From Pleurocapsaceae cyanobacterium CSU_1_1 (GTDB lineage: Bacteria; Cyanobacteriota; Cyanobacteriia; Cyanobacteriales; Xenococcaceae), in contig JAAUOU010000032.1 of NCBI GenBank assembly GCA_012034765.1, positions 1 to 41,504 of the forward strand: DNA of 41,504 nucleotides, in the 5' to 3' direction. Shown piece after piece: positions 1 to 41,504 of this stretch. The position numbers and the translations under genes are program-made. The notes beneath the pieces were generated by a model. That model did no database searches and was not told the origin of the DNA. It saw only the letters and a list, made by a program, of their open reading frames with translations. The first letter of the stretch is position 1. Each line of letters starts with the position of its first letter.

Positions 1-25
1 TCTCGATTTAGCCTTTTGCTTTTAC

Positions 26-1627
26 TCATAGAGAAATAAAATCTTTCAACTGCTTATTCTCTCTGAGCTTCACACAATTCTTAAGTTCGATTGACTTTTT
101 TCTGATTTCCTTAACTTGTGACCAATGGTTCGTTGTAAGAATTAGCCAGACTGTGTAATTTGGCAGCCAGATTTTGAACATTTTTGAAAAACAGTCTGCC
201 ATCTTGGCTCCGATGCAGATACCAAGCTTGGTAGGTAGATAGTCAACAACTGATTTTTTGATGGTAGACAAATCTCGTCCAGGGGCGCAGAGAAATCCAA
301 TTACTTCACTTTCTCGCAAACCATGGGTAGCATTGGGAATATTAGCCAGAGATGCCACTAAGATTAGCTTGGCTACATCCTGAAAGTCTGTAGTAGGGGC
401 GTTTCGCACGCCCCTACTGTCTTGCTGTTCGGCAACCGAAAAACCCTCTTTGGCGATGTCATGAGCGATCGCTTCTCCCAAACTGGGATTGATGGCTTTT
501 ACTTCGGACAATATTTCATCATTATTTAAGTCAAGATCGTAAGGATGAATTAGCATTAACCCTTCAGCTTGATCAGTATTATAAATATTGGCAACTACTG
601 CTCTCAATAAACGAATCAAGCCTCTTGTCTGCTGAAAGCCAGGATTTTCTTTAAACCGAGCATATAAATCGCGGATAGAAAAATGAAAAGGATAGGATTC
701 AATTAATTGGGCAGCATAAGAATCGGGAGAGGCATTGGTAACATCCATTTCTTTTGCATCTTTGACCGATTTAGCATAGGCTTGTGCCACATCATTAATT
801 ACGGATTCTTGTGGAAGCTCCTCAAACAATCGAGTACGCAAGATGTAATAAAGTTCACTTCCCTGAGAACTTACTGGTTCTAGCCTTAATGCCGAACGAC
901 CAGTTTCATTTTGTAGATTGGTAATTGCTGTATTAAGCTGTCCCGATCCTCCTTCCCAAGAAGCCGTAAGATCGGAAATTACTACACAGACATTAGATAG
1001 TTCTGGTCGGTCAACAGCGACCAATAGATTAGATATAGCCGTAGCGGTAGCAACTGAAAGGTCTGAGCTTCCAAGTGCGCGGGTCTTGGCATTCTCTAAA
1101 TAAGGCGGTAACTCATCCAAAAATATTAAAGTGGGTTCACCTTGAAGTAGATTAACCCATGCAGTAACCCCAGGAGCATTTAAAGGCGCGTAATGATCGT
1201 TAAAAACTTCTTTTTTGTCTAGCTGCTCGGCTAATTCGCCCCAGAGTCCAAACTTAGCATCGGCTTCACGCCCGTTAAAGCCAATAACTTTTACTACACC
1301 AACCGAGGAACCCACCTCGTTATTTCCTAGTACTCTTGCTCTTAACTCTGGACGCTTTGCCAATAGTCCAAGGGCAATCATGCTATGGGTTTTACCACCG
1401 CCCATTGCCTGAGCTAATAAAAATGTACTCGCTTGGCTGCTCGTATTTTCTAATCGCCCAAAAGCTTTATCAATGAGCGTCCCCATCCCATCTGTTATGT
1501 AATTTTCCTCGAAGAAGCGATCGCTATCAATTCGGTCTTCAAGTAAATCTGAAATATTCAAAACCACATCTCGACGAGAGCGATCGAATACCGACTGGCG
1601 GGGTTTGCAAGCTTGGCTTAAATACAT
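26..1627 (-). pseudogene. DUF499-family P-loop ATPase, N-terminal half, frameshifted
   Basis: The first half resembles DUF499 proteins, large ATPases (usually about 1000 residues) found in predicted anti-phage islands with DUF1156 methyltransferases. Walker A is GGGKT at residues 76-80 and a Walker B-like FLDELPPY lies at 169-176. The ATG start at 1627 gives MYLSQACKPR, a plausible family N-terminus. The open frame ends at 533 residues with a tail that does not look like the family. In another frame, from about position 222 down to 114, the minus strand reads WYLHRSQDGRLFFKNVQNLA, which does look like a family continuation; one extra T in the CTTGG near 222 would restore it. That frame stops at 113-111, so more than one lesion is likely. 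The rest lies beyond the left edge. Family call fairly sure; the pseudogene state is inferred. Confidence 0.65.
392..418. repeat. Perfect hairpin repeat inserted in the DUF499 coding region
   Basis: AGTAGGGGCG at 392-401 is the exact reverse complement of CGCCCCTACT at 409-418; the next pair (402/408) also matches, leaving a five-base loop. It adds about eleven residues (DSRGVRNAPTT) to the DUF499 protein without breaking the frame. Short GC-rich hairpins of this kind are commonly dispersed in cyanobacterial genomes; no second copy was seen in this window. Confidence 0.7.
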
Positions 1628-1872
1628 ATAAGAGTCTTTGGAAAATCATTGAATTTAAGCGATGCGATCGCTCTTTAGTAAACATATGATTCCCAGAAAA
1701 GCTCTACAAAGAAACATTATTAAGAAAATATAAAACCAGCTTGACAATGATTTTGCAGTTTATTTTCTATCTATAGCAATCCTCAATCATTTGTGAAAAA
1801 AAGAGAGTCTGTGTTGTATGAGTAGGATAATTAGAAGCATCTGTGAATTATTCGATAGCAGCCAATGGAATC
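1628..1872. other. Non-coding stretch upstream of the DUF499 gene
   Basis: AT-rich sequence with one HIP1-like GCGATCGC near 1667. No open frame, RNA gene or convincing promoter was recognised. It must hold the promoter of the minus-strand DUF499 gene; the terminator of the next gene follows at 1873-1904. Confidence 0.5.
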
Positions 1873-1904
1873 AAAAAAAAGACCACCTATTAAAAGGCGA
1901 TCTT
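1873..1904 (-). terminator. Rho-independent terminator of the 1954-2517 gene
   Basis: Read on the minus strand, AAGATCGCCT (1904-1895) pairs over ten positions, including G-T wobbles, with AGGTGGTCTT (1888-1879) around a six-base loop. An uninterrupted T run (1880-1873) follows. It lies about 50 bases after the stop codon at 1954. Confidence 0.75.
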
Positions 1905-1953
1905 CAGTTTAATACTGTAATTTAATACTGTGCTGCTGGCTAAATCTTGGTTT

Positions 1954-2517
1954 TTATTTAACAGCGTTAGCTGCACTACTTACCACACCCTTGAGGGCAG
2001 CAATTCCCTGTTCTACACTTGCCCAAATACCCATATCAGGTTCTTGTCCTGTTATTTCTCTAGTGCCAACGAAGTAAAGCACGCCTTTAAGAACTTCTTG
2101 ATGAGCGCGATTTTCAAAGTTAACTTTGTTCAAAGGCTCCATTGCGTCTTGTAGTTCGTCGTTGAGAGACTGAGCGGCTTTATGAATTACTAAGCCAGTC
2201 ATTGTTTGCTGATGTTTTAATAATTCAAGCTGGAAGAATTTATCATATTCTGTCAACTGCGAACCATCCATCATTTGATTGATTTTCTCGACATGTTTTT
2301 GGGTAATATCGCGAGGTTGAACCGTATTACCAAACTTGGCGATCGCTTTATCGATATCGCTTAAGTTATCGCGATCGCTTTCTAGCATTTTCTCTAGCCG
2401 TTCGCGAATTTTTTGGTCATTTGTCGCTGTCATTAGTTTTTGTTCGTATTCAATCAAAACGTTTTGAATCAGCTTGAGGTCGGCGAGTTTGGTCGCTAAA
2501 TTGGTTTGATCGGTCAT
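1954..2517 (-). CDS. Helical protein resembling the N-terminal domain of cyanobacterial hemerythrin-HHE proteins
   Basis: The 187-residue protein is soluble, mostly helical and charged. From memory, its pattern (early LADLKxIQ, central LLKHQQTMTGLVIHKAAQ, late NFENRAHQEVLKGVL and REITGQEPD) matches the N-terminal region of longer cyanobacterial proteins that end in a hemerythrin HHE domain. Here the HHE part is absent: the protein ends just after the REITGQEPD segment with VSSAANAVK. His and Glu residues such as those in ELLKHQQ and ENRAHQE could make a ferritin-like metal site, but that is inference. It is a single-gene unit with its own terminator at 1873-1904. Start is ATG at 2517; no strong Shine-Dalgarno is visible. 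Function unknown. Confidence 0.6.
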   Translation of the reverse strand: MTDQTNLATKLADLKLIQNVLIEYEQKLMTATNDQKIRERLEKMLESDRDNLSDIDKAIAKFGNTVQPRDITQKHVEKINQMMDGSQLTEYDKFFQLELLKHQQTMTGLVIHKAAQSLNDELQDAMEPLNKVNFENRAHQEVLKGVLYFVGTREITGQEPDMGIWASVEQGIAALKGVVSSAANAVK

Positions 2518-2657
2518 GATTACTAGGTTTATCTTGTTATTGTTGTCTGTTATGGAATCGAGAATCTTTTTTTATGATCCCGCGAGATTCTTAAACTCTC
2601 CTCCCTCTAGGGAAAGATTCAGACAAATTGAAAATACAAGATGTTTGATTGATATTT

Positions 2658-3287
2658 CTATCCTTTGACTGGATGTTGTCCGTAATAAGGAATAATTTCT
2701 GACCAGTGGGAATGTTGTCCTTGTTGCCAATCTGTATAGGCTAGATCTAAGACATTGGTTACAGAAGCTGCAATTTGCTCGTCGGCGATAATTAACTGAT
2801 GGGGACGTAAATTAGCCAGAATTTGCTGCCAAACTGTTTGGGTCATTAAGGTATCCTGCATATATGTGCTAAGTCCTCGGCTAGTTATTTGATAAATGCC
2901 GACAAATAATTGCTCTCGTCTGGCATCCATCTGCACAGCTAATAGGTTATCACCTTGATAGTTTTGGGCTGCGGCTATGGCTGCTAGATTAGAAATACCA
3001 AATAGAGGAATGTTTAGCTGCTGGGCAACAGTGCGGGCTGTAACGACTCCGACACGAGTTCCTGTAAAGCCTCCTGGCCCTTTAGCTACGGCGATAAAAG
3101 CTAAATCTTGCCAAGTTTGAGGCAGCAGCAATTCTGCTAGATGTTGGTGTAGCCCAGATGCTAAATCTCGTCCCAAATCCCAAATTTGGCTACGACTGTC
3201 ACCTGCATAATTATTAATAGCTATGCCCAGTTGTGGCGTACTAGTATGAAGAGCGATCGCATATTTATTACTATCTAAAACAGGCAT
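2658..3287 (-). CDS. tsaB: TsaB, partner subunit for tRNA t6A37 threonylcarbamoyl transfer
   Basis: TsaB is the inactive ASKHA-fold partner of TsaD in the cytoplasmic complex that makes N6-threonylcarbamoyl-adenosine at position 37 of ANN-decoding tRNAs. The N-terminus (AIALHTSTPQLGIAI), the block KGPGGFTGTRVGV and the GISNLAAIA segment are typical. About 209 residues is normal for cyanobacteria. The open frame begins at a TTG at 3293, but the ATG at 3287 (MPVLDSNKYA) is a better start. It is the last gene of a likely operon after pdxH and fetB, starting about 40 bases after the fetB stop. Confidence 0.9.
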   Translation of the reverse strand: MPVLDSNKYAIALHTSTPQLGIAINNYAGDSRSQIWDLGRDLASGLHQHLAELLLPQTWQDLAFIAVAKGPGGFTGTRVGVVTARTVAQQLNIPLFGISNLAAIAAAQNYQGDNLLAVQMDARREQLFVGIYQITSRGLSTYMQDTLMTQTVWQQILANLRPHQLIIADEQIAASVTNVLDLAYTDWQQGQHSHWSEIIPYYGQHPVKG

Positions 3288-3330
3288 AAACAACCAACAG
3301 TGTAAAAGCTTATAGTTAATACCTTACATG

Positions 3331-4104
3331 CTAAATCAATTGTTCTCTTTGATTGAAAAAGCGTTGATAAATCCCTTCCGTAATTAAGATTGTGGTCATC
3401 AAATTAACCAGCACGATCGCAAATAAAATTAAAATCTGATACGAGGTTGCATCGCGAGGATTACTACCCCCTAATACCTGCCCTGTCAACATTCCTGGGA
3501 GACTAACCAAGCCAATCACCACCATATTATTTAAAGTGGGAATTAGCCCTGTACGAATTGCCTCTCGTTGATAGCCAGAGATCGCCTGTTTGCCCGTAGC
3601 ACCTAAACTGAGATGGGTTTCAATTTCCAGACGGTTTTGATTGATGGAATTCAAAAGGCGATCGCCTGCTAGGGATGCACCATTCATGGCATTACCAAAC
3701 AGCATCCCCGCCAAGGGTATTAAATACTGGGGTTCATACCATTTGTCAGGCTGCACGATTAACAGGATGATATAACCCAAAGTAAAGGCGCTGCTGGCAA
3801 CCAAGGCTAAAATTACCGTGGGCAAAAGCCCCTGAAGTTTTTGATCGATACGGTTACGGGTGACGATGGAGGCAATAGCAATCATTACGCCTAAAATGCC
3901 TAAGACCACTAGCCAGTTATCAACCGCAAACACCAGATCTAAGACATAGCCAATAGCGATTAGTTGAATCAAGGAGCGTGCTGCACTGTAGGCCAACTGA
4001 GTTTCTAAGCCTAGTTTACGCCATAGAGATAGGGCGATCGCTATGCCAATCAATCCTAAACACAAAGCTAAATCAACCGTATCTAAGACAATTAAATCAT
4101 TCAT
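3331..4104 (-). CDS. fetB: FetB/YbbM-like (UPF0014) ABC transporter permease
   Basis: The 257-residue, strongly hydrophobic protein has about seven predicted membrane segments (for example near residues 10-28, 40-58, 62-82, 93-117, 125-142 and 225-245). The cytoplasmic stretch LSLGATGKQAI, followed by IRTGLIPTLNNMVVIGLVSLPGMLTGQ, is the UPF0014 signature. The E. coli homologue FetB works with the ATPase FetA in iron export linked to oxidative stress resistance; the substrate here is inferred only. No FetA-type ATPase gene is adjacent, so any partner must be elsewhere. The ATG at 4104 lies only 15 bases after the pdxH stop, suggesting co-transcription. Confidence 0.8.
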   Translation of the reverse strand: MNDLIVLDTVDLALCLGLIGIAIALSLWRKLGLETQLAYSAARSLIQLIAIGYVLDLVFAVDNWLVVLGILGVMIAIASIVTRNRIDQKLQGLLPTVILALVASSAFTLGYIILLIVQPDKWYEPQYLIPLAGMLFGNAMNGASLAGDRLLNSINQNRLEIETHLSLGATGKQAISGYQREAIRTGLIPTLNNMVVIGLVSLPGMLTGQVLGGSNPRDATSYQILILFAIVLVNLMTTILITEGIYQRFFNQREQLI

Positions 4105-4119
4105 GCTCTCAGGTGATAT

Positions 4120-4767
4120 TTAGGGAGATAAGCGGCTAATTGACCAATTACCATCAGTTTCTAGATTGTATACTAGGCGATCGTGAAGGCGACTGGGACG
4201 ACCTTGCCAAAACTCCAGGCGATCGGGTACAACTCGAAATCCGCCCCAATGATCGGGTAAAGGAATGGTAACTTCACCGCTATATTGTGCTTGTAAACTA
4301 GCCAGCTTTTCTTCTAATATTTCACGATTGGGGATTACCTGACTTTGAGCCGATGTCCAAGCGCCAAGCTGGGATGCCTTGGGGCGACTATGAAAATACT
4401 CCAATGATTCCCTTGACGATAGTTTCTCAACTTTGCCCTCAATCCGAATTTGCCTTTCCAGCTTATCCCAAAGAAATACCAAAGCAGCATAGGGATTAGC
4501 AATTAACTGCCGCCCTTTTTGACTGCCGTAATTAGTATAAAATACAAAGCCTTGTTCACTAACCCCTTTGAGTAAAACAATCCTCGCGCTGGGTTTCCCG
4601 TCAGGTGTAGCGGTTGCTAAAGTCATGGCATTGGGTTCAATTAAGTCGGCTGCCAAAGCCTGTTCAAACCAGAGGTTAAACTGCTGGATGGGATTAGAAT
4701 CTAAGTCAACTTCAGTTAATCCTGCCAAGGTATAATTTTGTCTTAAATCAGCGATCGATGAATCCAC
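4120..4767 (-). CDS. pdxH: Pyridoxamine 5'-phosphate oxidase
   Basis: FMN-dependent enzyme that oxidises pyridoxamine or pyridoxine 5'-phosphate to pyridoxal 5'-phosphate. The 215-residue length is standard. Typical features: MTLATATPDGKPSARIVLLK near the N-terminus, FYTNYGSQKGRQ for FMN phosphate contact, FHSRPKASQLGAW in the middle, and the C-terminal block WGGFRVVPDRLEFWQGRPSRLHDR with the substrate-binding RLHDR. The start appears to be GTG at 4767; the nearby upstream ATG is in another frame. It is the first gene of the probable pdxH-fetB-tsaB operon. PLP is the cofactor of HemL, encoded just upstream, but that link is functional, not operonic. Confidence 0.93.
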   Translation of the reverse strand: MDSSIADLRQNYTLAGLTEVDLDSNPIQQFNLWFEQALAADLIEPNAMTLATATPDGKPSARIVLLKGVSEQGFVFYTNYGSQKGRQLIANPYAALVFLWDKLERQIRIEGKVEKLSSRESLEYFHSRPKASQLGAWTSAQSQVIPNREILEEKLASLQAQYSGEVTIPLPDHWGGFRVVPDRLEFWQGRPSRLHDRLVYNLETDGNWSISRLSP

Positions 4768-5056
4768 TTTTTCTGAGCAACAAAGAACATAAAGAACAGT
4801 TATTAATTTAGCAATTAATGCCCATTAAGTAGCTAGAGAGAATTAAATATAAAACCCTCAGTATTATACCTAAATAATAATGTGCTTTTACTGTTACTCA
4901 AGCAAAGCATGGTATATTTACAAGTTACATTTATTGTAGTTGTCGTTAAAGTTGGGTTTAAAGATTAGTACAACATGGTTGCAATCAATAAGAATGCTAA
5001 GGAATCAACCTCGTTTATTGTTTATTCTCATTGAAAGTTGAATTTAATCAACTACC
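4768..5056. other. Non-coding stretch upstream of pdxH
   Basis: AT-rich, with no open frame of note, tRNA-like cloverleaf or other recognised RNA. It should hold the promoter for the minus-strand pdxH operon, but no well-spaced -35/-10 pair stood out. It ends at the hemL terminator (5057-5080). Confidence 0.5.
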
Positions 5057-5080
5057 AAAAAGACGGGTATGACCCCGCCT
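5057..5080 (-). terminator. Rho-independent terminator of hemL
   Basis: On the minus strand AGGCGGG (5080-5074) pairs with CCCGTCT (5067-5061), with one G-T wobble, around the loop GTCATA. A T run (5060-5057) follows directly. It lies about 50 bases after the hemL stop codon. Confidence 0.75.
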
Positions 5081-5127
5081 AATTATTTACTTCAGACTAA
5101 ACCAAATTTTGTAGTTTAAGCTGTAGT

Positions 5128-6429
5128 TTAAATTTCCGCTAAAACTGCTTTGGCTGCTGCTAAAGTGCGATCAACATCTTCATCGGTATGAGCTAGAGAA
5201 GTAAAGCCCGCCTCAAACTGAGAAGGTGCAAGATAAACACCTTGTTCTAACATTCCACGATGGAAACGGGCAAATTTCTTCATGTCGGCAGTCTTGGCAT
5301 CATCATAGTTATGCACTGCTTGCCCAGTAAAGAACATACCAAACATAGCGCTAATATTACCGCCCGTGACTTCATGTCCTGCTTCTCTAGCCACAGATAA
5401 TAAACCAGTCAAAAGCTTAGTGGTAATGCGGTCTAACTGTTCATAAGTACCTGGTTTGCTCAGTAACTCTAGAGTTTTAATCCCCGCCGTCATGGCTAAA
5501 GGATTACCAGATAATGTTCCTGCTTGATACATCGGTCCTGCTGGTGCGACCATAGACATGATCTCGGCACGACCACCATAAGCACCTACAGGTAAACCAC
5601 CACCAATTACTTTACCCAAGGTTGTCAGATCGGGAGTTACGCCAAATTTAGCCTGTGCGCCACCATAGGCAATCCGAAAACCAGTCATCACCTCATCAAA
5701 AACTAGTAATGCGCCCTGTTCTTGAGTTATCTCACGCAATCCTTCGAGGAAACCCGCATCGGGAGTAACAAAGCCAGCATTACCCACTACAGGCTCTAAA
5801 ATAACCCCTGCAATCTGATCGGGATTTTCCGCAAACAGCTTTTTCACTGTCTCTAAATCGTTATAGGGAGCAGTTAAAGTATTCGCAGTGGTGGATTTTG
5901 GTACTCCTGGAGAATCTGGCAAACCAAGAGTGGCAACCCCAGACCCAGCCTTGACCAAAAACATATCTGCGTGACCATGATAACAGCCCTCAAACTTAAT
6001 AATCTTTTCTCTACCTGTGAAAGCTCGCATCAAGCGCAGCACTGACATACAGGCTTCTGTTCCTGAATTAACAAAACGTACAATATCAATACTTGGAACA
6101 GCATCAATGACCATTTCTGCTAACACATTTTCTAAAGCGCAAGGCGCACCAAAGCTAGTCCCATTTTCTAAGGCTGAATGTAAGGCTTCAAGCACTACAG
6201 GGTGAGCATGACCACAGATCGCTGGTCCCCAAGTACCAACATAATCTATATACTTATTGCCATCGACATCCCAAATATAAGCACCTTTAACGTGGTCAAA
6301 CACAATCGGTTGACCCCCAACTGATTTAAAGGCTCGAACTGGAGAGCTTACCCCACCAGGCATTAGCTTTTGAGCAGCATTAAAAATTTCTTCTGATTTG
6401 GCCGTTTTAAAGGAAGTTGTAGAAACCAA
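5128..6429 (-). CDS. hemL: Glutamate-1-semialdehyde 2,1-aminomutase
   Basis: PLP enzyme that converts glutamate-1-semialdehyde to 5-aminolevulinate, the last step of the C5 pathway feeding haem, chlorophyll and bilins. The 433-residue length is the family norm. The PLP lysine is K273 in [19 protein letters not shown] (245-252) holds the aspartate contacting the pyridine nitrogen; NSGTEA (121-126) binds phosphate. The start is TTG at 6429, well supported by AAGGAG about seven bases upstream. It is monocistronic with a terminator at 5057-5080, and diverges from gltA across a 385-base spacer. Confidence 0.97.
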
Positions 6430-6814
6430 TATTGTCTCCTTTAATCAAAGTGAGTGTGTGTAAATGTATATCTCTAGTTTTAAAGATATGAGTTTTTGTA
6501 AAGACGTAAGTATGTCAATAACTTTCTATTATCTTACGGATCGTAGCTAGTAAGCGAGCCAGATTGTTAGAAATTTTAAATTGTTAACTGATTTTTCATC
6601 AAGCGATCGCTTGAGCTAGTCACAAAAAAGTATATAGTATACTTGCTGTGTATGGAATTTTCAGTCATGTAAGTTAATACCTACATATCAAGACAGAGTG
6701 CTGATGAGTATAAGCCTGGGTTTGATTTTCGGTAACTTTTACCACCCTTCGGAAATTTGATTTGGGGTATTTTCAAAATATATTATTATCTTAAAACTTA
6801 ATACAGGAAAATTA
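6430..6814. other. Divergent hemL/gltA regulatory region
   Basis: No open frame or RNA gene was seen in these 385 bases. They should contain both promoters. Visible elements are a HIP1-centred palindrome (AAGCGATCGCTT, 6601-6612), the inverted repeat at 6628-6644, and AGGA just before the gltA ATG. No NtcA-type GTA-N8-TAC site was found. Confidence 0.5.
6628..6644. promoter_or_regulatory. Inverted repeat, possible operator
   Basis: AAGTATA and TATACTT form seven-base arms separated by TAG. It lies about 170 bases upstream of gltA and 200 bases upstream of hemL. It could be a regulator site or chance in AT-rich DNA; no known cyanobacterial regulator box matches it that I recognise. Confidence 0.3.
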
Positions 6815-7957
6815 ATGACGGCAACATTTTGTGAATATAAGCCAGGTTTAGAAGGTATACCTGTAACAAAATCTAGTATCAGTTTTGTTGATGGTCAAAA
6901 AGGAATTTTGGAATATCGCGGGATTGCGATTGAAGAGTTGGCAAAACGCAGTAGTTTTCTAGAAACGGCATATTTATTAATTTGGGGAGAATTGCCCAGC
7001 GAACGACAGCTTCAGGAGTTCCAAATTGATATTCTGTTTCACCGTCGTGTTAAGTACCGCATTCGGGACATGATGAAGTGTTTTCCTGAGTCGGGACATC
7101 CAATGGATGCTTTGCAAACATCAGCAGCAGCATTGGGCTTGTTTTATGCTCGTCGTGCTTTAGATGATCCTGAATATATCAGAAAGGCAGTGGTACGGAT
7201 TCTGGCAAAAATTCCCACCATGGTGGCAGCATTCCATCAAATGCGTCGGGGTAATGATGCAGTTCAGCCTAATGATGAACTGGACTATGCGGCTAACTTT
7301 TTATACATGTTGACGGAGCGAGTTCCCCATCCTTTAGAAGCAAAGATCTTTGATATTTGTTTGACGCTCCATGCCGAACATACGATCAATGCCTCAACTT
7401 TTTCGGCGATGGTAACCGCCTCTACCCTAACCGATCCTTACGCAGTAGTAGCTTCAGCCGTAGGTACTTTGGCAGGACCACTTCATGGTGGAGCTAATGA
7501 AGAAGTGTTGCTAATGTTGGAAAGTATCGGTTCGGTTGGTAATGTTGAGCCTTACATAAACGATTTAATTGTTAACAAGCAAAAAATCATGGGCTTTGGA
7601 CATCGTGTTTATAAGGTAAAAGATCCCAGAGCTAAGATTTTGCAGGAGTTAGCGGTAGATTTATTTAGTGAGACAGGACACGATCGCTATTACGATCTGG
7701 CTTTAGAATTGGAACGGGTAATAGAATCGAAGTTGGGACAAAAAGGAATTTACCCCAATATTGATTTTTATTCTGGTTTAGTCTACAGAAAATTAGGTAT
7801 TCCTAGTGATTTATTTACTCCTATTTTTGCGATCGCCCGTGTGGCTGGCTGGTTGGCACATTGGAAGGAGCAGCTTGCTGTTAATCGGATCTTTCGTCCT
7901 ACGCAGATTTATACAGGAGAACATGATATTTCCTATATATCGATGAGCGAACGCTAA
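6815..7957 (+). CDS. gltA: Citrate synthase
   Basis: Condenses acetyl-CoA with oxaloacetate to citrate, leading to 2-oxoglutarate for nitrogen assimilation. The 380 residues match the short bacterial/archaeal-type citrate synthases. Catalytic residues are visible: His224 (GPLHGGANE), His263 (GFGHRVYK) and Asp317 (PNIDFYSG); the HAEHTINAST block is at 186-195. A paralogous 2-methylcitrate synthase cannot be fully excluded, but no prp genes are nearby. AGGA lies seven bases before the ATG. icd, the next-but-one step of the cycle, is at the other end of the window. Confidence 0.95.
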   Translation: MTATFCEYKPGLEGIPVTKSSISFVDGQKGILEYRGIAIEELAKRSSFLETAYLLIWGELPSERQLQEFQIDILFHRRVKYRIRDMMKCFPESGHPMDALQTSAAALGLFYARRALDDPEYIRKAVVRILAKIPTMVAAFHQMRRGNDAVQPNDELDYAANFLYMLTERVPHPLEAKIFDICLTLHAEHTINASTFSAMVTASTLTDPYAVVASAVGTLAGPLHGGANEEVLLMLESIGSVGNVEPYINDLIVNKQKIMGFGHRVYKVKDPRAKILQELAVDLFSETGHDRYYDLALELERVIESKLGQKGIYPNIDFYSGLVYRKLGIPSDLFTPIFAIARVAGWLAHWKEQLAVNRIFRPTQIYTGEHDISYISMSER

Positions 7958-8039
7958 CGGAATTAAGTGAAACACAATTTGACAATTTTCTGTCTAAATA
8001 AGTATTTGTCGTCGGCAAAAACATTGTTAAGATTTGTAG

Positions 8040-9788
8040 ATGGCAAATTCTAGGTTACAAAAATTAGGCAGTTATCTTCGCCCCCATTGGCGAATGGTTT
8101 TATTAGGTACGGTCGCACTTTTAATTGTTAATTTATTGGGGGTTTATATTCCCCTACTGATCAAAGATAGTATTGACCAGCTACAGGGAGAGTTTAGCTT
8201 TAATCAACTCTCGCGCACGGCAATCTGGCTACTGTTGCTCTCAATAATCATGTGGTGTTTTCGGATGTATTCTCGCACCTCGATTTTTGGCATTGGCAGA
8301 CAGGTAGAGTTTGTTCTCAAACAACGAATTTTTCAACATTTGTTAACTATTGAGCCTGGATATTTCGCCAATAATACTTCAGGAGACTTAATCAATCGCG
8401 CCACTAGTGATGTAGATAATATTCGTCGTCTAGTGGGATTTGCCTTATTAAGCTTTATTAATATTATTTTTGCCTACGCCTTTACCCTACCTGTCATGCT
8501 GGGGATTAATGTTCGGTTGACCGTCTTGGCGATCGCCGTATATCCCGTCATGCTGTTTACGGTTCAGTTGTTTAGTGGCAAACTACGACGTTATCAAGAA
8601 GAGATTCAGGTCAAGCTTTCGGATCTTAGTGAGCTAATTCAAGAAGACATGAGCGGGATGGCGCTAATTCGGATTTATGCTCAAGAAAACCAAGAAAGAG
8701 CCGCCTTTAGCCAAAAAAATCAGCAGTTGTTGGCAGCGAATCTTAAATTAGCGCTGGTAAGAAATTTGCTCTTTCCGATCATTGAAGGAATTTCTTATAT
8801 TAGTTTGCTGATTTTGTTGTGGATCGGCACAAAAGCGATCGCCACTGGAGAAATTACTGTAGGAGATTTTATTGCTCTAGTTTTATTTGTGGAACGACTG
8901 GTGTTTCCGACGGCTTTACTTGGCTTTACCATTACCGCCTATCAGCAGGGAGAAATCAGTATCGATCGCGTAGAGGCGGTGACCAAAGCTGAACCCAAAA
9001 TTAAAAATACGGCTAAGGCGATTGTTTTACCTGCCACAGATATAGTAGGAGCAATTACAGCGCACAACTTAACCTATACTTATCCTGGGTCTAATACTCC
9101 TGCTCTTTACGATCTTAACTTTAAGATTGAGCCTGGGGAAACAGTCGCCATTGTTGGTTCAATTGGTTCGGGGAAATCAACCTTAGCTAATGCCATTCCT
9201 CGGCTATTAAACATAGCAGAAGGGGAATTATTTTTAGACAACTGTGACATTACTAAATTAGACTTGGCAAGCCTGCGAAAAGCGATCGCCTATGTGCCTC
9301 AAGACAGCTTTTTGTTTAGCACGACGATTAAGAACAATATTCGCTACGCTGAACCATTAGCAGAAACAGCAGAAGTAGTTCAATCAGCCAAACAAGCCCA
9401 AATTCATCCAGAAATTCTCACCTTTCCCCAAGAATACGATACCTTAGTGGGAGAACGAGGAATTACCCTCTCTGGTGGACAAAGGCAACGGACATCTTTA
9501 GCCAGAGCATTATTAGCTGATGCCAAAGTATTGATTTTGGATGATGCCCTTTCCAGCGTCGATAACGAAACAGCGACCAAAATTCTTAACAATTTATCAC
9601 CGACAACAGCCAAAAAAACCGTTATTTTTATTTCCCACCAACTATCAGCAGCGGCTACTTGCGATCGCATTTTAGTAATGGATCAAGGAAAAATTGTCCA
9701 AAATGGTACTCACGCAAGCTTATTGCAGGAAACAGGACTTTATCAATCCTTGTGGCAACAACATCAGTTAAAAGAAGTGCTGAACTAA
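8040..9788 (+). CDS. ABC exporter, fused membrane and ATPase domains (MsbA/MdlB-like)
   Basis: Half-transporter of 582 residues, expected to act as a dimer. The N-terminal domain (about 15-310) has six membrane helices. The nucleotide-binding domain (about 340-575) shows Walker A GSIGSGKST, the Q-loop in YVPQDSFLFS, the signature LSGGQRQR, Walker B LILDDALSSVD (with D where many have E after the Walker B Asp, so catalytic Glu replacement is possible) and the switch histidine in ISHQLS. The substrate could be lipid, drug or peptide and cannot be read from sequence. It begins about 80 bases after gltA and ends 39 bases before the next gene, so read-through is plausible. Confidence 0.88.
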   Translation: MANSRLQKLGSYLRPHWRMVLLGTVALLIVNLLGVYIPLLIKDSIDQLQGEFSFNQLSRTAIWLLLLSIIMWCFRMYSRTSIFGIGRQVEFVLKQRIFQHLLTIEPGYFANNTSGDLINRATSDVDNIRRLVGFALLSFINIIFAYAFTLPVMLGINVRLTVLAIAVYPVMLFTVQLFSGKLRRYQEEIQVKLSDLSELIQEDMSGMALIRIYAQENQERAAFSQKNQQLLAANLKLALVRNLLFPIIEGISYISLLILLWIGTKAIATGEITVGDFIALVLFVERLVFPTALLGFTITAYQQGEISIDRVEAVTKAEPKIKNTAKAIVLPATDIVGAITAHNLTYTYPGSNTPALYDLNFKIEPGETVAIVGSIGSGKSTLANAIPRLLNIAEGELFLDNCDITKLDLASLRKAIAYVPQDSFLFSTTIKNNIRYAEPLAETAEVVQSAKQAQIHPEILTFPQEYDTLVGERGITLSGGQRQRTSLARALLADAKVLILDDALSSVDNETATKILNNLSPTTAKKTVIFISHQLSAAATCDRILVMDQGKIVQNGTHASLLQETGLYQSLWQQHQLKEVLN

Positions 9789-9827
9789 ATCTTACTCTAG
9801 GAAATATTTGGAGCGAAAAAATAGTTA

Positions 9828-10739
9828 ATGCGATCTGGTTTTGCCGTTATTTATCATCCCGATTATGTTGCGCCACTGCCTGATGCTCATCGTTTTCCCA
9901 TGCCCAAATTTAAAATCCTGCGGGATTTATTAATTAAAGACGGGGTGATTGAGCCAGAGCAGATTTTTACCCCAGAATTACCAGATTTAGACTTAATTCA
10001 GTTAGTTCACACTCCCGAATACGTTCAGGCATATTGCAATGGAACATTAGAACATAAAGCTCAACGACGGATTGGTTTACCTTGGAGTAAAGCCTTGGCT
10101 CATCGAACTCAAATTGCGATCGGCGGGACGATTTTGGCTGCCAAGCTAGCTTTAAACTATGGCTGTGCTTGCAATACGGCTGGGGGAACACATCACGCCT
10201 TTCCTAGCTATGGATCGGGGTTTTGTATCTTTAACGATTTGGCGATCGCTGCTCGCGTTTTACAGCGGCTTGGCTTAGTTAAACAGATTTTGATTATCGA
10301 CTGTGATGTACACCAAGGAGACGGGACAGCCTATATTTTTCAAGACGACAGCAGTGTGTTTACTTTTTCCATGCATTGTGAGGCAAATTTTCCTGGGAGA
10401 AAACAACAGAGCGATCTTGATGTTCCTTTACCCATTGGTTTAGATGACGATGGTTACCTACAGATTTTGGCTAGTTATCTAGGGGATTTATTGAGTGAAG
10501 TCAAGCCAGATTTAGTTTTATTTGATGCAGGAGTAGATACTCATGTCAGCGATCGCTTGGGTAAATTGTCCTTGACTGACTGGGGTATTTATCGACGGGA
10601 AAGAATGGTTTTAAGCACCTGTAAAGCAGGAGGCTATCCTGTAGCTAGCGTGATTGGCGGAGGTTATGGGAAGGATATATCTGCATTGGTATATCGTCAC
10701 TCTTTGCTACATCGTGCAGCTCAAGAAGTTTATCATTAG
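9828..10739 (+). CDS. Histone-deacetylase-fold (AcuC/HdaH-like) zinc hydrolase
   Basis: Class II-like HDAC superfamily member of 303 residues. The active-site signature is clear: GGTHHAFPSYGSGFC carries the catalytic histidine pair, IIDCDVHQGDGTA the first zinc ligands (Asp and His), and DAGVDTH the later Asp; a tyrosine occurs in VIGGGYG near the end. Bacterial members deacetylate acetyl-lysine proteins, polyamines or small acetylated metabolites; the substrate here is unknown. The start MRSGFAVIYHPDYV is family-like. It follows the ABC exporter by 39 bases. Confidence 0.88.
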   Translation: MRSGFAVIYHPDYVAPLPDAHRFPMPKFKILRDLLIKDGVIEPEQIFTPELPDLDLIQLVHTPEYVQAYCNGTLEHKAQRRIGLPWSKALAHRTQIAIGGTILAAKLALNYGCACNTAGGTHHAFPSYGSGFCIFNDLAIAARVLQRLGLVKQILIIDCDVHQGDGTAYIFQDDSSVFTFSMHCEANFPGRKQQSDLDVPLPIGLDDDGYLQILASYLGDLLSEVKPDLVLFDAGVDTHVSDRLGKLSLTDWGIYRRERMVLSTCKAGGYPVASVIGGGYGKDISALVYRHSLLHRAAQEVYH

Positions 10740-10943
10740 GAAAAAGATTGGAGATAGTTCATAGCGAGTAGACTTCTTGACTAACTATCTTTCTTTAACA
10801 AAATTAATCCTAAGAGATTCGGATAATTCCTGCATATTAATCAAAAGTATTCAGACTTCTAGCTACAAAAATACTGCGATCTTCACTATTGAAGCTATGG
10901 CGATCTGTGCTAATCTGCTTTTTACTGTTATATTTTGCCCCGC

Positions 10944-12014
10944 ATGAGTGAAGCTACCGTAGTTAATGGAAATAGCATATCAAACGAAGAAATCGTTGCT
11001 GCTTTAGAAATTCCCGCAGATTTTAATTTTCAGTTGCCCGATCCTGAAGATGAAGAGATTTTAGAAATAGATTTCCGCAGTCAGCTAGATACGATTTGGC
11101 AAATATGCGATCGCTTTGATTTGCAAACAGATATCTGGCGCGGTAGAGTTTTACGTTCAGTTAGAGACAGGGAAAAGAAAGGCGGAGAAGGTAGAGGGGC
11201 AGGTTTTCTCAACTGGCTAAAAGATCGAGAAATTACTAAATCTCAGGCTTATGCTTTGATTCAACTGGCAAACAGCGCCGATACTTTATTGGCTGACGGA
11301 GTGTTAGACGCGGAAAATATCAATAATTTTAGCAAGCGGGCATTTATAGAAACGGCTAAATCTGCCCCAGAAATACAGCAACTTGTGAGTGAGGCTGCAC
11401 AAAAAGGCGATCGCATTACCCGGCGAGAAGTCAAGCAGCTTTCGGATGAGTGGACTGCCATGAGTTCAGAATTACTACCCGATGAGATTAAGGAAAAAGC
11501 AACAGCAGGCATCTTACCCACTCGTCACCTCGCCCCTTTAGTTCGCGAAATGGAAAAGTTACCAGAATCTCATTTAATTGAAATTAAAAAAGAAATTGCC
11601 GAAAGTCCTGATATAGATACGGTCAAGTTAATGACTACTGAGGCAAAAAACCTGGCTAAATACCTCGATGCTGCTGCCCAGGTACAAACCTTGCGGGATA
11701 AGGCAGTAGACATGGAATTAGCCCTAGAAGAAGCCCTGAGACTTGACTGTATTAACACTGCGGCGGATTTAGTTAAGCAAGCCACTACTTTAGAGCAAAC
11801 TGTCGGCAAACTTTATACTACCTGGAAACGCATTAGTAACGTTGCCGATCGCCTATATGTGGAAACGGGAGCATCTAATCCTCATTTGCGATCGCTTTTA
11901 ACCTGTCTTGAATCTCTGACTGGTGAGATTATTGAAGTGCCTCTAGATGAAGAAGGAGAGCAAATTGTCAGACTGAAAATTTTGACTGAAGATTTTGATC
12001 CTAGTAATAATTAA
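10944..12014 (+). CDS. Unrecognised helical protein with a ParB/DUF3102-like segment
   Basis: About 356 residues, acidic at the N-terminus and helical throughout. I could not assign a family. Residues about 85-175 contain FLNWLKDREITKSQAYALIQLA, then FSKRAFIETAKSAPEIQQLV and GDRITRREVKQLSDEW. This resembles the helix-turn-helix arrangement of DUF3102 or ParB-like DNA-binding proteins, in which a replication or partition protein recognises DNA. The C-terminal half (about 225-330) is probably coiled-coil. The ATG at 10944 is preferred over the TTG at 10935. It stands alone, with a 200-base spacer upstream lacking a recognisable signal. DNA binding is inference only. Confidence 0.6.
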   Translation: MSEATVVNGNSISNEEIVAALEIPADFNFQLPDPEDEEILEIDFRSQLDTIWQICDRFDLQTDIWRGRVLRSVRDREKKGGEGRGAGFLNWLKDREITKSQAYALIQLANSADTLLADGVLDAENINNFSKRAFIETAKSAPEIQQLVSEAAQKGDRITRREVKQLSDEWTAMSSELLPDEIKEKATAGILPTRHLAPLVREMEKLPESHLIEIKKEIAESPDIDTVKLMTTEAKNLAKYLDAAAQVQTLRDKAVDMELALEEALRLDCINTAADLVKQATTLEQTVGKLYTTWKRISNVADRLYVETGASNPHLRSLLTCLESLTGEIIEVPLDEEGEQIVRLKILTEDFDPSNN

Positions 12015-12092
12015 TCTTGAGCCGATAATATAGAGATCTCAAATGAGTTCTATAACTATTGATAGATATTGCTGGTTAGTTATTCAATTCGA

Positions 12093-13385
12093 CTACTCAT
12101 TGCTAAGGGGTTTCATAATTACCGCACCATAGGCATCAGGATTAAGATACTTTTGGGCTGCCGTTTGCAAATCTTGAGCCGATACGGACTGAATTTGCTC
12201 AGGATAAGTTAAAGCAGGGGCGAGATCCTGTAGCTGAGAATAGTAGTAACCATAAAGGTTAGCGCGATCGCTGGGACGTTCGTTAGCAAAAATGAAACGA
12301 TTGGCTACTTGAGTACGGATACGCTCAATGTCTTTACTGGCAATTGGCTCGTTTTGAATGGTGCGAATCTGTTGAGCGATCGCCTGTTCTACCGCTTCAA
12401 TGTTTTGGGTCGGTAAAGCAGCGGAGATATAAAATACTCCCTGGTGGGTTTGAGTCATGTTACTAACACCGATCTGATTCACCAAGCCTTTTTCTTCCCG
12501 TAATTCCCTAAATAGGCGAGATACTTTACCCTGCCCTAAGATTACTGCCAGAATGTCTAAAGCATAGGTTTGATCGAGGTTTTCCATACCAGGCACGCGC
12601 CAGGTCATAATTAACCTTGCCTGCTGTAAACTTTCGTCAGTATATTCGTGACGGACTATTTCTGTAAAAGGCGCTTCTGGGGCTACTGAGGGAGTACTAT
12701 TTTTAAGATGCTTATCACGGGCAGTATAATGTTGTTCAAAGCTCTTGGTAACAATCTCAATTAACTGTTCTACAGGGAGATTCCCGACTACGGCTGCGGT
12801 CATAGAATTAGGCTGATACCAAGCACCATGAAAATTGCGCATTTGTGGCGATCGCAAATTTTCAATTACTGATGTAGGCCCTAAGACAGGACGACGATAG
12901 GGCAAGGTTTCAAAACAGGTTTCCATCGAACGAGTAAAGATCCGACGACTAGGGCTGTCTTCAGAACGACGGATTTCTTCTAAAACCACTAGTTTTTCTC
13001 GTTCAAAAGCCTCGTTTTCTAGGCTTGGGTTGAGAAGTACATCAAGCTGTAGAGGTGCTAATTCTGCAAAATCTTGCGGTGCAGTGGTTATATAGTAATG
13101 AGTATAGTCCTGGCTAGTGGCAGCGTTGGTTTCTGCACCTTTTTTCTCGATTAAATGCTCAAATTCGCCAATTTCTAAGTTAGGCGTGCCTTTAAACACC
13201 ATATGCTCTAAAAAATGCGCCATGCCGTTGATTTCGTTGCTTTCTTTTGCTGAACCAACATTAATCCAAACATTGAGGTTAACGGCTTCGACAGGCATTT
13301 GCTCGGCAATAATAGTTAAACCATTATCGAGTTTACATATAGTTGGAGCGTTGAGTTTAGGCTGTTGCGTAAGAATAGAAGTCAT
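12093..13385 (-). CDS. M16 (insulinase-like) zinc peptidase
   Basis: Processing-peptidase-like metalloprotease of about 430 residues. The inverted zinc motif HxxEH is present as HFLEHMVFKGT, and the downstream glutamate lies in the segment around LVVLEEIRRSEDSPSRR. The C-terminal half has the usual inactive-domain pattern (DILAVILGQGKVSRLFRELREEKGL). Cyanobacterial genomes usually carry such proteins, often as tandem pairs; here only one copy is seen. The open frame begins at 13409, but the ATG at 13385 (MTSILTQQPK) gives a more normal N-terminus. It diverges from rsmD. Confidence 0.9.
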   Translation of the reverse strand: MTSILTQQPKLNAPTICKLDNGLTIIAEQMPVEAVNLNVWINVGSAKESNEINGMAHFLEHMVFKGTPNLEIGEFEHLIEKKGAETNAATSQDYTHYYITTAPQDFAELAPLQLDVLLNPSLENEAFEREKLVVLEEIRRSEDSPSRRIFTRSMETCFETLPYRRPVLGPTSVIENLRSPQMRNFHGAWYQPNSMTAAVVGNLPVEQLIEIVTKSFEQHYTARDKHLKNSTPSVAPEAPFTEIVRHEYTDESLQQARLIMTWRVPGMENLDQTYALDILAVILGQGKVSRLFRELREEKGLVNQIGVSNMTQTHQGVFYISAALPTQNIEAVEQAIAQQIRTIQNEPIASKDIERIRTQVANRFIFANERPSDRANLYGYYYSQLQDLAPALTYPEQIQSVSAQDLQTAAQKYLNPDAYGAVIMKPLSNE

Positions 13386-13554
13386 TAAACAATATTTTTG
13401 ACTATACAAGTATATAGAAAACTTATAGTTATTCTAATCATTATTTACCTTGAGATCACTAGTTTATAAATTGCTTTTAGAATCATTTCTGACTGAGTTT
13501 GAGAATTTTCTAAAATTGCAAATGCTCAAAGACTTTGTGATTAAAATTAGTACT

Positions 13555-14091
13555 ATGAGAATTTATGGAAATAGGCAACTGAAAACAGTTCCAGGACAAA
13601 GAACCCGTCCCACCGCCGCTCGGGTAAGAGAAGCTGTATTTAACATTTGGCGCGATCGCCTGATCGGATCTAGCTGGCTGGATTTGTGTGCGGGGAATGG
13701 CTCAATGGGAGCAGAGGCGCTTTGTCGCGGAGCAAGCAGAGTGGTGGGGATTGAACAGTATGGGAAAGCCTGTAAAGTGATTGAGTCGAACTGGCAGCAG
13801 GTGATTCAGGCTGGACAATCCTATGAACTGATTCAGGGAGATGTCTTGCTCAAAATCAAAAAGCTAACTGGACAGCAATTTGACTGGATTTATTTCGATC
13901 CACCCTATGATAGTTATTTATATTTACCTGTCTTAAAAGCGATCGCTGCATTGGAATTAGTTAAAACCGAAGGTGCGATCGCCGTAGAACATAATCCTCA
14001 GCTATGGCAAGCCAAAGAAATACCTGGATTAAAAATCTATCGTACTAAATCCTACGGCAATACCACTATTAGTTACTATGCTGTTAAGTAG
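13555..14091 (+). CDS. rsmD: 16S rRNA (guanine966-N2)-methyltransferase RsmD
   Basis: Rossmann-fold methyltransferase that modifies G966 of 16S rRNA. The N-terminus MRIYGNRQLKTVPGQRTRPT is the RsmD signature, the SAM site is LDLCAGNGSMGAEAL, and the catalytic motif is FDPPYDS. With the ATG at 13555 it has 178 residues, the family size. The frame stays open back to 13450, adding 35 residues (or 11 from the ATG at 13522) that are not family-like, so I chose the later start although no clear ribosome-binding site precedes it. Confidence 0.9.
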   Translation: MRIYGNRQLKTVPGQRTRPTAARVREAVFNIWRDRLIGSSWLDLCAGNGSMGAEALCRGASRVVGIEQYGKACKVIESNWQQVIQAGQSYELIQGDVLLKIKKLTGQQFDWIYFDPPYDSYLYLPVLKAIAALELVKTEGAIAVEHNPQLWQAKEIPGLKIYRTKSYGNTTISYYAVK

Positions 14092-14154
14092 ATAATGTTA
14101 CGCACTGTTTGATCTGTAAAGATTGGGAAAAGTTAAATAGTTAAATAAAAGCTG

Positions 14155-15152
14155 ATGGCAAAGTCTCTTCCAGGTAAGTTAATTGTAAAAACGGGTAAAT
14201 TTGTCTGGACAACCATGTGGCAGATCATGATGTCCCAACTTGCACCACGCAATCAAACAGGGGAGTATTTGCGTCCAGAAAGTCAGTTTAGAAATTATCT
14301 TAGTACTCAGCCAGAAAATCCTGCTCAACCTGCTGCTAATCGCTACCGTTTGTATGTGGGAATGGGCTGTCCTTGGGCGCATCGTGCTTTAGTCACCAGA
14401 GCTTTAAAAGGGTTAGAAACAGCGATCGCTGTCTCGATAGTTTATCCTTCCCCCGACGAGGGTATCTGGGTTTTATCTAAGCCAGAATTAAATTGTCGGA
14501 CTGTCCCCGAACTCTATCAGCTAGCTTGTCCTGGCTACAAAGGGCGATCTACTGTACCAATTTTGTGGGATGACGAGACAAAAACAATTATTAACAACGA
14601 AAGTGCCGAAATTATTGAAATCCTCAATTCTAAGTTCAACCAATTTGCCCAACATCCTGACTTCGATCTTTACCCAGCCCAACAAAAAGAGGAAATAGAC
14701 TCCTGGAACGAGAAAATATATCGTACTGTTAATAACGGTGTCTATCGCTGCGGATTTGCTCAATCTCAACAGGCTTACGATCTTGCTAGTCAAGAATTAT
14801 TGCGACTCTCGATGAAATAGAGCTAGTCTTAGCAACAAAACGTTACCTTTGTGGCGATCGCCCTACTTTAGCAGATGTCAGATTATTTACAACCCTGTTT
14901 CGTTTTGATATCGTCTACTACGGGCTATTCAAATGCAACCTGCGCCGTATAGCTGATTATCAACACATGAGCGGATATCTACGAGATCTATATCAGTTGC
15001 CAGGAGTAGCCAAAACTTGCGATCTTGAAAGCGTCAAACGCGACTACTACGGCAATTTGTTCCCTCTAAACCCAGGTGGAATTATTCCTCTTGGTCCAGA
15101 CCTTGCCAATTTACTACAGCCCCACCACAGAGAAACCATAACAATCAACTAA
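14155..15152 (+). pseudogene. Xi-class glutathione transferase (glutathionyl-hydroquinone reductase), one-base frameshift
   Basis: The first 221 residues match the ECM4/YqjG family, which reduces glutathionyl-hydroquinones with glutathione; the catalytic cysteine is C72 in GMGCPWAHRA. The frame stops at 14818-14820 soon after QELLRLSMK. In the next frame, from 14802 onward, translation continues seamlessly as ATLDEIELVLATKRYLCGDR, the expected all-helical GST C-terminal domain, and runs to the stop at 15150-15152. Adding one T to the TT at 14800-14801 restores a protein of about 332 residues. The lesion is either real or a base-calling error in a T run. A late ATG at 14967 could start only an incomplete domain. 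Confidence 0.85.
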
Positions 15153-15334
15153 CAGAAGCAGAAGACACAGAGGCTGGAGATCTCAACATGCTAAATAGTT
15201 AATTTGTAACTACCCAGAGCGAATGTTCAATACGCGATCGCTTTAGATGATTTAAAAGCTGGAGATCGCCAATTTAGTCAGCTAGAGTTACGTTATCTTA
15301 GAAGATAAGGAAATAATATCTAGATAGAGTAGCC

Positions 15335-17109
15335 ATGAAAAAGTTAGCGCTGCTGTGCCTATTTGTTCTGGGAATTGGATTTGCTCTCTTCAATTTCAAA
15401 GGACTTGCACAACAAGGGGAATTCAACTCAATTATTTTAGATTTTAAAGAAGATGTACCGATCAACAAAATTAGCGAAGAGATTCAAGAGCTTAGGGCAA
15501 AATATAATCAGCAGGTTAATTTAAACAGTTTTTCTCGATCGCCGATCGCATTTATATTATTGAGGGAGACAAGAAGATCCTGAAGGAATTAAAGCGCTCT
15601 TCTCTACGTAAAGATACAGAATATATTGAAGCAAATTACCTATATCACGCCAGTGCTGTTCCTAACGATCCTCAGTATAATCGACAGTGGAACTTTCGAG
15701 ATATTAAGATCGAACAGGCTTGGGATGAAACCAAAGGAGCAGGGGTAACTGTTGCGGTAATTGATACAGGGGTCAGCATCGTACCCGATTTAAAGTCAAC
15801 TAAGTTTGTCCCAGGTTACGATTTTGTTAAAAATAAAGATGATGCCAGTGATGATAATGGACATGGAACTCATGTAGCAGGTACTATCGCTCAATCTACC
15901 AATAATGGCTATGGAGTGGCGGGAATCGCCTATGAGGCTAGCATTATGCCCTTGAAGGTGCTAGCTAGTAGTGGTGGCGGAACGGTTGCTGATATTGCTG
16001 AAGCGATTAAATTTGCAGCGGATAACGGTGCCAATGTAATCAACATGAGCTTGGGTGGTGGCGGTGCTAGCAGCATGATGGAAGAAGCGATTAAATATGC
16101 CCATAATAAAGGTGTTGTCATTGTTGCTGCGGCGGGGAATGAAGGTCGTAATTCAGCGTCTTATCCTGCTCGCTATCCAGATGTGATTAGCGTTGCCGCC
16201 ACTAATCCTGCGGGAGATAAAGCCTCCTATTCCAACTTTGGCGCGGGAGTTGATATTTCGGCTCCTGGAGGTAGTGCTGAGGGTAAAGGTGATAGCGGTA
16301 AGATCATTCAAAATACGATTAATCCTGCAACTGGCGAATCAGTGTTTGTCGGCTTTCCAGGTACTAGCATGGCTGCGCCTCACGTATCTGGGGTAGCTGC
16401 TCTCATTAGATCTACTGGGGTTGATACTCCAGATGAGATTCGAGATATTCTGCTGCAATCTGCTCGTAAAGTTGAGGAAGATCACCTCAATCACTTTGGT
16501 TCAGGACATTTAGATGCTAATGCAGCGGTTCAGTTGGCGCTTAAAGGCAAGATTACCTTTAATGATTTCTTCCGTTGGCTACGAAAAAGTGGTTATCTCA
16601 ACCTTGGCTTCTGGATTGATGGTGGTGCAGTGGCACTATTACCCAAGCTGGCTATGGTACTGGGGTCTTATTTATTGGCTTGGTTTTTACGCAACTATCT
16701 GCCTGTTACCCTTGGTTTAAACAGTGGTCTAATCTTGGGTAGTTCTGGCTTATTTTTCCTTCAGGGACTATATTGGTTTGATTTACCTCAATGGCCGATG
16801 CGTTTATTTGGTAGCTCTTTGCCCGAATTAGGTAATGTGGTGTTTGGCAATGCTAACCTTAATCCGCTGTTTGCCAGCGCATTGATTCCTTTTATCTTGG
16901 TCGCCTTGCTGTTAAATTCCAACCTTAAATGGTTTGCTATTGGCTCTAGTATTGGCGTTGCTGCTTGTTTGGGAGTCAGTGCTTTTGCCGATCCTGGAAT
17001 CTGGCTTTTGGGTAGTGGCGCGATCGCTCGTAGCTATTTGATCGTCAACGCTATGCTCTGTCTGGGTTTGGCATATATAGCTAGCCAAAAAGCTCCTCAG
17101 CGAGTCTAA
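15335..17109 (+). pseudogene. Subtilisin-like (S8) serine protease with multi-pass C-terminus, one-base frameshift
   Basis: The first frame (15335-15583) encodes an N-terminal signal or anchor helix (residues 5-22) and the start of a propeptide. At the T run near 15529-15533 the frame slips. In the new frame, from about 15532, translation reads SIADRIYIIEGDKKILKEL and continues to 17109. The catalytic triad is intact: Asp in VAVIDTGVS, His in DNGHGTHVAGT and Ser in GTSMAAPHVSG. One extra T (six instead of five) restores about 591 residues. After the protease domain come about five hydrophobic segments, an unusual multi-pass tail for a subtilase. If translation started at the internal ATG at 15916, the Asp and His would be lost. 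Confidence 0.85.
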
Positions 17110-17141
17110 ATCAAGGGTCAATTAACTAACAGGTAGACACC

Positions 17142-17147
17142 TATAAT
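17142..17147 (+). promoter_or_regulatory. TATAAT -10 element upstream of the 17202 gene
   Basis: A perfect TATAAT lies 55 bases before the ATG at 17202. No good -35 hexamer sits at the usual distance (17119-17124 is CAATTA), which fits many cyanobacterial promoters but lowers confidence. Confidence 0.4.
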
Positions 17148-17153
17148 TAGGTT

Positions 17154-17178
17154 AAGGGTTTGGTAGTACCAAGCCCTT
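17154..17178 (+). other. Stable hairpin between the protease and the 17202 gene
   Basis: AAGGGTTTGGTA pairs with TACCAAGCCCTT over about eleven pairs with one wobble. No T run follows, so it is not a standard terminator. It would lie in the 5' leader of the 17202 gene if the TATAAT at 17142 is used, or act as a 3' end for the protease transcript. Confidence 0.5.
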
Positions 17179-17201
17179 ATTGATGATCGAGGTAAATAAG
17201 C

Positions 17202-17417
17202 ATGACCGTAATAGGCACAATTGAAAAAAAAGGCTTTGGTTTTGGGACTTGGGCATTAGTAACCGATGATGGTACAACCTACGAATTAAAAGATCCCGTG
17301 TCCGAATTACAGCAAGAAGGTCTTAAAGTAGAAGTTAAGGGCAAGATTCGTAAGGATATTATGACTATAGCGATGATTGGCGCAGTACTAGAAGTGGAAT
17401 CTTACATAGTACTTTAA
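17202..17417 (+). CDS. Small conserved cyanobacterial protein, probable beta-barrel
   Basis: 71 residues. The pattern GTIEKKGFGFGTWALVTDDG, then TYELKDP and VKGKIRKDIMTIAMIGAVLEV looks like a short OB-like beta-barrel and recalls small hypothetical proteins common in cyanobacteria. No catalytic motif, signal peptide or membrane helix is visible. GAGG lies ten to fifteen bases before the ATG at 17202. It is flanked by the broken protease and the chemotaxis operon, with a TATAAT and a hairpin in its upstream region. Function unknown. Confidence 0.7.
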   Translation: MTVIGTIEKKGFGFGTWALVTDDGTTYELKDPVSELQQEGLKVEVKGKIRKDIMTIAMIGAVLEVESYIVL

Positions 17418-17550
17418 ACCTTCTGCCTAAATATTGCGGAGGTATTTCTAGATCTCAATTTAACAAAATGAATGATTATTTCTGATTAAAACTGATCGAT
17501 AATTGGCTTGATTAGGGAATGATAAGACCATTAATTTGATTTTTATCATT

Positions 17551-18801
17551 ATGACAACAACTATCAAGCTTAATCCTAAAAGATTATTATCTCAACTAGC
17601 AGATGCTAATAGTTCTGGTTGTCTTGAGATCAATGCAGATCTTACTTGGCAAATTTATTTATCCCAGGGAAAGATACAGTATGTGTATTGCTCTGCACAA
17701 CTGTTAGAACAGCTTAAATATCATCTCTATTACTTTGGATGGCAAGAAGCAATTGCTGCTATTAAACAGTTGCCTAATTCTTTGCTAAACAGGTCATCAT
17801 CCATACAGAGTAAACCCGCCGATCATATTTATAAACATGTGATTCTTTGGCTTTTAGCCGAACATGTTCTCGATCTATCTCAAGTCCTAAAACTAATTCA
17901 ACATATTACTAAAGATGATTTATTGTCTTGTCTTTGGTTAGAATCTGGCACATCTTCCTGGCAAGACGAATCTACACTTCCTGACTGGATTCCGCAACAG
18001 ATTCAAGGTTCTCTCTCTCTAAAAGTAGCGGAATGTTTAAATGAGGCAGAGATCAAAGAAAGACAATGGAGTAATTGCAGTGAGCAACTACTATCGGTAT
18101 ATCAACGTCCTTATTTTCCTCCCAGTTGGGAAAAAAAGTCTTTACCAGTTTCTGGTTCGCTTAATCATAAAGTACTCACTAATTTAACTCAAGTCTTAAG
18201 AGGAAGTACTAGTATTCGTCAACTTTCAATCTTGCTCAAAAAAGACGAAATTAGAGTTGCCAAAGTTCTCTCGCCCTACATTGAACATAAAATAATTTAT
18301 TTAAATCACCCTCAAGCACCCTTCGATAAAATCCCCCATATTCCCAGAAGCACTGTGAATGCTCCACTGATGTCATTTGAAACCAATGATGATGATCATG
18401 ACATGACTCAGGCTGTTGGAGCTTCAGCCCCAGTAAAAACTTGGAAGATAGTGTGTATTGATGATAGTCCGACTATCCTCAGCGAAATCAAACGTTTTCT
18501 CGATCAAGATAAATTTCAAGTTACAGCAATTGACGATCCTGTACGTGCTGTCTCTCAAGTTTTTAAAATTAATCCAGACTTAATTTTATTGGATATTACT
18601 ATGCCTAGAATTAATGGTTATAAACTATGTGGATTACTAAAAAATAGTGGCAAGTGTGATCAAATTCCTATTATTATGGTTACAGGAAATACTGGTTTAA
18701 TTGACAAAGCCAGAGCAAAATTATCGGGTGCAACTGATTACTTTACTAAACCTTTTAGTAAACAAGATTTGAATCAAATGGTAGAAAAATATCTCTCCTA
18801 G
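17551..18801 (+). CDS. PATAN-domain response regulator (PilG/PixG-like)
   Basis: First gene of the Pil/Tax chemotaxis cluster. The N-terminal region (about 1-105) resembles the PATAN/DUF4388 domain of PilG, PixG and PatA; the middle (about 110-290) is helical. A CheY receiver occupies about 298-416, with the acidic pair in CIDDSPT, phospho-acceptor Asp in LILLDITMP and Lys in YFTKPFS. In Synechocystis these proteins control type IV pilus motors or phototaxis direction. The frame opens at 17536, but ATG at 17551 (MTTTIKLNPK) matches the family start. It is separated from the rest of the operon by an inverted repeat and a decayed receiver. Confidence 0.85.
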   Translation: MTTTIKLNPKRLLSQLADANSSGCLEINADLTWQIYLSQGKIQYVYCSAQLLEQLKYHLYYFGWQEAIAAIKQLPNSLLNRSSSIQSKPADHIYKHVILWLLAEHVLDLSQVLKLIQHITKDDLLSCLWLESGTSSWQDESTLPDWIPQQIQGSLSLKVAECLNEAEIKERQWSNCSEQLLSVYQRPYFPPSWEKKSLPVSGSLNHKVLTNLTQVLRGSTSIRQLSILLKKDEIRVAKVLSPYIEHKIIYLNHPQAPFDKIPHIPRSTVNAPLMSFETNDDDHDMTQAVGASAPVKTWKIVCIDDSPTILSEIKRFLDQDKFQVTAIDDPVRAVSQVFKINPDLILLDITMPRINGYKLCGLLKNSGKCDQIPIIMVTGNTGLIDKARAKLSGATDYFTKPFSKQDLNQMVEKYLS

Positions 18802-18823
18802 CTTGAGAAATTCATATCAATTG

Positions 18824-18947
18824 CAATACTTCTCGTTTAACAACTAATAGAAAAACTAGAACAGTAGGGAATTGGGGCATTAGGGGATTGGGGCTTAATC
18901 ATTTCCCTAAATCCCTAAATCCATAAATCCCTAAACGAGAAGTATTG
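18824..18947. repeat. MITE-like inverted-repeat element
   Basis: CAATACTTCTCGTTTA (18824-18839) is the exact reverse complement of TAAACGAGAAGTATTG (18932-18947). Outside the exact arms both ends carry ATATCAATTG-like sequence, so the element may span about 18813-18957. The interior is GGGGATTGGGG-type sequence facing CCCTAAATCCCTAAAT-type sequence, so the whole unit can fold into one long hairpin. It encodes nothing. It could be a non-autonomous transposon or a strong hairpin that reduces read-through from the PilG-like gene. Confidence 0.65.
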
Positions 18948-19024
18948 ATATCAATTGAACATAGCTTTTGTTGTTCAAAAACACCTTGGCTTCCAAGTTT
19001 TACTAATTAAAGAAAATGAAAAAT

Positions 19025-19176
19025 ATGAAAACTATTTTAGTTGTAGACGACATAAAATCTGAATTAGATATGATCGCAATTTGCTGTAATTCAAGCTGGC
19101 TATAATATTGTGATGGCTAATAGTGGCGAAGATGCGTGTTTTAATTTCAGCCCAGAACGTCAAATCTGCCATTAAT
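19025..19176 (+). pseudogene. Decayed CheY-type receiver remnant
   Basis: From the ATG at 19025 the frame reads MKTILVVDDIKSELDMIA, almost the same start as the intact CheY at 19300 (MKTILIVDDLQSQLDLMA), but stops at 19103-19105. In another frame the expected continuation follows (FAVIQAGYNIVMANSGEDA) and is lost after about 50 residues. The phospho-acceptor region is missing. It is probably a degraded tandem duplicate. An alternative in-frame ATG is at 19016. Confidence 0.7.
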
Positions 19177-19299
19177 ATTCAGGTTAATTGGATATTGTGG
19201 CAGATTTTTGTATTTATAAAAATTAATAAGTTTTAAGTTGAGAGATGAATATTCTCTGCGTTTCTGGGAATTATAAGAATCCAAATAGACCTAAAAATT

Positions 19300-19662
19300 A
19301 TGAAAACAATTCTCATCGTTGATGATTTACAATCCCAGTTGGATTTAATGGCAAAATATCTAGCTGATGCTGGGTACAAAATTATTGCCGTCAACAATGG
19401 CAAAGAAGCGATCGCCCAAAGTATTGCGAGTAAACCAGATTTGATCGTCACCGATTGGATGATGCCAGAGATGGGAGGATTAGATGTTTGTCGTAAATTG
19501 AGCAAAAATCCTGAAACAGAGCATATTCCAGTAGTAGCCTGTACGGCTAAAGATCGAGATGTCGATCGCATGTGGGCAAAGAAACAGGGGATTAAAGCAT
19601 ATGTAACCAAACCCTTCACTCAGGATCAATTGGTGAATGCTGTCAAAGAAGTTATTGGATAA
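19300..19662 (+). CDS. CheY-like response regulator (PilH-like)
   Basis: A stand-alone receiver domain of 120 residues. Acidic pocket in IVDDLQS (Asp8, Asp9), phospho-acceptor Asp in IVTDWMMPEMGG, Thr in ACTAKD and Lys in YVTKPFT are all present. In Pil/Tax systems this protein receives phosphate from the CheA-like kinase and tunes pilus extension or retraction. Only 16 bases separate it from the CheW gene, indicating co-transcription. A decayed copy lies immediately upstream. Confidence 0.92.
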   Translation: MKTILIVDDLQSQLDLMAKYLADAGYKIIAVNNGKEAIAQSIASKPDLIVTDWMMPEMGGLDVCRKLSKNPETEHIPVVACTAKDRDVDRMWAKKQGIKAYVTKPFTQDQLVNAVKEVIG

Positions 19663-19678
19663 ATCATCATAAATCACA

Positions 19679-20203
19679 ATGTCAACATCTAGTGCCGCTT
19701 CGAGAATTCAAGCTAACCTACAAGAGTTATTTGAGGGTAAGCTCGCATCAGGGGATGCATATATCAAATTTCAGCTTACCCCAGAGGTTACGGCTTTGTT
19801 GTCGATGAGGCAAGTACAAGAATCATTAATTGTCGAAGCAGCAAAAATAACTTCCTTGCCTAGTATGCCAAAATCTACCATTGGCATGATGAACTCACGC
19901 GATCGCGTATTTTGTATTTTTGATTTAGCTCAATTGTTAACTCTTTCTACTGAATTAATCAGTTCTCGACAGTATCAAATTATTGTCTTAAAAACCATCA
20001 ATGAGCCAGCCATTTTTGTTGGTTTTGCCGTATCTCAAATTCAGGGAATTGTCCGTTTGTCAGCAGAAAAGATTAAATTATCTTGGGATGATGCTCCTGC
20101 TAATCTTGTTTCTTTGGTGAGTGGATTTGTTCAGGAAGGAGAATCTATGATGCCGATTATTGAATTAAATAATATTTTGAAAACTTTAACCACACAAGCA
20201 TAA
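19679..20203 (+). CDS. CheW-like adaptor (PilI-like)
   Basis: CheW-domain protein of 174 residues that couples the chemoreceptor to the CheA-like kinase. Features include FQLTPEVTALLSMRQVQESL near the start, the conserved NSRDRVFCIFDLAQLL strand-turn region and VGFAVSQIQGIVRL. It lies in the fixed order CheY-CheW-MCP-CheA seen in cyanobacterial pil and pix clusters. The ATG at 19679 has no strong ribosome-binding site, which suggests coupling to the upstream gene. Confidence 0.9.
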   Translation: MSTSSAASRIQANLQELFEGKLASGDAYIKFQLTPEVTALLSMRQVQESLIVEAAKITSLPSMPKSTIGMMNSRDRVFCIFDLAQLLTLSTELISSRQYQIIVLKTINEPAIFVGFAVSQIQGIVRLSAEKIKLSWDDAPANLVSLVSGFVQEGESMMPIIELNNILKTLTTQA

Positions 20204-20267
20204 AGCAAAATTATAGTTTATTTGCTCTAAATTACTTATTTATTAGCCTAATTACTATTTTATTACT

Positions 20268-22460
20268 ATGAATAATCGCAAACAAGCCAATTTGAATTCA
20301 GTTAAATCTTCAAGTCCTAGTATGGGTAAATCCTTAACACTCAAAACCAAAGCAACTTTATTGGCGATCGCCATTGGCACAATTCCCGTGCTGGTGACGG
20401 GGGCAACGAGCTACTATTTCGCCAACAAGACAATTACCAAGGACGCTATCTTGCTAGAAGAAGAGCGGGCGATCGAGTTACAAGATAAAATCGGTCGCTT
20501 TTTGCAAGAAAGAATTGGTGATATTCAGGTGCTGACTGGTTTAGAAGTTTTTGTCCATCCAGAAAAATTTACTCAGCAGGAAAAAGTAGAAATTCTTGAA
20601 CGGATTCAGAAGGCTTATAAAGTTTATGACAGTATTGCCGTTTTTGACTTAAAAGGGAATGTAATTGCTCAAACTGATAAGGGGAAAAAACTTGAAAATC
20701 ACCTTGATCGACCCTATATCCAAGCAGCCTTAAAAGCTAACGGGGCTTTGTTGAGTCAGCCAACTATTTCTAAGTCTACGGGTACTTTTAGTATTTATGC
20801 TGCTTCAACGATCAAAGATGAAGTCACTGGTAAGCCCATTGGTTTTGCTCGCTCCCGCTTACCTGTTAAAGTTTTGGCAGAAATTGTTAAAAGCTATAAA
20901 ACAGAAGGACAGGAATACTATCTGGTTAACAAGACTGGCGAAGTTTTTCTAGGAGCGGAAGAATTTGCCAGCAAAAATGAACAGCAAGGAGTATTGATTA
21001 AAGATATTTTTGCCGATTTAGCGTTAACCACTGGAAAGGAAGAGAATAACTCAAAGACTAGGATTAATCAACTCAACAAGACCTCTCAGCTAGTATCCAT
21101 TGCGCCCTCAACTCAGCTAGAGGGAATTCAAGAACTTGGTTGGCAAGCCATGATTGGTGAAGATGTAGATGTTGCTTTTGCTGCCCAAAGACAATTGGGT
21201 GTAACCATTGCCCTTGGACTTGGTATAACTACCTTACTCGTAGCAGCGATCGCATCCTATCTCGCTAACCGTGCCACCATGCCGATCATTGATGTAGTGA
21301 CAGCGGTGAAAAAAATTGGTAGTGGGGAGCTTGATACCCGCTTGGCGGTAACTAGTGAAGATGAGTTAGGGGAATTGAATACTAATATCAACTTGATGAC
21401 TGAACAAATTCAAAAATCCCTCCAAGAGCAAAAAGCGATCGCCGAACAAATACGACAAGAAAAAGAACAGCTAGAACTAGCTATTTATACTCTCATTGAA
21501 GAAGTTGGTGATGCTACAGAAGGAGATTTGACTGTGCGAGCTAACTTGGATTCGATGGAATTAAGTACAGTTGCGGATTTATTCAATGCGATTATTGGCA
21601 ACTTGCAAGACATTGCGATTGAAGCCAAAGAGTCTTCTGGACAAGTGGGTGATTCCCTCAAACAAAATGAAGAGGCGATTCGTTTATTAGCCGAGCAAGC
21701 AATTCTTGAAGCTAGAGAAACTAGAGATACTTTAAAATCCGTTGCCCTAATGTCCCAATCAATTCAAGAAGTTGCCAAAAATGCGAGCCAAGCGGAAAAG
21801 ATTACTGACGATACCTACAATACGATTGTTAGTAGTACCAGTAATATGGACTTGACCGTAAACAGTATTTTGCAACTACGAACTACGGTAGGGGAAACAG
21901 CAAAAAAAATGAAGCGTTTAGGGGAGTCTTCTCAGAAAATTTCTCAGGCGGTTTCCTTTATTGAAGAAATTGCCCTTAAGACCAACGTACTAGCAATTAA
22001 CGCGAGTGTTGAGGCGGGGCGTGCAGGAGAATATGGTCAAGGTTTTACGATTGTAGCGGAACAGGTGGGTGCTTTGGCAGAACAATCGGCAGCAGCGACC
22101 AAAGAAATTGCCAGTATTGTGGCAGCGATTCAAGCCGAAACCCAGGAAGTCAACCAGGCCATGGAATCGGGAACAACCCAGGTAGTCGAAACTACCCGTC
22201 TGGTAGAAACTACCAAACAAAGTTTAAATCTAGTTCTAGAGAAATCTCAAGAAATAAATCAGTTAATGAGTTCTATTTCTCAAAGTGCGGTATCTCAGGC
22301 GGATACTTCGCAAAACATTATTAGCTTAATGCAAAAAATTGCCCACCTATCTGGTAACACATCTAAATCCTCTACAGAAGTGGCGCAATCAATTTTAGCA
22401 ACAGCCAAAGTTGCAGCTCAGTTAGAGTCTACAGTTGGTCAGTTTAAGGTAGCTAAATAA
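20268..22460 (+). CDS. Methyl-accepting chemotaxis protein with dCache-like sensor (PilJ-like)
   Basis: 730-residue chemoreceptor. Membrane helix 1 spans about 29-51. The region 55-300 resembles a dCache ligand-binding domain (IAVFDLKGNVIAQTD, LDRPYIQAALKA). Membrane helix 2 lies at about 309-332, a HAMP domain at 333-386 and a second HAMP-like stretch at 405-455. The signalling domain covers about 460-730, with the hairpin tip around ALKTNVLAINASVEAGRAGEYG. No GAF or bilin-binding cysteine motif is seen, so it is not a PixJ-type photoreceptor. A chemical signal reaching pili is the likely input, inferred from context. Confidence 0.92.
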   Translation: MNNRKQANLNSVKSSSPSMGKSLTLKTKATLLAIAIGTIPVLVTGATSYYFANKTITKDAILLEEERAIELQDKIGRFLQERIGDIQVLTGLEVFVHPEKFTQQEKVEILERIQKAYKVYDSIAVFDLKGNVIAQTDKGKKLENHLDRPYIQAALKANGALLSQPTISKSTGTFSIYAASTIKDEVTGKPIGFARSRLPVKVLAEIVKSYKTEGQEYYLVNKTGEVFLGAEEFASKNEQQGVLIKDIFADLALTTGKEENNSKTRINQLNKTSQLVSIAPSTQLEGIQELGWQAMIGEDVDVAFAAQRQLGVTIALGLGITTLLVAAIASYLANRATMPIIDVVTAVKKIGSGELDTRLAVTSEDELGELNTNINLMTEQIQKSLQEQKAIAEQIRQEKEQLELAIYTLIEEVGDATEGDLTVRANLDSMELSTVADLFNAIIGNLQDIAIEAKESSGQVGDSLKQNEEAIRLLAEQAILEARETRDTLKSVALMSQSIQEVAKNASQAEKITDDTYNTIVSSTSNMDLTVNSILQLRTTVGETAKKMKRLGESSQKISQAVSFIEEIALKTNVLAINASVEAGRAGEYGQGFTIVAEQVGALAEQSAAATKEIASIVAAIQAETQEVNQAMESGTTQVVETTRLVETTKQSLNLVLEKSQEINQLMSSISQSAVSQADTSQNIISLMQKIAHLSGNTSKSSTEVAQSILATAKVAAQLESTVGQFKVAK

Positions 22461-22495
22461 TGAGCAATGAACAATGAACAGTGAGCAATGAACAT
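22461..22495. repeat. Five tandem heptamers, consensus TGARCAD
   Basis: Directly after the MCP stop codon come TGAGCAA, TGAACAA, TGAACAG, TGAGCAA and TGAACAT without gaps. The same heptamer family recurs at 41396-41467. These are STRR-type short tandem repeats known from cyanobacteria. Confidence 0.85.
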
Positions 22496-22535
22496 CAATT
22501 ATTTATCACTTACGCTCATATATTAATAACTTACT

Positions 22536-25500
22536 ATGGATACAGAACAACAGATTCGCCTAAACTTTCTTGATGAGGCTGAAGAATACTTCAATCTGAT
22601 GGAGTCTAATCTGCTCGGACTAGCCGATACGGCAATCGATCCGCAGAGAGTGGATCTTGTCTTGCGGGCGGCTCACTCAATCAAAGGGGGCGCAGCAATG
22701 ATGAGCTTGACTACTTTAAGTCAGGTAGCCCACCGTCTAGAAGATTTTTTTAAAATTTTACGAGTTCGTTATGGGGATAAAACTGTCATTGTTGAGATCG
22801 AAACTTTGTTATTGCAAAGCGTCGATTATTTACGCAATCTGGCAAGTTTAAATCGCCAGGAACTATCAACAGATGCTTCTGAAGTTATTAATCAACAGCT
22901 AGAATTACTCAGCGATCGCACTCAAGCTATTTTTGCTCAATTGCGATCGCATTTAGGTGATTTACGAGCAACAGACGAGAACGCGCTGCTGTCCCAAAAT
23001 GAAGATTTTGACCCTGCGGTATTAATCTTTGAAGAGGGAGTTGATGGGGTTCTAGATCGCTTTGAAAGCCAATTATCAGCATTAAGTTTCAGTGAATTAG
23101 CCCAAGAACTATCCGCCACCGCCGAAGAGTTAATCGGCTTTGGTAATATGGCGAATCTTGATGCTTTTATTCAACTGTGTGAATCTATTCAACAACAAGC
23201 CACTAACATAGCGGACTCAGCAATTGTCTCCCTAGCAGAACGAGCTTTAAAAACCTGGAGGCGATCGCACGCCCTAGTTTTACGGGGTAGCATTGATAGA
23301 CTGCCATCTTCTTTAGAAACTGCTACTCAAGACTTTAGTTCTACTATCAATTTTGAACTTGCTCGGCAAGAGTTTTTAGATGAAGCTGCGGCGCAAGATT
23401 TAGATTCTTTAGCCCTAGATACTCAAAAACTCGATGGATTGCAGTCTGCTTTTGCCTCAGTATCGATTAATGATGCCGATTTATCTTGGGAAGAAGAAAA
23501 TCCAGAATTGGGTGAAATACATTCTGCTTTTGAACTGAACGAATCCGCAGAACAAGAAGATTTTATTCCTTTAGATCTAGAGTCACTAAATTTAACTGGA
23601 TTACAGTCTGCTTTTGACTTACCCGAACTAGAGGAAACAATCACCTCAACTCCAGCAGAAGTAACAATAAAAGAATCTCTATTGTCACCACAGGTAGAGA
23701 AGATGGTGAGAGTGCCAGTCTCGCAACTCCAGCAGTTTAATACGTTGTTTGAACAACTAGTTTTAAATCGCAACAGTATTGGTTTGCGACTAGAACAGCT
23801 AGAAAATGTGGTTGCCTTAATGAGCCAGAGAATGTTACAGATGGAACGTTCTAATACCCAATTAAAACAATGGTACGATCGCGCTTCAGTTGAAGGACTT
23901 TTGAGCGAGCAAGAGCAGCTAGTGACGGCTGTTAATTTGGGCAACAATCAACAAAATAGCTTTGATAGTCTAGAAATGGATCGCTACAGCGATATTCATT
24001 TGATTTGCCAAGAACAACTAGAAACAATTGTGCAACTTCAAGAGGTAGCAACAGATGTCTCTTTGGGGGTACAGGAAGTCAATCAGTCGGTACAAGATCT
24101 GTACTATACTACCAAGTCGATGCAGGGCAACGTTACCCGTACTCAAATGCTACCATTTGCTGAAGCAGTGAAACGTTTTCCTCGCGTGATCCGCGACCTC
24201 AATCTTCAGTTTAATAAAAAAGTAGACCTAAAAATCTTAGGAGAAACAACTTTGTTAGACCGCTCGGTGATCGAGGCATTGAGCGATCCTTTGATGCACC
24301 TGTTACGGAACTCCTTCGACCATGGTATTGAAGACCCCCAAACTCGCATCATTGCGGGGAAACCAGAATCAGGCACAATTACCATTCAGGCTAACAATTT
24401 GGGTACTTATAGCATTATTACTCTAAGTGATGATGGTGGAGGAATTTCCCTCGACAAAATTCGCGATCGCGTCTGCCAAATGGGTCTAACTCAAGCTGAG
24501 GTAGCACAAATATCGACAACAGAACTTCTAGACTTTATTTTTGAACCAGGATTTAGTACCGCAGAAAAGGTAACCGAACTTTCGGGTCGGGGAGTTGGTA
24601 TGGATGTCGTCCGCAGCAACTTGCGAGAGATTCGGGGTGATGTTCGAGTCAATACTGAGCCAGGCAAAGGTACAACTTTTATTTTAAGAATTCCCTTTAC
24701 TTTATCCATTCTCAGAGTAGCAATTGTCGAACAGCAAGAGTTTATTTTTGCCATTTCTGCCGATAGCATTAGAGAATTAATCGCTGTTGACCCAGAACTA
24801 ATGTTAGCTTCAGACAAAGAGCAACATGTAGCTTGGAATCAAACAGAAATTCCCTTGATTGAAATAGAAAAAGTTTTACCCTATCATGCTGCACGCCATA
24901 CCGTCGGTCTAGCTGGTAATCCCATCATCAATCGCACGATGACTTTAGTGGTGGGTAACAACAATTCATCTGCTGCTTTGAAACTTAGTCGTTTTTGGAA
25001 TGAACAAGAATCAACCATTAGAACCATAGATAGTCCTATTCCTCTACCTGCTGGGATTATTAGCTCAGTGATTATTGGTGATGGTAAGGTCATACCTCTA
25101 ATCGATCCCTTAGCCTTAATTGCCGAAAATTCAGGCGATCGCCTGAATGCAGCTAGCTCTGACCTAGATGTAACAGAATTTAGCTATTTGCCAACGGTCA
25201 AAACTATTCTCATTGTCGATGATTCAATTAATGTCCGTCGCTATCTCAGTCTGACTTTAGAAAAAGCTGGCTATCGCGTCGAGCAGGCTAAAGATGGTCG
25301 AGAAGCCTTAGATAAACTATTGGCGGGACTCTTAGTACAGGCTGTTATTTGTGACGTTGAAATGCCTCGTCTAGATGGTTATGGTGTGCTAGAAGAGATT
25401 AAGGAACGACCAGAATTAAGCAATTTACCCATTGCTATGCTCACCTCTCGTAGTAACGAGAAACATCGTAAACTAGCGTTTAATTTGGGAGCTGCTGCTT

Positions 25501-25562
25501 ATTTTTCTAAGCCTTATAATGAACAGGAGTTATTAGAGAAGCTATCGGAAATTATCAATTAG
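22536..25562 (+). CDS. CheA-like hybrid kinase with C-terminal receiver (PilL-like)
   Basis: 1008 residues. An Hpt domain spans 1-105 with phospho-His47 (AAHSIKGGAAMM). A long acidic linker (about 150-385) contains repeated SAF motifs. Dimerisation and catalytic regions follow at about 395-720, with N-box Asn592 (LLRNSFDHG), G1 DDGGG (632-636) and G2 GRGVGMD (684-690). A CheW-like domain lies at about 722-865. The C-terminal receiver (888-1005) has Asp940 and Lys992. This is the kinase that would phosphorylate the operon's CheY proteins. One Hpt domain is visible, fewer than in Pseudomonas ChpA. It starts 75 bases after the MCP, across the heptamer repeat. Confidence 0.93.
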   Translation: MDTEQQIRLNFLDEAEEYFNLMESNLLGLADTAIDPQRVDLVLRAAHSIKGGAAMMSLTTLSQVAHRLEDFFKILRVRYGDKTVIVEIETLLLQSVDYLRNLASLNRQELSTDASEVINQQLELLSDRTQAIFAQLRSHLGDLRATDENALLSQNEDFDPAVLIFEEGVDGVLDRFESQLSALSFSELAQELSATAEELIGFGNMANLDAFIQLCESIQQQATNIADSAIVSLAERALKTWRRSHALVLRGSIDRLPSSLETATQDFSSTINFELARQEFLDEAAAQDLDSLALDTQKLDGLQSAFASVSINDADLSWEEENPELGEIHSAFELNESAEQEDFIPLDLESLNLTGLQSAFDLPELEETITSTPAEVTIKESLLSPQVEKMVRVPVSQLQQFNTLFEQLVLNRNSIGLRLEQLENVVALMSQRMLQMERSNTQLKQWYDRASVEGLLSEQEQLVTAVNLGNNQQNSFDSLEMDRYSDIHLICQEQLETIVQLQEVATDVSLGVQEVNQSVQDLYYTTKSMQGNVTRTQMLPFAEAVKRFPRVIRDLNLQFNKKVDLKILGETTLLDRSVIEALSDPLMHLLRNSFDHGIEDPQTRIIAGKPESGTITIQANNLGTYSIITLSDDGGGISLDKIRDRVCQMGLTQAEVAQISTTELLDFIFEPGFSTAEKVTELSGRGVGMDVVRSNLREIRGDVRVNTEPGKGTTFILRIPFTLSILRVAIVEQQEFIFAISADSIRELIAVDPELMLASDKEQHVAWNQTEIPLIEIEKVLPYHAARHTVGLAGNPIINRTMTLVVGNNNSSAALKLSRFWNEQESTIRTIDSPIPLPAGIISSVIIGDGKVIPLIDPLALIAENSGDRLNAASSDLDVTEFSYLPTVKTILIVDDSINVRRYLSLTLEKAGYRVEQAKDGREALDKLLAGLLVQAVICDVEMPRLDGYGVLEEIKERPELSNLPIAMLTSRSNEKHRKLAFNLGAAAYFSKPYNEQELLEKLSEIIN

Positions 25563-25617
25563 AGGCTCGGCTCTAAAAATAGCTAGGAATTTTCACAAGA
25601 CTTAAGGCCAACATTCA

Positions 25618-26106
25618 CTACTCTTCACAAGCGCCGATAGATACCCAGGTGCTGTGAGCAGTACCGTCATCTTCACGGAAAAACTCTTTTTTCCAGATGG
25701 GCGCATTATGTTTTAGGGTGTCGATCGCATAACGACAGGCAGCAAAAGCCTCTCCACGATGAGGGCAACCTACCGCCACAATGACGCTAATTTCACCAAT
25801 CTTAAGTTTGCCTACCCGATGATGAATCACAATTCGGTTAGCATCTTGCCACTGCTGACGGATGTGAGCAGCAATAGAATTAAAGACAGCGATCGCCATC
25901 GGTTGATAAGCTTGATATTCAAGATATTCTACGGCTTTTCCCTCGGTTTGGTTACGCACCGTACCGCTCATGACCACCACAGCGCCGTTGGCTGCATCAT
26001 CTGCCAGTTTGTATACTTCTGCCAAAGATAAGGGTGCAATTGTAATGGCAAAATTATCATGAGGATTAGTATTATTTGTCAGAGGTAGTGAACCAAGGTT
26101 AACCAT
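25618..26106 (-). CDS. moaE: Molybdopterin synthase catalytic subunit MoaE
   Basis: Large subunit of molybdopterin synthase, which with thiocarboxylated MoaD adds the dithiolene sulfurs to precursor Z. The 162-residue protein shows SGTVRNQTEGKAV, HHRVGKLKIGEISV, PHRGEAFAACRYAID and the lysine-rich catalytic block LKHNAPIWKKE. It is convergent with the chemotaxis operon and transcribed away from ppa; no other molybdenum cofactor gene is nearby. The first 18 residues are a nonconserved extension. Confidence 0.94.
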   Translation of the reverse strand: MVNLGSLPLTNNTNPHDNFAITIAPLSLAEVYKLADDAANGAVVVMSGTVRNQTEGKAVEYLEYQAYQPMAIAVFNSIAAHIRQQWQDANRIVIHHRVGKLKIGEISVIVAVGCPHRGEAFAACRYAIDTLKHNAPIWKKEFFREDDGTAHSTWVSIGACEE

Positions 26107-26274
26107 ATTTGTTTAAATAGCTCATCTTCTTTCATCTACTGTACAAGATTAACGAAAATTGGATTTAGATTTGGTTAGCTAATCAGGTAAAATTTTCATG
26201 GCGGTTTGATTGGGCTTTAGAGAACTCAGCTTAATCATTATTGTAAATAAATCAATTAGTATTCGGAGAATTTT

Positions 26275-26784
26275 ATGGATCTATCTCTTATTCCTGCTCA
26301 ACCCAAACCTGGCATCATTAATGTTTTAATTGAAATTCCTGGCGGGAGCAAAAACAAGTATGAATTTGACAAAGACATGAACGCTTTTGCTCTAGATCGT
26401 GTTTTGTTTGCCTCAGTTAAATATCCTTATGATTATGGTTTTGTCCCCAATACTTTAGCTGATGATGGCGATCCTTTAGATGGCATGGTAATGATGGATG
26501 AGCCTACTTTTCCTGGCTGCATAATTGCTGCTCGACCAATTGGTATGCTGTTGATGATTGATGGTGGCGATCGCGATGAAAAAATTCTTTGTGTTCCAGC
26601 CGAAGATCCTCGTTACAACGAAGTTAACTCCTTAAAAGATATTGCACCTCACCGCTTAGAAGAAATTGCTGAGTTTTTCAGAACTTACAAAAATCTAGAA
26701 AAGAAAGTTACCGAAATTCAAGGCTGGGAAGATGTTGACGCAGTTACTCCTTTAGTTGAAGAATGTATTAAAGCTTATAAGTGA
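26275..26784 (+). CDS. ppa: Soluble inorganic pyrophosphatase
   Basis: Family I pyrophosphatase, hydrolysing PPi to two phosphates. The 169-residue length is typical. The metal-binding signature is present as [10 protein letters not shown], and the N-terminal block [16 protein letters not shown] and later [12 protein letters not shown] fit the family. GGAG lies seven bases before the ATG at 26275. It is divergent from moaE. Confidence 0.96.
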
Positions 26785-26875
26785 TTACGATAGTTATATT
26801 TGGTAGGGATGGATGAGGTAACTCTGGTTTTCCTGCCAATCATTCCCTAATTTCTTCGCTCCTCAAATATTTAGT

Positions 26876-27232
26876 ATGCTTGTAAAATCAACCACCCGTC
26901 ATGTTCGCCTCTATAGCGCCGAAGTCAAAGACAATCAGCTAGTTCCTAGCGATCGCGTTTTAACTCTAGATATTGACCCAGACAATGAGTTTAATTGGAA
27001 TGAAGATACTTTACAAAAGGTATATCGCCAGTTTGACGCACTGGTAGAAGAAAATAATGGGGCAGACTTAAGTGAATATAATTTGCGTCGTATTGGTTCA
27101 GATTTAGAACACTTTATTCGCTCTTTATTACTTAATGGTGAACTTAGCTATAACCTGAGTGCAAGAGTGCGTAACTATAGCATGGGTCTACCGCGAATGG
27201 AAAGCCCTGAGACAGAAGGAAAATACTTTTAA
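26876..27232 (+). CDS. ndhM: NAD(P)H-quinone oxidoreductase subunit M
   Basis: Oxygenic-phototroph-specific subunit of the NDH-1 complex, located on the peripheral arm that takes electrons from ferredoxin for cyclic flow and respiration. The 118-residue protein matches NdhM along its whole length: [48 protein letters not shown] and [13 protein letters not shown]. It starts 91 bases after ppa and converges with the transglycosylase gene. Confidence 0.95.
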
Positions 27233-27325
27233 ATTTTAAATTGCATTGTCCATCACCGATGGCAAGTTAAATTCTCTGGTGAATTCTCTTGAGCTATGGG
27301 ATCAAGTAGATGAGGATTAAATCAG

Positions 27326-29464
27326 CTACTTTGATGGCTTTGCTATTGGTGGTTGTTGCTGGCGTAAATTCTCAACTTTTTGGCGAATTTCAGGATTATA
27401 AAGGCGGAGATAGTTCCAATAATTGCCAAACACCCCCTCAATATAATCTTTGGTTTCGGGAAAAGGTATTTGCGCCACAAAGCGATCGCGATCCTGGATG
27501 TCGTACTGCTGTAGCCAAGTATTAACATTGCTTGTACCTGCGTTATAGCTCGCCACTGCCAACAATGAGTCATCTTGATAACGCTGATGATTATGTTTGA
27601 GATACCATGTGCCAATTTTAATATTGTCGTCAGGATTGGTCAAAGAATAATTGGCAAGCCCAATTTGTTCTGCTGTCCATTTGGCAGTAGGAGGGACAAT
27701 CTGCATTAAGCCAACTGCGCCAACAGCAGAATTAATGGTGGGGTTAAAGGTAGATTCTTTACGCATGACCGAAATTGTCAATAGAGGATTAATTTTTTCC
27801 TGTTGAGAATTTTGCCAGATCTGAGTTTGATAAGGAAAAGGAAACAGGCTTTGCCAATAGGTCTTGGTTTGGCGTAACGCTCGCCACTGCTCTAATTCTT
27901 GGGTCGTTTCTCGTTTAGTTAGATCCCAAATCTGCTTCATTCCCTGGCTATATTGACCTAGCTCTAATAAAAGTACTCCTTCGGCAAACTGCTCGTTAAC
28001 GGATGTTTGCTGAGGATGCTCGATTTCTGACTGTAGCAATAGCCAAGCATCATCATACTGTCCCAAAAAGTATAGTTCTTGTAGTGCTGCCGAACCCATC
28101 GGCAGTGGCTCATAAGTTTTAGTTAAGTCTAAAGCAGGAGCAAGAGAACGTAGTTGGTTAAAATCGCCCACATCCCACCCCAGCATCACCGCAGCACGCC
28201 ACGCCCAATAGGATTGAGGATAAAGCTTAATAATCTGTTGAAAGGTGGTTTTAGCTGCTTCTGGCTGATTTATTTCCATTGCCCATTTGCCCGTTGTATA
28301 GAGTGCTTGGGCAGCAGCATCATACTCCTGATTGGATTTAACTACAGGCTGCATCCATTCCCAGGCATCTTGCTTATTACCTTGTGCTGCTAAATCTTGC
28401 GCTTTTTGCCAGCGATATTCCGCTGCTGAGGTGGAATTACTGTACTGATTGAGTAATTTTTGCCGAGCATCATTGGCAGCATCATACTTGCCAAATCTTT
28501 CATGGACGATCGCCTTAGAGCGATAAGCTTCAGGGGTAGCTTCGGGAAACTTGGCGATCGCTTTTTCTAGATAGACGATCGCTTCATCACCACTAGAGAT
28601 ACTAGCAAGATGAATTAAAGCCTGTCCCGCTTCTTGTGAGTCATGGTATTCTCCCAGTAATTGCTGGTACGCACTTTGAGCGGTATCTAAATTGCCGTTA
28701 CGATGAAATCCTCTAGCAGCGCGGTATAAATTGCGGGGAATTGAGGGGGCAAAAATATAGGCATCGGCAGCTTTGCGATATTCCTCATCCCGCCAGTAAC
28801 CATCAGCGATCGCCTGCCAATCATCGGGAGTTAGTTTAGCGGAATATTTTAAGACGAGGCGATCGCGAATTGGATTTAAATCTTGAGCGCGACTAGATTT
28901 TGTCAACAATAGCAGTAGTTGATACTGATTGGGGTTTTGTCGCAGACGCTGACGAGCGATATTTTGGGTCAGAGGATGATTGGGAAACTGGCTGATTAGT
29001 TGGGCTGATCGAGGTTGCTTTGACCCTAGCAAGACTAGGGCATTGGCACTTAAGGGAGAATTAGGATAGTTTTTAATTAGATAGTTAAGAGTTTTTTCGG
29101 CTGCCTGTGGCTGATTATCTTGCCGATATGCTTGAGCGATTTTAAACAGAATTTGCGGACGCAGTAGAGGATAATTTTGGCTTAAATCTTGGAGATAACC
29201 TAGAGCTTGTTTACCTTTCCCTTGCTGAACTAAATCTGCTGCTAGTAAATAATGGGCGCGTTGGCGATCCCTTTGTTGTTGTGGCGATAAACCTCTTTCT
29301 GGCTGGCTAATTAGAGCAATTAATTGAGATTGTCGGGCAGTAGGAGTAAGCGATCGCAAACTGACTAAAGAAGATGTTTGAGTTTGTTGCCCAGACTTAA
29401 AGAATCGCGCCTGACAGCTACGCAAAGCAAACCAGCCCAAACTGCACAACAGAACTAGCGCCAC
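27326..29464 (-). CDS. Slt-type lytic murein transglycosylase with TPR-like repeats
   Basis: 712 residues. An N-terminal hydrophobic segment (about 2-15) would anchor or export it. A long helical TPR-like superhelix spans about 60-550, and a C-terminal lysozyme-like domain covers about 560-700 with catalytic Glu in MRKESTFNP, then GAVGLMQIVPPTA and ASYNAGTSNV. It cleaves peptidoglycan glycan strands. The only in-frame start is GTG at 29464, which lacks the usual basic N-terminal residues. Upstream, after a seven-A run (minus strand of 29494-29500), an ATG near 29543 in another frame would supply them (MLESLVRPKQPQLHPKK) if one A were added. Confidence 0.88.
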   Translation of the reverse strand: MALVLLCSLGWFALRSCQARFFKSGQQTQTSSLVSLRSLTPTARQSQLIALISQPERGLSPQQQRDRQRAHYLLAADLVQQGKGKQALGYLQDLSQNYPLLRPQILFKIAQAYRQDNQPQAAEKTLNYLIKNYPNSPLSANALVLLGSKQPRSAQLISQFPNHPLTQNIARQRLRQNPNQYQLLLLLTKSSRAQDLNPIRDRLVLKYSAKLTPDDWQAIADGYWRDEEYRKAADAYIFAPSIPRNLYRAARGFHRNGNLDTAQSAYQQLLGEYHDSQEAGQALIHLASISSGDEAIVYLEKAIAKFPEATPEAYRSKAIVHERFGKYDAANDARQKLLNQYSNSTSAAEYRWQKAQDLAAQGNKQDAWEWMQPVVKSNQEYDAAAQALYTTGKWAMEINQPEAAKTTFQQIIKLYPQSYWAWRAAVMLGWDVGDFNQLRSLAPALDLTKTYEPLPMGSAALQELYFLGQYDDAWLLLQSEIEHPQQTSVNEQFAEGVLLLELGQYSQGMKQIWDLTKRETTQELEQWRALRQTKTYWQSLFPFPYQTQIWQNSQQEKINPLLTISVMRKESTFNPTINSAVGAVGLMQIVPPTAKWTAEQIGLANYSLTNPDDNIKIGTWYLKHNHQRYQDDSLLAVASYNAGTSNVNTWLQQYDIQDRDRFVAQIPFPETKDYIEGVFGNYWNYLRLYNPEIRQKVENLRQQQPPIAKPSK

Positions 29465-29725
29465 CAGCTTATGCTGCTTTTTAAATGGAAATCTTTTTTT
29501 GGGTGAAGTTGAGGTTGTTTAGGTCGCACGAGAGATTCTAGCATGAGGTCAACTAGGGAAGAGGAGGATTAATTTCACTTTATATACATACAATGTGTAA
29601 TGCTCGGCGCGTTAAGCGCGATGAATCGACTAACTAGGTTGCTCAAATAATCTGGAACTATGGTTACTTGCTTTGCGTCAAATGTTCATAACTAATCTAT
29701 AAAAGATAATATTTTTTGCCTAATC

Positions 29726-30442
29726 ATGTTTAACGCAAAATATCCTAAAATAGCTACCTCTGGTCTAATGATTTTTTCTGTTTTGGCAGCGACAATTAGC
29801 AGCTTTGCCAATATAACCCCTGCTCAAGCACAGTTATTTCCTGAATCAGGAGCGAATAGAAACCGAGATTACACCCCCCCAAGCAGAAATCGAGACTACC
29901 CTTCCTCAACTAGAGACCGTATTGGGAACAACACCATCCCCACGGGGTTTGTCATTCCCGTCGAATATGAAGAAGAAAAAATTTTAGTGACTCCTGAAGA
30001 AACCGTTCCCATTACTTTGTTAGTGGCGGCTGATATTAAGGACAGCAGACGCAATATTTTGATTCCCTACGGGAGCGAAATTATCGGGGAAATTCAACCT
30101 AGTGACGATGAATCTGGGTCGTTTTTTAGAGCAGATGAAATAGTATTTCCCGACGGTACAACTCAGTCAATTGACGCAGTTTCTGAAGTAGTAACCCGTA
30201 GAGAGACAGTTAAAGAAGGTGCTAAAGCTGGAGATATTCTCCAAGGTGCAGCCATTGGTGGTGCTGCGGCTGCGGTATTGTCGGAAATTTTTGGCGACAT
30301 TGGCGCACTAGAAGTCTTGGGAGGAGCAGGAGCAGGCGCTCTGGCTGGAGTGTTGCTAGGGAAAAATGAAGTTGAATTAGTCTCCATTGACCCCAACAAC
30401 GACTTGGATGTGACTTTACTTAACAGTTTAGCGGTGCGCTAA
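29726..30442 (+). CDS. Exported TrbI/VirB10-like domain protein
   Basis: 238 residues with a signal peptide of about 36 residues ending near PAQAQ. An Arg/Asn-rich linker with NRDY repeats follows (about 43-66). Residues about 80-165 (TPEETVPITLLVAADI, ILIPYGSEIIGEI, FFRADEIVFPDGT) resemble the beta-barrel of the TrbI/VirB10 family. The C-terminal third is a Gly/Ala-rich glycine-zipper-like region (GAAIGGAAAAV, GAGAGALAGVLLG), which could insert in a membrane. No other secretion genes are present, so a cell-envelope role is inferred rather than conjugation. Confidence 0.65.
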   Translation: MFNAKYPKIATSGLMIFSVLAATISSFANITPAQAQLFPESGANRNRDYTPPSRNRDYPSSTRDRIGNNTIPTGFVIPVEYEEEKILVTPEETVPITLLVAADIKDSRRNILIPYGSEIIGEIQPSDDESGSFFRADEIVFPDGTTQSIDAVSEVVTRRETVKEGAKAGDILQGAAIGGAAAAVLSEIFGDIGALEVLGGAGAGALAGVLLGKNEVELVSIDPNNDLDVTLLNSLAVR

Positions 30443-30536
30443 ATTTTAAGTAATTTAGCTTTTGGTTACATTATTAAACAACTTTTAAACTTAATGATCT
30501 AACCCATATATGTATATATATGAATGATTGCGGAAT

Positions 30537-31538
30537 CTAGCTCAGTTGAAAAATAAAGGTTACGAGATCTCCTTTGCCTAAAGCAATGCGATCGCCAGTT
30601 CTCAATCGATGGCGATTACCTTTTTGCAAGGGAGCATGGTTAACATATGTACCATTAGAACTGCCTGTATCCTCGACATAGTATGTATCTCCTTCAATCC
30701 TGATATCAGCATGAACTCGTGATACCACCTCAGAATCAGGATATCCAGAAACATCAATATCAGGAGGAATTTGACCGTTTGGTTTGCCAAAATGAACCAC
30801 ATCTAAGCTTGAGGGAATTTCGATAGTGGTGTTGCTTTGTAAATGCAGTAAACTTGCTCTTTGAATTTGTAGCTGCGTTGCTCCAGGTATTCCTGCCGAG
30901 CTAAAAGGCTGATTTTGTTCGGGAGCTGGAGTTTTTTGGGCTGGAGGTTGATTCTTATTGCTTGCTCCAGTTGCTTGGCTATTTGCTGAAGGTTCAAATA
31001 CTGATTCTGGAGTTTTGCCATCTAAACCTAAATCAGGTATCTCAGAAGGGAAAGGTGTAACATTCTGATTAGAAATAGGTACAGGTTGGACAAATTGAGT
31101 TTCAGGAGGCTCTGGAACAAAATTGTTGGTTGCCTCTGGTTGAACATCGGAAAATCCAACAGGTAATTCTGAATTCTGAGCTATGGTTTGACTGTCATCA
31201 TCTTGATCATCCCAAGGGCTTTGAATTGGTGATGACATTGCAGTTTCGGGTAACATATCCGAGTTATCCCTTAATACAGGTAGCTCGTTAGGCAGAGATC
31301 CCTCTTCTAGGGAAATATTAGGTAATGACCCAATGGCAGTTTCTTCTTCTAAACCTACTGCGCTGGGAGAATTTTCGGCTTGCAAATTAAAACCACATTG
31401 ACCACAAAAAGTAGCATCTGTTTGTACTGAGGCTCCGCAATTCGGACAACTAGCGGTAGCTGGCAGAGGAGTATAACAATTTTCACATTGCAAAGATCCT
31501 TCAGGATTTTGATGATTGCAACTGGGGCAAGTAATCAT
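30537..31538 (-). CDS. Zinc-ribbon and FHA-domain protein
   Basis: 333 residues in three parts. Two N-terminal zinc ribbons have cysteines 4, 7, 18, 21 and 31, 34, 45, 48. A long, disordered Pro/Glu/Gln-rich linker follows (about 55-225). The C-terminal FHA domain (about 238-333) contains SRVHADI and GSSNGTYVN, which recognise phosphothreonine. The protein probably acts as a scaffold responding to Ser/Thr phosphorylation. The next gene in the same direction is the CNB/AAA/Fe-S fusion, about 175 bases upstream; a joint role is speculative. Confidence 0.88.
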   Translation of the reverse strand: MITCPSCNHQNPEGSLQCENCYTPLPATASCPNCGASVQTDATFCGQCGFNLQAENSPSAVGLEEETAIGSLPNISLEEGSLPNELPVLRDNSDMLPETAMSSPIQSPWDDQDDDSQTIAQNSELPVGFSDVQPEATNNFVPEPPETQFVQPVPISNQNVTPFPSEIPDLGLDGKTPESVFEPSANSQATGASNKNQPPAQKTPAPEQNQPFSSAGIPGATQLQIQRASLLHLQSNTTIEIPSSLDVVHFGKPNGQIPPDIDVSGYPDSEVVSRVHADIRIEGDTYYVEDTGSSNGTYVNHAPLQKGNRHRLRTGDRIALGKGDLVTFIFQLS

Positions 31539-31712
31539 AGGGGTTTTAAAAGTAACTATTTCAATATTAACGACATAGATATTTTTTTTTCACTATACTA
31601 TTGTAAGGGTTAAGGTTGGTGAAAATTAGTGAGTAAAAGTGTATTGATTTGATGAAGCTAACTATGCTCAGTAGTTCTTCTGTGTGGTTATTTTATTAGA
31701 ATGACTATAGTA

Positions 31713-34238
31713 TTAAAAACCGACAATTGTTTGCCACATTCCTCTTGCCAAAATTGCGATCGCCAAATGTTGCGAAAGTGAATATTTAAACTGCTGACGG
31801 GCAATCTTTTGAGTCAATAAAATCGACAGTACCACGCCGACAATTAAACAGCTACCCTGTAAAAAAGCAATTACGGCGGGATGAGCCACCAGCATCGGCA
31901 TTGTGCTATTGAAGCCGAAGGTTGCCATTGTCACGGGGAGTATTCTACCTCCCTCACTCAATCCTAAACGTAGATAATGGGCTAAGTTTCCCGCTAAAAC
32001 AAGGGGTAAATAGCCATAGGCTAGCTCAATAAATTTATGAGGTGCATATCTGCGGTTTAATTTACCAATCAAAATATTAATACCTTGAGCTAGTAGGGGG
32101 AAGATCATCGGTGCAGTCAGAACTATGATTGATACTAAAGCATGATTACTAAATCGTTCTAGATGTAGATCTAAACCCAGCCTAACAGATATTTCTGGTA
32201 GACGATGGAGAAAGACCACGTTTAACAGTAAGAACAATAGTGCCACTTCGTAGCTATGGGGTATGTGGGTTGTCCAGAGTTCAATCCCAGGGGGGCGTAA
32301 ATTAAACTCTACTGAACGATGAGGGCAGGCTTTAAGACAAGTCATACAGAGGACGCAATCTTTATTCTCTGTTAACTGAGCGGGATGGGAATAGAGAGGA
32401 CAGCCGTTGGTTTCTTGTCCTTCTCCTTTAGCAGCACCACCTTTATAACATTGGTAAGTAGTACATTCTGCCGAACAAGTCCCCTGTTGCGCCCGCAATT
32501 CCGTCATAGAGAGTTTGGCAAACAAACCGTTCATCCCGCCGATTGGACAAAGATAGCGACACCAGAAACGCCGTTCAAAGATGGTAGAAAAGATCATTGC
32601 CCCTGCGGTGATCAACAGCAATAAACAAGCCGAAAGATAGGCAGTATTTTCTAGATCCCATAGTTCTTCCCACAGCAGTATCAGCGCAAATAAACCAAAC
32701 AAGAACCAGCCACCCCATTGTTCCGCAGCCTGTCTGGGCCATTTTTTAAGCGATCGCGGCCATAAAATCAGGGACATTTTTTGCGTAATCTCGCCATAAA
32801 TCATAAAGGGACATACGGCACACCACAGGCGACCCACAAAGGGAAAGCCAATTAAAATCAGAGGCCACCACCACGCCCAAAACATATTTAGGGCAAAGTT
32901 TTCCTGGCGATTTTGAGGGGCAAAAAATAGAATTAGGACAATAAAGGCAAAAAAGCCCAAAGTGAAGCCATAGTTAATTCTGGTGGGATACCAGTCACTC
33001 CGTAAAAAGTACCTCAGCTGAGGATATCTATTGAGTAAATTTAAGCGGTACTGTTTCTTTTTACTTTGAGATTGCCAAACTACTTCTTCAGTAATCTCAT
33101 CGCACCCCTGGAGTTGAGCCAAAGCGCGTTCGACAATGCTTTCCAATTCCCGTAAATTATTGGGAAAGTCATAGGTTTGAAGATTGCGCACTGCTTCAGG
33201 AGTAATTTTTGTTCTTTGCAGACATTTATTGCGCCCAATTAGACTGAGATAATAGTTGATCTGCTCATCTAGATCTACTTTACGTACTCTTAGAGGCGGA
33301 ACTTTGATCAGATTTGCTACTGCCGAATCGATCGCTGGAATCTTTTGCTCAGAAATAAGAATTATTCTGGCTTGAGATCTTTGAGGTTCGGCTGCTTCTC
33401 CCCCTGGACGGATAATCGGCGTATATAAATTAGTTTGAATAAGCTCGGCGATCGCGGGAATTAATTCTTTTGGCAATAGGTGAATGTTATTGATAACTAA
33501 AGTACCCTCTTGGAGGCTGGCAATTAGTCCTGGTTTTCCCCCACTGCGACCAAATAATTCGGCACCACTAGTCTGTAACTTAGAACAGTCTATTTTAATA
33601 ATTGGTTGGCGACGACTAGCAGAACCAAAGTGAATTAAAGTTGCCAGGTTATCTTTTTCTAATCCTGGTTCCCCAAAAATCAAAACCGACTCTCTGGTTT
33701 GTGCAGCCTGTTTAATTTGCGATCGCAATTTAGTAGCGTAGCGACTTTTACCAATGACACCCCGCTTGGCTTTACTGACCAAATAAGGTCTTAAGATTAC
33801 CTGACGTTCTTGTTCAAACTGTAGCTGTGCTGATAATTCCTTAACCTGGCTGGCTAACTGTTGGGAAAAAGCCTGAGAGATCTGGGGATATTCCTGAATT
33901 AACGCCTGAAACCGCTCACGATTAATCAACCAAACCTGAACTTCTGTAATCGTTTCCACCTGATACTGAGTCGGCTGATCTAACAGTAAAGCATAAAGAT
34001 TTAACACCGTCCCTGATAGCAAACTACTCTGATTAGATTCTAAGATGCTATTACTAGCTAGCCTTCCTGATTGAACAATATATAAAGCATCTGGCGCAGC
34101 ATTTTCAATAATTATCGTTTGCTGAGGAACAATAGTTTGTTCGCTTAAATTACTGGCGATCGCCGTCAAAATATCCGTTGACAAAATGCTCAAACAGGTT
34201 TTTTGCTGAAGAAAAGAGACTAGATCGGGTAAGTTCAT
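31713..34238 (-). CDS. Fusion: cNMP-binding-like sensor, degenerate sigma-54-activator AAA+, multi-pass 4Fe-4S membrane module
   Basis: 841 residues. Residues 1-145 form a Crp-like cyclic-nucleotide-binding domain. Residues 160-385 follow the sigma-54-activator AAA+ fold, but Walker A is GEPGLEKD (189-196), the GAFTGA loop is absent (RSGGKPGL at 231-238) and Walker B is LVINN (247-251) without its acids. About eight membrane helices follow from 423. The NapH/NosR-like motifs WCAVCP (Cys473, 476) and WCRYLCP (Cys560, 564) flank two helices. A Cys cluster (588, 592, 597, 613) precedes a ferredoxin-like 4Fe-4S motif, Cys628, 631, 634, 638. Cyanobacteria generally lack sigma-54, so transcription activation is unlikely. 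Redox-linked membrane signalling is inferred. Confidence 0.85.
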   Translation of the reverse strand: MNLPDLVSFLQQKTCLSILSTDILTAIASNLSEQTIVPQQTIIIENAAPDALYIVQSGRLASNSILESNQSSLLSGTVLNLYALLLDQPTQYQVETITEVQVWLINRERFQALIQEYPQISQAFSQQLASQVKELSAQLQFEQERQVILRPYLVSKAKRGVIGKSRYATKLRSQIKQAAQTRESVLIFGEPGLEKDNLATLIHFGSASRRQPIIKIDCSKLQTSGAELFGRSGGKPGLIASLQEGTLVINNIHLLPKELIPAIAELIQTNLYTPIIRPGGEAAEPQRSQARIILISEQKIPAIDSAVANLIKVPPLRVRKVDLDEQINYYLSLIGRNKCLQRTKITPEAVRNLQTYDFPNNLRELESIVERALAQLQGCDEITEEVVWQSQSKKKQYRLNLLNRYPQLRYFLRSDWYPTRINYGFTLGFFAFIVLILFFAPQNRQENFALNMFWAWWWPLILIGFPFVGRLWCAVCPFMIYGEITQKMSLILWPRSLKKWPRQAAEQWGGWFLFGLFALILLWEELWDLENTAYLSACLLLLITAGAMIFSTIFERRFWCRYLCPIGGMNGLFAKLSMTELRAQQGTCSAECTTYQCYKGGAAKGEGQETNGCPLYSHPAQLTENKDCVLCMTCLKACPHRSVEFNLRPPGIELWTTHIPHSYEVALLFLLLNVVFLHRLPEISVRLGLDLHLERFSNHALVSIIVLTAPMIFPLLAQGINILIGKLNRRYAPHKFIELAYGYLPLVLAGNLAHYLRLGLSEGGRILPVTMATFGFNSTMPMLVAHPAVIAFLQGSCLIVGVVLSILLTQKIARQQFKYSLSQHLAIAILARGMWQTIVGF

Positions 34239-34292
34239 CGGTTAATCCTCGGCTCAGATACTCACACCATAACAAGTTTGAGGGATTAAAAT

Positions 34293-34745
34293 TCAATAGC
34301 TCTTAGCTGTTAGCCATTGAAGCTCCGCTGGCTGGTTTAACTCGCCATAAACAAGAGCATTTTGCTCAAATTTTCGACCTACGGCGATCGCCTCAATACG
34401 ATCGATACCCAAGAGCAACAAACTAGGTTCTGGAGTCCAAACCCCAGTTCGATCCTTACCTAAAGCATCTAACCAAGACCATGGTAGCTCTTGTAAATAC
34501 TCAATTAACTTTTGCTGACGCTGTTGATTTTCTAGCTCAGACAGAGGCTGTGAATAGGGATTTGCAGCGGTTATTAATGCCCAAGCAGGGTAATCGCATT
34601 TAGCAATCAAGTAATCTAATGATCGACAGTACTCGCCAATATAGATCTTAATCGTTTCTTGACCATAGTAGACCTCGTAGATCGCCTGCTCATAAGCCAT
34701 TGTCAAAGCTGCATTAGCCTTGGCTAAGTTTGGTTGCTGGTGCAT
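34293..34745 (-). CDS. DUF3293 protein
   Basis: Small soluble protein of 150 residues. The blocks WALITAANPYSQPLSELEN, WTPEPSLLLLGIDRIEAIAVGRKFEQNALVYG are the DUF3293 signature. The family has no known function. It lies 54 bases upstream of the fusion protein on the same strand, so the two may be co-transcribed. ATG at 34745. Confidence 0.8.
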   Translation of the reverse strand: MHQQPNLAKANAALTMAYEQAIYEVYYGQETIKIYIGEYCRSLDYLIAKCDYPAWALITAANPYSQPLSELENQQRQQKLIEYLQELPWSWLDALGKDRTGVWTPEPSLLLLGIDRIEAIAVGRKFEQNALVYGELNQPAELQWLTAKSY

Positions 34746-34840
34746 TTATAGTCATTTCCATTAATTTCCGCATGTTTATCTGTGATGAAAGTAAGAAGTC
34801 AGAAGCGATTAAATTGAAGTTTTTTTCAACAGTCACCAGC

Positions 34841-34874
34841 AAAACTGCTCCCTAGGTAAAACCCAAAGAGCAGT
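34841..34874 (-). terminator. Rho-independent terminator of psb30
   Basis: On the minus strand ACTGCTC (34874-34868) pairs with GAGCAGT (34850-34844), with a further inner GGGT/ACCT pairing, followed by TTTT at 34844-34841. It sits about 30 bases after the psb30 stop codon. Confidence 0.7.
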
Positions 34875-34904
34875 ATGACAAAAAGATCTAATATAAAAAT
34901 TTTC

Positions 34905-35045
34905 TTAGAGGTCACCACCACGTAAAGCTAACAAAAATATTACTACTGGACCTGAAATCACAATCAAAGCCAGACATAGCAGTTGAAAAATTACGGTAAA
35001 GTTAATACCGCCCACAGCACTAAAAATGTTGGTTACAAAATCCAT
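34905..35045 (-). CDS. psb30: Photosystem II protein Psb30 (Ycf12)
   Basis: Only 46 residues. Reading the minus strand from the ATG at 35045 gives one membrane helix (about 17-41) and the ending VVIFLLALRGGDL, characteristic of Psb30/Ycf12 (family pattern: a hydrophobic helix, then GPxVIxLLALRxGxL). The protein is a peripheral single-helix subunit of the photosystem II core near cytochrome b559. AGGAG lies seven bases before the ATG, and a terminator follows at 34841-34874, so this is an independent small transcript. The N-terminus is longer than in chloroplast copies, as in many cyanobacteria. Confidence 0.9.
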   Translation of the reverse strand: MDFVTNIFSAVGGINFTVIFQLLCLALIVISGPVVIFLLALRGGDL

Positions 35046-35229
35046 CTTTTCTCCTAAAGTTTAACTAAATTAAATCTATAAAAAGTTTTGGCGCGTCCCG
35101 CAAGCCATTACCTATAATACCTGGGAAATATCTGCCGTTTTTCAGCAACGATATAAAAATATATAAACTTTCATTGCGCCACTAAAAATAATCTTAAATT
35201 AATCTGACGATAAACTCAATTATCAACTT

Positions 35230-35958
35230 TTAGTCTGATTTAAAAGCTGCTCCCAAATACAATGCTCCCACCTTGGGATCATTCAATAGGTCGATGCCTC
35301 TACCTTCAAAGCGATCGCAACCATTTTCTAGTACGTAAGCCCGATCTGCCATTGCTAAAGCTTTCTTCGCGTTTTGTTCGACTAAAACAATTGCTGTTCC
35401 TGTTTGATTAATTGCGGTTACTTGCTCTAAAACGGAGTTAACTAAAATTGGCGAGAGAGCAGCAGAAGGTTCGTCGAGCAAAAGTAAATCAGGCTCTAGC
35501 ATTAGTGCTTTCCCCATCGCTAACATTTGTCTTTCTCCTCCTGATAAAGTTCCCGCTTTTTGACGACGGCGAGAACCTAATTTAGGAAACATGGTATAAA
35601 TTTTTTGCTTAAGAGAATCGAGAGAACCACTCCGAATAAACGCTCCCATCTCCAGATTTTCTTCGATAGATAATGAAGCAAAAACATTGGTAATTTGCGG
35701 TACATAGCACATTCCGCGTTTGACAATTTTGTCTGATTTTAGCCCCACAATGTTTTTCCCTTTGAAGATAATTTCTCCCTGTTGTGGAGTCAGCAAGCCA
35801 AAAATAGCTTTGGCTAAAGTAGATTTACCTGCGCCGTTGGGTCCAATAACAGCAACTAATTCACCTGGAGCAATTCGAAAATTGATGCCTTGCAAAATAT
35901 TTAGGTCTTTAACGTATCCCGCATGAACATTGTTGACTTCAAGAAGATTTGTACTCAT
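35230..35958 (-). CDS. LivF/NatE-type ABC transporter ATPase
   Basis: 242-residue ATPase of the branched-chain or neutral amino acid (HAAT) type. Walker A GPNGAGKST, Q-loop in YVPQITNVF, signature LSGGERQML, Walker B LLLLDEPSAAL and the switch region LVEQNAKKAL are complete, so it should be active. In cyanobacteria the NatA-E genes of the N-I transporter are typically scattered, so the orphan position fits NatE; a UrtE-type urea role is less likely as no urt genes are near. Confidence 0.88.
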   Translation of the reverse strand: MSTNLLEVNNVHAGYVKDLNILQGINFRIAPGELVAVIGPNGAGKSTLAKAIFGLLTPQQGEIIFKGKNIVGLKSDKIVKRGMCYVPQITNVFASLSIEENLEMGAFIRSGSLDSLKQKIYTMFPKLGSRRRQKAGTLSGGERQMLAMGKALMLEPDLLLLDEPSAALSPILVNSVLEQVTAINQTGTAIVLVEQNAKKALAMADRAYVLENGCDRFEGRGIDLLNDPKVGALYLGAAFKSD

Positions 35959-36116
35959 GAATTTACTAGTGCCAAAATCTCAGCCCTGTTTATTTGTAAC
36001 AATAATTTATTTTAGATAACTTAATTTTTTAGCTCAGAAAACTAATATTGCAAATATTCTCAAAGCTATTTGACAGATATAATACAGGAGCAAGGCATGA
36101 CAATTTATCTAAGGGC

Positions 36117-36156
36117 GATCAAAGCAAAAGCGACAAATAGAAGCTTTGCCTTGATC
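36117..36156. other. Hairpin downstream of icd
   Basis: GATCAAAGCAAAAGC (36117-36131) pairs with GCTTTGCCTTGATC (36143-36156) with one bulge and one wobble. It lies about 30 bases after the icd stop, in the icd-natE gap. No T run follows, so it may be an mRNA 3'-end stabiliser rather than a standard terminator. Confidence 0.45.
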
Positions 36157-36184
36157 TCGAAGTAGTATTAATAATTTAGATTAA

Positions 36185-37615
36185 TCAAACTTTAGCAAAA
36201 TATTTGATAATTGCTTGAGCAAACTCGGAACATTTCAAAGGAGGATCTACCACAGGAGTCATCAACCGCGCGAGATCGTAAGTTACTTCTCTACCCGCGA
36301 TCGCCTTTGCCAAACCCGTTTGAATCAGATCCGCAGCTTCTTGCCAACCCATAAACTCTAGCATCATCACTCCTGAAAGAATAACCGAACCAGGATTAAT
36401 ACGATCTAATCCTGCATGTTTGGGGGCTGTACCGTGAGTGGCTTCAAAGATAGCGCAGGTGTCACCAATGTTTGCCCCAGGACTCATTCCTAAGCCGCCG
36501 ACGATAGCTGCTGCTGCATCAGAAAGATAGTCTCCATTTAAATTCATCGTTGCCAAGATTGAATATTCATCAGGACGGGTTTGAATCTGCTGAAAAATGC
36601 TGTCAGCAATGCGATCGTTAACCATCACCTTAGTTTTCCATTGACCATTGCCGTGAGTATCCCAAATTTCGGCTAAAACAGCTTCTACTTCTTGGCAAAT
36701 TTGGGCTTGTTTTTCTGGAGTTAAGGAATCATATCCAGGATCGATTTGACGAGCGTTATCTTCCGTCGTTAGTTGAGCATTGGCTTCCTTGTTACTAAGA
36801 ATCCAGGATTCTCGTTCAATGATGCATTCGGCGCGAAATTCGCTCTTGACTAGTTCATAACCCCAATCGCGAAAAGCACCTTCGGTATACTTCATAATGT
36901 TGCCTTTATGAACTAATGTTACCTGCTGTTTTTCTGGCGCTAAGGTTAATGCATGTTGAATGGCTTTTCTGATTAAACGCTGCGAAGCAGTTTTACTAAT
37001 CGGTTTAATCCCAATTCCTGCATCTGTAGGGATTTGCTTTTTACCATGTTCAGGAGTGCTGGGAATTAATTCCTGGTTTAGAATGTTAATCAGCTTCATG
37101 CCGATTTCATCTCCTTGTTTCCATTCAATTCCTAGGTAAATGTCTTCTGTATTCTCGCGATAGACAATCACTTCGAGTTTTTCAGGATATTTGTGAGGGG
37201 AGGGAGTTCCTTGATAGTAGCGACAGGGACGCACACAAGCATAAAGCTGAAAGATCTGGCGTAAAGCCACATTGAGAGAGCGAATTCCTCCACCCACAGG
37301 GGTAGTTAGAGGTCCTTTGATAGCTACGCCATATTCTTTAATCGCATCTAGGGTATCTTGGGGCAGGTATTGATAAGTGCCGTACTGCTCACAGGCTTCA
37401 TCTCCTGCATACACTTTAAACCAGTTAATTTTACGCTGTCCGTGATAAGCAGTTGCCACCGCAGCGTTAATTACCGCTTCTGTGGCGGGCCAAATATCAA
37501 CCCCCGTCCCGTCGCCACGAATAAAAGGAATAATGGGATCGTCGGGAACAATAGGCTTGCCATCTTTAAAGGTGATCTTTGAACCGATAGTTGGCGAGGT
37601 AAGTTTTTCGTACAT
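36185..37615 (-). CDS. icd: NADP-dependent isocitrate dehydrogenase
   Basis: Converts isocitrate to 2-oxoglutarate and NADPH, the main source of the carbon skeleton for ammonium assimilation in cyanobacteria. 476 residues, the usual cyanobacterial length. Substrate-binding SLNVALRQ and CVRPCRYY, the [13 protein letters not shown] block, the metal site in [19 protein letters not shown] and the nucleotide site in [12 protein letters not shown] are visible. ATG at 37615. In Synechocystis icd is under NtcA, but I did not find a clean GTA-N8-TAC box in the 219 bases upstream. Confidence 0.96.
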
Positions 37616-37834
37616 AAAGGTCTAGTTAAAACAAACTGAATATAGCTACAGTACAATTAAGTAGCCGTGCATTGACAGTAGCAAAATAATTCGTCCTACA
37701 TTTGCTCAGGCATAACTTAAATTCAGATCTTAAGTAAGATTTTTAATTATGTTCCTGCTGTGTCTGATGGCAGAATAATAAATATAAATAAAAAACAGCA
37801 AAAAATTTAAATTTAATTACTTTAATCATCCACC

Positions 37835-38560
37835 ATGAAAAAGATACTGATAGTAGACGATGATTTAACGTTGCGCAAAATTTTGCAAAATTCTTTAGAA
37901 CAGAGAGGGTATCAAGTAATTTCTGTTGGTTCTGGTCAAGATGCTTTGGCTAGCTTTAGTCAAGATGTCCCAGATCTTGTCGTTTCTGACGTTTCCATGC
38001 CTGAAATGGATGGATTTGAATTTTGCCGTCAACTGCGATCGCAACCATCAGGAAAGCTCATCCCCTTTATTTTTCTCTCAGCCAAAGGTGAACTTGACGA
38101 TCGCGTTCAGGGTCATACGATTGGCGCAGATAACTATTTAACTAAGCCTTTTGAGATGAAGGAACTACTGGCAAATATTGAAGCCTTGATTGAGCGATCG
38201 CGGCGGGTTCATGCTGAAATAGTTCATTTGATTGAGCAGTTAGCTTATTCACAGGTCAAAGATACTCTGCTTAATGGTTATGCTGGAGAGATTCAAACCA
38301 GTGTGACAACAAATAATATTAAAGATCAGGATACTGCTGTGGCGGATTCTTTGCCTAAGCCTTTGCCCCTAACTCCCGCAGAAGAAAGAGTTTTTTGGGA
38401 AACTATTCAAGGATATACAAACAAACAGATCAGCGATCGTCTGTTCATTAGCCCCAGAACCGTTCAAACCCATCTTAGTAATATTCTTAATAAGCTCGAC
38501 TTAAATAATCGCACCCAGCTAGTTCGTTTTGCTTATGAGCAAGGATATGAAAAAGCCTAG
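37835..38560 (+). CDS. NarL/LuxR-family response regulator
   Basis: 241 residues. The N-terminal receiver (about 2-120) has acidic pocket IVDDDLT, phospho-acceptor Asp in LVVSDVSMPEMDG and Lys in YLTKPFE. The linker is about 55 residues. The C-terminal LuxR helix-turn-helix (about 178-238) is PAEERVFWETIQGYTNKQI to SPRTVQTHLSNILNKL. It should bind DNA on phosphorylation. No kinase with an intact histidine is adjacent: the nearby GAF protein (39842-41398) is degenerate. It may be related to plastid Ycf29-type regulators, but I cannot settle orthology by eye. Confidence 0.88.
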   Translation: MKKILIVDDDLTLRKILQNSLEQRGYQVISVGSGQDALASFSQDVPDLVVSDVSMPEMDGFEFCRQLRSQPSGKLIPFIFLSAKGELDDRVQGHTIGADNYLTKPFEMKELLANIEALIERSRRVHAEIVHLIEQLAYSQVKDTLLNGYAGEIQTSVTTNNIKDQDTAVADSLPKPLPLTPAEERVFWETIQGYTNKQISDRLFISPRTVQTHLSNILNKLDLNNRTQLVRFAYEQGYEKA

Positions 38561-38834
38561 GTTACTCACCTTCATAACATTACCTGCGCGAAATTGTAGG
38601 CGTAATTTAACTGTTACTATGCTGGTTGAACTTGGGAAAATAAAGCAATCCCAATGCCAAGATAATTTGAAGCGTTTTCTGCTCCAAAATCATGATAATA
38701 TTTGCATAGCAATATGACTAAGTACAAACACTCATTGAAGTTTGTCAGCAAAGTTGGTCAGCATTGGTGCAAAGTTTAGTTAAAATCTTGAAGTTTGTTT
38801 ATTGGGTAAGCACTTCGCGGTAGGAAAAGATTAC

Positions 38835-39527
38835 ATGCAGAATATTAGCAGCATCAATCATTCAATATATTTAGAATCTGAGCAAAATCAATTAAAAATA
38901 GTCGATCAACTATTAGAAGGTTCCGAATCAGATCAGCAAATTCTGATGAATTGGATGATTGATAATCAAAAACAGTCTGAGAACTTAGCCCTAGGCAAGG
39001 CATATCATGCCCTGTATCTTAATACCAATCCCAAAATTCAAGCATTTTTAGAGCAGAACTTTCCCCTTGGAGTTGTACCTTTAACATCGACTCAAGGAAT
39101 TGACTATCAACCACTTCAGAAGTTGCTGGCGCAGCAAGATTTTCAGGGCGCTGATGTGCTAACTTTACAAAAAATGTGTGAATTAGCAGGAGCTGCTGCG
39201 ACAGAGCGCAAGTGGATTTACTTTACCGAGGTCATTAACCTGCCAAGCGCTGATTTAATAACTTTAGATCGACTGTGGCTCATGTCTTCTGTTGGCAAAT
39301 TTGGGTTTTCAGTGCAAAGACGTATTTGGTTGTCTGTCGGCAAGGACTTTACTAAACTATGGACAAAAATTAACTGGAAATCTGGTAATGCTTGGACTCG
39401 TTATCCTCAAGAGTTTACCTGGGATTTATCTGCTCCCACAGGTCACTTACCTTTATCTAATCAGCTACGGGGAGTTAGGGTAATTAACGCTATTTTTACT
39501 CATCCCGCTTGGACAAAGCAAGATTGA
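38835..39527 (+). CDS. gun4: GUN4, activator of magnesium chelatase
   Basis: Binds protoporphyrin IX and Mg-protoporphyrin and stimulates magnesium chelatase through ChlH. The 230-residue protein aligns along its length with the family: a helical N-terminal domain (about 1-80), then the porphyrin-binding core with GIDYQPLQKLLAQQDFQGAD, CELAGAAA, WIYFTEV, FGFSVQRRIWL, LWTKINWKSGNAWTRYP and FTWDLSAPTGHLPLSNQLRG. The open frame begins at TTG 38802, but ATG 38835, preceded by AGGA, gives the Synechocystis-like length. Confidence 0.93.
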   Translation: MQNISSINHSIYLESEQNQLKIVDQLLEGSESDQQILMNWMIDNQKQSENLALGKAYHALYLNTNPKIQAFLEQNFPLGVVPLTSTQGIDYQPLQKLLAQQDFQGADVLTLQKMCELAGAAATERKWIYFTEVINLPSADLITLDRLWLMSSVGKFGFSVQRRIWLSVGKDFTKLWTKINWKSGNAWTRYPQEFTWDLSAPTGHLPLSNQLRGVRVINAIFTHPAWTKQD

Positions 39528-39841
39528 GCAATTGAGCAATCATAAATTAAGGTTTTGTAGTCAAATTTATTAAATTTACAGCCAGCTCTGGTTGAAATAG
39601 CCTAATTTGGTTATTTTCTGGAGTTCTTATGCCTAAGAAATTGAATATTTTGTGCTAAAAATGTTTGTTCAACTACTTTTTCGGGAACTTTAGAGTGAGC
39701 AGGCTAAAAAACGCGCAGAACTTTTCTCTGTAATTTTAAGTTAGAGCAGAATAAATCGATCGCGTAATGCTGCATAGAAATTAACTTATGCAGAATTAGC
39801 TACTGCATCAATAAACAATAACTTTAATTAAAAAATTAGTG
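39528..39841. other. Non-coding stretch between gun4 and the GAF protein
   Basis: 314 bases of AT-rich sequence with no supported open frame, RNA gene or hairpin terminator. It presumably holds the promoter of the downstream gene; nothing specific was recognised. Confidence 0.5.
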
Positions 39842-41398
39842 ATGCCAGTGGAAGCAGTAGATTTAGGATTGTCAATTAACAATATGGTTAAACCGAAAAA
39901 CCAGCTTTTTTGCCGTTTAGATGGTCTTACCCCTACCGTCAGACAAGAACAAAGATTAGACACTCTCAATGAACTCGGCTTAATGGTTCGGCAAGCAGTA
40001 CCAATCTTAGAAGAAACTACGCAAAAAGCAGCCAGCTTTGCTCATACACCAATCAGCATTTTGAGCTTAGTTGTGGAGGATGAACTGTGGTTTAAGTCAG
40101 CCGTAGGCTTGTCAGCTATTGATTTAACTAACCAGCTTGCTACTCAAAGAAAAATACCGCTTCAAGAATCTTTTAGCACTTATGTAATTGACAGCCAGCA
40201 GCCTTTGTCTATTGCTAACACTTTGAACAATGCTCCTTTTACCAACAGTATTCTAACTCAGCATTATGGCATCAGAGCATATTTGGGAGTTCCTCTAGTA
40301 ACTGCTTGTGGAGTTTGTATTGGAACTTTAGAAGTAATGGACTGGGTAGCAAGAGAGTTCAACGACCGAGACATAGATTACCTAGCATTACTTGCTCGTT
40401 GGTGTTTAAGAGAATTTGAGCTAAATCGAATGCTCGAAAATCAACCAGGTTCAATTAGTCACTCTCGCCAATCTTGGTGGCAAAGTGACCAAATTGCTGG
40501 CGCTTCATTATTTAAACATCAACTAGCTGTTACAGAACAAGCTGAATTAAGATTAGACCCCACTAGAACTAGTCCCATTAAGCTCAAGCTGCTTTCGCAG
40601 TTAACTGAAGAGCTAAAAACACCCTTAACTTCAGTCATTGGCATGGCAAGTGTGCTGCACCGAGAAGTATATGGTCCGTTGACGGTTAAACAAAAAGAGT
40701 ATTTAGAAATTATTCATGATAGTGGTCAAAATTTAATCGGTTTAGTTGATGAAATAGTCAATTTGGGAACTTTGAGCGATTCCAACTCGGAAATTAACCC
40801 GACGACTGTAGATATTGAAATGTTGTGTCAGCAAGTAATTAATAGCCTAGAGGATCTATCAAAACAACATCAGCAGACATTGAAATTTTCCATCGAGCCA
40901 GGAAATCGGCTGTGGACTTTAGATAATGATAAAATTCGCCAAGCTCTCCATTATCTCGTTGCCAGTATTTTAGCAATGTCAGAACCTGGCGGAGAGATTC
41001 AAATTCATGTTTCTCAACGTAGTCAAGCCTTAAACATTACCGTCAGCATTGCTCATCCCTGGCTGGGAAATGATTTTAGTGAGGCAAAACTTCATGCTCA
41101 TGGGGTAACTAAAGCATTGAGCTTTAATCAAAATTCTGAAGATGGTCGTCAAACAGCTAGAAGCGAAGTTTTAACTCCTCATACTCCCCCAGTCTTGACT
41201 TCTTTAGCTTTGATGATGGTCGTTAATGATGAAAACACTCTAGACAAAAGTAACCATAAAATTCCTCGCGATATTTTAAGTCTACTATTTTCCTGCTACT
41301 TAATCGAAATGCACGGAGGAAGAATAGTCGTACAGGGTTCTCCTAGTTCGGGTTATCGTTATTTGTTACAAGTTCCCCCTGCTAAGTCAACTCATTGA
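39842..41398 (+). CDS. GAF protein with degenerate histidine kinase core (pseudokinase)
   Basis: 518 residues from the ATG at 39842 (a GTG lies just upstream). A GAF domain spans about 38-190. A dimerisation segment follows at 246-310, where the H-box reads TEELKTPLTSVIG: the phospho-accepting His is Glu256. The ATPase-like part (about 350-515) keeps LDNDKIRQALHYL and a final strand GYRYLLQVP, but the N-box asparagines are Tyr371 and Ser375 and no DxGxG is seen; about 70 residues of low similarity replace it. Autophosphorylation is therefore unlikely. It may act as a sensor scaffold or modulate another kinase. The stop codon is the first unit of a heptamer repeat. Confidence 0.85.
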   Translation: MPVEAVDLGLSINNMVKPKNQLFCRLDGLTPTVRQEQRLDTLNELGLMVRQAVPILEETTQKAASFAHTPISILSLVVEDELWFKSAVGLSAIDLTNQLATQRKIPLQESFSTYVIDSQQPLSIANTLNNAPFTNSILTQHYGIRAYLGVPLVTACGVCIGTLEVMDWVAREFNDRDIDYLALLARWCLREFELNRMLENQPGSISHSRQSWWQSDQIAGASLFKHQLAVTEQAELRLDPTRTSPIKLKLLSQLTEELKTPLTSVIGMASVLHREVYGPLTVKQKEYLEIIHDSGQNLIGLVDEIVNLGTLSDSNSEINPTTVDIEMLCQQVINSLEDLSKQHQQTLKFSIEPGNRLWTLDNDKIRQALHYLVASILAMSEPGGEIQIHVSQRSQALNITVSIAHPWLGNDFSEAKLHAHGVTKALSFNQNSEDGRQTARSEVLTPHTPPVLTSLALMMVVNDENTLDKSNHKIPRDILSLLFSCYLIEMHGGRIVVQGSPSSGYRYLLQVPPAKSTH

Positions 41399-41467
41399 AC
41401 ATTGAACATTTGAGCATTGAACATTGATGCATTGAGCATTGAACATTGAACATTGAGCATTGAACAT
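41396..41467. repeat. Ten tandem heptamer-type units, consensus TGARCAT
   Basis: The array begins at the stop codon of the GAF protein: mostly TGAACAT and TGAGCAT units, with two eight-base variants (TTGAGCAT and TGATGCAT). It belongs to the same family as 22461-22495. Copy number is probably variable between strains. Confidence 0.85.
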
Positions 41468-41504
41468 TTAAGTATTTCAGATTAGATTGTCAGAAAAACG
41501 TGGT

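Follow-up and report, generated by a model that had tools for sequence, protein, structure and literature searches.

A protein encoded by Pleurocapsaceae cyanobacterium CSU_1_1 fuses a sigma-54-activator-type AAA+ domain that has lost its hydrolysis motifs to a membrane module with two cysteine pairs and an iron-sulfur loop. We give about an even chance to the reading that this is a NapH/NosR-like membrane electron-transfer protein, with probably two [4Fe-4S] clusters, in which a retired AAA+ domain, mostly accompanied by a retired Crp-type domain, now serves in regulation or docking. In many cyanobacteria that seem to lack sigma-54, a retired sigma-54-type motor has thus probably been taken over for the control of a redox protein. 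It is unusual for a transcription motor to be kept under selection for what is probably a non-transcriptional task where its sigma factor is missing from the genome, and if the AAA+ part controls the iron-sulfur part, it would be a new way of regulating cyanobacterial electron flow. The fusion is built of known modules and is strongly conserved, with the iron-sulfur module maintained from Nostoc to small-genome cyanobacteria that we judge to be Synechococcus-like, and the sister group B gives a testable lead toward sulfur. No paper on this protein was found among the titles and abstracts of open-licence articles in PMC. Names assigned automatically, of which nitrogen assimilation regulatory protein and cyclic nucleotide-binding domain-containing protein were met among relatives, are misleading.

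Gene and Domain Organization

The window (the whole stretch of 41,504 nucleotides that was analyzed) carries the gene at positions 31713..34238 on the minus strand, where it forms a single open frame of 841 residues with an ATG start; all of the features described below lie on the same strand. A Pfam scan identified a degenerate cyclic-nucleotide-binding (Crp-type) domain at residues 36-117 (33888..34133; PF00027, cNMP_binding, 45.8 bits against a cut-off of 27.5), a sigma-54-activator-type AAA+ core at residues 161-299 (33342..33758; PF00158, Sigma54_activat, 50.6 bits against a cut-off of 20.2), an AAA+ lid at residues 317-388 (33075..33290; AAA_lid_14, PF25601) and a Fer4_5 match at residues 540-576. 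The latter falls within a membrane module with nine predicted helices (residues 416-838, 31725..32993) that was delimited using AlphaFold2 models and loop charges. An earlier sequence-only reading had described this domain order in one uninterrupted frame and the absence of a DNA-binding C-terminus, and both are borne out, as the Pfam domains follow one another in the 841-residue frame and the scan of the entire protein found no DNA-binding domain, no helix-turn-helix and no FMN-binding domain.

Two other frames of the window were noted. A gene for a protein with a double zinc ribbon and an FHA domain (30537-31538, minus strand) adjoins the gene and is not among the shared neighbors discussed below. 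At the other end of the window (26-1627, minus strand) a frame of 533 residues matches DUF499, a profile with a length of 1024, and is perhaps a shortened copy.

Occurrence and Groups

Relatives, defined as matches with an E value of up to 1e-20, were found in 104 of 386 genomes drawn across the cyanobacterial phylum (own genome counted) and in 61 of 142 genera. The matches are mostly open full-length frames; two have an in-frame stop, and a few are fragments at contig ends or are split over two frames (G133, G257, G284, G342). In a scan of named genomes, 550 stretches were confirmed and the best 80 were retained. Pleurocapsa sp. CCALA 161 has the nearest of them, with 96% in its best segment, and the 80 also include stretches from Nostoc (among the named genomes with the gene is Nostoc punctiforme NIES-2108, L143), Calothrix, Arthrospira, Xenococcus and Hydrococcus. 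A second match in the own genome (G000:C6) is weak. A fusion peculiar to this assembly is ruled out by the relatives in the 104 genomes and in the named genomes, and because the architecture is so widely conserved, it is the product of neither chance nor misassembly.

The 164 loci collected were reduced to 156 non-redundant rows that are distinct in their last 300 residues, and the rows were divided into three groups, all of which have the AAA+ part. Group B (12 rows) is labeled by a GKT P-loop, group A' (19 rows) consists of members of genome family f25, whose small genomes are in our judgement those of picocyanobacteria, and group A (125 rows) is the remainder, including the window protein. 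The row of L171 belongs to a truncated B copy without the P-loop letters, and the motif, identity and Arg-finger counts given below still include it in A (A 126, B 11). Group B is rare, as it was found in 10 of the 386 genomes (10 of 11 matches, the eleventh, G011, belonging to group A). In a tree of the membrane module (61 rows and five outgroup rows), A' (18 rows) and B (11 rows) are each set apart by a well-supported branch, with a long-branch warning for B and A' and an unsure root. Rooting by stand-alone relatives of the membrane module was rejected, as these are too distant and the tree flags the long branches of B and A' as meeting.

The AAA+ Domain and Sigma-54

The AAA+ part resembles that of the sigma-54 activators NtrC, PspF and NtrC1 and of VpsR in its fold. 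Foldseek placed it close to NtrX and NtrC1 (E around 1e-12), with a TM-score by target of up to 0.83 (NtrC1) among the matches listed. The closest solved protein by sequence was VpsR (E 2.3e-17), and the aligned stretch of VpsR also lacks GAFTGA.

The GAFTGA loop, which the sequence-only reading had found to be absent from the window protein, occurs in 0 of the 156 rows, so its loss is conserved. Walker B of the window protein (residues 246-251, TLVINN, 33486..33503, from the alignment) has Asn-Asn in place of Asp-Glu, again as had been read, and the catalytic Glu is found at position 251 in none of the 154 rows with letters there. Position 251 is Asn in 11/11 B rows. Asp is found at 250 in 7/11 B rows and in 13/18 A' rows with letters, and in no A row. 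Additionally, the stretch in which the Arg finger was sought (residues 296-312) contains no conserved Arg; there is none in the window protein, in 8/11 B rows and in 43/126 A-labeled rows.

The Walker A motif has fared differently. In the window protein it reads GEPGLEKDN (residues 189-197, 33648..33674, from the alignment), and group A has mostly this sequence together with Asn-Asn at Walker B. The Glu at 194 that had been pointed out is therefore real, but the P-loop is not clearly dead, as Lys195 is retained in 153 of the 154 rows with letters and Gly occupies 194 in 10 of the 124 window-type rows with letters. All 11 B rows that show a P-loop have the textbook GKT. The P-loop of sigma-54 activators ends in GK-Glu and not in GK-Ser/Thr, that of PspF appearing as 'gergtgkel' in the sequence alignment, so the Lys195-Asp196 of the window protein is close to the activator form. 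Residues Gly192, Lys195, Ala199, His203, Ser206 and Asp322 are invariant in 54 rows. The term 'dead' fits hydrolysis by the AAA+ domain, judging from its motifs, and not necessarily nucleotide binding.

The dN/dS values of the AAA+ part against four relatives are 0.07-0.11, which are rough as dS exceeds 1 for three of the four, and indicate purifying selection, so the domain is re-used rather than decaying. Together with the invariant residues, this argues against a relic and suggests a re-used domain to which a nucleotide may still bind.

The own genome, which is 95.9% complete, gave no match to the sigma-54 DNA-binding domain, and rpoN was found above the cut-off in none of the 64 carriers tested (of 104), with one match of 33 positions below the cut-off. 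The gene in the window is the best PF00158 match of its genome (54.7 bits), and six others score 22.9-33.3 bits. Orthologs having GAFTGA and an intact Walker B along with rpoN, which would have spoken against the earlier reading, were not seen in the cyanobacterial sequences searched. The window protein cannot be an ordinary sigma-54 activator because GAFTGA (0/156), the catalytic Glu251 (0/154) and rpoN (0/64 carriers) are all missing where tested, and it differs from the activators as well in having no conserved Arg finger and no DNA-binding domain.

The Crp-Type Domain

In Crp/Fnr regulators the pocket for the cyclic nucleotide is marked by the pattern Gly-Glu...Arg. This pattern is present in none of the 120 A rows and none of the 10 B rows that have the Crp-type domain, and Gly-Glu alone is present in 8 and 1 of them, respectively. 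The domain itself is missing from all 19 A' rows. Most of it is also absent from L171 and from five further A rows, in some of which the locus is cut. The suggestion that this domain is a Crp-like ligand sensor was therefore not upheld, and a cAMP sensor is unlikely. Its dN/dS against the four relatives is 0.12-0.21, a rough range since dS is above 1 in three cases.

The Membrane Iron-Sulfur Module

In the AlphaFold2 model (built from 54 rows; mean pLDDT 85.1, pTM 0.57) nine long helices follow residue 415 and are read as transmembrane. The membrane part that had been recognized from the sequence stands, and its count of about eight helices becomes nine. The module has a first cysteine pair, C473-x2-C476-P (32808..32822), a second pair, C560-x3-C564-P (32544..32561), both defined by alignment, and an iron-sulfur loop at residues 588-639 (32322..32477). 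The NapH/NosR-like pairs had been noted previously along with a single 4Fe-4S motif; the pairs are confirmed, and the loop holds two four-cysteine sets, C588-x3-C592-x4-C597-x15-C613 and C628-x2-C631-x2-C634-x3-C638-P. All 12 cysteines are kept in 155 of the 156 rows, the exception (L168) being a relative that is split over two frames. The loop between residues 585 and 629 is poorly modeled (pLDDT under 50).

Conservation along the chain, as measured in group A, is highest in the iron-sulfur loop. The mean pairwise identities, calculated from up to 1500 random pairs, are 0.44 for the Crp-type domain, 0.64 for the AAA+ core, 0.67 for the lid, 0.81 for TM1-4, 0.90 for the iron-sulfur loop (taken as residues 577-655) and 0.61 for TM5-9. 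The dN/dS of the membrane part is 0.035-0.075 for the three relatives for which it could be computed, and is likewise rough, as dS exceeds 1 for three of the four relatives. Positive charges are more common in the predicted cytosolic loops, which hold all 12 cysteines, and the AAA+ half directly precedes the first helix. The loop charges thus favor a predicted topology that places all 12 cysteines and the AAA+ half on the cytosolic side.

Comparison with Known Membrane Systems

No solved structure similar to the membrane module was found by sequence (best E 0.074) or with Foldseek (best E 0.16). The NapH model TIGR02163 aligns with residues 467-646 at 48.4-50.3 bits, which is far under its cut-off of 213.05. 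As described in parts of PMC5928378, NapH and NosR have cysteine-pair-Pro motifs at their membrane helices that are followed by 4Fe-4S cysteine sets, and RdhC is also among the membrane modules with such pairs. According to the same passages, NapH is proposed to take electrons from quinol by way of its membrane part, and its cysteine pairs are important both for nitrate respiration and for the binding of partners. Like NapH, the window protein has two cysteine-pair-Pro motifs and eight cluster-type loop cysteines, but its first pair is C-x2-C and not C-x3-C. It differs from NapH, NosR and RdhC in the spacing of the first loop set (C-x3-C-x4-C-x15-C), in having five further helices past the loop and in carrying the N-terminal AAA+ and Crp-type domains, and from NosR in having no FMN domain by the Pfam scan. 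Among the genes neighboring 143 loci, neither a nap nor a nos cluster was conspicuous.

Deinococcus ficus, haloarchaea, Sulfurovum and rhizobia carry stand-alone membrane modules on plasmids. The Deinococcus ficus protein (WP_027463891.1, '4Fe-4S binding protein', 450 residues) matches the whole module with 30% identity over 97% and has all 12 cysteines. Three haloarchaeal proteins are 24-26% identical over 90% of the module, but just four of the eight loop cysteines align; neither these nor the Deinococcus protein has an AAA+ or Crp-type domain. Upstream of the Deinococcus ficus gene, with an overlap of 4 nt, lies a gene for a His-rich protein (L152:8021-8947) that has no Pfam match and a hydrophobic stretch close to its C-terminus. 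The relative from Rhizobium sp. WSM4643, which we take to be FtrD-like, sits in an FTR1/cupredoxin iron operon. It is likewise a membrane iron-sulfur protein (458 residues) with both cysteine pairs, but it is only about 26% identical over half the module and, in what is a distant alignment, keeps three of the eight loop cysteines. The FtrD label comes in part from sections of PMC11966278.

Possible Functions

Family knowledge and the topology of the model suggest that the module may bind its clusters on the cytosolic side and have quinone or ferredoxin partners. By analogy with NapH, electrons would travel through it between a cytosolic partner and either ferredoxin or the quinone pool. The AAA+ half, on the same predicted side as the cysteines, would serve as a docking, assembly or ligand-sensing domain, which is the simplest use for it since the hydrolysis motifs are lost. 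Binding a nucleotide at most and without hydrolysis, it may alter how active the iron-sulfur module is or which partner the module has; a possible gating of electron flow, as the sequence-only reading had proposed, has in its favor the fusion itself and the selection that acts on the AAA+ domain. In an extended form of this scheme, which we put forward tentatively and regard as rather unlikely, an AAA+ ring without a sigma factor would be a non-hydrolyzing valve through which an adenylate or redox ligand on the cytosolic side sets the iron-sulfur electron flow in the photosynthetic or plasma membrane, making the protein a redox switch in a single chain, with the B protein as a sulfide-stress edition that is produced together with cysteine synthase.

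An unlikely alternative is that the protein is of the FtrD/CcoG type and acts in the membrane to reduce metals or to help in their uptake, in which case the AAA+ domain would be a mere anchor for partners. The Rhizobium operon and the His-rich neighbor in Deinococcus fit this proposal, and genes of one Fur-type sequence cluster are present in 7 of 20 fetched A' stretches (several of them syntenic relatives, with one member of the cluster called FUR by Pfam); in one small genome the gene of the Fur-family regulator (L067:6919-7356) and the A' gene overlap at the end of the latter. FTR1 is more common in carriers of the protein (71/104) than in other genomes (37/282), but shared ancestry may explain this association. 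FTR1 is missing from 33 of the 104 carriers, including all those of f25, the protein is missing from 37 of the 108 genomes with FTR1, and no FTR1-type neighbor stood out among the 143 loci (not every neighbor cluster being annotated). The few loop cysteines kept by the Rhizobium protein also count against it. That the AAA+ part is instead a passive linker or relic with no function of its own would agree with the loss of its catalytic residues and the disappearance of the adjoining Crp-type domain in A'; the low dN/dS, the invariant Gly192, Lys195, His203 and Ser206 and the retention of the AAA+ part by A, A' and B make this improbable.

We consider it highly improbable that the protein is a membrane-bound transcription regulator, with the iron-sulfur part as the sensor and DNA or the sigma-70 polymerase as the target of the AAA+ part. 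The model for such a protein is VpsR, which is sigma-54 independent. Its place as the closest solved sequence, lacking GAFTGA in the aligned stretch, speaks for this reading, as does the deposition of the Aulosira B copy as 'nitrogen assimilation regulatory protein', but the Pfam scan shows no DNA-binding domain and the conservation peaks in the iron-sulfur loop and not in the AAA+ part. There is also a parallel in RdhC: according to parts of PMC5928378, the original proposal of a regulator has given way to that of a redox protein.

Gene Neighborhoods and Upstream Regions

The neighborhoods of 143 loci (122 A, 10 A', 8 B and 3 unlabeled) were compared; 29 of these loci are under 6 kb and hardly show their neighbors. 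No neighbor is common to more than 12 of the 143 loci, so the comparison points to no particular partner of the window type. The upstream regions were scanned with 12 regulator patterns in 120 stretches. The NtcA pattern GTAN8TAC was the only one above all 50 shuffles (9 against a mean of 3.9 and a maximum of 8), but nothing is concluded from this excess because together with a -10 box it was found once against 1.0 in the shuffles. The strong dyads found upstream probably reflect the shared ancestry of one clade.

In group B, a cysteine synthase gene lies downstream on the same strand at 7 of 12 loci (L053, L055, L057, L058, L155, L156, L171), with gaps of 6-535 nt. At six of these the B gene is directly upstream of it, and at the seventh, L058, an ORF of 109 residues lies in between; at the other five B loci it was not found within the fetched stretch. 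The 12 loci also include the cluster of an annotated rhodanese gene in four cases, psbA in three and petC in two. In Aulosira laxa and Pseudanabaena galeata the B gene is carried by a plasmid, where copies of psbA and petC accompany it. DsrE is found at the Pseudanabaena locus, and a MerR regulator and an ArsP permease are found at the Aulosira locus. The two plasmid loci look like islands for photosynthesis under sulfide or low oxygen, and the gene order suggests that the B protein is probably part of a response to reduced sulfur along with cysteine synthase, a link that applies to this group alone. Two related B loci, L065 and L170, are near genes for CCG-domain, FAD-oxidoreductase and 4Fe-4S proteins (Pfam assignments for L065 only), a set of genes that resembles the heterodisulfide-reductase-like HdrABC.
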